Assembly (NCBI RefSeq): GCF_028613635.1
Contig: NZ_JAQRMY010000003.1
Coordinates: 74,787-138,786, forward strand
Reading direction: 5' to 3'
DNA length: 64,000 bases
Origin: Devosia sp. ZB163
GTDB taxonomy: Bacteria; Pseudomonadota; Alphaproteobacteria; Rhizobiales; Devosiaceae
Below the pieces are notes generated by a model. It had not been told where the DNA came from. It saw nothing but the letters and a program-made list of their open reading frames with translations, and did not search any database. Every line of letters begins with the position of its first letter. Position 1 is the first letter of the stretch. Positions 1 through 64,000 of the stretch are shown here, piece by piece. A program made the position numbers and the translations under genes.

Positions 1-210
1 GGGCGTGACGTAACCGTGCCGGAGCATCCGGTACTGGCGGCGAGCCTCGGCGCATACCGGGTTGCGGCAAAGGCGCTGGGCCTGGCTGTCGGGTCGGCCG
101 CGCAGGGCAGGGTGTACCGGCCGAGACCCGAGCGCGCCGAGCGCATCGGGCGTCAGACCCGTGCGTTCGAGCGCGCAACGACGATGCTGCGTGAGCTCGC
201 CCGGGACTAG
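1..210 (+). CDS. FGGY-family carbohydrate kinase, C-terminal end (partial)
   Basis: This is the last 69 codons of a gene that begins before the window; the frame is open from base 1. The segment VPEHPVLAASLGAYRVAAKALG matches the end of the FGGY C-terminal domain, where a Val-Pro strand is followed by an Ala/Gly-rich helix containing GA. The remainder (YRPRPERAERIGRQTRAF) resembles the final helix of xylulokinase or ribulokinase relatives. The family phosphorylates pentoses, hexoses or polyols with ATP in the cytoplasm. It ends tail-to-tail with the ROK gene, the two stop codons overlapping by about 3 bp. A kinase beside a polyol operon would suit xylulose or ribulose made by the dehydrogenase, but the substrate cannot be read from this fragment. 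Confidence 0.6.
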   Translation, partial: GRDVTVPEHPVLAASLGAYRVAAKALGLAVGSAAQGRVYRPRPERAERIGRQTRAFERATTMLRELARD

Positions 211-1415
211 GGTATCTCGGCGGCCAGCATGTCCTCGAGCTGGCGGGAGAAGTGCCGGCGGAACATGATGAGCTGCGCGGCCCCCAGGGCCGGAGCGCGA
301 TCGCCCAGTACCCCGGCAGAGACGCGCGGCAAGAGGTGATCCTTGAACACCGCCAGCGCCGCGAGCGCGGCGGTCGTTGCCTCAACGAGGCGCGCCACTA
401 TGGCGGGGGGCGCGACGCTGTCGATGATGACCCGATCGACTTCCAGTACTGCCGCAGTATTGAAGACGATCTCGGCCAGGGCCGAGCCGGAGGCCTCGAT
501 CCAGGCGGCGACATGCGGCTCCCACGCGTCCCATGGCCAGTCGGCCGGATCGCCCTCCGGCAGCTCAACGCCTGCGGCTGCGAGGCGATGTTCGAGCGCG
601 ATCATGGAGGCGACATCGTGGCCGAAAGCGCGGCGCCCGTTCTCGCCGTTCACCAGCATGGACCCGAGGTCGGCAGAGTTGCCCGTCGGTCCTTCGTAGA
701 GCGTGTGTTCGGCAGCGATGCCTGCGCCGAGGAAGGTGGTGACGTACAGGTGAACGAGGTTGGCAGGGCGCGGCGGATCGGACATCACCATCGTGGCGAA
801 ACAGGCGCTGCTGCCGTCGTTGGACCAACTGGCGGGGAGGCCCGTCTCGCGTGCGATGGCCGTGCGGATGTCGAGGGCGCGCCACAGGTCGGACTGCTCG
901 GCGGGAGCGCCGAGGCGCTTTATGCCGCGCCACACCTGGCTGGGGGACGTGATGCCGAGTCCTACCATCCGTGCGCGCTGACGCGGATCCAGCTTTTCGA
1001 GCAGCTCGGCGACCACATTGGCGACCTCGGCGACGATGGTAGCGGCATCGGGGTAGCGGTAGTCGCGCCGGTAGCGGCCGATCACTTCGCTGCCGAGATT
1101 GATGAGAACGACATCAACGTGGCGCCAGGAAATATCGCAGCCGATGCCGAAGGCGCCGGAGTAGTCGAGATAGAGCGGGGTGGCGGGCTGGCCGCGGCGG
1201 CCGCGCAAAACTTCGCCGCGGGTGATGAGGCCGTCTTCCTCGAGCTCGCTGACGATGGCGGAGGCTGTCTGCGGGGCGAGGCCGGTGCGCCGGGAGACGT
1301 CGGCATTGGAGATGCCGGGGTTGAAGCTGATGGTGTTCAGAACTGCCCGACGGTTCGCGGCGCGCAAGCTGGCATGCTGCACGCCGCGTCCGGCAGGCTC
1401 AAAGAAGTCCGACAC
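207..1415 (-). CDS. ROK family transcriptional regulator
   Basis: Winged-helix repressor of the NagC/XylR type. An N-terminal helix-turn-helix (roughly residues 25-60; GISNADVSRRTGLAPQTASA) is fused to a ROK sugar-kinase-like domain with the usual GCDISWRHVDVVLINLG strand and a glycine-rich FLGAGIAAE segment. The Cys-rich zinc motif of active ROK kinases is not visible, as expected for a regulator. I chose the GTG at 1413-1415 because a G-run lies about 8 bases upstream and translation begins just before the conserved RAANRRAVLN helix. An upstream TTG at 1502 would force a perfect 12-bp inverted repeat into the coding frame. It is the last gene of the leftward polyol operon and probably senses a sugar or sugar phosphate made from the imported substrate. 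Confidence 0.85.
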   Translation of the reverse strand: MSDFFEPAGRGVQHASLRAANRRAVLNTISFNPGISNADVSRRTGLAPQTASAIVSELEEDGLITRGEVLRGRRGQPATPLYLDYSGAFGIGCDISWRHVDVVLINLGSEVIGRYRRDYRYPDAATIVAEVANVVAELLEKLDPRQRARMVGLGITSPSQVWRGIKRLGAPAEQSDLWRALDIRTAIARETGLPASWSNDGSSACFATMVMSDPPRPANLVHLYVTTFLGAGIAAEHTLYEGPTGNSADLGSMLVNGENGRRAFGHDVASMIALEHRLAAAGVELPEGDPADWPWDAWEPHVAAWIEASGSALAEIVFNTAAVLEVDRVIIDSVAPPAIVARLVEATTAALAALAVFKDHLLPRVSAGVLGDRAPALGAAQLIMFRRHFSRQLEDMLAAEIP

Positions 1416-1456
1416 TGCAATTGCCCCCCGCGACCCAGACCACGCAAAAGCAACGT

Positions 1457-1483
1457 CGCCCATTCCACGTTGTGGAATGGGCG
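1457..1483. promoter_or_regulatory. Perfect 12-3-12 inverted repeat, candidate ROK operator
   Basis: Arm CGCCCATTCCAC is followed by a 3-bp spacer (GTT) and its exact reverse complement. It lies about 42 bp upstream of the chosen GTG start of the ROK gene, in the gap after the enolase-family gene. ROK repressors bind long palindromes and often control themselves, so autoregulation is the simplest reading; that is inference. A hairpin or terminator after the upstream gene is the alternative, but there is no T-run. Confidence 0.5.
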
Positions 1484-1546
1484 CCGATTCCTGCGTCCGC
1501 AAGTAATAGATGGGTCAGAGCGACGGGCAGTCAACCCGCCCCTATG

Positions 1547-2698
1547 CTACCAATTGGTCACCGAGCCATCCCGCCGGTAGAGCATGGGGGCCTGCCAGTA
1601 CTTGAAGCTCTGCTTCTTGATCAGTTCCTCGTTCACTTCAATGCCGAGACCGGGAGCATCACTGACGGGATAGTAGGCGCCCTCAAGTCGCGGTTGCACC
1701 GGGAAATAGTCGGAATTGTCGAAGCCCAGATGAGTTTCGGCCGGGCTCGATCGTGTTTCCAGCCACGCGAAATTGGGCACCGCCGCGGCGAAGTGGACTG
1801 TAGCTGCGGTACAGATCGGGCCGAGCGGATTGTGCGGCATCATGTCCACATAATGCGCCTCGCTCCAGCCTGCGACCTTCATCGATTCCGTCAATCCGCC
1901 GACATTGCACACGTCGAGGCGGTTGAACTGATGAATGCCGCGCTCGATGTAGGGCAGGAACTGCCACTTGGACGCGAACTCCTCGCCGATGGCGAAGGGA
2001 ACGTCGGTGAGGGTGCGGAGCGACTCGTAGGCCTCCGGCGTCTCGTCGCGGATCGGTTCCTCGAGGAAGTCGAGCGTGCCGGACGGCATCTTCTGGCAGA
2101 AGCTCGCGGCTTCGGCGACCGACAGGCGATGGTGGAAGTCGATGCCGAGGATGACGTCCTCGCCCAGTTCCTCGCGGGCCTTGACCATCCATTTGGCGGT
2201 CTTGCCGATGTGCTCGCGCGGCTCGTAGATCTGCTCGCCATGGCCCGAGGGCGACAGGCGCATGGCGGTCCAGCCGTGCGCGATGAGCATCTTGGCCTGC
2301 TCGATCATCTCGGGACCGGGCTCACCGGAGGTGGTGGCGAAGGTCGGGATCTTGTCGCGCTGCTTGCCGCCGAGCAGTTCGTAGACCGGCACGCCTAGGG
2401 CCTTGCCCTTGATGTCGTGCAGCGCGATGTCGATGGCCGAGATTGCCGCCTGCAGCACGCGGCCGCCCTCGAAATACTGGCTGCGATAGAGCAACTGCCA
2501 GATCTGGCCGATCTTGAACGGGTCCAGGCCGATCAGGATCTCGGTGTAGTGCTCGATGGCGCCGACGACCGCCTTTTCGCGGCCGCTGAGACCGCTCTCG
2601 CCCCAGCCAAAAATGCCCTCGTCGGTCTCGATCTTGACGAGGAGCTGGTTGCGCGTGCCCACCCACACGGCATAGGGCGTGATGGCAGTGATCTTCAC
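1547..2698 (-). CDS. Mandelate racemase/enolase superfamily sugar-acid dehydratase (galactonate dehydratase-like)
   Basis: About 383 residues, the normal length for the mandelate racemase branch of the enolase superfamily. Predicted Mg2+ ligands are visible in order: Asp in LGIDFHHRLS, Glu in DFLEEPI and Glu in FAIGEEF; the His in MMPHNPLGPI fits the acid/base His of galactonate-dehydratase relatives (HCPLGPI type). The family dehydrates hexonates or pentonates to 2-keto-3-deoxy acids. The GTG at 2696-2698 is the better start: AGGGAG sits about 9 bases upstream and the protein then begins VKITAITPY, the usual first strand. It follows the mannitol dehydrogenase gene in the same leftward operon, so it may handle an oxidised product of the imported polyol. 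Exact substrate unknown. Confidence 0.85.
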   Translation of the reverse strand: MKITAITPYAVWVGTRNQLLVKIETDEGIFGWGESGLSGREKAVVGAIEHYTEILIGLDPFKIGQIWQLLYRSQYFEGGRVLQAAISAIDIALHDIKGKALGVPVYELLGGKQRDKIPTFATTSGEPGPEMIEQAKMLIAHGWTAMRLSPSGHGEQIYEPREHIGKTAKWMVKAREELGEDVILGIDFHHRLSVAEAASFCQKMPSGTLDFLEEPIRDETPEAYESLRTLTDVPFAIGEEFASKWQFLPYIERGIHQFNRLDVCNVGGLTESMKVAGWSEAHYVDMMPHNPLGPICTAATVHFAAAVPNFAWLETRSSPAETHLGFDNSDYFPVQPRLEGAYYPVSDAPGLGIEVNEELIKKQSFKYWQAPMLYRRDGSVTNW

Positions 2699-2806
2699 TT
2701 CGATATTCTCCCTCGATGGCGGTTCGATCCGCCCTGCGCGAGAGGGGGAACTGATTGGCGGCGGCAAGTCAATTGGGCGAGTGGGGTATGCCCGAGCACC
2801 GTGGCG

Positions 2807-4285
2807 CTAGAGCGTGCCGCGCTGGTAGCGCGTGAGGGTTTCCCTAGTGCCGACGCGCCAGAGGGTGGAGAGGGCGCGAGTAAAGGCGGCGACGTAGGTT
2901 GGGTTGGTAGCGAGGTCGCCGAAGATGTCGCTCATGGTCAGCCAGGCGGCCGGGTCGTCCTTGGCCCTTCTTGCCAGCGCGATCAGGCGGTCCCAGCTCG
3001 GATCGTTGGGCGGGATGGCTTTGCCGCTGTCGCTTTCGCCGTAGCAGTAGCGGGCCCAGAGCGCCGAGACGAGGGCGAGGCCGTTGACGGACTGGCCGGC
3101 GGCCAGCCGGTCGCGGACCGAAGGCAGGATGAACTTGGGCTGGCGGTTGCTGCCATCAAGGCAGAGGCGCTGGATGGTGTCGCCGATCTTGGGGTTGGAG
3201 AAGCGGCGCTCGATCAGCTTGTAGTAGTCCTCGAGATCGGTGTCGGGCACCGGGGGCACGATGGGAATGATCTCGTCGTGCTCGACCTTATCGAGGAAGG
3301 CGCGGACCAGCGGATCCTCCATCGCCTCGTGGACGAAGTGGATGTCCATCAGCCCGGCCGGATAGGCGATGGTGGCATGGCCGCCATTGAGGATGCGGAT
3401 CTTCATCAGTTCGAACGGCGCGACGTCGGGCACGAACTGGACGCCGACCTTTTCGAGCGCCGGTCGGCCGAGCGGAAACCTGTCCTCGAGCACCCACTGC
3501 TTGAAGCCTTCGCAGAAGACCGGCCAGGCATCGGCGATGCCGAACTCGTCGGCGATGATCCTGCGCTCACGCTCCCCCGTCGCTGGCGTGATGCGATCGA
3601 CCATGCCGTTGGGGAAAGCGACCGCATGCTTCACCCAGCTGGCGAGCTCGGCATCGACGAGGGCGGCGAGACCGGCCACGGCGTTCTCGGTGACATGCCC
3701 GTTGCCTGGGATGTTGTCGCAACTCATGACGGTGAAGGGCGGGACGCCGCCGTCGCGCCGCCGCTTCAGCCCGGCGAGGATGAGGCCGAAGACGGTGCGC
3801 GGTGCGTCGGGGTGGTCGGCGTCGTAGCGGATATCGGGATGGGCCGGATCGAACCTCTGCGTGGCCGGGTCGATGTAGTAGCCGCCCTCGGTGATGGTCA
3901 GCGAAACGATGCGGATTCGCGGATCGGCGAGCTTGCCGATGATCGCGGCGGTGTCGCCGACCGGGAGGAAATCGACCATCGGGCCGGTGACGTGGACCGC
4001 GCTCTTCTCCGCTTCCTGCTCGACGACGCTGGTCAGCCAGTCCTGCCTCTCGAGCGTCGCCCGCATTGCAGTATCGGTCTCGCGCACGCCGGCGCCGATC
4101 AGCGCCCAGTCGTGATCAAGGCCGAGGTTGAACAACTCGTCGAGATAGACCGCCTGGTGGGCGCGGTGGAAGTTGCCGACGCCAAAATGGACGATGCCCG
4201 CCTTGAGATCGGCCTGCCGATAGCGGGGCACGGCCGCAAAGGTCGAAATCACCTCGAGATTGGCGGCGGAGAGCTCGGTAGGCAT
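2807..4285 (-). CDS. Mannitol dehydrogenase family protein (long-chain polyol dehydrogenase)
   Basis: About 492 residues, matching MtlK, UxuB and UxaB proteins. An N-terminal nucleotide-binding region carries VHFGVGNFHRAHQAVYLDEL. The catalytic motif Lys-x4-Asn-x2-His is present in KIRILNGGHATIAY, as in bacterial mannitol 2-dehydrogenase. It oxidises a polyol such as D-mannitol or D-arabitol to the ketose with NAD+, in the cytoplasm. The ATG at 4283-4285 starts MPTELSAANLEV; a longer upstream extension is low-complexity and overlaps the ATPase gene. Gene order (binding protein, two permeases, ATPase, dehydrogenase) parallels the smo/mtlK polyol operon of Rhodobacter and rhizobia. Fructuronate or tagaturonate reductase activity is the main alternative. 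Confidence 0.88.
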   Translation of the reverse strand: MPTELSAANLEVISTFAAVPRYRQADLKAGIVHFGVGNFHRAHQAVYLDELFNLGLDHDWALIGAGVRETDTAMRATLERQDWLTSVVEQEAEKSAVHVTGPMVDFLPVGDTAAIIGKLADPRIRIVSLTITEGGYYIDPATQRFDPAHPDIRYDADHPDAPRTVFGLILAGLKRRRDGGVPPFTVMSCDNIPGNGHVTENAVAGLAALVDAELASWVKHAVAFPNGMVDRITPATGERERRIIADEFGIADAWPVFCEGFKQWVLEDRFPLGRPALEKVGVQFVPDVAPFELMKIRILNGGHATIAYPAGLMDIHFVHEAMEDPLVRAFLDKVEHDEIIPIVPPVPDTDLEDYYKLIERRFSNPKIGDTIQRLCLDGSNRQPKFILPSVRDRLAAGQSVNGLALVSALWARYCYGESDSGKAIPPNDPSWDRLIALARRAKDDPAAWLTMSDIFGDLATNPTYVAAFTRALSTLWRVGTRETLTRYQRGTL

Positions 4286-4329
4286 CGGCAACCTCGTCAG
4301 CAAGAGACCGCGATCGCGCGGCCGGTAGA

Positions 4330-5331
<1,002 letters not shown>

Positions 5332-5341
5332 GGTGGTTCCC

Positions 5342-6169
5342 CTATTTCACGGCGCCGAAGGTCAACCCGCGCACCAACTGCTTCTGGCTGAGCCAGCCGA
5401 GCACGAGGATCGGCGCAATGGCGAGGGTCGAGGCGGCGGAGAGCTTGGCCCAGAACAGGCCCTGCGGCGACGAGAAGGACGAGATGAAGGCGGTCAACGG
5501 CGCCGCCTTGGAGGCGGTCAGGTTGATGGTCCAGAAGGCTTCGTTCCAGGCCAGGATGATGTTGAGGAGCAAGGTCGAGGCAATGCCCGGCACGGCCATG
5601 GGCACGAGGACGTAGACCAGCTCCTTCCAGAGGATCGCGCCGTCCATGCGCGCCGCCTCGAGGATATCGACCGGGATCTCGCGGAAGTAGGTGTAGAGCA
5701 TCCAGATCACGATCGGCAGGTTGATGAGAGTGAGGATCATGGTGAGCCCCCACACCGTGTCGAGAAGGCCGGTATCGCGGAAGATCAGGTACATCGGCAC
5801 CAGCACGCCGACCGCCGGCATCATCTTGGTCGAGAGCATCCACATCAGCACGTCCTTGGTCTTGGGTGTGGGAGTGAAGGCCATGGCCCAGGCCGCGGGG
5901 ATGGCGAAGAGCAGCGCGATGAGGGTCGAGCCGACCGAGATCCACACCGAGTTGAGGAAGTGGCGGAAGTAGTCGGACCGGGCCTGGACCTCGAAGTAGT
6001 TATCGAGCGTCCAGCTCGGGATGATCATGGGGGGGGAGGCGATCGCCTCCTGCTCGGTCTTGAAGCTGGTGAGGATCGTCCACAGGATCGGGAAGAAGAG
6101 CAGCAGCGCCACGATCCAGGCGAGGGCGGTAAAGAAGATCTTGCGGCGGGTGCTTACGGCGCGGGCCAT
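5342..6169 (-). CDS. Carbohydrate ABC transporter permease (MalG/SmoG-like)
   Basis: 275 residues with about six hydrophobic segments. The first membrane helix follows a short basic N-terminus ([10 protein letters not shown]). The EAA loop that contacts the ATPase is visible as [20 protein letters not shown]. The sequence fits the MalG-type inner-membrane subunit of CUT1 importers. It is translated just before the ATPase gene. Unusually, a repeat-filled gap of about 190 bp separates it from the partner permease gene upstream. Confidence 0.94.
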
Positions 6170-6199
6170 TTAGTTTGCTCCCAGGTTGCTGGCTGAGAC

Positions 6200-6330
6200 A
6201 GACGACCCCCTCCCGGCCTCCCCCATGAAGGGGGAGGTGAAGAACGGCCCGCGTCTCTCGCCTCGATCGCGCCCGAAGCGCCGGCAGGGCACCTCCCCCT
6301 TCATGGGGGAGGATGGGAGGGGGCAGTCTG
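6200..6330. repeat. Large imperfect palindrome with nested GC-rich hairpins, inserted between permease genes
   Basis: Two arms of about 37 bp (about 6204-6240 and 6290-6326) are near reverse complements of each other. Each arm contains its own smaller palindrome of C-run, short loop, G-run (CCTCCCCC...GGGGGAGG). About 50 bp of unrelated sequence lies between. Copies of the inner motif occur at 14528-14548, about 46540-46640 and 60761-60868. This fits a dispersed palindromic element of the REP/MITE kind. It sits inside an operon, so it would be transcribed and could form a strong RNA structure between the two permease cistrons. Confidence 0.75.
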
Positions 6331-6356
6331 TGGCGACAGCCGCGATGTCCATGAAC

Positions 6357-7226
6357 TTACGCATCGAGGTTCCTCCCCACCGCGCGCATCAGGAAGATCG
6401 CGACGATGTTGGCGAGGATCACGGCGATGACGCCACCGGCCGAGGCACCACCGACGTCGAAGCTCAGAAGCGCCGTGCGGTAGACGAGGAAGGCGAGGTT
6501 GGTCGAGTTGTAGCCGGGCCCGCCATTGGTGGTGACCAGCACCTCGGCGAAGATCGCGAGGAGGAAGATCGTCTGGATCAGGATCACCACGGTGATCGCC
6601 CGGGCGAGGTGGGGCAGGATGATGTAGATGAAGCGGCGCACCGCGTTGGCCCCGTCCATCTCGGCCGCCTCCTTCTGCTCCTCGCTGAGCGACTGGAGCG
6701 CCGTGAGCAGGATCAGCGTCGCGAAGGGCAGCCATTGCCAGGCGACGATCAGGATGATCGAGAACAGCGGGACCTGGGCGAACCAGTCGATCGGCTGCTG
6801 TCCGAACGCCTCGGCGATGCGCGCGAAGATGCCGTAGCCGGGGTGCATCAGCATGTTCTTCCAGATCAGCGCTGCGACCGGCGGCATGATGAAGAACGGG
6901 GAGATGACGAGGATGCGGACGATCCCCTGGCCCCAGATGGGCTGATCGAGCAGCAGCGCGAGGAATATGCCGCCCACCACGGTGATCAGCAGCACGCCGC
7001 CGACCAGCAGGAGCGTGTTGACGATCGATTGGGCAAAGGCCGGATCGGTCAGGAAGAACTGGTAGTTGAGCCAACCGGCGAAGGTGACGACCGGGTTCAG
7101 CAGGTTGTAGTTCTGGAAGCTGAACCAGAGCGTGAGCGCCAGCGGCACGATCATCCAGATCAGGAGGACGATGACCGATGGTGCCATCATGATGCGCGCA
7201 ATCGTGCGCGATTCCCGCGTGGCCAT
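6357..7226 (-). CDS. Sugar ABC transporter permease (MalF/SmoF-like)
   Basis: 289 residues with about six membrane segments, beginning in IMMAPSVIVLLIWMIVPLALT. The EAA loop is EAAEMDGANAVRRFIYIILP. It pairs with the MalG-like permease encoded downstream to form the membrane channel of a CUT1 importer for polyols. The start is preceded by a GGGGAGAG ribosome-binding sequence. It lies between the binding-protein gene and the repeat element at 6200-6330. Confidence 0.94.
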   Translation of the reverse strand: MATRESRTIARIMMAPSVIVLLIWMIVPLALTLWFSFQNYNLLNPVVTFAGWLNYQFFLTDPAFAQSIVNTLLLVGGVLLITVVGGIFLALLLDQPIWGQGIVRILVISPFFIMPPVAALIWKNMLMHPGYGIFARIAEAFGQQPIDWFAQVPLFSIILIVAWQWLPFATLILLTALQSLSEEQKEAAEMDGANAVRRFIYIILPHLARAITVVILIQTIFLLAIFAEVLVTTNGGPGYNSTNLAFLVYRTALLSFDVGGASAGGVIAVILANIVAIFLMRAVGRNLDA

Positions 7227-7302
7227 TGGCGTTCTCTCCCCTTAACGCCGGTTGCGAAACTGCTAGGGCGGTGCGCAGGGCGCGCCCCTGAGCCAGAAGA
7301 TA

Positions 7303-7342
7303 GGCCGCCAGCAGCTAGAGGGTTGTCGAACTGCCGGCGGCC
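7303..7342 (-). terminator. Intercistronic hairpin after the polyol-binding protein gene
   Basis: GGCCGCC and GCAG on the left pair with CTGC and GGCGGCC on the right, separated by one mismatch and a 16-base loop. It lies just 3' of the binding-protein gene and 5' of the first permease gene on the minus strand. There is no T-run, so mRNA stabilisation or partial termination, giving more binding protein than permease, is more likely than full termination. Similar hairpins follow the other two binding-protein genes in this window. Confidence 0.5.
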
Positions 7343-7360
7343 CCAGGTCGCCTCGGGAGG

Positions 7361-8665
7361 CTACTTGAGATATCCGCCCTTCATCATTTCGCGCGTCGAC
7401 ACGTCCTGCGCCTGCTTGAGCGCATCATCGACGCTCATCTGCCCGGCAAGGGCGGCCGAGAAGAGCTGACCGACCGTCGTGCCAAGGCCCTGGAACTCGG
7501 GGATGGCAACGAACTGCACGCCGACATAGGGCACCGGCTTGACGGTGGGCCTGGTCGGATCGGCGGCGTTGATCGAGTCGAGCGTCACCTTCGCGAATGG
7601 CGCCGCAGCCTGGTATTCGGGATTGTTGTAGAGCGAGGTGCGGGTGCCCGGCGGAACGTTGGCCCAGCCTTCCTTGGATGCGACTAGATCGAGATAGGCC
7701 TTGTCGGTCGCCCAGGAGATGAACTTCTCGGCGGCCGCAGCCTTCTGAGAGCCGGCCGGAATGGCCAGCGACCAGGCCCAGAGCCAGTTGCTGCGCTTGC
7801 CCAGGCCCTTGTCGGGTGCCAGCGCGAAGCCGACCTTGTCGGCGACCGTCGAGTCCTTTCCGGTGACGAACGAGGCGGCGACGGTGGCATCGATCCACAT
7901 GCCGCACTTGCCCTGCTGGAAGAGGGCGAGGTTCTCGTTGAAGCCGTTGGAGGAAGCACCGGACGGGCCGGCATCCTTCATCAGGTCGACGTAGAACTGG
8001 AGCGTATCTTTCCACTCGGGCTGGTCGAACTGGGGCTTCCAGTTCTCATCGAACCAGCGGGCGCCAAACGAGTTCGACATGGCGGTCAGGAATGCCATGT
8101 TCTCGCCCCAGCCGGCCTTGCCGCGCAGGCAGATGCCGTTGATGCCGGCAGCGCGGTCGGTGATCTTCCTCGCGGCGTCGGCGATGAAGTCCCAGGTCGG
8201 GGCATCGGGCATGGTGAGCCCGGCCTTGTCGAACAGGTCCTTTCTGTACATCACCATCGAGCTCTCGCCGTAGAACGGCGCGGCATAGAGCTTGCCGTCG
8301 TAGCTGAGGCCCTTGCGGATGGCAGGAAGCAGGTCATCGACGTCATAGTCTGCGCCGAGGTTCTCGAGGGGGAGAAGCCAGCCCTGCTTGGCCCAGATCG
8401 GAACCTCGTAGGTACCGATGGTCAGCACGTCGTACTGCCCGCCCTTGGTGGCGATGTCCGTGGTGACGCGCTGGCGCAGGACGTTCTCCTCGAGCGTCAC
8501 CCACTCGACCTGAATGTCCGGATTCTTGGCGGTGAAGTCGTCCGTCAACCTCTGCATGCGGATCATGTCGCCATTGTTGACGGTGGCGACCGTGATGGTC
8601 TCGGCCGAGGCAGTACCGGCGAGCGCGACAAGCATCGCACCCGCGACAAGCGGTAGTATTCTCAT
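7361..8665 (-). CDS. Polyol ABC transporter substrate-binding protein (SmoE-like)
   Basis: 434 residues. An N-terminal signal peptide (MRILPLVAGAMLVALAGTASA) is followed by a family-1 extracellular solute-binding fold, with a strand motif (DIQVEWVTLEENVLRQRVTT) and a long C-terminal lobe typical of sorbitol/mannitol binding proteins. The protein would bind its polyol in the periplasm and deliver it to the two permeases encoded downstream. GGGAGGA lies close upstream of the ATG. It is the first gene of the leftward operon, and an operator-like palindrome lies 65-90 bp upstream. Sorbitol, mannitol and arabitol are the most likely ligands by gene context. Confidence 0.93.
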   Translation of the reverse strand: MRILPLVAGAMLVALAGTASAETITVATVNNGDMIRMQRLTDDFTAKNPDIQVEWVTLEENVLRQRVTTDIATKGGQYDVLTIGTYEVPIWAKQGWLLPLENLGADYDVDDLLPAIRKGLSYDGKLYAAPFYGESSMVMYRKDLFDKAGLTMPDAPTWDFIADAARKITDRAAGINGICLRGKAGWGENMAFLTAMSNSFGARWFDENWKPQFDQPEWKDTLQFYVDLMKDAGPSGASSNGFNENLALFQQGKCGMWIDATVAASFVTGKDSTVADKVGFALAPDKGLGKRSNWLWAWSLAIPAGSQKAAAAEKFISWATDKAYLDLVASKEGWANVPPGTRTSLYNNPEYQAAAPFAKVTLDSINAADPTRPTVKPVPYVGVQFVAIPEFQGLGTTVGQLFSAALAGQMSVDDALKQAQDVSTREMMKGGYLK

Positions 8666-8729
8666 CGGTTCCTCCCATTCCCAAGACGGGCATTTGTCTC
8701 GGTGATGGGCAAATTCTCAACATGCCGCA

Positions 8730-8754
8730 GATAAAGTCAAGCGGTTGATTTATC
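8730..8754. promoter_or_regulatory. Bulged palindrome, candidate operator of the polyol operon
   Basis: GATAAA-TCAA (with one extra G in the left half) and TTGATTTATC form a 25-bp inverted repeat with a 4-bp centre. It lies in the AT-richer gap upstream of the binding-protein gene and downstream of the SorC-type regulator gene. SorC/DeoR-like sugar regulators bind such palindromes near the promoters of their target operons. The assignment to the neighbouring regulator is inference. Confidence 0.5.
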
Positions 8755-8819
8755 GGGCGGTCTAGCCGAATGCGCGGTCGCGCGTGTCGTGCGACCGTTC
8801 GTTTAGTCCTGCCAGTGGG

Positions 8820-9779
8820 TTAGTTGCCGGCGAGAAGGCCTTCGGCCGTCGCTTCGTCTGTTAGCAAACCGTTCACGAGGCGGCGGCTTAGGGCGGCCTT
8901 GATCCCGGGCAGCTTTTTCTCGCCCATGGCGATGGCCACTACCAGCGAGGTCTCGCGGGAGGGGAGCGGGGCGCTCGCCACCCGCTCGTTGGTCAGGCCC
9001 TCGATCAGCTTGCCATTGGCGTCGAAGGCCCAGCCGAGCACTTCGCCGACCGCTCCGGCCTTCTGCAACTGGCGCAGTTCGGGTTCCGAGATGAAGCCGT
9101 CGAGGTAGAGCGGCGCCTCGGGCCCGAGGTCGCCGAGACCGAGGAACGTAACGTCGGCCTTCGCGGCGAGCGCCAGGGTGTCCCGGACCATGGGTTGGCG
9201 GTGCAGCATCTCGCGCTCGGTGGCGGAGGAGGCGATGACTGGCAGCGGCATGGGAAAGCTGCGCGCCTTGACGGCGTCGGCCATCGAGAAGATCACGTTG
9301 TAGAAAGCGGCCGAGCCGTCCGGCGCGATGTTGCCGGTGAGCGAGACGATCTTGTGCTGTGAGGCTTCCATCGGGGTCAACTGCTCGATGGCGGCCTTGA
9401 GCGTGCGCCCGGTGCCGAGGCCGAGCACGATCGGCTGGTCGCCGCGCAGGCGCCGCTCGATCTCGGCCGCCGCGGCCTGGGCCAGTCCGAGGACTGTCGA
9501 ACTCGATCCGGGATCGGACGGCACCACCTCGGTGAAGTCGAGGGCATAGCGGCTGCGCAGTTTCTCGGCGAGTTCCATGCAGCGGCCGATGGGGTGGTCG
9601 AGCCGGACCTTGATCAGGCCTTCGGACACCGACAGGGAGACGAGGCGCTGCGCCGTCTGGCGCGACACGCCGAGCTTCCTGGCAATCTCCTCCTGGTTGT
9701 TGCCGGCAACGTAGTAGAGCCAGCCAGCCCGTGCGGCATCATCCAGGCGGTTGCCCAAGGTCTCCTGTCGCTGCGCCAT
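8820..9779 (-). CDS. SorC-family sugar-binding transcriptional regulator
   Basis: About 319 residues from the ATG at 9777-9779, which has AGGA just upstream; a longer start at 9815 is possible. The N-terminal helix-turn-helix is NNQEEIARKLGVSRQTAQRLV (about residues 23-45). The rest is the SorC ligand-binding fold, with motifs VLGLGTGRTLKAAIEQL and VTFLGLGDLG that resemble phosphosugar isomerase-like sites. Members sense phosphorylated sugars or free polyols. It precedes the polyol importer operon on the same strand and is its likely controller. Confidence 0.88.
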   Translation of the reverse strand: MAQRQETLGNRLDDAARAGWLYYVAGNNQEEIARKLGVSRQTAQRLVSLSVSEGLIKVRLDHPIGRCMELAEKLRSRYALDFTEVVPSDPGSSSTVLGLAQAAAAEIERRLRGDQPIVLGLGTGRTLKAAIEQLTPMEASQHKIVSLTGNIAPDGSAAFYNVIFSMADAVKARSFPMPLPVIASSATEREMLHRQPMVRDTLALAAKADVTFLGLGDLGPEAPLYLDGFISEPELRQLQKAGAVGEVLGWAFDANGKLIEGLTNERVASAPLPSRETSLVVAIAMGEKKLPGIKAALSRRLVNGLLTDEATAEGLLAGN

Positions 9780-9861
9780 AGTCCTGCTTCCGATAACGGG
9801 CGGATACTCACGCAATGAGCTTTTGCCCGCAAGAGGGTTTGAACGAAAGTCGAGGTGCCGG

Positions 9862-11574
9862 TCAGTACCGGACCGGGACGAACGGGGAGAGCCGGATGCC
9901 GGCGGCCTCGAGGATGGGCCGGCCGCCGGGTGCGAAGAGGATCAGGCCGTCGACCGGTGCGAGCACGTCGTCGGGTCCGATCACCGGCAGAACCCGTAGC
10001 GCGGCGTGCGTGTTGAGCCCGTAGATCGCACCACGATCGAAGTTGCCTGTTGCGACTGCCACGGCCGATGCCTGTTGTGCCTGCTCCAGTGCGTCCGGGT
10101 CGATGCGGCCGAGATACACGGCGTCGGTGGGCAGTTTGTGGGTGACGGCGAACCATGAAAGCTCGCGCCAGTTCGGTCCCTCGTTCTCGACCGGCAGGGC
10201 GCGGACGCGCTGGTAGTGCGGCGCCAATGCCTCCCAGGCGGGCGAGGTCAGCATGGTGCGGAACGCCGTGCCGGTCCGCTCGGGACCGATGACGAGGGCG
10301 CGCGGGCCTTTCTGGATGTCGGCGAACTGCAGCCCGAGGACGAGGCAGGCGGCAACGAGGGCGAAGGTGGGGCGCAACTGGCGGGAAAGCAGGAACAGCA
10401 GCGCGAAGATGATGAGGTAACCCATCGGCCAGAACATGCGGCCCGAACTGCGGAAGATGGAGAAGAACTTCTCTGCGAACTCGGGCAGGGGAATGGTGAA
10501 GAGCTCGATCGAGCCCAGGGCGACGCGGTTGCTCAGGGCAAAGAGGGCGAGGCCCAGCGCGACGAAAACCAGCGGGAGATAGCGTGGCCCGATGAGCGGT
10601 CGAAGACCGGCCGGCTTCAGCGTGACGAGAACGACGGCGATCAGCGCGAAGATGCCGAGGCCCATGTAGTTCACGCCCTCCCACTCGAAGGCATTCACGG
10701 GTGTGCCCGGAACGATGAGCTGGAAGAAGGCAGGATTGAAGGGCCCCATCAGGTTCATGCGGAAGAGGCCGAAGCCCCAGCTGGCGGTGGAACCGACCAT
10801 GAAGATGCCGGTGGCCCAGAGGACGGTCAGCATGCCCGTCGCGACGGCAATGGCTTCGACGGCGATGGGCGCCAGCCGATCCTCGCGGGTCCAGAGGCGG
10901 GAGGCGAGGGAAGCGGTCCAGAGGCTGAACACCATGACCATGAGGTAGCCGTGGATGGCCGCAGTCACGGTGAGCAGCAGCGGCCAGGCCCAGCGCGGCG
11001 GCGTACGCAGCAGGTAGAGCCAGATCCCGGCGAGGATGGTCCAGTGCCCGGCCAGAGCCATGTGCGCTTCGAGCCGCACGAGGAAGGCCGGCTGGAACAC
11101 GCAGAACATGGCCGCGACAAGTGCGATCGGTCGCGACAGCTTCAGCTGATGCGCGATCAGCGCGGCGAAGAGCGACTGCAGCACGAAGCAGAGGAGCTGC
11201 CAGTAGCCCCAGTACTGGAAACGCTCGGGCAGCCATTGGGCGAAGAGCTTGAACGGGAAGGCGAAGAGCGGCAGCGAGTCCGAGAGGCCGACGCCGTTGG
11301 CGAGCTCGAGCCCGTTGAGCGGACTGGCTCCGGGCGGCCAGCCCCAGGGCGCCATGGCGAACCACCACCAGCCCAGCGTGTGCATGGCGCGGTCGCGCTC
11401 GTCGAGCCACAGGACGTTGGTGGGATCGAGCGGGGCGAGGCCGCGGGCGATCATGAAGGCGATGATGCCGATGAGGATGGCGGGCACGATGGCCGGGGCT
11501 TCGCCGCTGCGCGTCGGTACCGCGGCACGCGCGCTTGCCGGCTGCTCGCGATCAATAGCCCCCGCTACATTCAT
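9862..11574 (-). CDS. Large multi-pass membrane protein, glycosyltransferase-like (DUF6311-like)
   Basis: 570 residues with about ten to eleven hydrophobic segments in the first two thirds and a soluble C-terminal part of about 150 residues. The first large periplasm-type loop after helix 1 holds LAPLDPTNVLWLDERDRAMH, an acidic-aromatic pattern seen in GT-C glycosyltransferases and related uncharacterised integral membrane proteins. I recall a similar layout in DUF6311 proteins but cannot confirm it. The gene stands alone, divergent from pncB, with the SorC regulator gene downstream. If it is a GT-C enzyme it would transfer a lipid-linked sugar at the outer face of the inner membrane; the acceptor is unknown. 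Confidence 0.75.
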   Translation of the reverse strand: MNVAGAIDREQPASARAAVPTRSGEAPAIVPAILIGIIAFMIARGLAPLDPTNVLWLDERDRAMHTLGWWWFAMAPWGWPPGASPLNGLELANGVGLSDSLPLFAFPFKLFAQWLPERFQYWGYWQLLCFVLQSLFAALIAHQLKLSRPIALVAAMFCVFQPAFLVRLEAHMALAGHWTILAGIWLYLLRTPPRWAWPLLLTVTAAIHGYLMVMVFSLWTASLASRLWTREDRLAPIAVEAIAVATGMLTVLWATGIFMVGSTASWGFGLFRMNLMGPFNPAFFQLIVPGTPVNAFEWEGVNYMGLGIFALIAVVLVTLKPAGLRPLIGPRYLPLVFVALGLALFALSNRVALGSIELFTIPLPEFAEKFFSIFRSSGRMFWPMGYLIIFALLFLLSRQLRPTFALVAACLVLGLQFADIQKGPRALVIGPERTGTAFRTMLTSPAWEALAPHYQRVRALPVENEGPNWRELSWFAVTHKLPTDAVYLGRIDPDALEQAQQASAVAVATGNFDRGAIYGLNTHAALRVLPVIGPDDVLAPVDGLILFAPGGRPILEAAGIRLSPFVPVRY

Positions 11575-11743
11575 CGGTGTTCGCCGATCCCAATCCGCCT
11601 ACAGGCCGCCAATGCCTCAATACATGCGGGTGATGAAGGAAGGGTTGGCGGTCGAAAGCTTCATCGTCACTTGACGATGGATGCCTCTTTTCTTTTTGTG
11701 CTTATCCGCGTAGGGGAAGTCGGGCGAGTTCAAGGGACGCGTG

Positions 11744-13051
11744 ATGCCGAAGACCGATATCGCCCGGCGGGTCTACAACCACACCTGGAAGCTCGATCCG
11801 ATCGTGCGCTCGCTGCTCGATACGGATTTCTACAAGCTCCTGATGCTGCAGATGATCTGGGGGCTTTACCCCAAGGTCGACGCCACTTTCTCGCTGATCA
11901 ACCGCAAGACCACGGTCCGCCTCGCCGACGAGATCGACGTGGTCGAGCTGCGGGCGCAGCTCGACCACGCGCGTTCGCTGCGCTTCTCCAAAAAGGAGAT
12001 GATCTGGCTGGCCGGTAACAGCTTCTACGGCTCCAAGCAGATCTTTTCGCCCGAGTTCCTGCGCTGGCTCGAAGGCTTCCGGCTGCCCGAATACAGGCTC
12101 GAGAAGCGCGACGGGCAGTACATTCTGGAGTTCCCCGGCAAGTGGGTCGAGACCACGATGTGGGAGATCCCGGCGCTGTCCATCATCAACGAGTTGCGCA
12201 GCCGCGGGGCGCTGCGGAACTACGGTCCGTTCACGCTCGACGTCACCTATGCCCGGGCCAAGGCCAAGATGTGGGAGAAGGTCGAGCGGCTGAAGAAGCT
12301 GCCGGACCTGCGCATCTCCGACTTCGGGACGCGCCGGCGGCACTCCTTCCTGTGGCAGCGCTGGTGCGTCGAGGCGCTGAAGGAGGGACTTGGTCCGCGG
12401 GTCTTCACCGGCACGTCGAACGTGCTCCTCGCCATGGACAACGATCTCGAAGCGCTGGGCACCAATGCGCATGAGTTGCCCATGGTGCTCGCCGCCATTG
12501 CGCCCAACGAGGACGTGCTCCGCGCCGCGCCCTACCAGGTGTTGCAGGACTGGGAGAGCTACTACGGCGGGAACCTGCTGATCGTATTGCCCGACGCGTT
12601 CGGCACCGATGCGTTCCTGCGCGACGCGCCCGACTGGGTGGCCGACTGGACCGGTTTCCGGCCCGACAGCGCGCCGGCCATCGAGGGCGGCGAGAAGATC
12701 GTCCAGTGGTGGAAGGCGCATGGCCGCGATCCCGGCGAGAAGCTGCTGATCTTCTCGGATGGGCTCGACGTCGACATGATCGAGGAAGCCTATCACCACT
12801 TCCACGGGCGGGTGCGCATGAGCTTCGGCTGGGGCACCAACCTCACCAACGATTTCGCCGGCTGCTCCCCCAAGCCCAATCCGCAGCTCGAACCGATTTC
12901 CCTCGTCTGCAAGGTCAGCGAGGCCAATGGTCGCCCCGCCGTCAAGCTCTCGGACAATCCGGAGAAGGCGACGGGCGATGCCGCCGAAATTCGGCGCTAC
13001 ATCAAGATATTTGGCGACAAGGGCCGGGTATCTCACCGAGTGACTGTCTGA
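11744..13051 (+). CDS. pncB: Nicotinate phosphoribosyltransferase
   Basis: About 435 residues. The first enzyme of the Preiss-Handler NAD salvage route: nicotinate plus PRPP (and ATP) gives nicotinate mononucleotide. Family motifs are clear: an N-terminal [13 protein letters not shown], the phosphoribosyl-binding and regulatory His region [14 protein letters not shown], and [17 protein letters not shown] with [10 protein letters not shown] near the C-terminus. AAGGGA precedes the ATG at 11744; a GTG one codon earlier is also possible. It is followed after about 14 bp by a TIM-barrel isomerase gene, so the two are probably co-transcribed. Together with nadA and nadB at 54-58 kb, this gives both salvage and de novo NAD synthesis. 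Confidence 0.95.
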
Positions 13052-13065
13052 ATTACTGAGGTTTC

Positions 13066-13821
13066 ATGCGCTATTCCGCTTGCATCGAGTGGCTCTTCGC
13101 CACCGAGGAGCCCGATGTCGTCAATCGTATCCATGCCGCCAAGGCGGCGGGACTGGATGCCGTCGAGTTCTGGCGCTTCTCCAACAAGGACTGTGTCGCC
13201 ATTCGGCAGGCGCTGGACGAAACCGGCCTGACGCTGGGCGGTATCCTGTGCGAACCCATCGCGCCGCTCGCCAATCCGGAGTCGCACCAATGGTTCCTCG
13301 AGGGCGTGCGCACGTCGCTCGCGGCTGCACTGCAACTGGGGGCCAAGGTGATGATCGCGCAGGCCGGGGACTTCCAGCCGGGCGTGGCGCGGGCGGCCCA
13401 GCATGCAGCCATCGTCAAGGTGCTGAAGGAAGCGGCCAAGATCATCGAGGGGTCGGGCGTGATCCTCGCCCTCGAGCCGCTCAACGACCGGGTCGATCAT
13501 CCGGGTTACTACCTCACCTCGACCGAGGAGGGGCTCGACATCGTCGATGAGGTCGGCCGGCCCGAGATCAAGCTGCTCTACGACATCTACCATGCCGCCG
13601 TGATGGGCGAGGAGATCGAGGTGCTGAAGGGGCGGCTCGACCGCGTCATCCACGTGCATCTCGCCGACACGCCCGGTCGCGGCGAGCCGGGTAGCGGCCG
13701 GATGGACTATGCCGATCGCCTCGAATGGCTGGAAAAGCAGGGCTATGACGGCCTGATCGGGCTCGAGTACAAGCCGAGCAAGCCGACGGTTGAAACGCTG
13801 CAGTTTCGCGAGACGGTGTAG
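13066..13821 (+). CDS. TIM-barrel sugar isomerase/epimerase family protein (hydroxypyruvate isomerase-like)
   Basis: 251 residues of the AP-endonuclease-2/xylose-isomerase-like barrel. Metal-ligand positions expected for the family are visible: Glu in LALEPLNDR, Asp in LLYDIYHAAV, His in VIHVHLADTPGRGEPG and Glu in GLIGLEYKPSK. This pattern, including the HLADTPGRGEPG loop, is typical of hydroxypyruvate isomerase (Hyi) and 2-oxo-tetronate isomerase (OtnI). Such enzymes interconvert a hydroxypyruvate-type ketose and its aldose. It follows pncB by 14 bp. The true substrate is not shown by the context. Confidence 0.82.
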   Translation: MRYSACIEWLFATEEPDVVNRIHAAKAAGLDAVEFWRFSNKDCVAIRQALDETGLTLGGILCEPIAPLANPESHQWFLEGVRTSLAAALQLGAKVMIAQAGDFQPGVARAAQHAAIVKVLKEAAKIIEGSGVILALEPLNDRVDHPGYYLTSTEEGLDIVDEVGRPEIKLLYDIYHAAVMGEEIEVLKGRLDRVIHVHLADTPGRGEPGSGRMDYADRLEWLEKQGYDGLIGLEYKPSKPTVETLQFRETV

Positions 13822-13825
13822 CCGC

Positions 13826-14030
13826 GCCATCGCATGGGTCCCCGGGTCAAGCCCGGGGATGACGGTGGGTGGTGGGGCGAGGGCGGTGCGACACCCTCGA
13901 TGTCATCCCTGCGAAGGCAGGGACCCATCTCGCCGCCGGCGCCGGCCGATGGTTGGGTCCCTGCTTGCGCAGGGATGACAGCCGGTGGCGAACATGCCGA
14001 TGCATCCGACAGCCACGCGGCTTCGGAGTT
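13826..14030. repeat. Composite palindromic repeat, copy 1 (three alternating hairpins)
   Basis: Three inverted repeats follow one another: GGTCCCCGGG/CCCGGGGATGAC, then TGTCATCCCTGC/GCAGGGACCCA, then TGGGTCCCTGC/GCAGGGATGACA. Further sequence homologous to a second copy at 46263-46485 continues to about 14030 (CCGACAGCCA...GGCTTCGG). Spacers between hairpins are also conserved, so the whole block of about 200 bp, rather than single hairpins, appears to move or be copied as a unit. No coding potential is evident. The block lies just after the isomerase gene. Confidence 0.8.
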
Positions 14031-14500
14031 CTCAAAGAGCGCATCTCCCGCGAAGAGAGATGAAGCGGGGCCGGCGAGGCGATTGCCTCACGCGGGTAGT
14101 CCGCAGATGAAACGAGGCTCGCGCCTCGCCGGCCGGCCGGGGTTTTGGGCGTATGGCACGATGGCCCGGGCGCATCCCGTACCGCATCGCGAGGAACGTG
14201 CCGGCTGACAGACGGCCGGAATCCACCGAACCGTCCCGCCTCAGCGGCTGCCTCATGCGTGGCAGCCTTGTCCCCTGAACCAGCCTGCATTCGGATGGCT
14301 CCCGCGTGCTAGCGGCGTCCCCGGCGAACCGGTTCATGCCGTCGTGCTTTCGGCCTGATGGCGAACGACTCCACCACCACCCGGTCTCCCCTGCACCAAC
14401 CACTCGTCATGATCTCGCTTCGGTGCAGCGGACGGGGGGAGAGTCGCATGGGTGGCGAGGCGTGGGGATAAGTCGGTTCGTGGGCGTGATGCTGCGAGGT
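14031..14500. other. Unexplained structured spacer, no gene seen
   Basis: About 470 bp without a convincing coding frame. It contains a perfect 13-bp inverted repeat (GGCCGGCGAGGCG at 14069-14081, reverse complement at 14122-14134) enclosing smaller hairpins. Further on, TGCACC/GGTGCA arms lie around 14394-14429. I tested it by eye against tmRNA, 4.5S RNA, RNase P RNA and tRNA landmarks and found none. It may hold a small structured RNA or more decayed repeat DNA. Confidence 0.4.
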
Positions 14501-14527
14501 GTGAGCGTGGGGCGCACCCCCTCCCGG

Positions 14528-14548
14528 CCTCCCCCGTCCAGGGGGAGG
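14528..14548. repeat. Short GC-rich palindrome (CCTCCCCC type)
   Basis: CCTCCCCC and GGGGGAGG enclose a 5-base loop; flanking CCCCCTCCCGG also matches the left arm of the element at 6200-6330. This looks like a half copy of that larger palindrome. The stretch from here to the stop of the siderophore-interacting protein gene at 14686 holds no gene. Confidence 0.65.
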
Positions 14549-14685
14549 TGAAGGGGGCGTGGGGCGTGGGCGGTGCTTGTCGCGCGTCCGGCGCGGGGGA
14601 GAGATGGGAGCCCGGGGATGACGGCGCCGGGGGCGAGCCTGGTGCATAGCCGGCGCCTTCCTTGCCGGCGGGCTGCTCGTCGCCT

Positions 14686-15477
14686 CTATTCCCCCGCTTC
14701 GCCTTTGACCCAATAGCCGGAGGCCCGGATGTATTCGGGGTTGAGGCCGCGGGCGAGGAGGTGGGCCTTTACCGAGCGGTTCATCTCGGCTTCGCCGGCG
14801 ACGAAGGCGTAGCCGACGCCTGGGGGGAATGCCATTTCCGCGACTTTGGGCAGCAGCAGGTTCTGGGCGCCGGCTTCGAGGCCGTTGCGGTGGACCCAGT
14901 GGATCTCGACGGGCGCACTGGTCTGGATGACCTGTTCGTCGGCTTTCTCCGGCACCTCGATGATAGCGATGGCGGGCTTGTCGGCCGGCAGTTCCTCGAT
15001 GCGCCGGCCGATGGCGGGCAGGGCCGTCTCGTCGCCGACGAGGAGGTACCACTCGAAGGCTTCGGGCACGATGACGGAGCCGCGCGGGCCGCCGATCATC
15101 AGCGTGTCGCCGACTCTGGCGGAGGTCGCCCAACTCGACGCTGGGCCATCGCCGTGCAACACGAAATCGACGTCGAGGGTCAGCGCCTCGGGGTCGAAGT
15201 AGCGCGGAGTGTAGTCGCGCATCAGGGGCTTGGCCGTGCCGTCGGGCCAGACGAGGCCATCGGGATGGCGCTCGGGACGGGGCAGGGGCTTGCCGTCCGC
15301 GGGGAAGAACAGCTTGATGTGGTCGGCGTGGTTGGGGGAGCGGAACCCCTCGAGCTCCGGACCGGCCAACCTGATCCTCCGCATGTGCGGGGTGATGTCC
15401 GTGACGGACGCGACGGTGAGGACGCGGATACGGACTTCGAGCCTGATGCGCTCGATGGTTCTATTTATGACATCCAT
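14686..15477 (-). CDS. Siderophore-interacting protein (FAD-dependent ferric-siderophore reductase)
   Basis: 263 residues. An N-terminal FAD-binding domain contains the signature RDYTPRYFD, and a C-terminal NAD(P)H-binding SIP domain begins with WYLLVGDETALPAIGRRIEEL. The family (ViuB/YqjH/FscN) reduces ferric iron from siderophores in the cytoplasm. It is divergent from the ring-cleavage dioxygenase gene, with a 225-bp shared regulatory region. No siderophore receptor or Fur-regulated transporter gene is adjacent, so the iron source cannot be named. Confidence 0.93.
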   Translation of the reverse strand: MDVINRTIERIRLEVRIRVLTVASVTDITPHMRRIRLAGPELEGFRSPNHADHIKLFFPADGKPLPRPERHPDGLVWPDGTAKPLMRDYTPRYFDPEALTLDVDFVLHGDGPASSWATSARVGDTLMIGGPRGSVIVPEAFEWYLLVGDETALPAIGRRIEELPADKPAIAIIEVPEKADEQVIQTSAPVEIHWVHRNGLEAGAQNLLLPKVAEMAFPPGVGYAFVAGEAEMNRSVKAHLLARGLNPEYIRASGYWVKGEAGE

Positions 15478-15533
15478 ACTCAGGAATTAGCGCCCGCAGG
15501 TGGGAGCGGTCAAGTGAACTTCGGTCAAGGCGA

Positions 15534-15558
15534 GATTGTTTGAAATAAGCGAACAATC
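15534..15558. promoter_or_regulatory. 25-bp inverted repeat in the SIP/dioxygenase divergent region
   Basis: GATTGTTTG and CGAACAATC pair with one mismatch across a 7-bp AT-rich centre (AAATAAG). It begins 57 bp from the SIP start and ends about 145 bp from the dioxygenase start. Length and symmetry suit a MarR, LysR or TetR dimer. The regulator is not adjacent. Confidence 0.45.
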
Positions 15559-15616
15559 CCTTGCGCGACTGGTGCGCTATTCGAGGGAAAGGGTCTCGCC
15601 TATCTCTACGGTCGAA

Positions 15617-15693
15617 GCGACCGGCGGGGATGCCGGTACAATCAGCGACCCGGCGAGAGCCGGCACAAGGCGACCGGCAAGAGCCGGCGCAAG
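15617..15693 (+). repeat. Three tandem 24-28-bp hairpin units in the dioxygenase leader
   Basis: Units start at 15617, 15645 and 15670, each beginning GCGACC and containing CCGGC..GCCGG arms followed by CAA. The third unit merges into the AAGGAGG ribosome-binding site at 15691-15697 that serves the ATG at 15703. Each unit can fold into a small hairpin in the mRNA leader. Their number or folding could tune translation of the dioxygenase; that is inference. Confidence 0.6.
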
Positions 15694-15702
15694 GAGGCAG
15701 AA

Positions 15703-16647
15703 ATGCTCACTCAGATCAAGGGATTGCACCACGTCACCTCGATGGCCCGTAGTGCAGCCGAGAACAACCATTTCTTCACCGACACGCTGGGCCTGCGCCG
15801 GGTCAAGCAGACGGTCAACTTCGATGCGCCCGACGTCTACCACCTCTACTACGGTGACGAGGTCGGCACGCCCGGCACTGTCATGACCCACTTCCCCTTC
15901 CCGCATATCGCCCGCGGCCGTCCCGGCACCGGCGAGGTGGGGCGCACGGTCTTCTCCGTGCCCAAGGGTTCGCTCGGGTACTGGCAGGATCGGCTGGTGG
16001 CGGAGCGGGTCGGCGATGTCGAGCTGACCGAGAGCTTTGGGGCCAGGCAGCTCAACTTCCGCGCGGCGGAAGGCGATGCCATGGCGCTGGTCGAGGCGGC
16101 GGACGACAAGCGCGTGCCGTGGACCGGCAGCGGTGTCGATGCCGAGCATGCCATCCGTGGCTTCAATTCGGTTTCGCTGCGGCTGCGCGACGGCGGCGCC
16201 ACCGAGGAGCTGCTGAAGTACATGGGCTACGAGAATGCCGAGACCCGTGACGGGATCAAGCGGCTGATCCGGCCCGGCGGCAACGGCGCCGACGCGATCG
16301 ATATCGAGGTTCTGCCCGATGCCGGATATGCCGGGCTGGGCGCAGGCTCGGTGCATCACGTCGCCTTTGCGGTCGAGAACCGTGCGGCGCAGCTCGAGGT
16401 ACGCAAGGCCCTGCTCGACACGGGCTACCAGGTGACCCCGGTGATCGACCGCGACTACTTCTGGGCGATCTACTTCCGGACCCCGGGCGGCGTGCTGTTC
16501 GAGATCGCCACGAACGAGCCGGGCTTCGACCGTGACGAAGATACGGCGCATCTGGGTGAGAGCCTCAAGCTCCCCGCCCAGCACGAGCACCTGAGGAGCA
16601 CGCTGGAGCACACGCTCGAGCCGCTCGAGGACAAGGAGACGGCATAA
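15703..16647 (+). CDS. Ring-cleaving dioxygenase, glyoxalase (VOC) superfamily, MhqO-like
   Basis: 314 residues with two VOC domains (about 4-150 and 150-280). Probable iron ligands are His in GLHHVTSMA, His in AGSVHHVAF and Glu in GVLFEIATNEPGF, the arrangement of LinE/PcpA/MhqO-type hydroquinone dioxygenases. These enzymes cleave (chloro)hydroquinone-like rings with Fe(II) and oxygen. The downstream esterase gene overlaps by one base, mirroring the mhqO/mhqD association of Bacillus that detoxifies quinones. An unusual triple-hairpin leader precedes the gene. The activity is inferred from family and neighbour only. Confidence 0.88.
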   Translation: MLTQIKGLHHVTSMARSAAENNHFFTDTLGLRRVKQTVNFDAPDVYHLYYGDEVGTPGTVMTHFPFPHIARGRPGTGEVGRTVFSVPKGSLGYWQDRLVAERVGDVELTESFGARQLNFRAAEGDAMALVEAADDKRVPWTGSGVDAEHAIRGFNSVSLRLRDGGATEELLKYMGYENAETRDGIKRLIRPGGNGADAIDIEVLPDAGYAGLGAGSVHHVAFAVENRAAQLEVRKALLDTGYQVTPVIDRDYFWAIYFRTPGGVLFEIATNEPGFDRDEDTAHLGESLKLPAQHEHLRSTLEHTLEPLEDKETA

Positions 16648-17255
16648 TGGCCGCGGTTACCGACAGCTACCACTTCGTCGACCTCCCCGGCGCATCCCCG
16701 GATGCGCCGGCCTTCTTCCTGTTCCACGGAACGGGCGGCGACGAGCACCAGTTCACCGATCTCGCGGCCGAGCTCAAGCCCGGCGCGCGCCGGATCGGTG
16801 TGCGCGGCGACGTTTCGGAAGGCGGGGCGCTGCGCTACTTCAAGCGCGTCGGGGAAGGCCGCTACGACATGGCAGACCTGGCGCGGGCGACGACCAAGCT
16901 CGCGAGCTTCGTCGGGGCCAGCAAGGGCGCGGCCAAGGAGGTGATCGGGCTCGGCTATTCGAACGGCGCGAACATCCTCGCCTCGGTGCTGTTCGAGGCG
17001 CCCGAGCAGTTCGATGCGGCGGTGCTGATGCACCCGCTGATCCCCTTCACGCCCAAGCCCCAGCCGGGGCTGAAGGGCAAGCGGGTGATCATCACCGCGG
17101 GGCGGCGCGATCCGATCGCGCCGGTCCATTCGGCCGAGCTGCTCGCCGCCTATTTCAAGGAGCAGGGCGCCGAGACCACTGTGTTCTGGCACGAAGGCGG
17201 CCACGAGATCCGGCGGGAAGAACTGCTGGCGGTTCGGGACTGGCTGAACGACTAG
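16647..17255 (+). CDS. Phospholipase/carboxylesterase family hydrolase (MhqD-like)
   Basis: 202 residues, an alpha/beta hydrolase of the carboxylesterase-2 group. The oxyanion region is FFLFHGTGGDEHQF. The nucleophile Ser is in GLGYSNGANIL, the Asp in TAGRRDPIAPV and the His in HEGGHEI, a full catalytic triad. The ATG shares its A with the TAA of the dioxygenase gene, so translation is coupled. It probably hydrolyses a lactone or ester formed after ring cleavage; alternatively it is a general esterase. Confidence 0.9.
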   Translation: MAAVTDSYHFVDLPGASPDAPAFFLFHGTGGDEHQFTDLAAELKPGARRIGVRGDVSEGGALRYFKRVGEGRYDMADLARATTKLASFVGASKGAAKEVIGLGYSNGANILASVLFEAPEQFDAAVLMHPLIPFTPKPQPGLKGKRVIITAGRRDPIAPVHSAELLAAYFKEQGAETTVFWHEGGHEIRREELLAVRDWLND

Positions 17256-17263
17256 ACGGCCGC

Positions 17264-17294
17264 CGATCCTCCCTCGCGTTGCGGGGGAGGATCG
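17264..17294. terminator. Bidirectional terminator between convergent genes
   Basis: CGATCCTCCC pairs with GGGAGGATCG across an 11-base loop, directly between the esterase stop and the acetyltransferase stop. Symmetry and position fit termination of both transcripts, although T-runs are weak. Confidence 0.65.
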
Positions 17295-17307
17295 TCCGCG
17301 TCGCGGG

Positions 17308-17601
17308 TCAGGCGCGCAGGTCCGCCCATTCGGGGTGGCGGCGGAACTGGGCGACCACGTAGGAGCAGACGGGCACGATCCGGCCGCCGGTCTCGCGCGC
17401 ATGCTCCATCGCGGTCTTCACCAGCTTCTCGGCAAGGCCATGGCCGCGATACTGCGGCGGAACGCCGGTATGGTCGGCGATGATGGTCGAGGCATCGCGC
17501 CGCGCGTAGGTCATCTCCGCTTCCGAGCCGTCGGGCAGGTAGATGACGTAGCGGCCGCGATCGCCGTTTTCCTCGTGTTCGACGGGGTAGTCCTCAGACA
17601 T
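17308..17601 (-). CDS. Small GNAT-type N-acetyltransferase (YjdJ-like)
   Basis: 97 residues. The acetyl-CoA-binding loop is visible in TGVPPQYRGHGLAEKLV (the Q/R-x-x-G-x-G/A pattern) and is followed by a helix and a short C-terminal strand, PVCSYVVAQFRRHPEW. This matches the short GNAT group typified by YjdJ/YidJ and human GATD1. No substrate is known for the group. It is a single gene convergent with the esterase gene. Confidence 0.87.
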   Translation of the reverse strand: MSEDYPVEHEENGDRGRYVIYLPDGSEAEMTYARRDASTIIADHTGVPPQYRGHGLAEKLVKTAMEHARETGGRIVPVCSYVVAQFRRHPEWADLRA

Positions 17602-17685
17602 TGCTGGCCTTTCGTGGTGCCGGCGTCAGTGCCAGCCCTGATATGGTGGTGATGGACGCGCGCGTTCAGGGGCGGGTGTTGCGGA

Positions 17686-18237
17686 TCAGATATGCGTTGG
17701 TGGCTTGCCCAGTTCGGGGAAGAGCCGGCGTTCGTTGAGATAGGGGTGGAGGGCGAGCGCGGCGGCCATGTCCTTGATGGCGAGGGCCCGGTTGCCCTGC
17801 TGCAGGTACATGAGGGCGCGGCCGGAAAGCGCGCCGTAGTGGCGGGGCTCGAGCGCCAGCACCTTTTCGCAATCGGCGATCGAGTGCTCGAAGTCGCCCA
17901 TCATGTAGTAGATCGTGGCGCGCTGGTTCCAGGCCTCGGCATAGTCGGGGCGATCGGCGATCAGGTCGTCGAGCAGCTTGATCGCCGAGGTCAGCTCGCC
18001 CGTTGAACGGGCGACGATCGCCTCGCGCATGCGGCCGGCAAGGATGGGGTCGGAGGGCGAGGTCCAGATCGCCCAGATGCGGGTGCTGAGGTCCTGCGCC
18101 GTTTCGGCGTCGTCGGCCACGCGCAACTGGGCGAAGAGCTTGTCGAGCGCAGCCCGGTCGGCCGCGTCGTCCGCCAGGGCCGGGGCGGCGAGCAGGGCAA
18201 GGCTCAGCAGGACGGCTCGAACCAGACTGCGCAGCAT
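17686..18237 (-). CDS. Exported tetratricopeptide repeat protein
   Basis: About 183 residues from the ATG at 18235-18237. A hydrophobic signal peptide (MLRSLVRAVLLSLALLAAPALA) precedes two to three TPR units (SAIKLLDDLIADRPDYAEAW, HSIADCEKVLALEPRHYGAL, LAIKDMAAALALHPYL). Such small periplasmic TPR proteins act as scaffolds; no specific partner is indicated. AAGGTGAA lies about 14 bases upstream of the chosen start. It is divergent from the GntR gene across a regulatory gap of about 290 bp that contains two operator-like sites. Confidence 0.87.
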   Translation of the reverse strand: MLRSLVRAVLLSLALLAAPALADDAADRAALDKLFAQLRVADDAETAQDLSTRIWAIWTSPSDPILAGRMREAIVARSTGELTSAIKLLDDLIADRPDYAEAWNQRATIYYMMGDFEHSIADCEKVLALEPRHYGALSGRALMYLQQGNRALAIKDMAAALALHPYLNERRLFPELGKPPTHI

Positions 18238-18328
18238 TTGGCGATAATTCACCTTGCCGGCCGTGGGCGCAAGTCGGGCGTGGTGGGCCGATGTGCCGGT
18301 CGGCATTCGTGCGAAATGGGGCTGACGG

Positions 18329-18340
18329 CTAACATGTTAA
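18329..18340. promoter_or_regulatory. TAACATGTTA palindrome (site 1)
   Basis: CTAACATGTTAA lies in the gap between the TPR gene and the first GntR gene. The same 10-bp palindrome, within CTAACATGTTAG, overlaps the start of the second gntR gene at 28180-28191. Sharing by two loci with FCD-type GntR regulators suggests a common operator and cross-control of the RbsABC-type importer and the sugar-acid genes. Confidence 0.5.
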
Positions 18341-18382
18341 CAGCTCGCAATTTTCTCCGAGTTTGTGTGCTGGAAGCAGTAT

Positions 18383-18414
18383 TTGTCATACCAGTTTCGG
18401 CCATTTCTATACCA
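18383..18414. promoter_or_regulatory. FCD/FadR-type operator candidate with a half-site repeat 21 bp on
   Basis: TTGTCATACCA (18383-18393) fits the loose FadR-subfamily pattern TnGTnnnACnA. ATACCAG recurs with a 21-bp offset (18388 and 18409), two helical turns apart, suggesting binding of two dimers on one face. It lies about 115-145 bp upstream of the GntR gene in AT-richer DNA. Assignment to that regulator is inference. Confidence 0.4.
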
Positions 18415-18528
18415 GACTCAGCAGTATTGGACTATTGACGGTAGTATCCGTGGGTAGTAGCGTCCCTCTGGTCCTACAAATGTGGGGCTTGAGGGGATCT
18501 TTACATCAGTAAACGGGGCGGTCCGGTC

Positions 18529-19272
18529 ATGTCGGCCAGGAGCAATGTCGTTCGTCTGGGTGAAGGAGATACGAGCGGGCGACCACCTGTCGGGGCGGTA
18601 CATCTTTCAGATTCCGCCGTTGAGACACTGGTCGGCCAGATCAAGTCACTGATCGACGCGCGTAACCTTGGGGTGGGCGATCCGCTGCCCTCGGAACGCG
18701 AGCTGGGCGAGACGTTCGCGTCGAGCCGCACCACGGTGCGCGAGGCGATGCGCATCCTCAAGGCGTATGGCGTGGTCGATGTCAGGCCCAAGGTCGGCGC
18801 GGTGATCATCGACCGGCGCATGGACGCCGTGTTCGACCTCTATTCGTTCAACACGCTCGAACTCAGCCGGCAGACCTATCTCGATACGCAGTTCTTCCGG
18901 GAACTGATCGAGGTCGGCTCGGCCGACCGGCTGATCGAGAACTTCACCACGGCCGACATTGTCGAGCTGCGCGAGATCAACGACGCGATGCGCGAGGAGG
19001 CGCACCTGCCGGCGGCGGCGCGACACGACTTCCATTTCCACCTCAAGCTGGTGGGCCTGCTGGGCAACAAGCAGGTGCTCGAGATCTACCGCATCATGCA
19101 GCCGGTGATGCTCAAGATCATGGAAACGGGCGTCGCCCGCATGAAGTCCAACGGCATCAATTTCGACGAGCATGGCGGCATCGTCGATGCGCTCGAGAGC
19201 CGCAACCGGCTCGCCTACCAGTATCGCATGAGCCAGCACCTCGAAGCCGGGCTCGCGCTGTTCAAGGAGTGA
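18529..19272 (+). CDS. GntR-family transcriptional regulator (FadR/FCD subfamily)
   Basis: 247 residues. An N-terminal winged helix-turn-helix is at about residues 28-90 (LPSERELGETFASSRTTVREAMRILKAYGVVDV). The C-terminal all-helical FCD ligand domain carries metal-site-like His residues (RHDFHFHLKL and the late H of MSQHLEAGL). Such regulators sense sugar acids, carboxylates or sugars. It directly precedes the RbsABC-type importer operon on the same strand and is the natural candidate for its control. Confidence 0.92.
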   Translation: MSARSNVVRLGEGDTSGRPPVGAVHLSDSAVETLVGQIKSLIDARNLGVGDPLPSERELGETFASSRTTVREAMRILKAYGVVDVRPKVGAVIIDRRMDAVFDLYSFNTLELSRQTYLDTQFFRELIEVGSADRLIENFTTADIVELREINDAMREEAHLPAAARHDFHFHLKLVGLLGNKQVLEIYRIMQPVMLKIMETGVARMKSNGINFDEHGGIVDALESRNRLAYQYRMSQHLEAGLALFKE

Positions 19273-19409
19273 CGACAGAGGAATTTGGCGCTGCCCGTGA
19301 TGGGCGCGCCGGATAGGGGCAGTGCCCCGGACGGTGGCGAAGACTCGCCGAGGGAGGCGGGCGCGATCACCGGTGAGAGAGTGCTTCACACGTTCTCTGG
19401 GAGGAGAAA

Positions 19410-20534
19410 ATGAAGTTGTTCAAGACCGCTGGGCTTGCCGTCGCAGCCCTGATGCTGACCACCGCCGGCGTGGCTCTCGCAGAGCCGGCAGTCGTGTCCG
19501 GACCGGCTGCAGATCCGGAATGCTACGTGCCCTGGGACGCTGAGACCCAGTTCTTCCAGTTCCCGGCCAAGACCGGGCCGTTCCGTGTTGCGCTGGCCAA
19601 TGGCTACATCGCCAATACCTGGCGCATCCAGATGATCCAGACGGCCAAGGCCTATGCGGCCCAGCCGGACGTCGCCGCCAAGCTCAAGGAGTTCAAGGTG
19701 GTCTCGACCGGCGAGGACGTCGCCGCCCAGATCGCCGCGATCAACAACTTCATCGACAGCGGCTACGATGCGATCGTCGTCAACGCACAGAACCCGCAGG
19801 CCTTCGCGCCGGTGATCAAGCGGGCCAAGGACGCGGGCGTCGTCCTCGTGGCGTTCGACAACATCCTCGACACCAAGGATGCGATCAACGTCAACGTCGA
19901 CCAGAAGGGCCTGGGCGTCCTCTGGGCCAACTGGCTGGACAAGCACCTGCCGGAAGGCGGCAAGATCCTCGAAGTGCGCGGCGTGGCCGGCACGTCGGTG
20001 GATACCGACCGCCACAACGGCATCCACGAGACGCTGGGCGCCACCGGCAAGAAGTGGGACATCGTCGAGGTGGTCGGCAAGTGGGATGACGGCACCGCCC
20101 AGAAGGCGACCGCCGATGCCATCGCCGTGCACCAGAAGTTCGACGGCATCACCGCGCAGGGCGGCGATACCGGCGTGGTGCAGGCCATGCTCGACGCGGG
20201 CCATCCGATGGTGCCGTTCGGCGGCGAGACCGAGAATGGCTTCCGCAAGTTCTGCGCTGCCAAGTCGGCCGAAGGCCTCGTCTGCTCGTCGGCGGGCACC
20301 GGCCCGGCGCAGGTCGCCGTGGCCATCAAGACCGCCATCGACGCGCTCGAGGGCAAGGTCGTTCCGCAGTCGGTGAAGCTCCCCCTCGCCATCGTCGAGG
20401 ACCCGGACTTCAAGGATGGCGTGAACTATTATTCCGACCAGTCCGACAACTTCTTCGTCGGCAACGCCTTCCCGACCTGCGGCATCAACTTCACCGCCCA
20501 GGAAATCATGGGACAGTCAGAGGCCAACCAGTAA
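19410..20534 (+). CDS. Sugar ABC transporter substrate-binding protein (periplasmic-binding-protein-like I fold, RbsB type)
   Basis: 374 residues. The signal peptide MKLFKTAGLAVAALMLTTAGVALA is followed by a ribose-binding-type fold: the first strand PFRVALANGYIANTWRIQMI, the ligand-domain motif IDSGYDAIVVNAQNPQAFAP and a hinge-region ITAQGGDTGVVQAM. GGGAGGAGA precedes the ATG. It opens the CUT2-type importer operon with the ATPase and two permease genes downstream. The upstream regulator and the sugar-acid block nearby suggest a monosaccharide or aldonic acid ligand, but this is not resolved. Confidence 0.93.
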   Translation: MKLFKTAGLAVAALMLTTAGVALAEPAVVSGPAADPECYVPWDAETQFFQFPAKTGPFRVALANGYIANTWRIQMIQTAKAYAAQPDVAAKLKEFKVVSTGEDVAAQIAAINNFIDSGYDAIVVNAQNPQAFAPVIKRAKDAGVVLVAFDNILDTKDAINVNVDQKGLGVLWANWLDKHLPEGGKILEVRGVAGTSVDTDRHNGIHETLGATGKKWDIVEVVGKWDDGTAQKATADAIAVHQKFDGITAQGGDTGVVQAMLDAGHPMVPFGGETENGFRKFCAAKSAEGLVCSSAGTGPAQVAVAIKTAIDALEGKVVPQSVKLPLAIVEDPDFKDGVNYYSDQSDNFFVGNAFPTCGINFTAQEIMGQSEANQ

Positions 20535-20545
20535 GCGGCGGGCCC

Positions 20546-20571
20546 GGGGCGGCGGTTTCCGCCGCCCCTTT
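20546..20571 (+). terminator. Strong hairpin after the RbsB-type gene
   Basis: GGGGCGGCGG and CCGCCGCCCC form a perfect 10-bp stem with a 3-base loop, followed by TTT. It lies between the binding-protein stop and the ATPase gene start. Because the operon continues, partial termination or 3' protection, raising binding-protein levels, is the likely role. Confidence 0.7.
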
Positions 20572-20595
20572 CCAGTTCAAACGGATGCGCGGTGA

Positions 20596-22140
20596 ATGAC
20601 CGAGACCACTCCTCTCTTCCGTCTGGAAGGGATCTCCAAGCGCTATGGCGGCGTCCGCGCGCTCGAAAATGCCGACCTCACCGTCGAAGCGGGGCGCGTC
20701 CACGCCATTCTCGGCGAGAACGGGGCCGGCAAGTCGACACTCATCAAGGTCATCGCCGGCGTGGTGCAGCCCGATGAGGGGCGCATGCTGCTCGACGGCC
20801 GCGAGATCAGTTTTCGCGACCCGGCGGCGGCCAATGCCGCGGGGATCGTGTGCATCTTCCAGGAGTTGTCGCTGATCCCCGACCTGTCGGTCGCGGACAA
20901 CATCATCGCCTCGGACCCGCCGACGCGGTTCGGCATGATCGACCGCCGCGCGCAGCGCCGGCTGGCAGAGGACGCGCTGGCGCGGGCCGGCGGCGTGGAC
21001 ATCCACCCGGCGGCGCTGGTCAAGGACCTGCCGCTGAGCCGGCGCCAGATCATCGAGATCGCCAAGGCGCTGGCGCGCAAGCCGCGCCTGCTCATCCTCG
21101 ACGAGGCGACGTCGGCGCTGACGGCGGCCGATGTGAAGACCGTATTCGAGGTACTGAAACGGCTGCGCTCGGAGGGCATCGCGCTCCTCTACATCTCGCA
21201 CCGCATGCACGAGATCGCCGAGCTCGCCGATGACTGCACGGTGTTCCGCAACGGGCGAAAGATCGCGACCTACCGGGCGGGCACCAAGAGCGACAACGAA
21301 GTGGTCGAGATGATGATCGGCCGCGAGTATCACCACGTGTTCCCCTCCAAGCCGGAGCCGAAGCCGGCGACCGGTGCACCGGTGCTCGAGGTGCGGAACC
21401 TCGGCTGGGCACCGCGGCTCAACGGCGTTTCGCTCACCGCCCGGGCGGGCGAGGTGGTGGGCCTCGGCGGCCTCGACGGTCAGGGACAGCGCGAACTGCT
21501 GCTCGCTTTGTTCGGCGTGCTGCGCGGCATTTCGGGCGAGGTGCTGATCGACGGCAAGCCGCGACGCATCAGTTCGCCGCGCGCCGCCAAGGACGACGAC
21601 ATCGGCATGGCGCTGATCCCCGAGGACCGGAAGACCGAGGGGCTGATGCTGCCCATGTCGGTGCGCGACAACCTGAGCTTTGCCGCCATGTCGCACCTGT
21701 CGAAGGGCGGCATCATCGATCCCGGCGCGGAGCGGCGCGCGATCGACGAAATGATCCAGCTCCTCGCCATCAAGACCGACGGCACGGCGGTGCCGGCCGG
21801 CTCGCTGTCGGGCGGCAACCAGCAGAAGGTGGTGATCGCCAAGTGGCTGATGCGCGAGCCGCGGATCATCCTCCTCAACGACCCGACGCGCGGCATCGAT
21901 GTCGGCACCAAGCAGGAGATCTACGCCCTGCTGCGGCGGCTGGCCGATGCGGGGGCAGCGATCGTCCTCTACTCCACCGACTACGACGAGCTCATCGGCT
22001 GCTGCGACAAGGTGCTGGTGATGTATGACGGCGCGATCAAGCGCACGCTCACCGGAGCCGAGATCACCGAGCGCGCGCTGATCGCCAGCGCGCTCAACAT
22101 CGACGTCGCAGAGGCGGGGCCCGCCCCGGCACTGGCATGA
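20596..22140 (+). CDS. Sugar ABC transporter ATP-binding protein (RbsA/XylG type, two cassettes)
   Basis: 514 residues with two fused ATPase cassettes. The first carries Walker A GENGAGKST, a variant signature LPLSRRQIIEIAKAL and Walker B LLILDEATSALTAAD. The second has a degenerate Walker A (GLGGLDGQGQREL) and a good signature SLSGGNQQKVVIAKWL, the normal asymmetry of this subfamily. It drives the two downstream permeases. The stop overlaps the start of the next permease gene (ATGA). Confidence 0.95.
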   Translation: MTETTPLFRLEGISKRYGGVRALENADLTVEAGRVHAILGENGAGKSTLIKVIAGVVQPDEGRMLLDGREISFRDPAAANAAGIVCIFQELSLIPDLSVADNIIASDPPTRFGMIDRRAQRRLAEDALARAGGVDIHPAALVKDLPLSRRQIIEIAKALARKPRLLILDEATSALTAADVKTVFEVLKRLRSEGIALLYISHRMHEIAELADDCTVFRNGRKIATYRAGTKSDNEVVEMMIGREYHHVFPSKPEPKPATGAPVLEVRNLGWAPRLNGVSLTARAGEVVGLGGLDGQGQRELLLALFGVLRGISGEVLIDGKPRRISSPRAAKDDDIGMALIPEDRKTEGLMLPMSVRDNLSFAAMSHLSKGGIIDPGAERRAIDEMIQLLAIKTDGTAVPAGSLSGGNQQKVVIAKWLMREPRIILLNDPTRGIDVGTKQEIYALLRRLADAGAAIVLYSTDYDELIGCCDKVLVMYDGAIKRTLTGAEITERALIASALNIDVAEAGPAPALA

Positions 22141-23123
22141 AGGACTGGCGCTTCTGGTTCAACGAGCAGCGCGGCACGCTCCTGGCGCTCGCCATCTTCA
22201 TCGTGATGTTCGGCTTCTACGTGCTGAACCATCCGGCCGGGTTCACCGCCAACGTGGTGCAGACGGCGGCCAACAAGGGCGTGCTGCTGGCGCTGGTCGC
22301 CATGGCGCAGACCTTCGTGGTGCTGACGGCGGGCATCGATCTCTCGGTCGGGATGGTGTTCATCCTCTGCAACTGCCTTGCGTCCTACGTCATCGTGGGC
22401 TCGCCGCTGATGGTGGCGGGCGGAGTGCTGGCGGTGGTGCTGACTGGCGCCGTGTGCGGAGCGGTCAACGCGGCCATCGTCATCCTGGGGCGGTTGCAGC
22501 CGATCGTTGCGACCATTGCCTCGGGCGCGGTGTTCTTCGGCGTCGCGCTGTGGCTGAGGCCGTTTCCCGGCTCGGACCCGACCTTCTCATCCGACCTCGC
22601 CGACGCGCTGACCGGCAAGGTTTTCGGCGTTATTCCGGCGAGCCTCATCTTCCTCGCCGCTACGGTGGTGCTGATCTGGATCCCGTTCCGGCGCTCGGTG
22701 TCGGGCCGCACCGTCTATGCGGCGGGGTCGTCGGAGGTTGCGGCCTTCATGTCCGGCATGCCCATCAGGCGGGCGAAGTTCCTCGCCTATGTGCTGTCGG
22801 GCGTGTTCGCCTCGTTCGCCGGGCTCTACCTGACGTTCTTCACCTATTCGGGCGAAGCGTCGGCGGCCAACGGCAACACCTACACGCTCTATTCGATCGC
22901 GGCGGTGGTGCTGGGCGGCGTGTCGCTGTTCGGCGGTCGCGGCAGCGCCATCGGCGCGATCTTCGGGGCGCTCGCCTTCCGCGCCATCGGCGACCTGCTG
23001 TTCGTGTTCGAGATCGATCCACTGTGGCAGCCGCTGTTCCAGGGCATCGTGCTGCTCCTCGCAGTGTCGGTAGGCGCCGCCCGCCTGTTCCAGGTCCGTA
23101 ACCGGCTCGACCTCTTCGGCTGA
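22137..23123 (+). CDS. Sugar ABC transporter permease (RbsC-like), first of two
   Basis: 328 residues with about eight to ten membrane segments. It has the RbsC/BPD_transp_2 landmarks: LTAGIDLSVGMVFIL near residue 65-75, a GRLQPIVATIASGAVFFG segment, and a late AAVVLGGVSLFGGRGSAIGA motif. The four-base overlap with the ATPase gene implies translational coupling. It forms the membrane channel with the next gene product. Confidence 0.94.
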   Translation: MKDWRFWFNEQRGTLLALAIFIVMFGFYVLNHPAGFTANVVQTAANKGVLLALVAMAQTFVVLTAGIDLSVGMVFILCNCLASYVIVGSPLMVAGGVLAVVLTGAVCGAVNAAIVILGRLQPIVATIASGAVFFGVALWLRPFPGSDPTFSSDLADALTGKVFGVIPASLIFLAATVVLIWIPFRRSVSGRTVYAAGSSEVAAFMSGMPIRRAKFLAYVLSGVFASFAGLYLTFFTYSGEASAANGNTYTLYSIAAVVLGGVSLFGGRGSAIGAIFGALAFRAIGDLLFVFEIDPLWQPLFQGIVLLLAVSVGAARLFQVRNRLDLFG

Positions 23124-23135
23124 GACAAGAGAACC

Positions 23136-24119
23136 ATGTCCGATACCACCGCCCAAGCCGCGACCAAATCCCGCCCCTGGCGACAGCGCATCGACCTGCC
23201 GGTCGTGACCGCGTTCGGCTGCATCGTCATCCTGCTCGCAATCGGCAGCCTCTATTCGCCGAACTTCCTGTCGCCCGAGTACCTGCTGCAGCAGCTCAAG
23301 GTCGGCGCCTTCCTCGGCGTCATCGCCACCGGGATGATGCTGGTGATCCTGCTCGGGCAGATCGACCTCAGCGTGCCGTGGACGGTGACGCTGGGCGCCA
23401 TGATGGCATCGGCCGCGGTTTCGTGGGGGCCAGCGGGCGAGGTCTTCGCCATCCCGTTCGGGGTGCTGTGCGGGATCGCCATCGGGCTCGTCAACGGCAT
23501 CGGGGTTGCGTATTTGCGCATCCCGTCGATGATCATCACGCTTGCGGTGAACGCCGTCGCACAGGGGCTGATGGTCGCCTATACCGGCGGGTTCGCGCCG
23601 CAGGATTCCGCCTCGGCAGCGATGAAGGTGCTCGCCGCGCAATCGACCTTCGGCGTGCCGCATGCGGTGCTGGTGTGGGTCGTCGTCGGAGCGCTAGCGG
23701 TGTTCATGCTGACCCGCACTACCTTTGGCCGCGCCGTCTACGGCATCGGCAACAAGGAGGTCGCGGCCTACCTATCGGGCGTGCCGACGCAGCGCGTGGT
23801 GATGATCGCCTTCGCGCTCTGCGGCGGGCTCGCGGCCTTCGGCGGCGTGCTGCTGGCGGGCTATGCGGGCAAGGCGGCGCAGTCGATGGGCGATGCCTAC
23901 CTCCTGCCAGCGATCGCGGCGGTGGTGCTGGGGGGCACGTCGATCCTCGGTGGTCGCGGATCCTACCTCGGCACAGTCGCGGGCGTGATCCTGATCACGC
24001 TGCTGCAGTCGATCCTCTCGGTAATGCAGATCGCCGAATTCGGCCGGCAGATCATCTATGGCGTGGTGATCATCGGCATGCTGCTGCTCTATGGCCGCAG
24101 CGGCAAGGTCAGCAGTTGA
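23136..24119 (+). CDS. Sugar ABC transporter permease (RbsC-like), second of two
   Basis: 327 residues, the same family as its upstream neighbour. Landmarks are MMLVILLGQIDLSVPWTVTLGA, RIPSMIITLAVNAVAQG and AAVVLGGTSILGGRGSYLG. Having two different RbsC-like permeases rather than a homodimer is common in rhizobial importers. It is the last gene of the importer operon; the chrA gene follows after about 45 bp. Confidence 0.94.
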   Translation: MSDTTAQAATKSRPWRQRIDLPVVTAFGCIVILLAIGSLYSPNFLSPEYLLQQLKVGAFLGVIATGMMLVILLGQIDLSVPWTVTLGAMMASAAVSWGPAGEVFAIPFGVLCGIAIGLVNGIGVAYLRIPSMIITLAVNAVAQGLMVAYTGGFAPQDSASAAMKVLAAQSTFGVPHAVLVWVVVGALAVFMLTRTTFGRAVYGIGNKEVAAYLSGVPTQRVVMIAFALCGGLAAFGGVLLAGYAGKAAQSMGDAYLLPAIAAVVLGGTSILGGRGSYLGTVAGVILITLLQSILSVMQIAEFGRQIIYGVVIIGMLLLYGRSGKVSS

Positions 24120-24163
24120 TTGTGACGACGGGCTAGGGCATGCGCACCCGGGGCGAGGGTGCG

Positions 24164-25333
24164 ATGCAGCAAACCAGGGGTACAGTCAGCGAGGTCTTTC
24201 GCGCATTCCTGCTGCTGGGGCTCACGAGCTTCGGCGGTCCGGTGGCGCATCTCGGCTTCTTCCGCACCGAGTTCGTCGAGCGGCGCAAATGGCTCGACGA
24301 TGCGGCCTATGCCGATCTCGTCGCGCTCTGCCAGTTCCTGCCCGGCCCCGCCTCGAGCCAGGTCGGCATCGGCATCGGGAAGCTGCGTGCCGGTTACTGG
24401 GGCGGGATCGCGGCCTTCGTCGCATTCACGGCACCGTCGGTCATCCTGCTGCTCGCCTTTGCCTTCGGTGCGACGCGCCTCGCCGGTCCGCTGGCGGATG
24501 GCGCACTGCACGGACTGAAGGTGGCGGCGCTGGCGGTGGTGGCGCAGGCGGTGTGGGCCATGTCGCGCTCGCTCACGCCGGACTGGCCGCGCCGCATTCT
24601 CGCGCTCGCAGCCGCCGCGATTGCACTGCTGCTGCCCACCAGCCTGACGCAGGTGGCGCTGATCGCCGGCGCGGCGATCGCGGGCTACGCGATGCATCGG
24701 AGGGAGCCGGCGCCGAAGCTGCATTTCCATCGGACCGGGGCGATCCTCATCGCCGCGTTCTTCGTCCTCTTGGCGGTGCTGCCGCTGCTGGCGCTGACCG
24801 GCAACCCGGTGCTCGTCGTGGCCGAGAAATTCTACCGCACGGGATCGCTGGTGTTCGGCGGGGGTCACGTCGTGCTGCCGCTGCTCGAGGCCGAGCTGGT
24901 GGCGCCGGGGCTGATCAGCCGGGACCTGTTCCTCGCGGGATACGGCGCCGCGCAGGCGGTGCCCGGTCCGCTGTTCTCGTTCGCCGCCTATACCGGAGCG
25001 CTGCTGACCAACCCGCCGAACGGGCTGGGTGGAGCCTTGCTGGCGCTGGGGGCGATCTACCTGCCGTCATTCCTGCTTGTGTTCGGTGCGCTGCCCTATT
25101 GGCAGGGCCTCCGCTCCAACCCGCGGCTGCGGGGCGGGCTGGACCTCGCCAACGCCGTGGTCGTGGGCCTGCTGGTGGCGACGCTCTATGACCCCGTGCT
25201 CGTCACCACAATCGGCGGGCCGGTCGACCTCGCGTGGGCGGCAGCGCTGCTCGCCCTGCTGGTCTGGCGTGCACCGCCCTGGGCCGTCGTGCTGCTCTCG
25301 ACGGCGATCGGGGTGGGGCTGGCGCTGGCTTAG
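24164..25333 (+). CDS. chrA: Chromate transporter, long-chain two-domain ChrA family
   Basis: About 389 residues with two homologous halves of about six helices each. The N-half carries the CHR signature FLLLGLTSFGGPVAHLGFFR and FLPGPASSQVGIGIG. The C-half repeats it as FYRTGSLVFGGGHVVLPLLE and AAQAVPGPLFSFAAY. The family exports chromate (CHR superfamily) at the inner membrane. I chose the ATG at 24164 because GAGGG lies four bases upstream; an ATG at 24140 has poor spacing. There is no chrB or chromate reductase gene nearby, and the gene may ride on the importer operon transcript. Confidence 0.92.
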   Translation: MQQTRGTVSEVFRAFLLLGLTSFGGPVAHLGFFRTEFVERRKWLDDAAYADLVALCQFLPGPASSQVGIGIGKLRAGYWGGIAAFVAFTAPSVILLLAFAFGATRLAGPLADGALHGLKVAALAVVAQAVWAMSRSLTPDWPRRILALAAAAIALLLPTSLTQVALIAGAAIAGYAMHRREPAPKLHFHRTGAILIAAFFVLLAVLPLLALTGNPVLVVAEKFYRTGSLVFGGGHVVLPLLEAELVAPGLISRDLFLAGYGAAQAVPGPLFSFAAYTGALLTNPPNGLGGALLALGAIYLPSFLLVFGALPYWQGLRSNPRLRGGLDLANAVVVGLLVATLYDPVLVTTIGGPVDLAWAAALLALLVWRAPPWAVVLLSTAIGVGLALA

Positions 25334-25351
25334 CAGACGCTGCGTGGCTGG

Positions 25352-25374
25352 ATGGCGGGGACAAGCCCGGCCAT
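25352..25374. repeat. Short GGCCGGG-type palindrome
   Basis: ATGGCGGGG and CCCGGCCAT form an imperfect inverted repeat about a central ACAAG. Related motifs lie at 30834-30857 and 53921-53953. It is probably one of the small dispersed palindromes common in Hyphomicrobiales gaps, and here could also help end chrA transcription. Confidence 0.5.
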
Positions 25375-25403
25375 GAGGGGCAAACAGATGCAGTCGAGTT
25401 GCG

Positions 25404-25799
25404 CTAGGGGCGGCGGGCCACGAGGTCGATCTCGACCAGGGCGCCGACAGCGAGGCCCGTGACGCCGATGGTCGTCCGCGCCGGGAGCTTGCGTGCCTCG
25501 AAGAAGCTCGGCCACAGCTGGTTCAGCGCGGCATAGTCGCGCTGGAAGTCGGTGAGGTAGATGCGCGCCATGGTGACGTGCTCGAGCCCGAGGCCGATGC
25601 CGCCCAGGATCAGCTTGAGGTTCTCGATCACGCGACGTGTCTGCGCCTCGATGCCTTCTGGAAGCGGGGCATTGGGCGCGGCCGGGTCGGTCGGCATCTG
25701 GCCGGTGATGAACACCCAGCCATCCGCTTCCACCGCATGACTGAAGGGCGCGACCGGCTGCGGGCCAGCCGAGATCATGTGATGAATGGGCAGGGACAT
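25404..25799 (-). CDS. RidA/YjgF/YER057c family protein
   Basis: 131 residues, normal length for the family. The ligand-binding-pocket motifs are visible: FSHAVEADGWVFITGQMPTDP in the first third and a C-terminal RTTIGVTGLAVGALVEIDLVA, where an Arg normally contacts the carboxylate. RidA proteins hydrolyse reactive 2-aminoacrylate and related enamines, and relatives act in catabolic pathways. Here it lies beyond a terminator from the FAH-family gene and may be its own unit. Which imine it handles is unknown. Confidence 0.9.
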   Translation of the reverse strand: MSLPIHHMISAGPQPVAPFSHAVEADGWVFITGQMPTDPAAPNAPLPEGIEAQTRRVIENLKLILGGIGLGLEHVTMARIYLTDFQRDYAALNQLWPSFFEARKLPARTTIGVTGLAVGALVEIDLVARRP

Positions 25800-25940
25800 C
25801 GTGAACTCCTGAGGCGCGAGCCCTCGTCATGGGCCAGGTCGCGCGTGGTGATTGTACTTCCGGGTGCCTCACCAAGTGGTGTCCGAGGTGCGCCAGCACG
25901 CTGCGTACACGCTTGCCGGTTCCTGCCCGAAGAGCGTTTC

Positions 25941-25972
25941 CCAATAAAGAAACGCCGGCTGTGCGCCGGCGT
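25941..25972 (-). terminator. Rho-independent terminator of the FAH-family gene
   Basis: On the minus strand, ACGCCGGC and GCCGGCGT form an 8-bp stem with a 5-base loop, followed by the T-rich tail TTTCTTTATT. It lies 25 bases after the stop codon of the FAH-family gene. This is one of the clearest intrinsic terminators in the window. Confidence 0.85.
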
Positions 25973-25996
25973 CCTTCAGTCTCGAATGGCGAAGCG

Positions 25997-26848
25997 TCAG
26001 GCCGCGTAGGCCTTGGTCTTCTGGGTCTGGTCGCCCAGGCCCTCGATGCCGAGCTTCATGGTCTGGCCCGGCTTCAGCCAGATCGGCTCGGGCTTCTGGC
26101 CCATGCCGACGCCCGGCGGGGTGCCGGTGGTGATGACGTCACCCGGCTGCAGGCTCATGAACTGGCTGAGATAGGCGACGATGTGCGCCACGCCGAAGAT
26201 CATGGTCTTGGTCGAGCCGTCCTGATAGCGGTGGCCGTCGACGTCGAGCCACATCTTGAGGTTCTGGACGTCGTTGACCTCGTCCTTGGTCACGAGCCAC
26301 GGGCCGATCGGGCCGAAGGTGTCGGCCGACTTGCCCTTGGTCCACTGGCCGCCGCGCTCGGTCTGGAAGTGGCGCTCGGAGAGGTCGTTCACGACGCAGT
26401 AGCCGGCGACGTAGTCCAGCGCGTCCTTCTCTTCGATGTAGCGGGCTTCCTTGCCGATCACCACGCCAAGCTCGACTTCCCAGTCGGGCTTGAGGGTGTT
26501 CTTGGGCAGGATCACGTCATCGTTCGGGCCGATGATGGCGCTGGTGGCCTTCATGAACAGGATCGGCTCGGCAGGGATGGCGGCGCCGGTCTCGGCGGCG
26601 TGGTCGGCGTAATTGAGGCCGATGCACATGAACTTGCCGACATTGCCGACGCAGGGGCCGATGCGCAGCGACTTGTCGAGCACGGGGAGCGTCGAAGCAT
26701 CCACGGCGCGGATCTTGGCGAGACCCTCGGGCGTGATCGCGGCGCCGGCGATGTCCGGAACGACAGAGGACAGGTCGCGATAGGTCCCGTCAGTGTGGAG
26801 GATGGCGGGCTTTTCAGAGCCCTTGGCGCCGACGCGCAGAAGTTTCAT
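25997..26848 (-). CDS. Fumarylacetoacetate hydrolase family protein (diketo-deoxy sugar acid hydrolase-like)
   Basis: 283 residues. The C-terminal FAH fold carries the metal ligands in DWEVELGVVIGKEA (Glu-x-Glu) and VVNDLSERHF (Asp), with the lid motif MCIGLNYADHAAE and the closing GDVITTGTPPGVG. The overall pattern (SADTFGPIGPWLVT) is that of 2,4-diketo-3-deoxy-L-fuconate hydrolase and ureidoglycolate lyase-like enzymes, which cleave or hydrolyse 2,4-diketo acids to pyruvate plus a second acid. It follows the fucU mutarotase gene in a leftward set. In the non-phosphorylative L-fucose or L-rhamnose route this would be the last step. Confidence 0.88.
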   Translation of the reverse strand: MKLLRVGAKGSEKPAILHTDGTYRDLSSVVPDIAGAAITPEGLAKIRAVDASTLPVLDKSLRIGPCVGNVGKFMCIGLNYADHAAETGAAIPAEPILFMKATSAIIGPNDDVILPKNTLKPDWEVELGVVIGKEARYIEEKDALDYVAGYCVVNDLSERHFQTERGGQWTKGKSADTFGPIGPWLVTKDEVNDVQNLKMWLDVDGHRYQDGSTKTMIFGVAHIVAYLSQFMSLQPGDVITTGTPPGVGMGQKPEPIWLKPGQTMKLGIEGLGDQTQKTKAYAA

Positions 26849-26959
26849 TGAAGATGCTCCTCAGTTTGGGGCGAAGGCATAGGGCGGTGCCGGTACGGAG
26901 TCGAGGCCAACGATGGTCGAATCCGTTCGGCAGGCGCACCCGGTCGGAGGCGAGGCGGC

Positions 26960-27391
26960 CTATTCGGGCCGCACGATGCCCTTCTTCAGCAGCACATTGC
27001 CGTAGAGGCGGCGTTCACCGGTCTGGATGACGGCAAAAGCACCGCGCACGCGCTCGTAGAAGGCGAAGCGCTCCAGCATCGAAAGCTGCATGTCGGGCTC
27101 GTGCTTCTTGATGAGCGTGTCGAACTCCTTGTGGGTCTGCTCCCGTTTCTGGGGGGCACCCACGACCTCCATGCCGAAGGCCTGATCGTCGACGAAGGTG
27201 TCGAGCGGCATCAGCGTCAGCACGGCGTCGAGCACGTCGGTGGCGGTGATGCCGTCGAGGCGCACCAGCTGCGGGCCGGCGCTGTCGGCCGGGTAGTTCG
27301 CGTCGACGATGGCGATCTCGTCCCCGTGCCCCATGGCACGCAGGATGTAGAGCAGATCGGGGCCCAGGATCGGGGGTATCCCCTTGAGCAT
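26960..27391 (-). CDS. fucU: RbsD/FucU-family sugar mutarotase
   Basis: 143 residues from the ATG at 27389-27391, which has GGGAGGA upstream. Active-site regions are RAMGHGDEIAIVDANYP near the N-terminus and LYGNVLLKKGIVRPE at the end, as in L-fucose mutarotase. The enzyme speeds interconversion of the alpha and beta anomers of a monosaccharide, here most likely L-fucose or a close relative. It starts 31 bp after the end of the GntR gene on the same strand and precedes the FAH-family hydrolase gene. The RbsD (ribose) assignment is less likely by the C-terminal motif. Confidence 0.88.
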   Translation of the reverse strand: MLKGIPPILGPDLLYILRAMGHGDEIAIVDANYPADSAGPQLVRLDGITATDVLDAVLTLMPLDTFVDDQAFGMEVVGAPQKREQTHKEFDTLIKKHEPDMQLSMLERFAFYERVRGAFAVIQTGERRLYGNVLLKKGIVRPE

Positions 27392-27422
27392 GGCAGTCCT
27401 CCCTATGGATTGTCTTGCCCGT

Positions 27423-28178
27423 TCAGCCGAACGGGAAGGCGGTGTAGCTGGGGTCGTCGTTGAGCAGGCCCCCATCGGCGAACAGCTCGGGGTGGGCGGC
27501 CGCAAACGTAATGAGCTCGGCCATGACGGAATCGATGTGGGCGCGCATGGCGCCCGAGGCGGCGGGCGCATCGCCGGCGACGATGCCGTCGAGGATCCTC
27601 TGGTGCTCGGCGAGGGTGACGCTCAGGCGGCGCGGCGTGAGGATGAGGCGGCGGGCCCGGTCGAGATTGGCGCGGGTGTTCTCGATCACGCCCTTCACCT
27701 TGGTGAAGCGCATGTCGCCGAAGATGATGTCGTGGAACTCGAGGTCGCGCTCGTGGAAGCCGTTCTGGTCGTCGATCTGCACGGCGGCGCGCTGGTAGCT
27801 GAGGTTGCGCTGCAGCGTATCCACCAGCTCCTCGGAGTGGTTGCCGGTGACGACGCGGACTGCTTCGGCCTCGAGCGCCTTGCGGATCAGCATGTATTCG
27901 AGCACGTCGGCGATGCGGACCAGCGACACGGTGGAGCCGCGCTGGGGCAGGATGTCGACGAGCCCTTCGGCCTGCAGCCGCGCCAGGGCCTCCGAGACGG
28001 GAAAGCGCGAGACGCCGAGCCGTTCGCAGATGGCGCCCTTGTCGAGCACCTCGCCGGGTTTCAGGTCGAGCTGCACGATCGCCTGACGCAGCGTGTCGGT
28101 GACGAAAACCGTCACGTTGCCGCGTGTTGGCGTTGCGGGCGTTGACAGAAATGAGTAGGGACTTGCCTCGGTCTTCAT
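27423..28178 (-). CDS. GntR-family transcriptional regulator (FCD subfamily), second copy
   Basis: 251 residues. The winged helix-turn-helix is at about residues 35-95 (LDKGAICERLGVSRFPVSEALARLQAEGLV). The FCD domain follows, with metal-site His/Asp residues in HERDLEFHDIIF and late H residues. It is divergent from the UxaA/GarD dehydratase gene and upstream of fucU and the FAH gene, so it sits at the centre of the sugar-acid block it probably controls. No ribosome-binding sequence precedes its ATG, and promoter geometry predicts a leaderless mRNA. Confidence 0.92.
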   Translation of the reverse strand: MKTEASPYSFLSTPATPTRGNVTVFVTDTLRQAIVQLDLKPGEVLDKGAICERLGVSRFPVSEALARLQAEGLVDILPQRGSTVSLVRIADVLEYMLIRKALEAEAVRVVTGNHSEELVDTLQRNLSYQRAAVQIDDQNGFHERDLEFHDIIFGDMRFTKVKGVIENTRANLDRARRLILTPRRLSVTLAEHQRILDGIVAGDAPAASGAMRAHIDSVMAELITFAAAHPELFADGGLLNDDPSYTAFPFG

Positions 28179-28213
28179 GCTAACATGTTAGTTGGACTGC
28201 CGGAGCAATTCAA
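28179..28213 (-). promoter_or_regulatory. Predicted leaderless gntR promoter with operator on the -10 (TAACATGTTA, site 2)
   Basis: Read on the minus strand: -35 TTGAAT (28208-28213), a 17-bp spacer, -10 TAACAT (28185-28190), then six bases before the ATG, which would place the transcription start at the A of the start codon. The -10 hexamer is the left part of the palindrome CTAACATGTTAG (28180-28191). A repressor bound there would block its own promoter. Confidence 0.6.
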
Positions 28214-28321
28214 TCGCACCTGCTTGTCACCCGGGCGGCTTGCCGCCGCAAGGTGGCGCTCCCGGTGCGAGGGGAAAATCGGCGGCCAGCGCCCAAGATT
28301 CTGGATCACACGAGCCCGCCC

Positions 28322-29872
28322 ATGTCCGACGTCATGTCCCGCCCCGCAGCCAAGACCCTGCTCCTCAATTCCAGCGACAACGTCGCCGTGGCGCTCACCA
28401 ATCTCGACGTGGGCACCGAGACGCAGCAGGGCGTCACGACGGCCAAGCGTGTGCCCAAGGGCCACAAGTTCACGGTGCGCGCTGTCGCGGCCGGCGAGCC
28501 CATCGTCAAGTTCGGGCAGATCATCGGCTTTGCCAAGGACAACATCCCGCCGGGCGAGTGGGTGCACGAGCACAACGTCACCATCGGCGAGGACCACGGC
28601 GCGTTCGAGCGCGACTATGCCTTCGGCGAGGGCGTGGTGCCGGTCAACTTCTTCCCCGAGGCCGAGCAGGCGACGTTCGAGGGCTTCCGGCGCGCCAACG
28701 GGCAGGTGGGCACGCGCAACTATGTCGGCATCCTCACCTCGGTGAACTGCTCGACCACCGTCGCCGGCTTCATCGCCCGCGAGATCGAGCGCTCGGGCAT
28801 CCTCGACGACTACCCCAATATCGATGGCATCGTGGCGCTGAAGCAGGCCAATGGCTGCGTCATCGACTATCGCGGTGTGATCTTCGACACGCTCAAGAAG
28901 ACCACCTGGGGCTATGCGACCAATCCCAACATGGGCGGCGTGGTAATGGTCGGGCTGGGCTGCGAGGGCTTCCAGATTCCGCGTCTCAAGGAGGCCTACG
29001 GGGTCACCGAGAACGAGACGTTCCGCACCATGACCATCCAGGAAGTGGGCGGCACCAGGAAGACCGTCGAGGCAGGCGTCGAGGCAGTGAAGGCGATGCT
29101 CCCCATCGTCAACCAGTCGCGGCGCACGACGCAGCCGGCGTCGGAACTGATGCTGGCGCTGCAGTGCGGCGGCTCGGACGGCTATTCGGGCATCACCGCC
29201 AATCCGGCGCTGGGCGTTGCGGCGGATATCCTCGTGCGTCACGGCGGCACGGCGATCCTCTCGGAAACGCCGGAGATCTACGGCGCCGAGCACCTGCTGA
29301 CGCGGCGCGCCAAGACGCGCGAGGTCGGAGAGAAGCTGATCGACATCATCCACTGGTGGGAAGACTACGCCGAGCGCAACAACATGGAGATGAACAACAA
29401 CCCATCTCCAGGCAACAAGCTCGGCGGTCTTACGACAATTCTCGAAAAATCCCTCGGCGCCGCGGCCAAGGGCGGGACGACTCCGCTCAACGCGGTGTAT
29501 CACTACGCCGATCCGGTGACGGAGAAGGGCTTCGTGTTCATGGATACGCCCGGCTATGACCCGGTATCCGCAACCGGCCAGGTGGCCGGCGGCGCGAACG
29601 TCCTCTGCTTCACGACGGGTCGCGGCTCGGCCTATGGCTGCAAGCCGACCCCGTCGATCAAGATCGCCACGAACTCGGACATCTATCACAAGATGATCGA
29701 CGACATGGACATCAACGGCGGCGAGGTCATCGAGGGTGGCTCGCTCGAGGCTAAGGGGCAGGAGATCTTCGACGAGATCCTCGCCGTCTCCTCCGGCAAG
29801 AAGACCAAGTCGGAACTGCTCGGCTACGGCGACAACGAGTTCGTGCCCTGGAACATCGGGGCGACGTTCTGA
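28322..29872 (+). CDS. UxaA/GarD-family sugar-acid dehydratase (altronate/galactarate dehydratase-like)
   Basis: About 516 residues. It has an N-terminal SAF domain (NVAVALTNLDVGTETQQG through GEWVHEHN) followed by the large catalytic domain. Landmarks include VNCSTTVAGFIA, VMVGLGCEGFQI, LALQCGGSDGYSGITANPALG, NNNPSPGNKLGGLTTILEKS and VLCFTTGRGSAYG. The family uses an iron or metal centre to dehydrate D-altronate, galactarate or related acids to 2-keto-3-deoxy acids. The ATG at 28322 has no good ribosome-binding sequence; a GTG at 28253 or an ATG at 28334 are alternatives. The stop overlaps the acylphosphatase start (TGATG). Confidence 0.9.
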   Translation: MSDVMSRPAAKTLLLNSSDNVAVALTNLDVGTETQQGVTTAKRVPKGHKFTVRAVAAGEPIVKFGQIIGFAKDNIPPGEWVHEHNVTIGEDHGAFERDYAFGEGVVPVNFFPEAEQATFEGFRRANGQVGTRNYVGILTSVNCSTTVAGFIAREIERSGILDDYPNIDGIVALKQANGCVIDYRGVIFDTLKKTTWGYATNPNMGGVVMVGLGCEGFQIPRLKEAYGVTENETFRTMTIQEVGGTRKTVEAGVEAVKAMLPIVNQSRRTTQPASELMLALQCGGSDGYSGITANPALGVAADILVRHGGTAILSETPEIYGAEHLLTRRAKTREVGEKLIDIIHWWEDYAERNNMEMNNNPSPGNKLGGLTTILEKSLGAAAKGGTTPLNAVYHYADPVTEKGFVFMDTPGYDPVSATGQVAGGANVLCFTTGRGSAYGCKPTPSIKIATNSDIYHKMIDDMDINGGEVIEGGSLEAKGQEIFDEILAVSSGKKTKSELLGYGDNEFVPWNIGATF

Positions 29873-30150
29873 TGCGCCGCTCCGTCCACGTGGTCATCAC
29901 GGGACGGGTGCAGGGGGTTGGATTTCGCGCATTCGTCGTCAGCGAGGCCGAGGCGCTCGGCCTTGACGGCTGGGTGCGCAACCGTCGTGACGGCACGGTA
30001 GAGGCTGTGTTCGCAGGCGACGAGCAGGACATCCAGCACATGCTGATGGAGCTGAATGCGGGCCCGCCGGCGGCGGCCGTCACCGACGTGCGCACCGGCC
30101 CCTATGAAGGGCCGATGCCGACAGGGTTCAGCGCGTTGCCGACGGCCTAG
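29872..30150 (+). CDS. Acylphosphatase
   Basis: 92 residues, the full single-domain length. The catalytic Arg is in the phosphate loop GRVQGVGFRAFV and the catalytic Asn in GWVRNRRDGTVEAVF. The enzyme hydrolyses carboxyl-phosphate bonds such as acetyl phosphate or 1,3-bisphosphoglycerate. Its start overlaps the stop of the dehydratase gene, so the two are translationally coupled, though no pathway link is obvious. Confidence 0.93.
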   Translation: MRRSVHVVITGRVQGVGFRAFVVSEAEALGLDGWVRNRRDGTVEAVFAGDEQDIQHMLMELNAGPPAAAVTDVRTGPYEGPMPTGFSALPTA

Positions 30151-30160
30151 TCCCAAGGAT

Positions 30161-30189
30161 TTGACTTTTCCGGCAGGGGCCCCATATTG
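30161..30189 (+). promoter_or_regulatory. Sigma-70-type promoter candidate for rnk
   Basis: TTGACT (30161-30166) is followed by CATATT at 30183-30188 with a 16-bp spacer (or ATATTG with 17). It is in the only long gap near rnk and points toward it. The transcript would begin about 230 bases before the rnk ATG, leaving a long leader. Confidence 0.5.
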
Positions 30190-30224
30190 CCCATATGTCT
30201 TGCTTCGCGACCACCATTGGTATG

Positions 30225-30305
30225 GCACCGCGCCGGGGTATCCCGGCCGCAGGCATATAGCCCCATGACTCGCGCCTAGGCGCCGCCGGGTCTGGGGCTA
30301 TCCCG
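30225..30305 (+). other. Structured leader region upstream of rnk
   Basis: Nested inverted repeats: CCGGG/CCCGG around 30233-30246; ATAGCCCCA (30257-30265) pairing with TGGGGCTAT (30293-30301); and GCGCCTAGGCGC (30272-30283) inside that. There is no open frame here. It could be a regulatory 5' leader of rnk or an intergenic palindromic repeat. The remainder of the gap to the rnk start at 30423 holds nothing recognisable apart from a weak AGGAAA near the ATG. Confidence 0.4.
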
Positions 30306-30422
30306 GGTCCGCAGCGGAAGCGCCGCGGGGGTCAACAAGGCGCCAAATCACACACAGACACTTCTCCGAGCTGTCGCGGCCTATCGGCCCGTCGCAGCTC
30401 GCATTCGAAAGGAAACTGAATC

Positions 30423-30809
30423 ATGTCGTCGCTACGTCGCAACGACCTCAAGCCCAGGATCGTCCTCACCGAGGACGACCACCGCGTGCTCAGCGCCCTG
30501 GCGCTGACCGGCACCGAGGCGGCCGACGACCTTCTCGATGAGGTCGAGCGGGCTCGCGTCGTTCCGGCCGCCAAGCTCGCCCCGAGCGTGGTGAAGATGG
30601 GCTCGACCGTCACCTATCGCCCGGACAATGGCGCCGAGCGCACCGTTCAGCTCGTCCTGCCGGCCGATGCAGACATCGCGCAGGGCAAGATCTCGGTGCT
30701 GACCCCGATCGGCACCGCGCTTATCGGCCTCGCCGTCGACCAGTCGATCACGTGGGAGGCCCGCGGTGGCCAGAAGCACGTGCTGACCGTGGTGTCCGTG
30801 GAGGGCTGA
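30423..30809 (+). CDS. rnk: Rnk-like nucleoside diphosphate kinase regulator (GreA/GreB C-terminal family)
   Basis: 128 residues. A short N-terminal helical segment precedes the GreA/GreB C-terminal domain, with MGSTVTYRPDNGAERTVQLVLP and the conserved DIAQGKISVLTPIGTALIGL. Rnk proteins bind RNA polymerase near the secondary channel but lack the coiled-coil tip of Gre factors. E. coli Rnk affects NDP kinase and alginate-related nucleotide pools. The gene has its own predicted promoter and a long structured leader. Confidence 0.92.
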   Translation: MSSLRRNDLKPRIVLTEDDHRVLSALALTGTEAADDLLDEVERARVVPAAKLAPSVVKMGSTVTYRPDNGAERTVQLVLPADADIAQGKISVLTPIGTALIGLAVDQSITWEARGGQKHVLTVVSVEG

Positions 30810-30833
30810 CGCCCCCGACATCCGGGAGACCCT

Positions 30834-30857
30834 GATGGCCGGGCTTACCCGGCCATC
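30834..30857. repeat. Perfect GATGGCCGGG palindrome after rnk
   Basis: GATGGCCGGG and CCCGGCCATC flank a 4-base loop. It lies 24 bases after the rnk stop and may terminate it. It belongs to the same dispersed GGCCGGG family as the elements at 25352 and 53921. Confidence 0.65.
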
Positions 30858-30972
30858 CAGCTGCCGCGCATCGGCGCGGCCTCACGACACGCGGCAGACG
30901 CCGCGGGCGTGGATCACCGGGACCAGCCCAGTGACAACGAACGCCGAGCCGCATCTGCGGCTCTACCGCCGC

Positions 30973-31881
30973 CTACGGCCGCGTCGCGCCGTTCACCGCC
31001 ACATAGATGCTGTGCAGGCTCTGCGTGCCGCAGATGAACAGGCGGTTGCGGCGGGGGCCGCCGAACTCGACATTGGCCACAGTATCGGGCGTCAGGATCT
31101 TGCCGAGCAGAGTGCCGGACGGGTTGAAGCAGTGGACGCCGTCGCCAGCCGAGGTCCAGACATTGCCGCGGTCGTCGAGGCGGAAGCCGTCGGGCAGGCC
31201 GGTGTCGGTCTCGCAGAAGACGCGGCCGTTGCTGACAGTGTTGTCGGCATTCACGTCGAAGACGCGGATGTGGCGCGGCAGGTTGGCGCCATGGCTGTAG
31301 GCGCTGTCGGCGACATAGAGCAGCTTCTCGTCGGGCGAGAAGGCGATGCCGTTGGGGCGGACGAAGTCGTCGACGACGACCTTCAGGTCGCCCGTCGCGG
31401 GATCGAGGCAGAAGACGTAGCAGCCATCCTGCTCGAACTCGCCCTTGTAACCCTCGTAATCGGACAGGATGCCGTAGCCGGGATCGGTGAACCACACCGT
31501 GCCGTCCGACTTCACCACCAGATCGTTGGGCGCGTTGAGCTTCCTGCCGCGATAGCTGTCGGCGAGGACGGTGATCGAGCCGTCGATCTCGGTGCGGACC
31601 ACATTGCGGCCGCCATGCGAGCATGAGACGAGCCGGCCCTCGCGGTCGCGGGTATTGCCGTTGAGGTAGTTGGCGTTGTGCCGGAACACCGAGGCGCCGC
31701 CATCGGGCGTCCAGCGCATCAGGCGGTTGTTCGGGATATCGGACCAGATAAGCTGGTTGGCATCGGCGAACCAGCACGGGCCCTCGGCCCAGCGGCAGTC
31801 CGAATACAGTGTCTCGAGCTTGGCACTGCCCTGAATCAGGTGCCCGAATTCCTTTTCGTGGTGCTGGTAGATGCCGGCCAT
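30973..31881 (-). CDS. SMP-30/gluconolactonase family lactonase
   Basis: 302 residues, a six-bladed beta-propeller. Metal ligands expected for the family are visible: Glu in RWAEGPCWFADANQL, Asn in KLNAPNDLVVKSDG, Asn in FVRPNGIAFSPDEK and Asp in GLPDGFRLDDRGNVW. It hydrolyses aldonolactones to aldonic acids, the step between a sugar dehydrogenase and the dehydratase in oxidative sugar pathways. It is divergent from the aldehyde dehydrogenase gene by about 116 bp. It probably feeds the UxaA/GarD-like dehydratase, though the sugar is not proven. Confidence 0.92.
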   Translation of the reverse strand: MAGIYQHHEKEFGHLIQGSAKLETLYSDCRWAEGPCWFADANQLIWSDIPNNRLMRWTPDGGASVFRHNANYLNGNTRDREGRLVSCSHGGRNVVRTEIDGSITVLADSYRGRKLNAPNDLVVKSDGTVWFTDPGYGILSDYEGYKGEFEQDGCYVFCLDPATGDLKVVVDDFVRPNGIAFSPDEKLLYVADSAYSHGANLPRHIRVFDVNADNTVSNGRVFCETDTGLPDGFRLDDRGNVWTSAGDGVHCFNPSGTLLGKILTPDTVANVEFGGPRRNRLFICGTQSLHSIYVAVNGATRP

Positions 31882-31997
31882 ATGCCCCTCCCTGGTATCG
31901 TTTGGCGCGCATCCAATCGGAAGATTCGGAGCCCGGCAAGGCTACTTGCGTTATGCCAGATCGAGGCGCAGACCTTTATGGCTCAAGGAGATTTCCA

Positions 31998-33470
31998 ATG
32001 CCGATCACCGACGCGCTGAAAAGGCACCTGAAGGACAGTTCGGTTCTGAGGGCGGCGGCCTATATCGGCGGGCGCTGGCTCGAGTCGGCCGAGAACGGCA
32101 CGAGTTTCGAGGTGACCAACCCGTCGACCCGTGAGGTGCTGGCGGTGTTGCCCAATTGCGGGGTCGCCGAAGCCCGGCTTGCCATCGACGCGGCCCGTTC
32201 GGCGCAGGCGGAATGGGCGACGAAGACCGGCAAGGCGCGCGCCGCGGTGCTGCGCCGGATCTACGACCTGATGGTCGCCAATGCCGATGACCTTGCCGCG
32301 ATCATGACGGCGGAGCAGGGCAAGCCGGTCGCCGAGGCGCGGGGCGAAGTGCTGTACGGCGCGAGCTATGTCGAGTGGTTCGGCGAGGAAGCCAAGCGCG
32401 TCTACGGCGACACGATCCCCGGCCACCAGGAAGACAAGCGCATCATCGTCATCAAGCAGCCGATCGGCGTCGTCGCGACGATCACGCCGTGGAACTTTCC
32501 CAACGCCATGCTGGCCCGCAAGATGGCCCCGGCGCTAGCAGCAGGGTGTGCCGTGGTGTCGAAGCCCGCGGGTGAGACGCCGCTCTCGGCCATCGCGCTG
32601 GCGGTGCTGTGCGAGCGGGCGGGATTGCCGGCCGGGCTCTTCAACCTCCTGCCCTCGACCCATGCCGCCGACATCGGTCAGGAGTTCTGCGCCAACCCCA
32701 CCGTGCGCAAGCTGAGCTTCACCGGCTCGACCGAAGTCGGCCGCATCCTGATGCGGCAGGGAGCGGACAAGATCATGCGGCTCAGCCTCGAGCTCGGCGG
32801 CAATGCGCCGTTCATCGTCTTCGACGATGCCGACCTCGATGCGGCGGTCGAGGGCGCGATGATCTCGAAGTATCGCAACAACGGCCAGACCTGCGTGTGC
32901 GCCAACCGCATCTATGTGCAGGCCGGGGTCTACGACGCGTTTGCCGCCAAGCTGACGCGAGCGGTCGAGAAGCTCCGGGTGGGCGACGGGTTCGAGGAGG
33001 GGGTCACGACAGGACCGCTGATCGACGAGAAGGCGGTCGAAAAGGTCGAGCGGCACCTCACCGATGCGCTGCGCAAGGGCGGGCGGCTGCTGACCGGCGG
33101 CAAGCGCAAGCAGGGGCTGTTCTTCGAGCCGACCGTCGTCGCCGATGCGACCGAAGAGATGGTGCTGTCGCGCGAGGAGACGTTCGGTCCCCTGGCGCCG
33201 CTGTTCCGGTTCGAGACGGAGGAGGATGTCATCCGGCTCGCCAACGCCACCGAGTTCGGGCTCGCCTCCTATTTCTACGCGCGCGACCTGAGCCGCGTGT
33301 TCAAGGTGGCGGAGGCGCTGGACTACGGCATGGTGGGCATCAACACGGGGCTCATCTCCACCGAGGTCGCGCCCTTCGGCGGCATCAAGCAATCCGGCCA
33401 CGGGCGGGAAGGCAGCAAGTACGGCATCGAGGACTATCTCGACATCAAGTATCTGTGCCTGAGCGTTTGA
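31998..33470 (+). CDS. NAD(P)-dependent aldehyde dehydrogenase (succinate-semialdehyde dehydrogenase type)
   Basis: About 490 residues from the ATG at 31998, which has AAGGAG upstream. Catalytic residues are visible: Asn in ITPWNFPNAM, Glu in LSLELGGNAPF and the nucleophile Cys in NNGQTCVCANRIYV. Overall it looks like the GabD group (succinate semialdehyde, glutarate semialdehyde, lactaldehyde or alpha-ketoglutarate semialdehyde). Beside the lactonase and dehydratase genes, oxidation of an aldehyde product of sugar-acid breakdown such as alpha-ketoglutarate semialdehyde or lactaldehyde is likely. Confidence 0.93.
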   Translation: MPITDALKRHLKDSSVLRAAAYIGGRWLESAENGTSFEVTNPSTREVLAVLPNCGVAEARLAIDAARSAQAEWATKTGKARAAVLRRIYDLMVANADDLAAIMTAEQGKPVAEARGEVLYGASYVEWFGEEAKRVYGDTIPGHQEDKRIIVIKQPIGVVATITPWNFPNAMLARKMAPALAAGCAVVSKPAGETPLSAIALAVLCERAGLPAGLFNLLPSTHAADIGQEFCANPTVRKLSFTGSTEVGRILMRQGADKIMRLSLELGGNAPFIVFDDADLDAAVEGAMISKYRNNGQTCVCANRIYVQAGVYDAFAAKLTRAVEKLRVGDGFEEGVTTGPLIDEKAVEKVERHLTDALRKGGRLLTGGKRKQGLFFEPTVVADATEEMVLSREETFGPLAPLFRFETEEDVIRLANATEFGLASYFYARDLSRVFKVAEALDYGMVGINTGLISTEVAPFGGIKQSGHGREGSKYGIEDYLDIKYLCLSV

Positions 33471-33496
33471 GGGCGGGGCATTTCCCGCACCATTGC

Positions 33497-33895
33497 CTAG
33501 GCCAGTCTGATCAACCCGGCCGCCGTAGGCCGAAACCCGCAGGCCGTGTAGAAACCGTCGAGATGCGGCTCGTAGTCGACATGCAGCCATTCGGCGCCGC
33601 GCTCGCGTGCGGCGTCGGCGACGTGGCGGATCAGTTCGCGGGCGATGCCGCGGCGCTGGTAGGCGACATCCACGGTCGGATCGAGCAGGAAGGCGTGCCC
33701 GCCGCCGTCCCAGGCGACATTGACGTAGCCCACCAGCCGGTCGCCGTCATAGGCGCAGGCATGGACGATGCTGCGCGGCAGCATCCTGCCGAGGTCCCCG
33801 GTCCAGGGCTCGCCCCAGGCCGGCCCCCAGATCTGCGCAAGCTCGGCGTCGGTCGGAAACGGATCGAGCCGGTATATGATCTCAGTGGTGGCCAT
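33497..33895 (-). CDS. GNAT family N-acetyltransferase
   Basis: 132 residues. The acetyl-CoA loop is in VDVAYQRRGIARELIRHV, preceded by the central strand HAFLLDPTVD and followed by WLHVDYEPHLDGFYTACGF, where the Tyr is typical of the C-terminal GNAT motif. The substrate is unknown. Its start overlaps the end of cueR by 14 bp on the same strand, so it is probably co-transcribed with cueR. Confidence 0.9.
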   Translation of the reverse strand: MATTEIIYRLDPFPTDAELAQIWGPAWGEPWTGDLGRMLPRSIVHACAYDGDRLVGYVNVAWDGGGHAFLLDPTVDVAYQRRGIARELIRHVADAARERGAEWLHVDYEPHLDGFYTACGFRPTAAGLIRLA

Positions 33896-34295
33896 GGTCG
33901 TGCTGCTCGTCGCCGGCCAGGCCCTTTATGATGGGGCAGTCCGGCCGATGATCGCCGTCGCAGGCTTCCGCCAGATGGGAGAGGGTAGTGCGCATCTCGC
34001 CGAGCAGGCGGATTTTCTCGTCGAGGTCCGAGATGTGCGTCTGCGCCAGCGCCTTCACGTCGGCGCTCGAGCGCTGCGTGTCGCCCCAGAGCCGCAGCAG
34101 GTCGCGGATCTGCTCGATGGAGAAGCCGAGGTCGCGGGCGCGGCGGATGAAGCCGAGCCGGTGGATGTCGTGATGGCCGTAGTCGCGATAGTTGCTGTCG
34201 CGCCGGTCGGCACTGGGGATGAGGCCGATCGATTCGTAGTGACGGATCATCTTTGCGGATACGCCGGTCAGGCGGGCCGCCTCGCCAATCTGCAT
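33882..34295 (-). CDS. cueR: CueR-type copper-responsive MerR-family regulator
   Basis: About 137 residues from the ATG at 34293-34295, preceded by GGGAG with five-base spacing; an ATG four codons earlier is possible. The MerR helix-turn-helix is MQIGEAARLTGVSAKMIRHYESIGLI. A dimerisation coiled coil follows, then the metal loop CDGDHRPDC with the Cys-x7-Cys spacing of CueR. The C-terminus is His-rich (DEQHDHGHH). It is divergent from the copper ATPase gene, and a MerR-type operator lies between them. Confidence 0.92.
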   Translation of the reverse strand: MQIGEAARLTGVSAKMIRHYESIGLIPSADRRDSNYRDYGHHDIHRLGFIRRARDLGFSIEQIRDLLRLWGDTQRSSADVKALAQTHISDLDEKIRLLGEMRTTLSHLAEACDGDHRPDCPIIKGLAGDEQHDHGHH

Positions 34296-34320
34296 GAGAG
34301 CTCCCATCTAGAGACAGTGC

Positions 34321-34351
34321 TTGACCTTACCATGATGGGAAGGTGCAGAAC
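34321..34351 (+). promoter_or_regulatory. CueR/MerR-type promoter of the copper ATPase gene
   Basis: -35 TTGACC overlaps the left arm of a palindrome, ACCTTACCA and TGGGAAGGT with a 3-bp centre (one mismatch), the known CueR operator form. A weak -10 (CAGAAC) would lie after an unusually long 19-bp spacer. Long spacers needing DNA underwinding are the rule for MerR-family activation. Confidence 0.75.
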
Positions 34352-34377
34352 AGGCCCCAACAGGATAGGAGCCGAAC

Positions 34378-36891
34378 ATGGACACGCACGCTCATCACCA
34401 CGGCCATTCCGAGGGCGCGGTCATCCGCGACCCGGTTTGCGGCATGACGGTCGACCTGGCGAAGACGCCGCATCGCACCGCCCATGAAGGGCGGGAGATC
34501 GGCTTCTGCAGCGGCGGCTGCAAGGCGAAGTTCGAGGCGGAACCGGCGAAATACCTCAAGGCGACCGACCCCGTCTGCGGCATGCAGGTGGATCGCGCGA
34601 CGGCGCGGCACATGCTCAAGCATGAGGGGACGCGCTACTATTTCTGTTCCGAAGGCTGCCAGAAGAGTTTCGAGGCCGATCCGGGCAAGTACCTGAACCA
34701 GAAGCCGTTCGTGCTGCCGGGCATTGCCCCCGCAGGGCACGACCATGGCGCGCCGTCGGTCGATCCCGCCAGCGTGCCCAAGGGTACGCAGTGGACCTGT
34801 CCGATGCATCCCGAGATCGTCAAGGACGGTCCGGGCGACTGCCCGATCTGCGGCATGGCGCTCGAGCCCATGGTCGCCTCGCTCGACGATGGCCCGAACC
34901 CCGAGCTGGTGGATTTCACCCGCCGCATGTGGGTCAGCGCGGCGCTGTCCGTGCCGATCCTTGTCATCGCAATGGGCGGGATGGTCGGGCTGCCGGTGCG
35001 GGAGTGGCTGGGCGAGCCCCTCGCCAGCTGGCTCGAGCTGGTGCTGGCAACGCCGGTCGTGGTGTGGGCGGCGTGGCCGTTCTTCCGGCGCTTCTGGAAT
35101 TCGCTGGTCAATCGCTCGCCCAACATGTGGACGCTGATCGGGCTCGGGGTCGGCGCGGCCTACCTGTTCTCGGTGGTGGCAGTGCTGTTCCCGCAGATCT
35201 TCCCGATGAGCATGACGCATATGGGCGGCATGCCGCCGGTCTATTTCGAGGCAGCTGCGGTCATCGTCACGCTGGTGTTCGTCGGGCAGGTGCTCGAGCT
35301 CAAGGCGCGCGACGCCACCGGCAAGGCGATCCGGGCCCTGCTGAACCTCGCCCCCAGGACGGCGCTGCGCGTCTCTGAGGGCGATGACATCGAGGTTCCG
35401 ATCGAGGAGGTGAAGCCGGGCGACTGGCTGCGCGTCCGGCCCGGAGAGTCCGTGCCGGTCGATGGCAAGGTGGTCGAGGGCCAGAGTTTCGTCGACGAGT
35501 CGATGCTCACCGGCGAGCCGGTGCCGGTCGAAAAGCTGAAGGGCGAGCCGGTCACCGGCGGGACGATCAACGGCGAGGGCAGCTTCGTCATGGAGGCGTT
35601 GCGCGTCGGCGCCGACACGCGGCTCAGCCAGATTGTCGAACTCGTCGGCAAGGCGCAGCGCAGCCGCGCACCCATCCAGGCGCTCGCCGACAGGGTGGCG
35701 AACTGGTTCGTCCCGCTGGTCGTGGTCATTGCCATCGCCGCCTTCTTCGGCTGGCTGATCTGGGGACCGGGGCTGGGCGAGGCGACTGTTGCCGCCATTT
35801 CGGTGCTGATCATCGCGTGTCCGTGTGCGCTGGGTCTCGCGACGCCAATCTCGATCATGGTGGCGACGGGGCGCGGGGCGCATGCCGGGGTGCTGGTGAA
35901 GGACGCCAAGGCGCTCGAAGGCTTCGCGCGGGTCGATACGCTGATCGTCGACAAGACCGGCACGCTCACCGCGGGCAAGCCGGTCCTGGGCCAGGTGATC
36001 CCGGTGCAGGGCGTCGACGAAGGGTTCGTGCTCGCGGTTGCGGCCGCGCTCGAGAAGCATTCCGAGCATCCGATCGCCTATGCCATCGTCAACGGTGCGA
36101 AAGAGAGGGGCGCGCGCGTCTACGAGGCGACCGAGTTCACCTCGCTGACGGGACGCGGCATCAAGGGCAATGTCGGTGGCAAGGCGACGTTCATGGGCAA
36201 TGTCCGGCTGCTCCGGGAGCAGGGGATCGCGGTGGACGACAAGCTGGCAGCGCTCGTCGAACAGCAGGCTGCGGCGGGCCGGACGGCCATCCTCGTCGCG
36301 CATGACGGCGCCCCGATCGGCGTCGTCACCGTGGCCGATCCGATCAAGGCGGAGGCCAGGCCGGCTATCGCCGCGCTGCGCGCGGATGGGGTCGCCGTGG
36401 TCATGGCCACCGGCGATGCCAAGGGTACGGCGGAAGCCGTCGGACAGGAGCTCGGGCTCAGCGATGTGCGCGCCGGCATGACGCCGGAGGACAAGCACAC
36501 GCTCATCGAGCAGCTGAAGTCCGAGGGGCACGCGGTGGCGTTTGCCGGCGACGGCATCAATGATGCACCGGCGCTGGCCGCCGCCGATGTCGGCGTCGCC
36601 ATGGGCACGGGCGCCGACGTGGCGATCGAAAGCGCGGGCATCACGCTGCTCAAGGGCGACCTCGCCGGCATCGTGAAGGCGCGGAAGCTCGCCCATGCGA
36701 CACTCGACAACATCAAGCTGAACCTGCTCTTCGCCTTTGGCTACAACGCGCTCGGCATCCCGATCGCGGCGGGGCTGCTCTATCCGTTCACCGGCTGGCT
36801 GCTGTCGCCGATGATCGCCGCGGCCGCGATGGCGCTGAGTTCGGTCAGCGTTATCGTCAACGCGCTGCGACTCAATGCGGTGAAGCTCTAG
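34378..36891 (+). CDS. copA: Copper-translocating P1B-type ATPase with two YHS domains and a heavy-metal-binding domain
   Basis: 837 residues. The N-terminus is His-rich (HAHHHGH), followed by two YHS domains (each with DPVCGM and an FCS-x-GC motif, about residues 18-65 and 65-112) and a heavy-metal-binding domain ([22 protein letters not shown]). The ATPase core has the actuator [14 protein letters not shown], the metal channel [14 protein letters not shown] (CPC), phosphorylation site [15 protein letters not shown] and [11 protein letters not shown]. The late helices carry the YN and MALSS residues typical of Cu(I) export. It pumps Cu(I) or Ag(I) out of the cytoplasm, and cueR is divergent. 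The N-terminal set replaces the usual HMA domains. Confidence 0.95.
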
Positions 36892-36912
36892 GCCCCGCCT
36901 GCAAGAGCCGGT

Positions 36913-36936
36913 GGCGGACGGTTCGAACCGTCCGCC
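36913..36936. terminator. Bidirectional terminator (24-bp perfect palindrome)
   Basis: GGCGGACGGTTC followed by its exact reverse complement, between the convergent copA and SRPBCC genes. The folded RNA would be a long stem with a tight TTCGAA turn. There is no T-run, but position and symmetry fit termination from both sides. Confidence 0.7.
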
Positions 36937-36946
36937 GTCCTCGCGA

Positions 36947-37723
36947 CTATTCGCCAGCCAGCTCCGCCGATGGAGTGTCGGCCCGCTTCTTGGGGAAGTT
37001 CTGCGCCCACCACGCTGCCCAGCGTTGCTCCAGTGCGCTGAAGGCCGCGTCAGAGAGGCCAAAGGTCGTCAGCACGGCCGTGCCGCCGCCATCGGGGGCG
37101 CGGTTCGGCGGCGGCTGATCGGTGATCACCATCAGCCCATCGCCCCAGCCCTCGACGCTCATCCCGACCTGATGCCCGGAGCGGTGCCAGACCTGGCCGG
37201 ACGCCCTCGCCCCGACAGGCAGATCGAAAGACACTGCGCTCCCCACCGGGGCAGTCATCAGGCCGTCCAACCCCAGCGCTTCCACCGGCAGGTCGCCCGC
37301 ATTGCCAGGGCGATTGCCGGAGAAGAACAGCGTCCGGCGTTTCGCGCCGGGATGTCGCTCGATGAGGAAGCGCAACTGATGGAAGAAGGTGGTCCAGCCC
37401 TCCCAGGTATCCTCGTAGAAGGCGTTCCACTCGCCATCATCGACCGCGCTGGAGCGCACCACGCGCAGGACAGTCCCGCCGGAAGCGGGCCTGAGCTCGA
37501 TCCGGTCGGCCATCCCCTCGTGTTCCTCGATGGCGACCACCTTGCTGGCCTCGTCCGCCGTCGCGTGGTCGAAGAAGATGAACTGGATTTCGTCGCGCAG
37601 CGTATCGGCGTCCCAGCCGAACCAGTTGAGCATCTGCTCGGGGTCGCGCAGTGTCGACCACACCGTCTCGATCGGTGCCGCAATGGTCATCTCGACGATG
37701 ACGCGATCCTGCTTGTCAGCCAT
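36947..37723 (-). CDS. SRPBCC/AHSA1-domain protein
   Basis: About 258 residues from the ATG at 37721-37723 with GGGAG upstream. The fold begins with VIVEMTIAAPIETVWSTLRDPEQMLNWFG, the standard AHSA1 opening, and closes a first helix-grip domain at WEGWTTFFHQLRFLIE. The remaining 120 residues form a second half (SVEGWGDGLMVITDQ, ALEQRWAAWWAQNFPKK) that looks like a partial second domain. It follows its ArsR-type regulator gene by 11 bp; such pairs are common and are linked to toxin or lipid binding, with no known ligand here. Confidence 0.88.
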   Translation of the reverse strand: MADKQDRVIVEMTIAAPIETVWSTLRDPEQMLNWFGWDADTLRDEIQFIFFDHATADEASKVVAIEEHEGMADRIELRPASGGTVLRVVRSSAVDDGEWNAFYEDTWEGWTTFFHQLRFLIERHPGAKRRTLFFSGNRPGNAGDLPVEALGLDGLMTAPVGSAVSFDLPVGARASGQVWHRSGHQVGMSVEGWGDGLMVITDQPPPNRAPDGGGTAVLTTFGLSDAAFSALEQRWAAWWAQNFPKKRADTPSAELAGE

Positions 37724-37734
37724 CTCCAGCTCCC

Positions 37735-38331
37735 TCAGTTGATCCCTGCTGTTGTCTTGCCCTTGATCGCGGGGTGCCCGCCGATCAGCAGCCGGTAGCG
37801 GCGGCCACCCTCGGGCGGTGCGAATTCTCCCGCGAGCTCTGCCACCATCGCAGTCAACCGTTCCGTGAATGCCTCGACGTCCCGTGGCGCCGCGAAGCCG
37901 ATGTCGGCCTCGATGGTGAAGGTGATCAGTCGCGTGCCTTCCTCGGCAGCCGCGGCCTGCATCCGTGTCACCTCGCGCACCGTTTCGGCCGACCGTGCCA
38001 CCAGGTGCTCGGCGGCGAAGCGATCCTGCTTCTCGGTCGCCGGCGGCGCCCCGAGGATGGCCGGGTCGACGACGAATGAGCCGGCCCTGGCGACGAACAG
38101 CCGTTCGGTGAACCCGCGCCGCTGCCGCTCGCCGGCAGGCGTCACCAGCCCGGCCTTCTCCAGCGCGTGCAGGTGGTAGCCGACCTTCTGGCGCGGCAGT
38201 GCCAGAGCCGCGGCGAGCGTTGCCGCTGACGCGGGCTCGCGCAGAAGCGCCAGCATGCGCAGTCGCAGCGGCGTCATCGCCTGCCGCGCCTTTTCTGCAT
38301 CTTCGATCAGGGTTGGGGCCGTGTTCTCCAT
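37735..38331 (-). CDS. ArsR-family winged-helix transcriptional regulator
   Basis: 198 residues. The helix-turn-helix at about residues 18-75 (RMLALLREPASAATLAAALALPRQKVGYHLHALEKAGLV) is followed by a C-terminal segment of about 120 residues not seen in minimal ArsR proteins, including LITFTIEADIGFAAPRDVEAF. The metal-binding Cys motif is absent, so a non-metal signal is likely. It is co-transcribed with the SRPBCC gene, and an operator-like palindrome lies upstream of its start. Confidence 0.87.
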   Translation of the reverse strand: MENTAPTLIEDAEKARQAMTPLRLRMLALLREPASAATLAAALALPRQKVGYHLHALEKAGLVTPAGERQRRGFTERLFVARAGSFVVDPAILGAPPATEKQDRFAAEHLVARSAETVREVTRMQAAAAEEGTRLITFTIEADIGFAAPRDVEAFTERLTAMVAELAGEFAPPEGGRRYRLLIGGHPAIKGKTTAGIN

Positions 38332-38348
38332 GCGTCATCGCTAGTATA

Positions 38349-38364
38349 GACAAATTATTTTGTC
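38349..38364. promoter_or_regulatory. GACAAA/TTTGTC palindrome upstream of the arsR-type gene
   Basis: GACAAA and TTTGTC flank a 4-bp AT centre in a short AT-rich island, 18-33 bp upstream of the ArsR-type start. TTGACA and TATACT hexamers overlap it on the minus strand, although their 12-bp spacing is short. It is a good candidate for autorepression. Confidence 0.55.
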
Positions 38365-38499
38365 AATTCTGGACGTCGCAATCCGTCCGCAACCGCACGG
38401 GCGCAGTTGACGCGCGCCACCGACGCATGTTGCCTTGAGTTCCGGACTACGCCAGCAGAGCGGGCCGGGCGGGACGAGGGGCCGGGGGGACAGTCGCCA

Positions 38500-39105
38500 A
38501 TGGCGCTGGCATTGCGCTTCACGCGCGTCATCGACGAACTGAGCCGCTTGGTCGGCCTCCTCGCCATCTGGCTGGTGCTGTTCTCGGCGCTGGTCTCGGC
38601 GTTCAACGCCATCTTCCGCTATTCGGTCAGCGGCATGATCTGGCTCGAGCGCACCTATGGTGGCGGCGTGTTCGGCGGCATGGTCTCGCTCTACACCGAG
38701 TACTCGAACGTCCTCAGCGAATCCGTCTGGTACATGTTCGGCGGCATGGTGATGCTGGGGGGCGCGTGGACGCTGAAGCTCAACGAGCATGTGCGCGTCG
38801 ATCTGCTCTACGGCGCCATTTCCGAGCGCGCCCGCACCTGGATCGACCTCCTCGGTGGGCTGTTCTTTCTCATGCCGCTCTGCATCCTCCTCATCTGGTT
38901 CACCTGGCCCTGGTTCGTGCAGGCGTGGACGCAGAACATCATGTCCAATGCGGCCGGGGGCCTGCCGCGCTGGCCGGTGCGGCTGATGCTGCCCGTCGGC
39001 TTCGGCGTGCTGATGCTGCAGGGCATAGCCGAGATCATCAAATGCATCGCGGCGCTCACCACGGACTATGTCCGTGAGTTCGCCTACGAGAAGCCGCTGC
39101 AATGA
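38500..39105 (+). CDS. TRAP transporter small permease (DctQ family)
   Basis: About 201 residues with four membrane segments (FTRVIDELSRLVGLLAIWLVLFSAL; ESVWYMFGGMVMLGGAWTL; a third around FFLMPLCILLIWF; a fourth around LPVGFGVLMLQGIAEII). The conserved NEHVRVDLLYG motif of DctQ proteins is present. The ATG at 38500 fits this fold; earlier in-frame starts add only low-complexity sequence. It overlaps the large permease gene (ATGA). With the large permease and the binding protein it forms a sodium-driven carboxylate importer. Confidence 0.93.
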   Translation: MALALRFTRVIDELSRLVGLLAIWLVLFSALVSAFNAIFRYSVSGMIWLERTYGGGVFGGMVSLYTEYSNVLSESVWYMFGGMVMLGGAWTLKLNEHVRVDLLYGAISERARTWIDLLGGLFFLMPLCILLIWFTWPWFVQAWTQNIMSNAAGGLPRWPVRLMLPVGFGVLMLQGIAEIIKCIAALTTDYVREFAYEKPLQ

Positions 39106-40586
39106 TCGACGTGATCCGCGAAAACATGGCGCCGATCATGTTCGGCGGGCTGGTGATGTTTCTCATCATCGGCTATCCGGCCGCCTTCTCGCTCGCTGCC
39201 ATCGGCCTCTTCTCCGGGTTGGTCGCCATCGAGCTCGGGCTCATCGCGCCCAACTTCCTCGGCAACCTCACCTTCCAGCTCTATGGCGTGCTCAGCAACG
39301 AGCTGCTGCTCGCCATCCCGTTCTTCACCTTCATGGGGGTGATCCTCGAGAAATCCGGCCTTGCGGAGGACCTGCTCGAAGGCTTCGGCCAGCTGTTCGG
39401 CGGCATCCGCGGCGGGCTGAGCTACGCGGTGATCATTGTCGGCGCCATCCTCGGCGCCATCACCGGCACGGTCGCCGCCTCGGTCATCGCCATGGGGCTG
39501 ATCTCGCTGCCGGTAATGATGCGCTATGGCTACAACGTGCGCCACGCCACCGGCGTCATCGCCGCCTCGGGCACCATCACCCAGCTGATCCCGCCCTCGC
39601 TGGTGCTGATCGTCCTCGCCGACCAGCTGCAGCGCTCGCCCGGCGAAATGTATATCGGAGCCACCGGCGCCTCGATCGTCCAGGTCCTGCTCTTCATGGG
39701 CTGGGTGTTCATCCTCTCGATCATCCGGCCGCAGGATGTGCCGGCGCTGCCGCCCGAGGCGCGCACGCTGCGCGGCTGGCCGCTGTGGAAGAAGATCATC
39801 CGCGGCACGGTGCCGAGCCTCGCGCTGATCTTCATCGTGCTCGGCACCATCCTTCTCGGCCTCGTCACTCCCACCGAAGCCGGCGCGATGGGCGTCGTCG
39901 GCGCCATCCTCCTCGCCTGGTTCAACGGCCGGCTGAGCTGGGAGCTGATGTGGGCGGGCATGAACTCGACCATGCGGCTCACCGCCATGGTGGTGTTCAT
40001 CCTGCTCGGCGCCCGCGTCTTCAGCCTCGTCTTCCAGGGCGTCGGCGGCGGGCACTGGATCGAGCACATGCTCTCTCATCTGCCGGGCGGCGTCGTCGGC
40101 TTCCTGATCTTCGTCAACATCTTCATCTTCGTGTTGGCGTTCTTCCTCGATTTCTTCGAGATCGCCTTCATCGTCATCCCGCTGCTGGCGCCCGTCGCCG
40201 AAGCCATGGGCATCAACCTCGTGTGGTTCGGGGTGATGATCTGCGCCAACATGCAGACCAGCTTCATGCACCCGCCCTTCGGCTTCGCATTGTTCTACCT
40301 GCGCGGCATCGTGCCCCGCGACAAGGTGAAGACGCGCGACATCTACATGGGCGCGATCCCCTGGCTGGTGCTGCAGCTGATCCTCGTCGGCATCCTCATC
40401 GCCTTCCCGGAACTGGTGACGTTCTTCCTCGACAAGACCCCCGAGGTCGATCTCGACACCGTGCAGATCGTCCTGCCGCCCGCTGGCGGCGGTGCGACGC
40501 CTCTAGTGTTCGAGGCCCCGCCGCCGCCATCGTTCGGCACGCCGGCACCGACGTACGAAGCGCCGCCGCCGCCGAGCTTCAACTAG
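39102..40586 (+). CDS. TRAP transporter large permease (DctM family) with a Pro-rich tail
   Basis: 494 residues with about twelve to thirteen membrane segments. DctM landmarks include YAVIIVGAILGAITGTVAASVI, GVIAASGTITQLIPPSLVLI and VTPTEAGAMGVVGAI. The protein should end near ELVTFFLDK, but about 50 further residues follow. They are rich in Pro and contain EAPPPPSF twice, separated by GTPAPTY, which is unusual for the family. Start and stop overlap the DctQ gene (ATGA). It is convergent with the binding-protein gene, with a terminator between. Confidence 0.94.
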   Translation: MIDVIRENMAPIMFGGLVMFLIIGYPAAFSLAAIGLFSGLVAIELGLIAPNFLGNLTFQLYGVLSNELLLAIPFFTFMGVILEKSGLAEDLLEGFGQLFGGIRGGLSYAVIIVGAILGAITGTVAASVIAMGLISLPVMMRYGYNVRHATGVIAASGTITQLIPPSLVLIVLADQLQRSPGEMYIGATGASIVQVLLFMGWVFILSIIRPQDVPALPPEARTLRGWPLWKKIIRGTVPSLALIFIVLGTILLGLVTPTEAGAMGVVGAILLAWFNGRLSWELMWAGMNSTMRLTAMVVFILLGARVFSLVFQGVGGGHWIEHMLSHLPGGVVGFLIFVNIFIFVLAFFLDFFEIAFIVIPLLAPVAEAMGINLVWFGVMICANMQTSFMHPPFGFALFYLRGIVPRDKVKTRDIYMGAIPWLVLQLILVGILIAFPELVTFFLDKTPEVDLDTVQIVLPPAGGGATPLVFEAPPPPSFGTPAPTYEAPPPPSFN

Positions 40587-40627
40587 GGAGGTCCCGCCTC
40601 TTCCCCACCCTGGTCGCCAAAGGAAAA

Positions 40628-40647
40628 GGGCTCGGCGAACCGAGCCC
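40628..40647. terminator. Terminator between the convergent TRAP genes
   Basis: GGGCTCGG and CCGAGCCC form an 8-bp stem with a CGAA tetraloop, in the 123-bp gap between the large permease stop and the binding-protein stop. More GC-rich repeat-like sequence (CCCCCTCCCCC) follows. Confidence 0.7.
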
Positions 40648-40709
40648 CTCCACCGTCTGACGGCGGTCCCCCTCCCCCGCCAGCGGGAGAGGAGATCCGA
40701 CTGCGAGCT

Positions 40710-41849
<1,140 letters not shown>

Positions 41850-41952
41850 TTATTGCCCGGCCGTCCCATCCGGCCTTGCGGGCTAGATGAACAGGGGTCG
41901 CCGCGGCTGTCCATCTGCTGCGGCAATCAAATCCGCAAAATACTTCCGGCGC

Positions 41953-41980
41953 GGGGAATAAATCCGGCGGCCCGGTGTTG
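41953..41980 (+). promoter_or_regulatory. Candidate ECF-sigma promoter of the secreted-repeat gene
   Basis: GGGGAATAAA followed about 12-16 bp later by GGTGTTG, about 60-80 bp before the ATG. GGAATAA-type -35 elements with CGTT-like -10 elements are known for some alphaproteobacterial ECF sigmas; I recall the group only approximately. The sigma gene lies two genes on. A weaker GGAACC is at 42013. Confidence 0.35.
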
Positions 41981-42034
41981 GTGTCGGTGAGGGCCGGCCA
42001 ATGCCTGTGCCCGGAACCCTAACGGAGGGAAGTC

Positions 42035-42427
42035 ATGAAACTCGCAGTCACGCTTGGCGCAGCCGCGCTCGCCCTGTTCGCCACCGCTGCCATCGCCGAG
42101 GACTATGCCGGCGGCGCCATCAAGTCGACCGAGATCGGCGGCAAGGAAGTGCTCGTGGGCGCCAACGACATGACGCTCTACACCTATGACAAGGACACGG
42201 CCGGCGTCTCCAACTGCTACGACAAGTGCGCCGAGAACTGGCCGCCTGCGTTCGCCGATGCCGGTGCCAAGGCCGAGGGCGCTTTCACCATCGTCGATCG
42301 CACCGACGGCACCAAGATGTGGGCCTACAAGGGCAAGCCGCTCTACTTCTGGGTCAAGGACACCAAGCCCGGCGACACTACCGGCGACATGGTCGGTGAG
42401 GTCTGGCACACTGCCTACGAAGAGTAA
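42035..42427 (+). CDS. Secreted-repeat (lipoprotein_15/COG4315) family periplasmic protein
   Basis: 130 residues. The signal peptide MKLAVTLGAAALALFATAAIA is followed by two copies of the secreted-repeat motif: VGANDMTLYTYDKDTAGVSNC and TKMWAYKGKPLYFWVKDTKPGD. The central YDKCAENWPPAF segment is the typical Cys-x3-Cys-x-x-x-WPP element. Function is not established; members are often induced by ECF sigmas under membrane or oxidative stress. It is followed after 17 bp by the ECF sigma gene, so it may be both a target and operon partner. Confidence 0.9.
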   Translation: MKLAVTLGAAALALFATAAIAEDYAGGAIKSTEIGGKEVLVGANDMTLYTYDKDTAGVSNCYDKCAENWPPAFADAGAKAEGAFTIVDRTDGTKMWAYKGKPLYFWVKDTKPGDTTGDMVGEVWHTAYEE

Positions 42428-42444
42428 GCGGCCCAGCTGATCGC

Positions 42445-42951
42445 ATGGACTTCCTGGACGAGATCGAGGCGACGGTTCCGGCGCTCAGGCGCTATGCGCG
42501 CGCCCTGACGCGCAATCCCGATCGCGCCGACGATCTCGTCCAGGACTGCATCGAGCGGGCCATCCGCAAGCGCGGCCTGTTCCTGCCCACCGGATCGCTT
42601 CAGGGCTGGCTGTTCCGCATCCTCATCAACCTCTGGCGCAACGACCTGCGGTTCGAGCGCCGGCGCGGAGACCACGTTCCCATCGACAATCTCGTTTCCG
42701 AACCTTCGGTGGCGCCGGCCCAGCCGGGGCGCATGGCGCTCGCCGAAATGTCGCGTGCCATCGACCGGCTGCCCGACGACCAGAGGGAGGCCCTGCTGCT
42801 TGTGGTGCTCGAGGGCGTGAGCTACGCCGACGCTGCCGGCATGCTCGGCATCCCGGCCGGCACGCTGATGTCTCGCCTGGCACGGGCGCGGGCGACGCTT
42901 CGCACGCTGACCGGCAGCGGCGAGGAGCCCAGACTGAGGTCGGTCAAATGA
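42445..42951 (+). CDS. ECF-family RNA polymerase sigma factor
   Basis: 168 residues with only regions 2 and 4. Region 2 is RRYARALTRNPDRADDLVQDCIERAI with region 2.4 around LQGWLFRILINLWRNDLRFERRR. Region 4 is RLPDDQREALLLVVLEGVSYADAAGMLGIPAGTLMSRLARARATL. The pattern resembles the ECF26-type group as I remember it. Its stop overlaps the start of the anti-sigma gene (ATGA), so the two are made together. Confidence 0.93.
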   Translation: MDFLDEIEATVPALRRYARALTRNPDRADDLVQDCIERAIRKRGLFLPTGSLQGWLFRILINLWRNDLRFERRRGDHVPIDNLVSEPSVAPAQPGRMALAEMSRAIDRLPDDQREALLLVVLEGVSYADAAGMLGIPAGTLMSRLARARATLRTLTGSGEEPRLRSVK

Positions 42952-43757
42952 CGCCATCCGTTCCGATCTCCGAGACCGACCTGCACGCCTATGCCGACGG
43001 CCAGCTGACGCCTGAGCGCGTCGCCGAGGTCGAGGCCTGGCTCGCGGCGCATCCCGACAAGGCGGCAGAGGTTGCCGGCTGGCAGCGCCAGAACGAGGCG
43101 CTCGAGGCCCTGTTCGGCGGCGCGGCGACCGAGACGGTGCCGGCGCGGCTCGACCCGCACCTCATCGCGCGCTCGGGCGGGCTGCGGCGAAGCTGGCCGC
43201 AGATGGCGGCCGCGGCCCTGGTGCTGCTGGCGCTGGGCGGCGCCATCGGCTGGGCGGCGAACGGGTACCTCCGGAGTTCCGCCAGCGACCAGCTCATCGC
43301 CTCGGCGGTGAATGCCCATGCGCTCTATGTCCGCGAGAACCGCCATGCCGTCGAAGTGGCGGCGACCGATCGCGACCACCTCGTCACGTGGCTGTCGAAC
43401 CGCGTCGACCGGCCGATCAGCCCGCCCGATCTCGGGCCCGACGGGTTCGAGCTCGTCGGCGGTCGGCTGCTGCCTGGGGAGGAGAACGGGCCGGGGCCGG
43501 CGGCGCAGCTGATGTACGAGAATGCGGCCAAGGAACGGGTGACGGTCTACATCACCGCGGCGCTGGCCGACCGGCGCAGCGAGCGCGAGTTCACCAGCCG
43601 GCGCAACCTCGATGCCTTCTACTGGGCCAATGACCGCATCACCTGCACCGTGGTCGGCGACCTGCCCGAGGAGCAGATGCAGGCGGTGGCGAAGAAGGTC
43701 TACCAGCAGCTCAGCCGGCGCCCCGACGGCAGCACCGGCGAGGGCTGGCGCGGCTAA
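42948..43757 (+). CDS. Transmembrane anti-sigma factor (RsiW-like/COG5662)
   Basis: 269 residues. A cytoplasmic N-terminus (SETDLHAYADGQLTPERVAEVEAWLAAHP) forms the anti-sigma helices. No His-x3-Cys-x2-Cys zinc motif is present, so it is a zinc-free type. One membrane helix is at about residues 86-106 (MAAAALVLLALGGAIGWAAN). The periplasmic part of about 160 residues ends in QAVAKKVYQQLSRRP. It holds the ECF sigma at the membrane until a periplasmic signal releases it. Confidence 0.92.
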   Translation: MTPSVPISETDLHAYADGQLTPERVAEVEAWLAAHPDKAAEVAGWQRQNEALEALFGGAATETVPARLDPHLIARSGGLRRSWPQMAAAALVLLALGGAIGWAANGYLRSSASDQLIASAVNAHALYVRENRHAVEVAATDRDHLVTWLSNRVDRPISPPDLGPDGFELVGGRLLPGEENGPGPAAQLMYENAAKERVTVYITAALADRRSEREFTSRRNLDAFYWANDRITCTVVGDLPEEQMQAVAKKVYQQLSRRPDGSTGEGWRG

Positions 43758-43760
43758 ACC

Positions 43761-44939
43761 TCAGTAGCCCTGCCGCTTCAGCAGGTCGTTCGAGTGGATG
43801 TTGTGGGGGCCGATGTTCCGGATGTCGCGCTCGCCGAGCAGCGCCATCGTGGTGTCGGTTTCCTTGCGGATGATGTCGAAGGCCCGCGTCACTCCCGCCT
43901 CGCCCCCGGCGCCGAGGCCATAGAGCACCGGGCGGCCGATCAGCACGCCCCTGGCGCCCAGCGCCAGCGCCTTGAGCAGGTCCTGGCCCGAGCGGATGCC
44001 GCCATCCGTCAGAACTTCGGTCCTCTTGCCGACCACGTCGACGATCTCGGGCAGGACGCGGATCGAGGAGGGCGCGCCATCGAGCTGACGCCCGCCGTGG
44101 TTGGAGACGACGATGGCGTCGGCGCCGTGCGAGACCGCGAGCGCCGCATCCTCGGCATCGAGCACGCCCTTGACGATGACGGGGCCGCCGAAGCGGTCCT
44201 TGACCCAGCCAACCTCCTTCCAGTTGAGACGCGGGTCGAACTGCTGCGCGATCCAGCTCGAGAGCGAGCTCAGGTCGTCGACGTCCTTTGCGTGGCCGAC
44301 GACATTGCTGAAGGTGCGTCGCTTCGCGCCCAGCATGCCGAAGGCCCAGCCGGGGCGGGTAACGATCTGGGAGATCGAGTTGAGGTTTAACCTGGGCGGC
44401 GCCGACAGGCCGTTGCGGATGTCGGCATGGCGCTGGCCGAGGATCTGGAGGTCCATCGTCATGATCAGCGCGGAGCACTTCGCCGCCTTGGCGCGATCGA
44501 TCAGGCGCTCCATGAACGGCTTGTCGCGCATCATGTAGAGCTGGAACCAGAACGGCTTGCCGGTCGCCTCGGCCACGTCCTCGATGGAGCCGATGCTCAT
44601 GGTGGAGAGCGAGAAGGGGATGCCGAACTTTTCGGCCGCACGGGCCGCCTTGACCTCGCCGTCGGCGACCTGGAGGCCGCATATGGCGGCAGGGCCGACG
44701 GCCATCGGCAGGCTCGCCGGCTGGCCGACGAGCGTGGTCGCCAGCGAGCGGTTTTCCATGTCGACCGCGACGCGCTGGCGGAACCGGATGTGCTCAAAGT
44801 CGCTCTCGTTGGCCCGGAAGGTGCTCCCGGTCCACGAGCCGCTCTCGGAGTAGTCGAAGAACATGCGGGGCACGCGGCCGCGCGCCCGCTGCTTCAGATC
44901 GTTGATCGTCAGTGCTGCACTCAATCCGCTCATTGCCAT
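43761..44939 (-). CDS. FMN-dependent alpha-hydroxy-acid dehydrogenase (L-lactate dehydrogenase family), copy A
   Basis: 392 residues. FMN-dependent alpha-hydroxy-acid dehydrogenase fold with the catalytic His in SNHGGRQLDGAPSS, the FMN loop TDGGIRSGQDLLKALALGA and the N-terminal FFDYSESGSWTGSTF segment. It oxidises an L-2-hydroxy acid such as lactate to the keto acid, passing electrons to quinone or oxygen. It lies 40 bp downstream of copy B in the same direction and ends with the same LLKRQGY. The two proteins are clearly tandem duplicates with about two thirds identical residues by eye. Confidence 0.92.
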   Translation of the reverse strand: MAMSGLSAALTINDLKQRARGRVPRMFFDYSESGSWTGSTFRANESDFEHIRFRQRVAVDMENRSLATTLVGQPASLPMAVGPAAICGLQVADGEVKAARAAEKFGIPFSLSTMSIGSIEDVAEATGKPFWFQLYMMRDKPFMERLIDRAKAAKCSALIMTMDLQILGQRHADIRNGLSAPPRLNLNSISQIVTRPGWAFGMLGAKRRTFSNVVGHAKDVDDLSSLSSWIAQQFDPRLNWKEVGWVKDRFGGPVIVKGVLDAEDAALAVSHGADAIVVSNHGGRQLDGAPSSIRVLPEIVDVVGKRTEVLTDGGIRSGQDLLKALALGARGVLIGRPVLYGLGAGGEAGVTRAFDIIRKETDTTMALLGERDIRNIGPHNIHSNDLLKRQGY

Positions 44940-44979
44940 CCTCCTCCTCGGGGACTGAGCGGCAGAGGGTGCTCCTACC

Positions 44980-46152
44980 CTAGTACCCCTGCCGCTTCAG
45001 CAGTTCGTTCGAATAGATGTTGTGAAGTCCGACGTTCTTGATGTCGCGCTCGCCCAACAGGGCCATGGTGACATCCATCTCCTTGTTGATGATCTGGAGC
45101 GCACGGGTCACCCCGGCTTCACCGCCGGCGCCCAGCCCGAAGGCCATGGCGCGGCCGACGAAGGTTCCTTTCGCGCCCAGCGCGATGGCCTTGAGCACAT
45201 CCTGACCCGAGCGGATGCCGGAGTCCATCATCACCTCGGTGCGGTTGCCCACCGCATCGACGATCTCAGGCAGCACCCGGATCGAGGAGGGGGCGCCATC
45301 GAGCTGGCGGCCGCCATGGTTGGAGACGATGATGCCGTCGGCGCCGTTCTCGACGGCGAGGCGCGCGTCCTCGGCATCAAGGATGCCCTTGACCACGACC
45401 GGGCCGCCGAAGCGCTTCTTGATCCAGGCGATGTCTTTCCAGTTCAGCGTCAGGTCGAACTGCGTCGCCGTCCACTGGCTGAGCGAGGCGAGGTCCACCG
45501 CCTCGGTGACGTGGCCCGCGATGTTGCGGAAAGTGCGCCGCTTGGTGCCCAGCATGCCGAAGGCCCAGGCCGGCTTGGTGGCGATCTCGAACAGGAACTT
45601 CGGCGTGATCGGCGGCGGCGCCTTCAGCCCGTTGCGGATGTCCTTGTGGCGCTGGCCGAGGATCTGGAGGTCCATGGTGAGGACCAGCACCGGGCACTTG
45701 GCGGCCTTGGCGCGATCGATCAGCCGCTCGATGAAGGGCTTGTCGCGCATGACGTAGAGCTGGAACCAGAACGGCTTGCTCGTATTCTCGGCAATGTCCT
45801 CGATCGAGCAGATGGCCATGGTCGAGAGCGTGAAGGGGATGCCGAACTTCTCGGCAGCGCGGGCTGCCTTGATCTCGCCGTCGGCCGACTGCATGCCGGT
45901 CGAGCCCACGGGCGCGATGGCGACAGGCATCGAGACGGGCTGGCCCATCATGGTGGTGGCGAGGTTCCGGTCCTCGAGGTTCACGGCCACGCGCTGGCGC
46001 AGCAGGATCTTCTCGAAATCGGTCGTGTTCTGCCGATAGGTCTGCTCGGTCCAGGAGCCGGAGTCCGCATAGTCGAAGAACATCTTGGGCACGCGCCGCC
46101 GCGCCGCCTTCATCAGGTCTTCGATGGTGAGGTACTTGTCGAGATTGGCCAT
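44980..46152 (-). CDS. FMN-dependent alpha-hydroxy-acid dehydrogenase (L-lactate dehydrogenase family), copy B
   Basis: 390 residues with the same fold and motifs as copy A, including SNHGGRQLDGAPSS and the FMN loop DSGIRSGQDVLKAIALGA (copy A has TDGG at the first positions). It lacks the long basic insertion and membrane anchor of LldD relatives that are membrane-bound. It is the upstream gene of the pair; the TRAP importer at 38.5-41.8 kb could supply its substrate. Divergence is largest in the first 100 residues and around the central loop (PPITPKFLFEIATKPAW against PPRLNLNSISQIVTRPGW), where substrate choice may differ. Confidence 0.92.
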   Translation of the reverse strand: MANLDKYLTIEDLMKAARRRVPKMFFDYADSGSWTEQTYRQNTTDFEKILLRQRVAVNLEDRNLATTMMGQPVSMPVAIAPVGSTGMQSADGEIKAARAAEKFGIPFTLSTMAICSIEDIAENTSKPFWFQLYVMRDKPFIERLIDRAKAAKCPVLVLTMDLQILGQRHKDIRNGLKAPPPITPKFLFEIATKPAWAFGMLGTKRRTFRNIAGHVTEAVDLASLSQWTATQFDLTLNWKDIAWIKKRFGGPVVVKGILDAEDARLAVENGADGIIVSNHGGRQLDGAPSSIRVLPEIVDAVGNRTEVMMDSGIRSGQDVLKAIALGAKGTFVGRAMAFGLGAGGEAGVTRALQIINKEMDVTMALLGERDIKNVGLHNIYSNELLKRQGY

Positions 46153-46262
46153 GTGCGCCCCGAGGGAAATGCTGGCGCTTTCTAGTTCCGTGACATGTCA
46201 GTGGTCAATGAGACGTTGGGTGCGGCGGGGGTGCGAGGCACCCGTCGCCGGAGCGGAACCGC

Positions 46263-46485
46263 ACCATCGCATGGGGTCCCCGGGTCAAGCCCGGGGATGA
46301 CGGTGGGAGGAGTGGCGAGGGCGGTGCCACACCCTCGATGTCATCCCTGCGAAAGCAGGGACCCATTTCTCCACCGGCGCGGGCTGCGCGTTGGGTCCCT
46401 GCTTGCGCAGGGATGACAGCCAGTGGGTGGGCGCGATAGTGCCTCAGAATACCATGCGTGCTCATGCAGCCGACAGCCATGTGGC
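46263..46485. repeat. Composite palindromic repeat, copy 2
   Basis: The second copy of the block at 13826-14030: the same three alternating hairpins (GGTCCCCGGG/CCCGGGGATGAC; TGTCATCCCTGC/GCAGGGACCCA; TGGGTCCCTGC/GCAGGGATGACA) with conserved spacers, and the same right flank CCGACAGCCA...GGCTTCGG after a divergent insert. This shows that more than the hairpins is shared. It fills part of a 516-bp gap with no gene. Confidence 0.8.
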
Positions 46486-46489
46486 TTCG

Positions 46490-46640
46490 GGCACACCCCC
46501 TCCGAGCTACGCCAGGTCGCGTTGCTCCCAAGCTTTGCTTGCCTCCCCCGTCGAGGGGGAGGTGGGGCAGGTGGGTGTGGCGCGAGGGTGCCTGAGCCCC
46601 GGCCGGCACCCTCCCCTTGACGGGGAGGGTTGGGGAGGGG
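46490..46640. repeat. GC-rich palindrome cluster (CCTCCCCC type)
   Basis: Several C-run/G-run hairpins in a row: CCTCCCCC-GTCGA-GGGGGAGG around 46544-46564 and CCCTCCCC-TTGAC-GGGGAGGG around 46608-46628, with CACCCCCTCC and GGGAGGGG flanks. They are related to elements at 6200-6330, 14528 and 60761. The gap from 46153 to 46668 contains only repeats. Confidence 0.7.
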
Positions 46641-46668
46641 TGAGCGGCGGAGCGGGTGCCTGGGCGAC

Positions 46669-48678
46669 CTACGCTTCCAGCCACTTCACCTGTTCGGGCG
46701 TCAGCTTGATGTCGAAGGCGTTCATGCTGTCGTCGAGTTCGTGGAGGGTCCGCGGGCCGATGAGCGGGATGGACGGGAAGTCCTGCGCCAGCACATAGGC
46801 GAGGGCGACGTGGATCGGGTTCTTGCCGAGCTTTCCGGCCAGCTCGATCGCGCGGTCGCGGCGGGCGAAGTTGCGGTCGTTGTACCAGACGCGGACCATC
46901 TCCTCGCTGTCGCGCTTGTCCCGGCCGGCGCGGTCGGTGAAGAAGCCGCGGGCCTGGCTCGACCAGGAGAAGTTGGGGATCTGGCGATCCTTCAGCCACT
47001 GCTTCCACTCGTCGGTCGAGGAGGTGACGCAGCCGGCCCAGATCGGGTCGAGCATCTCGGCGAGAGCGAAGTTGTTCGAGAGCGCCCCCGGCCGCTGCTT
47101 GCCGTGCTTGTCGGCATAGGCAATGGCCTCGTCGAAGCGCTCCCTGGTCCAGTTCGAGCCGCCGAACGGCCCGCGGATGCGGCCCTTCTTGACCTCGGCA
47201 TCCATGGCGTCGACGAACTCGCCGACCGGGACATCGAGATTGTCGCGGTGCATGAAGTAGACGTCGACATAGTCGGTCTGCAGCCGGTCGAGCGACTGGG
47301 TGAGCTGCTTGGAAATGACGTCGGGGTAGACGAGGGGGCTATGGGCGCCCTTGCCGATCACCACGGCCTGCTCGCGCACGCCGCGCGACTTCTGCCACTC
47401 GCCGAAGAGCTTTTCGGTGTAGCCGCCGGCATAGATGAAGGCGGTGTCGAAGATGTTGCCGCCGCGCTCGAAGAAGGCATCGAGCAGGATCGCGCCCGAG
47501 GGGAAGGTGCGGAAGTCCTCGAAGCCCAGCGCCACCGAGGAGGCGGGCTTCTGCACGCCCGGGATGGTGCGCTTGGGGATCACCGTGCCGCCCGACTTCA
47601 GGGGCCGGCCGGAGAGGGTGTGGACGCGCTTGATCGACTTTTCGACCGCGTACTCGATGCCGGCGTCGGAGCGCCACTTGTCGAGCACGCGGGCATTGCC
47701 GAGGCTGTCGGCCCAGGTCATGCCCGGGGCGGTGAATTCCTGCCGGCCGGCGAGGATCGCCTCGGCCACGGCATCGGCCTCGAAGGCGTAGAGGTGGCGC
47801 TGCTTGCCGACGCTCACCGTTTCGCGGCTGCCGTCCTTCCTGATGATGTCGATCTTGCCGTCGCCGCCGGCGCGGTCGCCGTTGGCGAACCAGAAGTCCG
47901 GCACTTCGATCGTGCCTTCGGAGCCGAAGATGCGGGCGACGTTGTCGAGGTTGGCCATGATGGCGCAGCTCACCTGGGCGGTGATGCCGTTCTCGAACAC
48001 CAGCACGGCGGCCGCCGTGTTGTCGGTGCCTTCGGGGTTGAGCGCAGCGGTGCCAACGACCTTGACCGGGTCGAGGAAGGGCTTGCCCGCCGCGGCGCCG
48101 GCGACGAAGCGGACGAAGGAAACGGGGTAGCCGCCGACATCGAGGATGCCGCCGCCCGCGTGCTCGGACGCGAACAGCCGGTGGTTTGCGTCAAAGCGCG
48201 ACATCTGGAAGCCGAAGCTCGACGAGATGAAGCGGACCTCGCCGATGGCGCCGGAATTGATCAGTTCCCAGATCTTCTGGGTCTGGGGGTGGAGGCGGTA
48301 CATGAAGGCTTCGGCGGCGAAGGTGCCGGCCTTGCAGTGCGCGTGGATGATGGCGTCGACCTCGAAGGCCGAGAGCGCCATGGGCTTTTCGATCAGCACA
48401 TGCTTGCCGGCCTCGGCGGCCTTGATCGCCCATTCGGCGTGGCCCGGGTGCGGGGTCGCGATGTAGATCGCGTCGACGTCGGGGTCCCTCAGGATCGCCT
48501 CATAGCCATCGAGGATGCGGGCCTCGGGGAAATCGGTCTTGAGGCTTGCCTTGCCAGGATTGCGGGTGGCGATGGCCTCGAGCTTGCCCAGCTTGCTGTC
48601 GAGCACGCCGCGGCGGAAATCCCTGGCGATAGCGCCCGGGCCGATGATCCCCCAGCGGATTGGGGCCTTGATAGTCAT
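46669..48678 (-). CDS. Gfo/Idh/MocA oxidoreductase fused to an aldo/keto reductase
   Basis: 669 residues, with no break in frame between the two enzymes. Residues 1 to about 335 are a GFO/IDH/MocA domain (Rossmann RWGIIGPGAIARDF, catalytic LIEKPMAL, GGGILDVGGYPVSFVRF). Residues about 345-669 are an aldo/keto reductase with the AKR Asp-Tyr pair in NIFDTAFIYAGG, the catalytic Lys in VIGKGAH and the His in VYFMHRDN. Two NAD(P)-linked oxidoreductases in one chain suggest sequential redox steps on one sugar. It is the last gene of the leftward sugar ABC operon. A fusion by frame error is unlikely since both domains are intact. Confidence 0.93.
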   Translation of the reverse strand: MTIKAPIRWGIIGPGAIARDFRRGVLDSKLGKLEAIATRNPGKASLKTDFPEARILDGYEAILRDPDVDAIYIATPHPGHAEWAIKAAEAGKHVLIEKPMALSAFEVDAIIHAHCKAGTFAAEAFMYRLHPQTQKIWELINSGAIGEVRFISSSFGFQMSRFDANHRLFASEHAGGGILDVGGYPVSFVRFVAGAAAGKPFLDPVKVVGTAALNPEGTDNTAAAVLVFENGITAQVSCAIMANLDNVARIFGSEGTIEVPDFWFANGDRAGGDGKIDIIRKDGSRETVSVGKQRHLYAFEADAVAEAILAGRQEFTAPGMTWADSLGNARVLDKWRSDAGIEYAVEKSIKRVHTLSGRPLKSGGTVIPKRTIPGVQKPASSVALGFEDFRTFPSGAILLDAFFERGGNIFDTAFIYAGGYTEKLFGEWQKSRGVREQAVVIGKGAHSPLVYPDVISKQLTQSLDRLQTDYVDVYFMHRDNLDVPVGEFVDAMDAEVKKGRIRGPFGGSNWTRERFDEAIAYADKHGKQRPGALSNNFALAEMLDPIWAGCVTSSTDEWKQWLKDRQIPNFSWSSQARGFFTDRAGRDKRDSEEMVRVWYNDRNFARRDRAIELAGKLGKNPIHVALAYVLAQDFPSIPLIGPRTLHELDDSMNAFDIKLTPEQVKWLEA

Positions 48679-48742
48679 GGTCGTCTCCTCGATGGTCGGA
48701 AGCCCGCGCCGAATGCGTTGCCGGTGCGGGCGAAAGGTAGGT

Positions 48743-49615
48743 CTACTTCACCGCGCCCAGCATGCCTTCGACGAAGCGGCGCTGGAGCAGGAAGAAGATG
48801 ATGAGGGTGGGCAGGGTGGCGAGGATGGTCCCGAACAGGATCATCCCGAAGTCGGGCGTGTACGACGAGGTCAGCGACGAGATGACGAGCGTCGCCGTCT
48901 TCTGCTCGGGCTTGTTGAGGACGATCAGCGGCCAGAGATAGTTGTTCCAGTTGGCCATGAACACGATGATGATGGCCGCCGCGTAGGTCGAGCGCATCGT
49001 GGGCAGGTAGATGTAGAAGAAGATCTGCCACTCGTTGAGCCCATCGACCCGCGCCGCGTCGCGCAACTCGCCCGGGAATGCCTTCGTCGCCTGGCGGAAG
49101 TAGAAGATGATGAAGATCGAGGCAATGCCGGGCAGGACGACTGCCGCGACGGTGCCCACGAGCTTGAACTGCGAGATCATCACGAACAGCGGCACCATCA
49201 GCGCCGCGAACGGGATCGAGAGCAGCAGCAGCATGAGGCCAAAGATGCGCTCGCGGAACCGCGACCGGAACATCTCGAACCCGTAGCCGGCGAGGGACGA
49301 GATCGCGAGCGTCAGAACGGTGCCGACAAGGGCGATGAAGGCCGAGTTCCAGAAGATGCGCGGCGCGTCGACGGTGGTGAAGAAATTGGTGGCATTGACG
49401 AGCAGCTGGTCGCCGAACGTCGCCTTGCCGATACCGATGTCGACCGAGCGGTTCGTTGCGCCCACGACCATCCAGAAGAACGGGAAGATCGAGACGAACG
49501 CCGCCAGGCTCAGCAGCAGGTAGGTGATTGCGCGGCCGACGTAGTGCGGAACCTTGAACGAGCCCGTACGGGGCTCGGCACGGGATGTCGCAAGGGGAAG
49601 GGCCTGGTCGGTCAT
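48743..49615 (-). CDS. Carbohydrate ABC transporter permease (MalG-like), second system
   Basis: 290 residues with about six membrane helices and the EAA loop DAARVDGLNEWQIFFYIYLP. CUT1-type MalG partner. Its start overlaps the other permease gene by four bases. No ATPase gene lies in this operon, so a shared ATPase is needed; the MalK/UgpC-type one at 4330-5331 is a candidate in the window. Confidence 0.93.
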   Translation of the reverse strand: MTDQALPLATSRAEPRTGSFKVPHYVGRAITYLLLSLAAFVSIFPFFWMVVGATNRSVDIGIGKATFGDQLLVNATNFFTTVDAPRIFWNSAFIALVGTVLTLAISSLAGYGFEMFRSRFRERIFGLMLLLLSIPFAALMVPLFVMISQFKLVGTVAAVVLPGIASIFIIFYFRQATKAFPGELRDAARVDGLNEWQIFFYIYLPTMRSTYAAAIIIVFMANWNNYLWPLIVLNKPEQKTATLVISSLTSSYTPDFGMILFGTILATLPTLIIFFLLQRRFVEGMLGAVK

Positions 49616-50496
49616 TTGCTGCGATCCCGTGCGATGACGAACTGCGCGAAGCTCAGGACGGCGACGAGCAGGACGATGACCCAGGACACCGTGGCCGAGT
49701 AGCCGAAGCTGGGCATGAACTTGAAGGTCAGGTTGTAGATGTACAGCGAGAGCGTGAGCGTCGAGTCCGACGGGCCGCCCTGGGTGATGTTGTTGACCTC
49801 GTCAAACAGCTGCAGGGTGCCGATGGTCGAAATAATGGTGGTGAACAGGATCACCGGCTTCAGCATCGGCACGGTGATGTACCAGAAGCGGTGCCAGCCG
49901 GAGGCGCCGTCGATGCGGGCGGCTTCGTAGATCGACCGGTCGACGTTCTGCAGCGCCGCCAGGTAGAAGACCATGTTGTAGCCGGTCCAGCGCCAGGTGA
50001 TGGCGATGATGATGAGGATCTTGGCCCAGAACGGATCCTGCAGCCAATGGATCGGCTCCTGGATGATCCAGAGCCCCATCAGCATCTTGTTGACGATGCC
50101 ATCGGTGGCGAACATCGACTTGAACAGGGTCGAATACGCGATCAGCGAGGTGACGCAGGGCAGGAAGATCGCGGTCCGAAAGAAGCCGCGGAAGCGCAGC
50201 TTGGGGTCGTTGAGCGCCACTGCCGCAAGGAGCGCGAGGCCGATCATGATCGGTACTTGCACCACGAGGAAGGTCAGCGTGTTGACCAGCGCCCGGATGA
50301 AGACCGGGTCCTTGGTCAGGCGGATAATGTTGGCGAAACCGCCGAAACTGAAGTTCATCCCCTTGCCGACCTGGAAGCTCATCCAGAGCGACCACAGGAT
50401 CGGATAGAGCATGAAGATGCCGAGCAGCACGAGGGCGGGCGCGATGAACGTCCAGCCGGCTATGTGCTCGGTTCGGCCAAGTCTTGCGTTTGCCAT
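49612..50496 (-). CDS. Sugar ABC transporter permease (MalF-like), second system
   Basis: 294 residues with about six membrane helices and the EAA loop EAARIDGASGWHRFWYITVP. It is the first permease after the binding-protein gene. Another ABC-operon hairpin (50537-50558) lies between its start and the binding-protein stop. It overlaps the second permease gene by four bases. Confidence 0.93.
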   Translation of the reverse strand: MANARLGRTEHIAGWTFIAPALVLLGIFMLYPILWSLWMSFQVGKGMNFSFGGFANIIRLTKDPVFIRALVNTLTFLVVQVPIMIGLALLAAVALNDPKLRFRGFFRTAIFLPCVTSLIAYSTLFKSMFATDGIVNKMLMGLWIIQEPIHWLQDPFWAKILIIIAITWRWTGYNMVFYLAALQNVDRSIYEAARIDGASGWHRFWYITVPMLKPVILFTTIISTIGTLQLFDEVNNITQGGPSDSTLTLSLYIYNLTFKFMPSFGYSATVSWVIVLLVAVLSFAQFVIARDRSK

Positions 50497-50536
50497 GCCA
50501 ACTCCCCCGACAGGCTACCATACAACAGCTGCCGGC

Positions 50537-50558
50537 CGCACTCCGGCAGGGGAGTGCG
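50537..50558 (-). terminator. Hairpin after the second CUT1 binding-protein gene
   Basis: CGCACTCC and GGAGTGCG form a perfect 8-bp stem with a 6-base loop between the binding-protein stop and the first permease start. The position matches the hairpins at 7303-7342 and 20546-20571 in the other two sugar operons. Confidence 0.65.
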
Positions 50559-50606
50559 ACCGCCGAACGGGAGGAGGCGGGGCGTATCGCCCAGCCTCCG
50601 GGCCCG

Positions 50607-51887
50607 TTACTGCATCTGCTGGCTGGCCTGGTCGTTGATGGCCTTGAGCGCTTCGTCGACGCTGCCGCCCTTGACGACGGTCGGGAGCTGGGCAACCACG
50701 GCCGAGTCAACTTCGGCGGTGTAGATGCCGTAGTCGATGGCCGGGATCTTGGCCTGCCATTCGGAGAAGTTCGCCCACACCGGCTGGCCGCCGAAGAAGT
50801 CGTCCGAAGCCTTGTAGGCCTCGCCGGCCGAAGCCGGGAGCCAGGTGCTGAACGCGCCCTGGCCGACGAGGATCTTCTGGTAGAAATCGACGTCGGTGGC
50901 CCAGACGGACTTCAGGAAGTCGACGGCGGCGTCCTTGCCGGCGCCCGACGAGAGGACGTACCAGCTCGAGCCCCCTTCGTTCGAGTAGCCGGTGGCGCCT
51001 TCGACGCCCTCGAGCTTCGGGATGGGAGCGACGCCCCACTTGCCGGCCTGGTCGGGCTGCGACTTGATGGTGCCGGTCATCCACACGCCATTGAGGGCGA
51101 CAGCGGTCTCACCCGAGGTGAAGGCGCCGGTGAATTCGGTCCAGCCGGAGGCGGGCTTGACGATATCGGCCTGCCAGATCTTGGCGTAGGTCTCGAGTGC
51201 GGCCTTCAGCGGCTTGTTGTCGACGATGTTGAGGGTGCCGTCGGCGTTGAAGTACCAGGCGCCGGCCGACTGCATCATGACGCGGATCAGGCCGCTGCCG
51301 TTGAGGTCGAGGGCGATGAGGTTGTGGCCGGTCTTGGCCTTCACGTCCTTGCCGATCTGGATGAACTTGTCCCAGGTCAGGTCCTGCAGAGCGTCGGCTT
51401 CGTAACCCGCTTCCTTGAGGTAGTCGGCGCGGTAGAAGAGGCCGGTAACGCCCGAGTCGAAGGGCAGCGAGTACGACTTGCCGTCGTGCGTGGCAGCCGC
51501 GACCTTGTAGGGCGCGAACTGGGTCATATCGATCGAGTCCGACAGCGGAACGAAGGCGCCGGGGAAGGACTGCAGGTACTTCTGCGCCACGTCGTCCTGG
51601 ATCAGCACGATGTCGGGCAGGCCGGTGGTGTCACCGGCGAGCAGCTGGGTCTGCAGCTTCTGGCGGATATCCTCCTGCTGCATGCTGTCGTCGATCTTGA
51701 TGTTCACATCCGGATGCGACGGGGCATAGCGCGACGCGGCTTCCTTCATGGCAGCGCCGTTGAAATTGGTATCCCAGGCCCAGACGGTGACGTCGACGGC
51801 CATGGCCGCGGTCATGGTGAGCATGGAAACGCCGGCAGCGGCGGCAATGGCCAGCGCGTGGCGCCACCCCGAAGTATTGCTAGACAT
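50607..51887 (-). CDS. Sugar ABC transporter substrate-binding protein, second CUT1 system
   Basis: About 426 residues from the ATG at 51885-51887, which has GGGAGGA upstream. The signal region MSSNTSGWRHALAIAAAAGVSML... ends near ALA/AVD. The mature part is a family-1 solute-binding fold (VDVTVWAWDTNFNGAAMKEA at the start, GEGGSSWYVLSSGAG-like hinge region). It is the first gene of the leftward operon controlled from the shared AraC region. The ligand is unknown; the oxidoreductase fusion downstream suggests a polyol, inositol-like or amino-sugar substrate. Confidence 0.93.
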   Translation of the reverse strand: MSSNTSGWRHALAIAAAAGVSMLTMTAAMAVDVTVWAWDTNFNGAAMKEAASRYAPSHPDVNIKIDDSMQQEDIRQKLQTQLLAGDTTGLPDIVLIQDDVAQKYLQSFPGAFVPLSDSIDMTQFAPYKVAAATHDGKSYSLPFDSGVTGLFYRADYLKEAGYEADALQDLTWDKFIQIGKDVKAKTGHNLIALDLNGSGLIRVMMQSAGAWYFNADGTLNIVDNKPLKAALETYAKIWQADIVKPASGWTEFTGAFTSGETAVALNGVWMTGTIKSQPDQAGKWGVAPIPKLEGVEGATGYSNEGGSSWYVLSSGAGKDAAVDFLKSVWATDVDFYQKILVGQGAFSTWLPASAGEAYKASDDFFGGQPVWANFSEWQAKIPAIDYGIYTAEVDSAVVAQLPTVVKGGSVDEALKAINDQASQQMQ

Positions 51888-51936
51888 GAATTCCTCCCTT
51901 TTCGTTTGGCTCACCTTTGGTAAGCGTGGTTAGGAT

Positions 51937-52878
51937 ATGCGACAAAAGGGGCATGTCCGCGACAAAGGGAAACTGGACTTGGCGGAAAGTAAGGTGCCGC
52001 AGCGGCCGATCTATCACCCCGGCGCGAGCAGCGTGGAAGGTCTGCCCAATGCGCTGCAGATGTTCCACACGACCCCGCTGGTGATGATGAAGCCGCACTG
52101 GCACGCGCAGGTCGAAGTGAACTTCGTCATGTCGGGCTCGGTGCATTACCGCATGCACACCCACGAACTGACGCTGACCGCCGGGCAGATGGTGCTGTTC
52201 TGGGGCGGGCTGCCGCACCAGATGGACGACCTTTCGGACGGTGCGGTCTATGCCGGCGCGCACCTGCCGCTGATGCACTTCTTCCGGCTGCGCCTGCCCG
52301 AGGACGTACCGCACCGGCTGATGCAGGGCGCGACACTCAAGATCGACACCACCGACGATTCCGACGTTTCCAGCTTTCCGCGCTGGAACCTCTATGCCCG
52401 CTCCGGCGATCCGGTGAAGGCCCAGCACGCGGTCGACGAGCTGGTGCTGAGGCTGGAAAGGGTGCGGTTCGAGCCCTTCGAACTCATCGGCGACACGGCG
52501 ACGACCGGTACCCAGCTCGAGACGGCGGAAGTGCAGTCGTCGCGCAATGTGGGGCGGATGTGCGATTTCATCGCCGCCAACTTCCTCCACGAGATCGATT
52601 CGATCGACATTGCGGCGGCGGCGGACCTTCATCCGAAATACGCCATGAGCATCTTCAAGCGCTCGACCGGCATGACGCTCAACGAGTACGTCAACCTGCT
52701 GCGGCTGAGCTATGCGCAGGCGCTGCTGCTGCGCGACGACGCCAATGTGCTGCGGGTGGCGATGGAATCGGGCTTCGGCTCGCTCAGCGCCTTCAACAAG
52801 GCTTTCCGCAAGATCGCCGGCATGTCGCCCTCCGACTTCCGGCGCGATGCCTTCATCCCCGGCGTGCTCGCGTCCTGA
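51937..52878 (+). CDS. AraC-family transcriptional regulator
   Basis: 313 residues if begun at 51937. A cupin-like sensing half (HWHAQVEVNFVMSGSVHYRM, ELTLTAGQMVLFWGGLPHQ) precedes the double helix-turn-helix (about residues 215-300: IDIAAAADLHPKYAMSIFKRSTGMTLNEYVNLLRLSYAQALLL and VAMESGFGSLSAFNKAFRKIAGMSPSDF). The start is uncertain: a TTG at 51979 with AAAGGGA about eight bases upstream would leave the direct repeats at 51939 and 51959 outside the gene. It is divergent from the binding-protein gene and should activate that operon in response to the sugar. Confidence 0.9.
   Translation: MRQKGHVRDKGKLDLAESKVPQRPIYHPGASSVEGLPNALQMFHTTPLVMMKPHWHAQVEVNFVMSGSVHYRMHTHELTLTAGQMVLFWGGLPHQMDDLSDGAVYAGAHLPLMHFFRLRLPEDVPHRLMQGATLKIDTTDDSDVSSFPRWNLYARSGDPVKAQHAVDELVLRLERVRFEPFELIGDTATTGTQLETAEVQSSRNVGRMCDFIAANFLHEIDSIDIAAAADLHPKYAMSIFKRSTGMTLNEYVNLLRLSYAQALLLRDDANVLRVAMESGFGSLSAFNKAFRKIAGMSPSDFRRDAFIPGVLAS
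51939..51966. promoter_or_regulatory. Direct repeats 20 bp apart, candidate AraC half-sites
   Basis: GCGACAAAA (51939) and GCGACAAAG (51959) repeat with a 20-bp offset, the spacing expected for an AraC monomer pair bound on one DNA face. They are in the short divergent region between the binding-protein gene and the regulator gene, and inside the first codons if the regulator begins at 51937. Confidence 0.5.
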
Positions 52879-52941
52879 GCTTGAACAGGCGCGGGCGGGC
52901 ATTGTAACGATGCCCGACTTTGGCGCGCGGGGGGATGCTCG

Positions 52942-53895
52942 ATGTTCGTAGTGGGTGGCGAGAGCCTGATCGATCTGGTGCAGGAACCGGTCGGGGCCGA
53001 CGGCGTCGTGCACATGACGGCGCATCAGGGCGGATCGCCCTATAACTGCGCCATCGCGCTTTCCAAACTCGGCAACGACACCGGCTATCTCTGCCCGATC
53101 AGCAAGGATGGCTTCGGCACCTACCTGCTCGGTCCGCTCGACGCGGCCGGGGTGAAGCCGCTGCTCAAGGAACGCGTGTTCGCCCCCACGACGCTGGCCG
53201 TGGTGACGCTCGATGCGCAGAAGAAGGCGCAGTACGAGTTCTATCGCGGCGCCGACCGGGCCTTCACGCAGGAAGGCATGGTCGCGACGCTCCCCGACGC
53301 GCTCGATGTCTACCAGATCGGCGGCTTCTGCCCGATCGAGCCGACGGACGCCGCGATCTGGACCGAAGTGGTGAAAGCGGCTGCCAGGAACGGCGCGACG
53401 ATCTCGATCGACCCGAATGTGCGCCCGTCGCTGGTGTCCGACTTCGAGGGCTACAAGACCCGCCTCGGAGCCTTTCTCGACCTCTCGCACATCATCAAGA
53501 TGTCGATCGAGGACCTCTTGGCGCTGCAGCCCGAGCTCTCGATCGAAGCGCATAGCGCGGCGCTGCTGGCGCGACCGAACTGCGAGCTGGTGGTGGTGAC
53601 GCTGGGCGAAGAGGGCTCGCTGGCCTTCTCGAAGAGCGTGCGCGGCAAGGCCGGCATCTGGGCCCCGCCGGTGTTCGGCGACACGGTCGGCGCGGGCGAC
53701 AGCCTGATGGCCGGCATCCTCACGTGGCTCAGAGACCACGACGCGCTGAAGCCGGGCCGGCTCGGCGCCCTGACCGGGGATCAGCTCAACGACATGCTGC
53801 GCTTCGGCGCCGTGGTGGCGGGTATCAACTGCGGCCGCAAGGGGTGCGTGCCGCCCACCCGCGCCGAGGTCGACGTGGTGCTGGGCCGGGGCTGA
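52942..53895 (+). CDS. PfkB-family carbohydrate kinase (fructokinase-like)
   Basis: 317 residues with both family signatures. The first is near the N-terminus (GGSPYNCAIALSKLGNDTGYLCPISKDGFG) and the second near the C-terminus, GDTVGAGDSLMAGILTW, with the catalytic Asp in GAGDS. It phosphorylates a free sugar, probably fructose, at the cytoplasmic face after uptake. It follows the AraC gene by about 63 bp and may be co-regulated with the importer; other PfkB specificities such as ribose or KDG kinase are possible. Confidence 0.92.
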   Translation: MFVVGGESLIDLVQEPVGADGVVHMTAHQGGSPYNCAIALSKLGNDTGYLCPISKDGFGTYLLGPLDAAGVKPLLKERVFAPTTLAVVTLDAQKKAQYEFYRGADRAFTQEGMVATLPDALDVYQIGGFCPIEPTDAAIWTEVVKAAARNGATISIDPNVRPSLVSDFEGYKTRLGAFLDLSHIIKMSIEDLLALQPELSIEAHSAALLARPNCELVVVTLGEEGSLAFSKSVRGKAGIWAPPVFGDTVGAGDSLMAGILTWLRDHDALKPGRLGALTGDQLNDMLRFGAVVAGINCGRKGCVPPTRAEVDVVLGRG

Positions 53896-53920
53896 AGGAG
53901 CTCAACGGCTTCTGTTTGCT

Positions 53921-53953
53921 CCCTCATGGCCGGGACGAGCCCGGTGATGAGGG
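53921..53953. repeat. CCCTCAT/ATGAGGG palindrome with nested CCGGG/CCCGG
   Basis: CCCTCATGGCCGGG and the near reverse complement GCCCGGTGATGAGGG flank ACGA. It belongs to the GGCCGGG family seen at 25352 and 30834. It lies between the kinase stop and the nadB stop and may end both convergent transcripts. Confidence 0.6.
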
Positions 53954-53989
53954 ATCGCATTGGGAGCGGCGCACTTCAACCGCGAGACG

Positions 53990-55579
53990 CTAGGCCCCGG
54001 CGCGGATCACGAGAGCGTCGTCGAGCGTCATTTCGGTGTGGCGCAGCCATTCGGGCCGGCTCACAGGGAAATCGGTGCGATAGTGCCCGCCACGGCTTTC
54101 CTCGCGCTGTAGCGCTCCCGCCGCGACCAGTGTCGCCGAGACCGTCATGTTGAGGAACGAGCGGGTAACGCCCTGCGCCGTGGTTTCGAGCTCGGCGATG
54201 CGGCGGAGCGCCTTGCGCAAGTCGGTCGCGTTGCGCTCGACGCCGACGAGGTCGGTCATCACGCGGCGCAATTCCTGCACCGATGGGTGGTTCCTCAGCC
54301 GCTCCTCGACCGCTTCGCCCTCGGCCTCGTTCCAGCCGATGCCGGGGAAGGGGGCGAGCGGCGCGCGCAGGGGCTCGAGCCCCGAGATATCGGCGGCGAT
54401 GCGGGCGCCGTAGACCACGGCTTCGAGCAGCGAGTTGGAGGCAAGCCGGTTGGCGCCGTGGAGGCCGGTCGACGAGCACTCCCCGGCGGCCCAGAGGCCG
54501 GGCAGGGAGGTGCGGCCGCGGTCGTCCACCTTCACTCCACCCATGTGGTAGTGGGCGGCCGGGGTCACCGGGATCAACTGGGTCACGGGGTCGATGCCCG
54601 CGTCGAGGCAGTACTTCGCAACCGTCGGGAAGTCGGTGAGGATGCGGGGGCCGATCGCCTGCCGCGTATCGAGGAAGACGCGGTGCCCGGCCCTGATCTG
54701 GCGGTAGTTGGCGCGGGCGACGATGTCGCGGGGGGCCAGCTCGGCATCCGGATGCACCGCGGGCATGAAGCGCTCGCCGAGTTCGTTGACGAGGATGGCG
54801 CCTTCGCCGCGCAGGGCTTCGGTGGCCAGCGGGGCCGGATCGGCGCCGGTGGCGATGGCGGTGGGGTGGAACTGCACGAACTCGGGGTCGGCGATCAGCG
54901 CTCCGGCCCGGGCCGCCATGCCCATGGCGTGGCCGCGGACACCCGGCGGGTTGGTGGTGACGGCGTAGAGGCCGCCGAGGCCGCCGGCCGCGAGCACCGT
55001 GGCGCGGGCGCGCACCAGCACCGGCTCGGCATAGCGGTCGCCGAGCTTGCGCGTGTAGACGCCGATGATGCGGCCATCGGCGCGGGCGAGGTCGACGACG
55101 GTCAGGCCCTCGACGACGCGGATCGAGGGGGTCTTGCGCACCTCGGCGATGATGGCCTGCATGATGGCGTAGCCGGCGCGATCGCCTTCGACGCGCACCA
55201 CGCGGTTGCGGGAATGGGCGGCTTCCTTGCTGAGGATGTAGCGCCCCAGCTCGTCGCGGTCGAAAGGCGTGCCCCAGCGGGCGAGATCCTCGATGCGTTC
55301 GGCGGCTTCGGCGGCGACCGATATCGCTTCGGCGCTATCGACGATGCCGGCGCCGGCGATCTCGGTGTCGGTGGCGTGCGCCTGGGGCGTATCGCCTTCG
55401 CCCACGGCGGCGGCAACACCACCCTGGGCCCAGGCCGAGGATGCGCCGGAGCCGAGCGGCTTGGGGGAGATGACCGTGACGGGTCGGGGAGCGAGCTTGA
55501 GGGCGCAGAACAGCCCTGCCAGCCCGGCGCCGACGATGAGGGCACCGTCGGCGTTGAGCACGTTGTCGGTAATGGTCAT
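53990..55579 (-). CDS. nadB: L-aspartate oxidase
   Basis: About 529 residues from the ATG at 55577-55579, which has GGGAGGA upstream. FAD-binding ALIVGAGLAGLFCALKL is at the N-terminus. The substrate region has EFVQFHPTAIATG, RGEGAILVNELGERFMP, TPAAHYHMGGVKVDDRGRTSLPGLWAAGECS and GLHGANRLASNSLLEAVVYGARIA. It oxidises aspartate to iminoaspartate, the first step of de novo NAD synthesis, and passes it to NadA. Two unrelated genes separate it from nadA; nadC is not in the window. Confidence 0.95.
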   Translation of the reverse strand: MTITDNVLNADGALIVGAGLAGLFCALKLAPRPVTVISPKPLGSGASSAWAQGGVAAAVGEGDTPQAHATDTEIAGAGIVDSAEAISVAAEAAERIEDLARWGTPFDRDELGRYILSKEAAHSRNRVVRVEGDRAGYAIMQAIIAEVRKTPSIRVVEGLTVVDLARADGRIIGVYTRKLGDRYAEPVLVRARATVLAAGGLGGLYAVTTNPPGVRGHAMGMAARAGALIADPEFVQFHPTAIATGADPAPLATEALRGEGAILVNELGERFMPAVHPDAELAPRDIVARANYRQIRAGHRVFLDTRQAIGPRILTDFPTVAKYCLDAGIDPVTQLIPVTPAAHYHMGGVKVDDRGRTSLPGLWAAGECSSTGLHGANRLASNSLLEAVVYGARIAADISGLEPLRAPLAPFPGIGWNEAEGEAVEERLRNHPSVQELRRVMTDLVGVERNATDLRKALRRIAELETTAQGVTRSFLNMTVSATLVAAGALQREESRGGHYRTDFPVSRPEWLRHTEMTLDDALVIRAGA

Positions 55580-55604
55580 CAGTCCTCCCGGGCAGGCGCC
55601 GGGG

Positions 55605-55973
55605 TCAGGCCTCGTCGACGACCGGTGCTGCCGCGGCACGCTTCTTAAGCGATTCGATGCAGTTCATGGCGCTCGACTTCGATTTGTAGGTCTCGGACCG
55701 CACCATCGGCTCGTTGTTGGCAGCAATGAAGCGGACGAAGGTCTGCCCGTCCTTGCTGGCGACGAGCTCGAAGCGGTAGCCCTTGCCCGTTTCCCCCTTG
55801 GTCATGTCGACGGTGCTGGCGCCGGGCGCGTTCTTCTTGAGCGAGTCGATGCAGTTCTGGGCGCTGGCCTTGCTCGTGTAGTTCTCGGACCACAGCATGA
55901 TCTCGGAGTTGTAGACGAACTTGGCCGCGAACTGGCCGCCCTTGGCGGAAGTGATCTTGAAACTGTGAGGCAC
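55605..55973 (-). CDS. YegP/DUF1508 family protein, two repeats
   Basis: 122 residues, two copies of a 45-residue repeat. The first copy is AKGGQFAAKFVYNSEIMLWSENYTSKASAQNCIDSLKKNA; the second is SKDGQTFVRFIAANNEPMVRSETYKSKSSAMNCIESLKKRA. The fold is a small beta-alpha unit of unknown function, sometimes linked to chromosome or RNA stress. It lies 25 bp upstream of nadB on the same strand, so it probably leads that operon. Confidence 0.92.
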   Translation of the reverse strand: MPHSFKITSAKGGQFAAKFVYNSEIMLWSENYTSKASAQNCIDSLKKNAPGASTVDMTKGETGKGYRFELVASKDGQTFVRFIAANNEPMVRSETYKSKSSAMNCIESLKKRAAAAPVVDEA

Positions 55974-56179
55974 GACGCTTGACCCCTCGGTTGCGGGCCG
56001 GGTGAGCAGTCATGGCCCTGTTGCGCAAGGTTAGCGCGAGGAGGCGCGTGCGCAATACACAATGTCGCCTATGTGTCTGATTGGTCGATGCTTGTCCCGA
56101 CGCTGCATCACGGAGGGCCGAGCGCCGTAGACGGAACTACGTACGTATCGCTAGATTGCCAGCCATCGCGGGGGCGGTG

Positions 56180-56974
56180 GTGGCAAAACTGGCGCTTGCA
56201 GTGGGGGAGGAGAGGCGGCTCGGCGCAGACCGGGTGAGCTTCCGCATCACCACGCGCGCCGCCCAGCTGGCTCATCGGTCATTCGGCCAGTCGGTCGTCG
56301 TCTATGGGCGCGCGGCTGATCTCGTGATGTTCCAGGGCATGGGCCGCGTGATCGGCCTCGACTTCGATGCCCCCGGGTTCGACCTCGTGCGGCTGGCCGA
56401 CTACCGCGCCTTTGCCGCGCCGGTGCCGAGCGAGGCGGAGGCGGAGGTGCGCGACCCCGGCGTGCGGCGCAGCCTTTCACTGAGCGACGAGCGCTTCGAG
56501 GAAATCCTGCGGCTCGCGACGGCGACCGAGATCAACAGGCAGGCCCTGGCCGAGGCCGCGGCTGTGTTCGAGCACGACCGGCAGACGGACCTCGACAAGT
56601 ACCTGACGGTGCACGACCGGGTGCTGCAGCGCTGGAGCCATCGCTGCGCCTTCACGGGCGCGCAGTTCGAGCCGAGCAAGACCCGGCCGCACCCGCTGCT
56701 GAGCGTCGTCGCTATCCGGCCGCGCGAGCTGGGCGGGCTGCTGCACGTCCGCAACTACCTGCCGATGAGCAAGGAGGTCGAGTTCGCCTGGCAGCGCGGG
56801 CACCTGACGCTGGGGCCGAGCCTGGGTTTCCAGGTCTCCGAGCGGCTCATCGATCCCGAACTGCGCGAGCGGCTGCTGCCGCTGGGGCGGCTGGAGCTGT
56901 CGGCCGAGCCGTCTCAATGGCCGGATCTCGAGGCGGTGGCGTACCACCGGCTCAACATCTTCGATCGCGATTAG
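56180..56974 (+). CDS. Uncharacterised protein with a degenerate HNH-like C-terminal domain
   Basis: About 264 residues if begun at one of the paired GTGs at 56177-56182, with GGGGG just upstream; longer starts add only basic low-complexity sequence. Residues 1 to about 110 ([20 protein letters not shown]...[22 protein letters not shown]) match nothing I recognise. Residues about 150-215 follow the HNH_2 layout: RCAFTGAQF, then LLSVVAIRP (catalytic HIxP His replaced by Ala), then [23 protein letters not shown] where N is kept but the second His is Glu and the final Asp region is altered. Nuclease activity is therefore unlikely. It may be a DNA- or nucleotide-binding derivative. Its stop overlaps the nadA stop tail-to-tail by two bases. 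Confidence 0.7.
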
Positions 56975-58035
56975 TCGCGCTTCTTCGAGAAATCGATCAT
57001 CCGCTGCACGGCGGCGCGAGCGGGCTCGAGCAGTTCCTCGGCGACCGTCACTTCCTCGGTCATGGTGTGGAGCGACCACAGCACGTTCTCGAGGTTGATG
57101 CGCTTCATGTGCGGGCAGATGTTGCAGCCGCGCAGGAAATCGACGCCGGTTGCTTCCGAGGCCACGTTGTCGGACATCGAGCACTCGGTGACCATCACCA
57201 CGCGCGGCGGCTTCTGCGTCTTCACGTAATCGATCATCGCGGCGGTCGAGCCGGCGAAATCCACCGCGTCGATCACCTCGGGCGGGCATTCGGGGTGGGC
57301 GATGATCTTGGCCGTCGGGTAGGCATGGCGCAGTTCGGCGATGTCTGCTGCGGTGAAGGTCTCGTGCACTTCGCACGAGCCGGCCCAGGTGATGACCTTC
57401 TTTTTGGTCTTCTTGGCGGTGTTCCGCGCCAGGTACTGGTCGGGGATCATGATTACGGTGTCGCCGGGCACGCCGTTGACGATGTCGGCGGCGTTCGACG
57501 AGGTGCAGCAGACGTCCGTCACCGCCTTAACGGCGGCCGAGGTGTTGACGTAGGTCACCACCGGCACGCCCGGATACTGGGCGCGCATGGCGATGACGTC
57601 CTCGGGCGTGATCGAGGAGGCAAGCGAGCAGCCGGCGCGGCTGTCGGGGATCAGCACGGTCTTTTTGGGATTGAGGAGCTTGGACGTCTCGGCCATGAAG
57701 TGCACGCCGCACTGGACGATGATCGACTGCTTGACCTTGGTCGCCTCGATGGCGAGCTGCAGGCTGTCGCCGACGATATCGGCGACGCCGTGATAGATCT
57801 GGGGCGACTGGTAGTTGTGGGCGAGGATGACGGCATCCTTCTCCTTCTTCAGCCGGTTGATCTGCAGGATCAGCGGCGCATAGAAGGGCCATTCGATCTC
57901 GGGGATGCGGTCTTTCACCCGGTCGTAGACGCGCGCGGTGACGCGCTCGACCGCCTTGGTGAACTTGAGGTCGAAACTCTCCGCGAGGATGGCGCGAGCC
58001 TCCTCGAGCGGGGTGAGAGCGTTGATCAGCTGCAC
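56971..58035 (-). CDS. nadA: Quinolinate synthase
   Basis: About 354 residues from the GTG at 58033-58035, which has GGAGGG eight bases upstream; an earlier GTG at 58065 has poor context. The three [4Fe-4S] cluster Cys are visible: [29 protein letters not shown] and [11 protein letters not shown], with [21 protein letters not shown] and the substrate-binding [13 protein letters not shown]. It condenses iminoaspartate with dihydroxyacetone phosphate to quinolinate. It overlaps the HNH-like gene tail-to-tail and stands divergent from eda. Confidence 0.95.
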
Positions 58036-58164
58036 CGCGGCGTCCCTCCAAGAACGGGGGGACACTTAAGGTCGAATGCCCCATATTTCAATGCAGCGAT
58101 TTGGCTTGATCGCGGCCCGGCTCTTGCCTAACCCTCACGCGCACCAAGGCCAAAGAGGATCATC

Positions 58165-58800
58165 ATGCCGCAAGACGCCGCCGCCCTCCGTCAGACGCTC
58201 TCGCTCGCGCCGGTGATCCCGGTGATCGTGCTGGACGATGTTGCCGCGGCGCGCCCGCTGGCCGAAGCGCTGGTCGCCGGTGGCCTGCCGGTGCTGGAAG
58301 TGACGCTCAGGACCCCGCACGCGCTGCAGATCATCGAGGAAATGGCCAAGGTGCCGGGCGCGGTCGTCGGCTCCGGTACGGTGCGCTCGCCGCTGCAGAT
58401 GGGCCACTCGGTCGATGCCGGCTGCCAGTTCATGGTCTCGCCCGGCGCTTCGCCGCGCCTGCTCGAGGCCGCCGAGGAGCACAATATCCCGCTGCTGCCC
58501 GGCATCGGCACGCCGACCGAGGCGATGACGGCGTCCGAGCATGGCTACTCGTTCCTCAAGTTCTTCCCGGCGGAGGCGCTGGGCGGGGTGAAGGTGCTGA
58601 AGGCCTATGCCTCGCCGCTCGCCGACATCACGTTCTGCCCGACCGGCGGCATCGACATGGCCAAAGCCAGGGAATACCTCGCGCTCCCCAACGTCATCTG
58701 CGTGGGCGGCTCGTGGATCATGCCGGCCGACGCCATCGCCAACCGCGAGTGGGGGCGGATCGAGACTCTGGCGCGCGAAGCGGCGGGGTTGAGGGGCTGA
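58165..58800 (+). CDS. eda: 2-dehydro-3-deoxy-phosphogluconate aldolase (KDPG/KHG aldolase)
   Basis: 211 residues. A class I aldolase of the KDPG family: the catalytic Glu is in VLEVTLRTPHA, the Schiff-base Lys in FLKFFPAEALGG and the phosphate-binding region in PTGGIDMAKAREYL. It splits KDPG to pyruvate and glyceraldehyde 3-phosphate in the Entner-Doudoroff pathway and can also act on KHG or KDG phosphate. The 2-keto-3-deoxy acids made by dehydratases elsewhere in the window could reach it after phosphorylation. It stands alone, with a hairpin before the modE gene. Confidence 0.94.
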   Translation: MPQDAAALRQTLSLAPVIPVIVLDDVAAARPLAEALVAGGLPVLEVTLRTPHALQIIEEMAKVPGAVVGSGTVRSPLQMGHSVDAGCQFMVSPGASPRLLEAAEEHNIPLLPGIGTPTEAMTASEHGYSFLKFFPAEALGGVKVLKAYASPLADITFCPTGGIDMAKAREYLALPNVICVGGSWIMPADAIANREWGRIETLAREAAGLRG

Positions 58801-58815
58801 TATCTGCCAGTCCGA

Positions 58816-58838
58816 CCTTCTCCCCTTGTGGGAGAAGG
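58816..58838. terminator. Hairpin between eda and modE
   Basis: CCTTCTCCC and GGGAGAAGG form a perfect 9-bp stem with a CTTGT loop, 16 bases after the eda stop. It is either a terminator or another small copy of the CCTCCCCC-type repeats. Confidence 0.6.
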
Positions 58839-58855
58839 CGATCACGGAGGGTGCC

Positions 58856-59227
58856 GTGAAGAAGAGCAGTCCGGTCGTAGGCCTCTCCCACCTGCGCATC
58901 ACGCTGTCCGAGAGCTTCTATGTCGGACCCGGGCGGGCCGACCTGATGGAGCTCATCGCCGAGACCGGTTCGATCTCGCAGGCGGCCAAGCGCATGGGCA
59001 TGTCCTACAAGCGCGCCTGGGAGCTGGTGCAGGCGCTCAACGAGGGCTTCGGCGCGCCGCTGGTCGAGACGGCGCGCGGCGGTAAGGAACAGGGCGCCTC
59101 GCTGACCGAGGCCGGGCGCGAGGTGCTGGAGCGCTATCGCGGCATGCAGGACGCGACGCGCCGGGCGATTGCGCGCGACGTCGACGCCCTGGCAGCGCTC
59201 CATAGCGATATTTCCAAGCGAAAATAA
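58856..59227 (+). CDS. ModE-type molybdenum-responsive winged-helix regulator (single DNA-binding domain)
   Basis: About 123 residues from the GTG at 58856, which has GGAGG five bases upstream. The N-terminal half is a winged helix-turn-helix (ADLMELIAETGSISQAAKRMGMSYKRAWELV) with the wing LVETARGGKEQGASLTEAG, as in ModE. The two TOBE molybdate-binding domains of full ModE are absent, so this is a short ModE-like protein. It is directly upstream of modA, and a Mo-box overlaps its last codons. Confidence 0.88.
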   Translation: MKKSSPVVGLSHLRITLSESFYVGPGRADLMELIAETGSISQAAKRMGMSYKRAWELVQALNEGFGAPLVETARGGKEQGASLTEAGREVLERYRGMQDATRRAIARDVDALAALHSDISKRK

Positions 59228-59231
59228 CGCT
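59204..59231. promoter_or_regulatory. Mo-box 1 (ModE operator candidate)
   Basis: AGCGATATTT and AAATAACGCT form an inverted repeat (9 of 10 positions) with an 8-base centre. It overlaps the end of the modE coding region. The CGnTATTT...AAATAnCG form matches the ModE consensus of alpha- and gammaproteobacteria. Confidence 0.6.
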
Positions 59232-59261
59232 TGAACGCAGCATCCGGCTTTGCCAGAACCA

Positions 59262-59287
59262 TCGATATTCCCGAGTGGACATATCGA
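59262..59287. promoter_or_regulatory. Mo-box 2 (ModE operator candidate)
   Basis: TCGATAT and ATATCGA flank a 12-bp centre, ending 9 bp before the modA ATG. A repressor there would cover both the promoter and the translation start of modA, while Mo-box 1 lies 31 bp upstream. Confidence 0.6.
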
Positions 59288-59296
59288 GAGCGGATC

Positions 59297-60046
59297 ATGC
59301 TTCGGACTATCCTCCTGACAGGTGTCGCGCTTGCCACGATGAGCGTGCCGGCACTGGCGGCCGATGTCAGCGCCGCCGTGGCGGCCAACTTCACCAAGCC
59401 GGCCGAGGAACTGGGCGCGGCCTTCACCGCCAGGACCGGCGATACGGTGAGGTTCAGCTTCGGCGCCACCGGGCAGCTCTACACGCAGATCTCGCAGGGC
59501 GCTCCGTTCGAGGTGTTCCTCGCCGCCGACAACAAGCGTCCGGCCCGGGCCGTGACCGAGGGCCACGCGGTCGAGGGCACCGTGTTCACCTATGCGGTGG
59601 GCAAGGTCGTGCTCTACTCGCCGACCGTCGACGTCACCGACGGCGCCGCCGTGCTCGCGGCCAACGCCTTCCATCATCTTTCCGTCGCCGACCCGAAGAC
59701 CGCGCCCTATGGCGCGGCGGGCATGGAGGTGCTGGAAAAGCTCGGGCTCACCGATGCGGTATCGTCCAAGATCGTCACCGGCGAGAACATCTCGCAGGCG
59801 CTGCAGTTCGTCGACAGCGGCAATGCCGAGCTCGGCTTCGTCGCCCTGAGCCAGGTGTCGGACAAGCCCGCGACCCAGGTCTGGCGGGTGCCGGCCGAGG
59901 ACTACTCGCCGATCCTGCAGGATGCGGTCCTCACCAAGGCGGGCGAGGCCGATCCGGCGGCCAAGGCCTTCCTCGAGTTCTTGCGGAGCGACGAGGCCAA
60001 GGCCATCATCGAGAAGTACGGCTATGAGGTCGGTTCGGCCGGTTGA
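59297..60046 (+). CDS. modA: Molybdate ABC transporter substrate-binding protein
   Basis: About 249 residues. The signal peptide MLRTILLTGVALATMSVPALA is followed by the molybdate-binding fold: SAAVAANFTKPAEELGAAFTA, RFSFGATGQLYTQISQGAPFEVFLAADN and GNAELGFVALSQV. These contain the typical oxyanion-binding Ser/Thr and backbone loops. It delivers molybdate or tungstate to ModB. The ATG at 59297 directly follows Mo-box 2. It is preceded by modE and followed after about 9 bp by modB. Confidence 0.93.
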   Translation: MLRTILLTGVALATMSVPALAADVSAAVAANFTKPAEELGAAFTARTGDTVRFSFGATGQLYTQISQGAPFEVFLAADNKRPARAVTEGHAVEGTVFTYAVGKVVLYSPTVDVTDGAAVLAANAFHHLSVADPKTAPYGAAGMEVLEKLGLTDAVSSKIVTGENISQALQFVDSGNAELGFVALSQVSDKPATQVWRVPAEDYSPILQDAVLTKAGEADPAAKAFLEFLRSDEAKAIIEKYGYEVGSAG

Positions 60047-60055
60047 GGACCAAGC

Positions 60056-60739
60056 ATGTTGAGCGCCACCGAGATTGTCCAGCCGGTCGGGCTGACGCTC
60101 ACGCTGGCGCTCATCGTGACGCTGTTCCTCCTCGTCATCGGCACGCCCATTGCGTGGTGGCTGTGCCGGACGGACTCCCCGGTCAAGGCGCCGGTGGCGG
60201 CCATCGTATCGCTGCCGCTGGTGCTGCCGCCGACGGTGCTGGGTTTCTACCTGCTGCTGGCGTTCGGGCCGAACGGTCCGGGCGGCCTCATCGCTCCGCT
60301 CTGGGGCGCGCGCACCTTGGCCTTTTCCTTCGAGGGGCTGGTCATCGCCTCGGTGATCTACTCGCTGCCCTTCATGGTGCAGCCGCTCCGCACGGCGTTC
60401 GAGGCGATCGGCAGTGATACGCTGGAAGCGGCGGCGACGCTTGGATCGGGGCCGAAGAGGACGTTCTTCCGCATCGTCATCCCCGAGGCGCGTTCGGGCT
60501 ATCTCACCGGCGCCATCCTCACCTTCGCCCACACGGTGGGTGAGTTCGGCGTCGTGCTGATGATCGGCGGCAACATCCCCGGCGAGACCAAGCTGGTCTC
60601 GATGGCGATCTACGACTTCGTCGAGCGGCTGGAATGGGACAAGGCGCATGTCCTTGCCGGCGGCATGGTGCTGTTCGCCTTCGTCGTCATCACCACGGTG
60701 ATGCTGCTCGACCGGCGGGTTGGGCGGGTGGTGGGGTGA
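60056..60739 (+). CDS. modB: Molybdate ABC transporter permease
   Basis: 227 residues with about five membrane helices and the EAA loop [20 protein letters not shown]. The first helix is [22 protein letters not shown], and [19 protein letters not shown] is a conserved ModB segment (seen here as [19 protein letters not shown]). It requires an ATPase (ModC), but no modC gene follows; instead a repeat element lies right after the stop. A ModC could be elsewhere or shared. Confidence 0.93.
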
Positions 60740-60760
60740 CAGCTGGCATCGCGGCTGTGG

Positions 60761-60868
60761 CCACCCTCACCCTCGGTCCCTCCCCAAAAGGGGGAGGGAG
60801 GCGATAGCATTGACGCGGGTGTGAGGGTCTCCCTCCCCCTTGTGGGGAGGGATCAAGGGTGGGGGGCG
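60761..60868. repeat. CCTCCCCC/GGGGGAGG palindrome element after modB
   Basis: Two nested GC-rich hairpins (TCCCTCCCC-AAAAG-GGGGAGGGA near 60777-60799 and CTCCCTCCCCC-TTG-TGGGGAGGG near 60828-60851) inside outer CCACCCTCACCCT and AGGGTGGGG arms. It belongs to the same family as 6200-6330 and 46490-46640. It fills the gap where modC would normally lie. Confidence 0.7.
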
Positions 60869-60885
60869 GCACACACCAGATGCGC

Positions 60886-61353
60886 TTACGACAGGTGCAG
60901 CAGATCCACGAACCGCTTCAGGGCCTTGCTCAGGCTCTTGCGCTTCTTGTCGGTGAGGTCGGCGAAGAGCGCTTCCTCGAGCTGTTCCCAGTTCGCGGCC
61001 AGCACTTCGCGGATGCGCGCACCGCGCTCGGTGAGGGCGAGACCGGGCGCCAGTTCGGGGCCGATGGCCTGGCGGGCGATGATGTCGCGCTCGATCAGGC
61101 GCTCGAGGCGGGGCTGCAAAACGTCGGTCCCGATACCCAGTTCGGAAGCCAGCCGATCCTCGTTTGCACCCAGCTCGGCATGCAGCACGAAGATCACCGC
61201 ATCGTCGCCCGGTTCCAGCCCGCGATCGAGCAACGGCACCAGCAGCGCCTTGTGCGCCAGCTGGCCGGCCTCGATCAGCCGGTAAAGCGTTGAGCGAGCT
61301 TCGGGTTTGGTCATGGGCGGATAAATAGACTGAAGGGCCGGTTCGAGCGACAT
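60886..61353 (-). CDS. MarR-family transcriptional regulator
   Basis: About 155 residues from the ATG at 61351-61353 with GGGAG upstream. A winged helix-turn-helix core (DRLASELGIGTDVLQPRLERLIERDIIARQAIG) is flanked by the N- and C-terminal dimer helices typical of MarR (ALQSIYPPMTKPEA... and KALKRFVDLLHLS). It is divergent from the LysR gene. The signal is unknown; quinones or aromatic acids are common ligands. Confidence 0.9.
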   Translation of the reverse strand: MSLEPALQSIYPPMTKPEARSTLYRLIEAGQLAHKALLVPLLDRGLEPGDDAVIFVLHAELGANEDRLASELGIGTDVLQPRLERLIERDIIARQAIGPELAPGLALTERGARIREVLAANWEQLEEALFADLTDKKRKSLSKALKRFVDLLHLS

Positions 61354-61479
61354 GGCTCCCATCCTATCGTTAATCGCCATAGGACCAAGGGGCGGCATTG
61401 TTCACGAATCGCAGATGACTTATGCGTTGCCAACGCAGTCGCTCCCGCTGCCACCATACACAGCGCAAGGCCAGAACGC

Positions 61480-62379
61480 ATGAGCCAGGATCTCGCCCGT
61501 ATCCGCGCCTTCGTGCAGGTGTTCGACGCCGGCGGCTTTTCGTCGGCGGCCCGGCAGCACGGGCGTTCCAAGGCATTGCTGTCGAAATACGTCACCGACC
61601 TCGAGGATTATCTCGGGGTCCGGCTGATGAACCGCACGACGCGAAAGCTCAGCCTTACAGAGGCGGGAGAGGCCTACTACCGCGAGGCGAGCCAGCTCCT
61701 GCAGCAGCTCGACGACCTCGATGCGACCATCTCGGACCAGACGTCGGAGCCGCGCGGCATGGTCCGCGTCTCGGCGCCGCGCAATCTGGGCGAGACGACG
61801 CTCGCGCCCGCCATCTTCGACTTCATGGTCAAGAACCCGCTGGTCTCGGTCGATCTGAGGCTCGAGGATCGCTACGTCGATCTCGTCGAGGAGGGCGTCG
61901 ACGTCGCGCTGCGCATCTCGACGCTGGCGGATTCGTCGCTGATCGCCCGCAAGATCTCCGACATGAAGCACGTGATCTGCGCTTCGCCCGGTCTCGTCGC
62001 GCGCGTGGGCGTGCCGGAATCGGGCGAGGCGCTGCGGAACCTCCCCTGCATTCTCGACACCAACATGCCGTCGCACAGCTCGTGGCGCTTCATCGAGGAT
62101 GGCAAGCCGCTGAGCGTCCATGTCGCCGGCCCGGCGCGAGTGAACTCGCCGGTGGCGGCGATGCAGGCGGCCCTCGCTGGCCTCGGCTTTGCCGTATTGC
62201 CCACCTACCTCGCCGAGCCCAGGATTGCCGAAGGGCGACTGGTGAAGGTGCTGGAAGACCGGATGCCGGAAGGTCCGAGCCTCCAGGCCGTCTATCCGCA
62301 CCGCCGGCATCTCGCCGGCAAGGTCCGCGCGCTGATCGACCACCTCGTCGTGTGGTTCGCGGACAATCCTGTAGGGTAA
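61480..62379 (+). CDS. LysR-family transcriptional regulator
   Basis: 299 residues. An N-terminal winged helix-turn-helix (FVQVFDAGGFSSAARQHGRSKALLSKYVTDLEDYLGVRL) and a C-terminal type-2 periplasmic-like effector domain (GMVRVSAPRNLGETTLAPAIFDF...SPVAAMQAALAGLGFAVLPTYLAEP). It is divergent from the MarR gene with a gap of about 126 bp, and precedes the DUF1007-NicO gene. The target may be itself or a gene outside the window. Confidence 0.92.
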   Translation: MSQDLARIRAFVQVFDAGGFSSAARQHGRSKALLSKYVTDLEDYLGVRLMNRTTRKLSLTEAGEAYYREASQLLQQLDDLDATISDQTSEPRGMVRVSAPRNLGETTLAPAIFDFMVKNPLVSVDLRLEDRYVDLVEEGVDVALRISTLADSSLIARKISDMKHVICASPGLVARVGVPESGEALRNLPCILDTNMPSHSSWRFIEDGKPLSVHVAGPARVNSPVAAMQAALAGLGFAVLPTYLAEPRIAEGRLVKVLEDRMPEGPSLQAVYPHRRHLAGKVRALIDHLVVWFADNPVG

Positions 62380-62397
62380 CTCGGGGGCAGGGCGCCT

Positions 62398-64000
62398 ATG
62401 GTTCGATGGATGCGCAGGGCAGCGATTGCGGCGGTGGCTCTTGTCGGGCTGGGCAGCGCCGCAGAGGCGCATCCGCATATCTTCATCGACGCCAGGGCAA
62501 CCATCGTCTTCAACGACCAGGGTGAGCTCACCCAGATCCGCAATGCTTGGACGTTCGACGAGGCCTTCTCGGTCTGGCAGATCCAGGGGCTCGATACCAA
62601 CGGCGACGGCATCACCTCGTCCGAGGAGATGCAGGAACTCGCCGACGAGAACGTCAAGGGGCTGGCCGAGTACAACTTCTATACCTCGGCGGGCGAGGGC
62701 ACGGCGAGCCTGCCATTTGCGTCGATGGGCGACGGCAAGTTCGTGTTCGAGGACAGCCGCTCGACGCTGAGCTTCGGCATCGAGCCGCAGGAGCCGTACC
62801 GGATCAAGGGCAAGCTCGAGATCGCCGTCGCCGACCCCGAGTACTACGTCGCCATGACGATGGGCGAAGGCGACGTGACGCTCGAAAACGCACCGGCCGG
62901 CTGCAATGTCTACCTCGAGCCGGCGCGCGAGGTTTCCCCCGAGCTGCAGGCGCGGCTGTTCGACCTCGGCCCGGAGGTGACGCAGCTGCCGCGCGACCTC
63001 GAGCTCGCCTTGCGCGGCACCCAGGGCGCCATCATTCTCGACTGTTCCGGTGCGGCCCAGCCGGCGGCTCCGGCAACCGCGCTGGAGGCCGTCAACCAGG
63101 TGGCAGAGGCGAAGCCCGCGCTGCCCTTTGGCGGCCCGCCGCCCGAGCCGGGCTTCGTCCTGCCCAAGACGGGGTTCCTCGGCTGGATCAATCAGATGCA
63201 GTCCGATTTCTACCAGGTGCTCACGGGGACGCTCGGCGATCTCAAGACAGACTTCAACGCCTTGTGGGTGCTGGGCGGGCTGAGCTTCCTCTATGGCGTG
63301 TTCCACGCCGCCGGACCGGGGCACGGCAAGGTGGTGATCGGTTCGTACATGCTCGCCAACGAGCGTCAACTGAGGCGCGGCGTGGTGCTGAGCTTTGCCG
63401 CGGCGCTGATGCAGTCGGTCGTCGCAGTGGTCTTCGTGGGCGTTGCGGCAGCACTGCTCGGGCTTTCGAGTGTCGCAATGGGCGATGCCGTCGGCTGGAT
63501 CGAGAAGGCGTCCTATGCGCTCGTGGCGCTGCTCGGGCTCTGGCTGATCGCCCGCAAGATCTTCGGGTGGGGGCACTCGCATGGGCATGGGCCGGTCCCC
63601 GCCAGCGGGGGGCACGACCATCTGCACAAGGGTGAGAAGCAGGCGCATGCGCTGCTTGCCGATAGGGCATCCGCCTTCACTTTCCGGCCGGCGCTGCAGA
63701 CTGCCGATGGTCCGGCGGTCGACGCCCATGGCCGCGTGCCCGGCGATCCGCACTATGGCCATGACCATGATCACGAGGGGCATCACCACGACCACGACCA
63801 CGATCACGCGCATGTCGTGACCGCCGACCAGACCGGCGGCGACTGGCGCGAGCAGCTGGGCGTGGTCCTCGGCGTCGGGCTCCGGCCCTGCTCGGGGGCG
63901 CTCGTCGTCCTCGTTTTCGCGCTGAGCCAGGGGATCCTGGCCGCCGGCATCGCGGCAGTGTTCCTCATGGGGCTGGGTACTGCGATCACCGTGTCGGTGC
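62398..64000 (+). CDS. DUF1007-NicO fusion: predicted nickel/cobalt transporter (partial)
   Basis: Open to the window end, about 534 codons visible. A signal peptide (MVRWMRRAAIAAVALVGLGSAAEA) and a periplasmic DUF1007-type domain with HPHIFIDARATIVF and an EF-hand-like GLDTNGDGITSSEEMQELAD come first. A linker and a NicO/RcnA-type membrane part follow (LWVLGGLSFLYGVFHAAGPGHGKVVIGSYML, the HAAGPGHGK metal motif, then GLRPCSGALVVLVFALSQG). Between them is a His-rich loop (GHSHGHGP and a HDHDHEGHHHDHDHDH run), suited to binding Ni, Co or Cu. It may export or deliver nickel/cobalt. Confidence 0.9.
   Translation, partial: MVRWMRRAAIAAVALVGLGSAAEAHPHIFIDARATIVFNDQGELTQIRNAWTFDEAFSVWQIQGLDTNGDGITSSEEMQELADENVKGLAEYNFYTSAGEGTASLPFASMGDGKFVFEDSRSTLSFGIEPQEPYRIKGKLEIAVADPEYYVAMTMGEGDVTLENAPAGCNVYLEPAREVSPELQARLFDLGPEVTQLPRDLELALRGTQGAIILDCSGAAQPAAPATALEAVNQVAEAKPALPFGGPPPEPGFVLPKTGFLGWINQMQSDFYQVLTGTLGDLKTDFNALWVLGGLSFLYGVFHAAGPGHGKVVIGSYMLANERQLRRGVVLSFAAALMQSVVAVVFVGVAAALLGLSSVAMGDAVGWIEKASYALVALLGLWLIARKIFGWGHSHGHGPVPASGGHDHLHKGEKQAHALLADRASAFTFRPALQTADGPAVDAHGRVPGDPHYGHDHDHEGHHHDHDHDHAHVVTADQTGGDWREQLGVVLGVGLRPCSGALVVLVFALSQGILAAGIAAVFLMGLGTAITVSV

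Follow-up and report, generated by a model that had tools for sequence, protein, structure and literature searches.

The closest described system is the acuR-acuI-dddL operon of Rhodobacter sphaeroides, whose transcript is reported to begin exactly at the AUG of acuR and to carry no Shine-Dalgarno (SD) sequence (PMC3017554). According to the same report, the acuR promoter (TTGATT, TATTAT) is overlapped by an inverted-repeat operator, a similar arrangement is found in other lineages, and translation of the leaderless acuR reaches about 7.5% of that of the following gene (PMC3017554). Leaderless repressor messages have also been reported for cI of phage lambda and for tetR of Tn1721 (PMC4681348, PMC3017554). 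The GntR-family regulator whiH of Streptomyces is described as having a leaderless message (PMC4681348, PMC3160421), and the C proteins of restriction-modification systems as autoregulators whose genes are leaderless and carry operators at their promoters (PMC4824078). Among Alphaproteobacteria, 171 leaderless genes have been reported in Sinorhizobium meliloti and 375 in Caulobacter crescentus (PMC3616915, PMC4117421).

Here we compare with these systems a gntR gene in a 64,000-nucleotide stretch of DNA from Devosia sp. ZB163, which we call the window and whose first letter is position 1. We consider it highly probable that this gene is a leaderless, negatively autoregulated sugar regulator of the FCD-GntR type, that its -10 element lies within its own operator, and that it heads a gntR-fucU-hydrolase run. 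The features concerned are the following.

27423..28178, minus strand: gntR, a 251-aa GntR-family regulator with an FCD domain (Pfam)
28176..28178, minus strand: start codon and predicted transcription start (A = 28178), from the geometry, an in-frame TAA and the SPYxFL N-terminus
28185..28190, minus strand: -10 element TAACAT, entirely within the palindrome, in 40/40 orthologues
28208..28213, minus strand: -35 element TTGAAT, with TTG at -35..-33 in 36/40 orthologues
28180..28191, no strand assigned: palindrome CTAACATGTTAG, put forward as the operator of the GntR protein, with 3 core copies in 4.59 Mb; further occurrences are at gntR starts and close to pathway genes
18329..18340, no strand assigned: second palindrome copy CTAACATGTTAA, which precedes a GntR gene and the operon of a sugar ABC transporter
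26960..27391, minus strand: fucU-type mutarotase gene, 31 bases downstream of gntR (Pfam RbsD_FucU, 139.5 bits; SD present)
25997..26848, minus strand: FAA-hydrolase family gene (NCBIfam NF053535, 427 bits, below the cut-off of 500)
28322..29872, plus strand: divergent UxaA/galactarate dehydratase family gene (Pfam GD_AH domains)

The gntR product matches PF00392 with 54.6 bits (cut-off 27) and PF07729 with 76.4 bits (cut-off 24.3), which places it in the FCD subfamily of the GntR family. On the minus strand, TTGAAT (28213-28208), a 17-base spacer (28207-28191), TAACAT (28190-28185), GTTAGC (28184-28179) and ATG (28178-28176) follow one another, just as the initial annotation had described a TTGAAT-N17-TAACAT ending six bases before the ATG. 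With the A of the ATG as +1, TTGAAT occupies -35..-30 and TAACAT -12..-7, and the latter is indeed part of the palindrome (28191-28180), as had been claimed. The codons 5' of the ATG, read in frame going upstream, are AGC, GTT, CAT and TAA. This TAA (28190-28188, inside the palindrome) therefore excludes a translation start further upstream, and a start further downstream is unlikely, since residues 6-11 (SPYxFL) are kept in the orthologues. From the in-frame stop and the conserved N-terminus, the start codon at 28178 is as good as certain. The region upstream of gntR contains no purine-rich ribosome-binding sequence.

As in the acuR operon, alphaproteobacterial catabolic genes would be headed by their own regulator, and an inverted-repeat candidate operator overlaps the promoter. 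The gene has the features typical of leaderless genes (a -10 at about -12..-7, a matched -35, no SD, an AUG start) together with the one typical of the AcuR kind, namely an inverted repeat over its own promoter that is conserved in homologues. By contrast, AcuR is described as a TetR-family protein with a 22-bp operator that has a 6-base gap (PMC3017554), whereas the regulator in the window is of the FCD-GntR type and its putative operator is an ungapped 12-bp palindrome containing the whole -10. Since the regulator is a GntR/FCD and not a TetR protein, the gene would work like acuR without being acuR. The start, the repression and the inducer were measured for AcuR according to the published account, whereas for gntR we infer all three. 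Lambda cI and the tetR of Tn1721 differ from gntR in belonging to other protein families and in lying on mobile elements. Both have operators at their own promoters. Unlike gntR, whiH is described as an actinobacterial gene with a developmental role, whose promoter is read by the sigma factor WhiG and not by one of the sigma-70 type. C proteins, again unlike gntR, are said to act by activation followed by repression via paired sites, and they belong to another protein family. Self-controlled leaderless repressors are thus an established kind, of which gntR would be a new and unusually well conserved example.

Singly, TTGAAT and TAACAT are weak, each agreeing with the E. coli consensus at 4/6 positions. 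The palindrome CTAACATGTTAG occurs exactly once in the window, and the copy at 18329-18340 has one mismatch. Allowing up to 2 mismatches, the window holds 2 matches against 0.33 expected. At least 2 such matches were reached in 7/100 shuffled windows, and therefore the palindrome alone is not decisive within the window. With weak hexamers and a non-decisive palindrome, the proof therefore lies in conservation. Candidate loci numbered 66, of which 51 were found by protein similarity, 14 by the palindrome pattern and 1 (L127) by its place. L115 was dropped (no gntR hit), rows that agreed in all of the first 300 coding bases were combined, and the rows of genus g16 (L128-L133) were kept out of the set, which comprised 40 distinct family orthologues. 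The 14 loci found by pattern are circular for the palindrome but not for the TTG.

Overall, TAACAT stood at -12..-7 in all 40 orthologues, and TTG stood at -35..-33 in 36 of them, whereas at other positions it was counted 0.9 times on average and 8 times at most. The base frequencies at -35..-33 were T 100%, T 90% and G 95%; two of the four rows without TTG read TGGACA. Column conservation was complete from -14 to -2, and the columns from -70 to -40 were near background, most of them below 0.4 bit. An SD-like match of 4 or more upstream of gntR was found in 0/40 orthologues, which bears out the initial annotation on the missing ribosome-binding sequence. Judged from the alignment, this profile is that of a sigma-70-type promoter with +1 at the start codon. 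The comparison confirms the TTGAAT/TAACAT/ATG arrangement, on sequence grounds, as real and well beyond chance. It also lends support to the leaderless reading proposed earlier: conservation peaks at -35..-33 and -14..-1, with neither an SD nor an alternative start codon.

Could the gntR mRNA instead start further upstream with an SD-less leader, the palindrome next to the ATG serving as a roadblock operator and its -10 likeness being secondary? Many genes here are SD-less (265/550 at the first ATG in the sample of the window's genome), and the single hexamers are just 4/6 to consensus. However, the region from -70 to -40 is without a conserved element, TTG appears at the sole right spacing in 36/40 orthologues, and a perfect TTGACA stands there in four rows from other families, so that we regard an upstream start as distinctly unlikely.

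The protein search alone gave 40 places, of which 32 carried the arrangement (L004-L033, L127 and L136, the last with one palindrome mismatch) and 8 did not (six in g16, G074, and a second place in G012). The six genomes of g16 (G033, G039, G044, G049, G054, G058), out of 37 orthologue genomes of the same family, have the regulator without the start palindrome or the arrangement, and therefore the arrangement can be lost or never existed there. Their regulators are at 40-49% identity, and L128-L133 retain a YxFL N-terminus. Named relatives with the arrangement, partly cultured, include Devosia and Arsenicitalea.

Beyond the family, the palindrome followed by NN and ATG was found in 38/397 genomes of the order. 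We read 32 matches at 30 loci, which are part of the places found in the order: 24 of the 32 open a frame of at least 180 codons, 23 of these start like FCD-GntR proteins, and 8 open no long frame. The palindrome start unit is common to six further families of the order (f22, f44, f5, f50, f41 and f21). TTGACA, a better -35 than that of the window, lies 16 bases before TAACAT in one f41 row, both f21 rows and one f50 row; TTGACT lies at the same distance in the other f41 row and both f44 rows. At a spacing of 16-18, the -35 scores 4/6 or better in all 17 other-family rows (anchors slid upstream: mean 2.1, maximum 8) and 5/6 or better in 7 of them (mean 0.39, maximum 3). These 17 rows include L101, a 187-aa frame that does not visibly start like GntR and is perhaps frameshifted. 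In a class-wide sample, the pattern occurred in 6/387 genomes. One is the genome of the window, three belong to f81, and in the other two the match opens no long frame. The three genomes of f81, a family of another order, have FCD-GntR-like genes with TTGCGT-N16-TAACAT. Globally, the palindrome containing the -10 is found in the window's family and seven others, i.e. eight families in two orders. A genome of f22 (G280; L144, L100) carries at least five palindromes of a longer type, (C)ATxCTAACATGTTAGTATG, with no long frame at that start.

The palindrome is rare. Its core TAACATGTTA occurs 3 times in the whole genome (4,587,172 bases), and a reversed control pattern of it gave 0 occurrences in the same sequence. 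Two of the copies lie in the sugar cluster of the window. The third lies before another sugar ABC transporter, adjoins a second fucU and is near a carbohydrate kinase; the transporter gene is more than 100 bases further on. By eye, this third copy (own genome C2, L034 6309-6360) lies between the two hexamers of a promoter-like TTGACT-N18-TACCAT and does not form a -10, and the same was seen at L073, about 1490-1530. An extra copy is present in the loci of 7/21 named relatives, in six of them directly before the hydrolase gene, and in relative L035 the palindrome is also found 220 bases before the same second GntR gene that it precedes in the window. In Devosia-type relatives, tandem palindromes exactly 19 bp apart were observed (L080 1501, 1520; L084 1501, 1520; G006 C14 15186, 15205, 15224). 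Such a distribution would be expected of the operator of a local sugar regulator. With a palindrome invariant in 40/40 gntR starts and recurring near catabolic or transport genes of a pathway of the same kind, the suggestion that the operator doubles as the -10 gains comparative support.

The usual operator site of FCD-GntR regulators is TNGTNNNACNA. The core TAACATGTTA does not fit this pattern, which is not a strict rule of membership. A sequence that does fit it by eye, TTGTCATACCA, lies at 18383-18393, upstream of the second FCD-GntR gene of the window (18529-19272). The recognition helix SRSPVAEA is identical in g16 and in the palindrome-bearing f21. The protein thus does not vary together with the palindrome there, and the covariation test was uninformative. 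Since the palindrome is unlike the usual type and the helix does not covary with it, binding of the palindrome by the gntR protein is something that we infer, from position and recurrence. The palindrome might instead be the operator of another regulator, such as the second FCD-GntR, which is preceded at about 190 bases by a copy of the palindrome, and gntR would then be controlled without being autoregulated; the absence of covariation would agree with this. Nevertheless, it is the start of this gntR that carries the palindrome in 40/40 rows and in eight families, the second GntR gene adjoins in the loci of only 1/21 named relatives (with short flanks), and that gene is itself preceded by a distinct, GntR-like sequence (18383-18393, by eye). 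Control by another regulator is therefore unlikely in our judgement, and we retain autoregulation by the gntR protein.

The genes gntR, fucU and the hydrolase gene keep a shared strand and order in relatives. The hydrolase belongs to the fumarylacetoacetate-hydrolase (FAA) family and is nearest to 2,4-didehydro-3-deoxy-L-rhamnonate hydrolase, by a match below the cut-off. Further off in the cluster are an SMP-30 lactonase, an aldehyde dehydrogenase and a sugar ABC transporter. From this gene content, gntR probably regulates a sugar catabolic cluster for L-fucose or a similar 6-deoxy sugar or sugar acid, and we take the cluster to resemble the fucose cluster of Campylobacter. The second palindrome before the hydrolase gene in some relatives was counted against co-transcription of gntR and the hydrolase gene.

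The uxaA gene is divergent from gntR in 20/20 relatives where it was found, at a varying distance, and is possibly under the same operator. The palindrome could thus serve mainly the promoter of uxaA, and its resemblance to a -10 on the gntR side would be a by-product of the symmetry, as a symmetric site gives TAACAT on both strands. We hold this to be highly improbable: the plus strand has GGGACT, a hexamer that lacks TTG, 17 bases ahead of TAACAT, and a fixed spacing with a conserved -35 is seen on the gntR side only. The idea that the early gntR codons hide a plus-strand -35 for uxaA was dropped, as the right spacing reads GGGACT.

In the mechanism that we propose for a leaderless, autorepressed gntR, the housekeeping sigma factor would read TTGAAT-N17-TAACAT and RNA would begin at the A of the ATG, so that the message would have neither a leader nor a ribosome-binding site. 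The regulator would act by repression rather than activation: a dimer on the palindrome would cover the -10 and exclude RNA polymerase from its own promoter, and with the -10 wholly inside the operator, the bound dimer would block that promoter. This bound state would probably also shut off the downstream mutarotase and hydrolase genes. An inducer, presumably an intermediate of the pathway, would loosen the dimer, and transcription would resume. The leaderless start would probably keep the repressor scarce, while the SD-bearing downstream genes would be well translated from the same derepressed message. In the named relatives, an SD was found in 0/21 for gntR, 21/21 for the hydrolase gene and 11/19 for fucU.

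Beside the promoter, the early codons of gntR show a bias (window 28146-28178, codons 1-11). The GC content of the eleven codons after the ATG is 0.47, compared with 0.63-0.65 in orthologues of the neighbouring genes, and 4% of the 634 genes in the sample of the window's genome are equally AT-rich in their early codons. The Ser codon 6 is AGT in 28/28 orthologues, compared with an AGT usage of 3.6% in the rest of these genes, and the Phe codon 10 is TTT in 40/40 family orthologues, compared with a TTT usage of 24%. A universal TTT for the N-terminal Phe was dropped as an idea; families f22 and f50 have both TTT and TTC. The predicted fold of the first 60 bases of gntR in the window (-9.9) was about as stable as that of shuffled sequences (-10.8) and does not strengthen the leaderless reading. 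The AT-rich, fixed early codons fit selection on a leaderless start.

A more tentative reading, which we consider possible but doubtful, is that a 16-base cassette CTAACATGTTAGCATG, combining operator, -10, discriminator, in-frame stop and leaderless start, has been kept through at least eight families and two orders by selection for leaderless translation of the repressor. Leaderless translation would then tie repressor output to transcription alone, below that of the enzymes of the same message, and the AT-rich first codons of the window's family (Ser AGT, Phe TTT) would be part of the start signal. A selected leaderless start that sets the level of the repressor has been proposed for acuR (PMC3017554).

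A search of the literature found no leaderless GntR gene of Alphaproteobacteria, and the palindrome motif was not found as a bacterial operator, as judged by titles and the starts of abstracts for part of the matches. The gene described here is a strongly supported prediction of a leaderless, autorepressed GntR gene with natural variants over eight families. These variants allow a direct test of whether the leaderless start is a selected setting of repressor level in alphaproteobacterial catabolic operons or an accident, and the palindrome is a candidate operator motif for reading out a sugar regulon.

A genome-wide comparison used 863 kb with 634 predicted genes and asked for a peak of TANNNT at the leaderless distance from the first ATGs. 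A choice of starts weighted by codon usage had missed the window's gntR at its expected offset, and first ATGs were substituted for it. The leaderless signal was weak and does not strengthen the reading of gntR: TANNNT lay at six bases in 5 of the 265 SD-less first ATGs, compared with a mean of 1.25 at other offsets, of which another one also reached 5. In the same genome (C3, joined-sample position 304015), a helix-turn-helix-like gene is preceded by TTGAAC-N16-TAGGGT, seven bases and the ATG, and is possibly leaderless.
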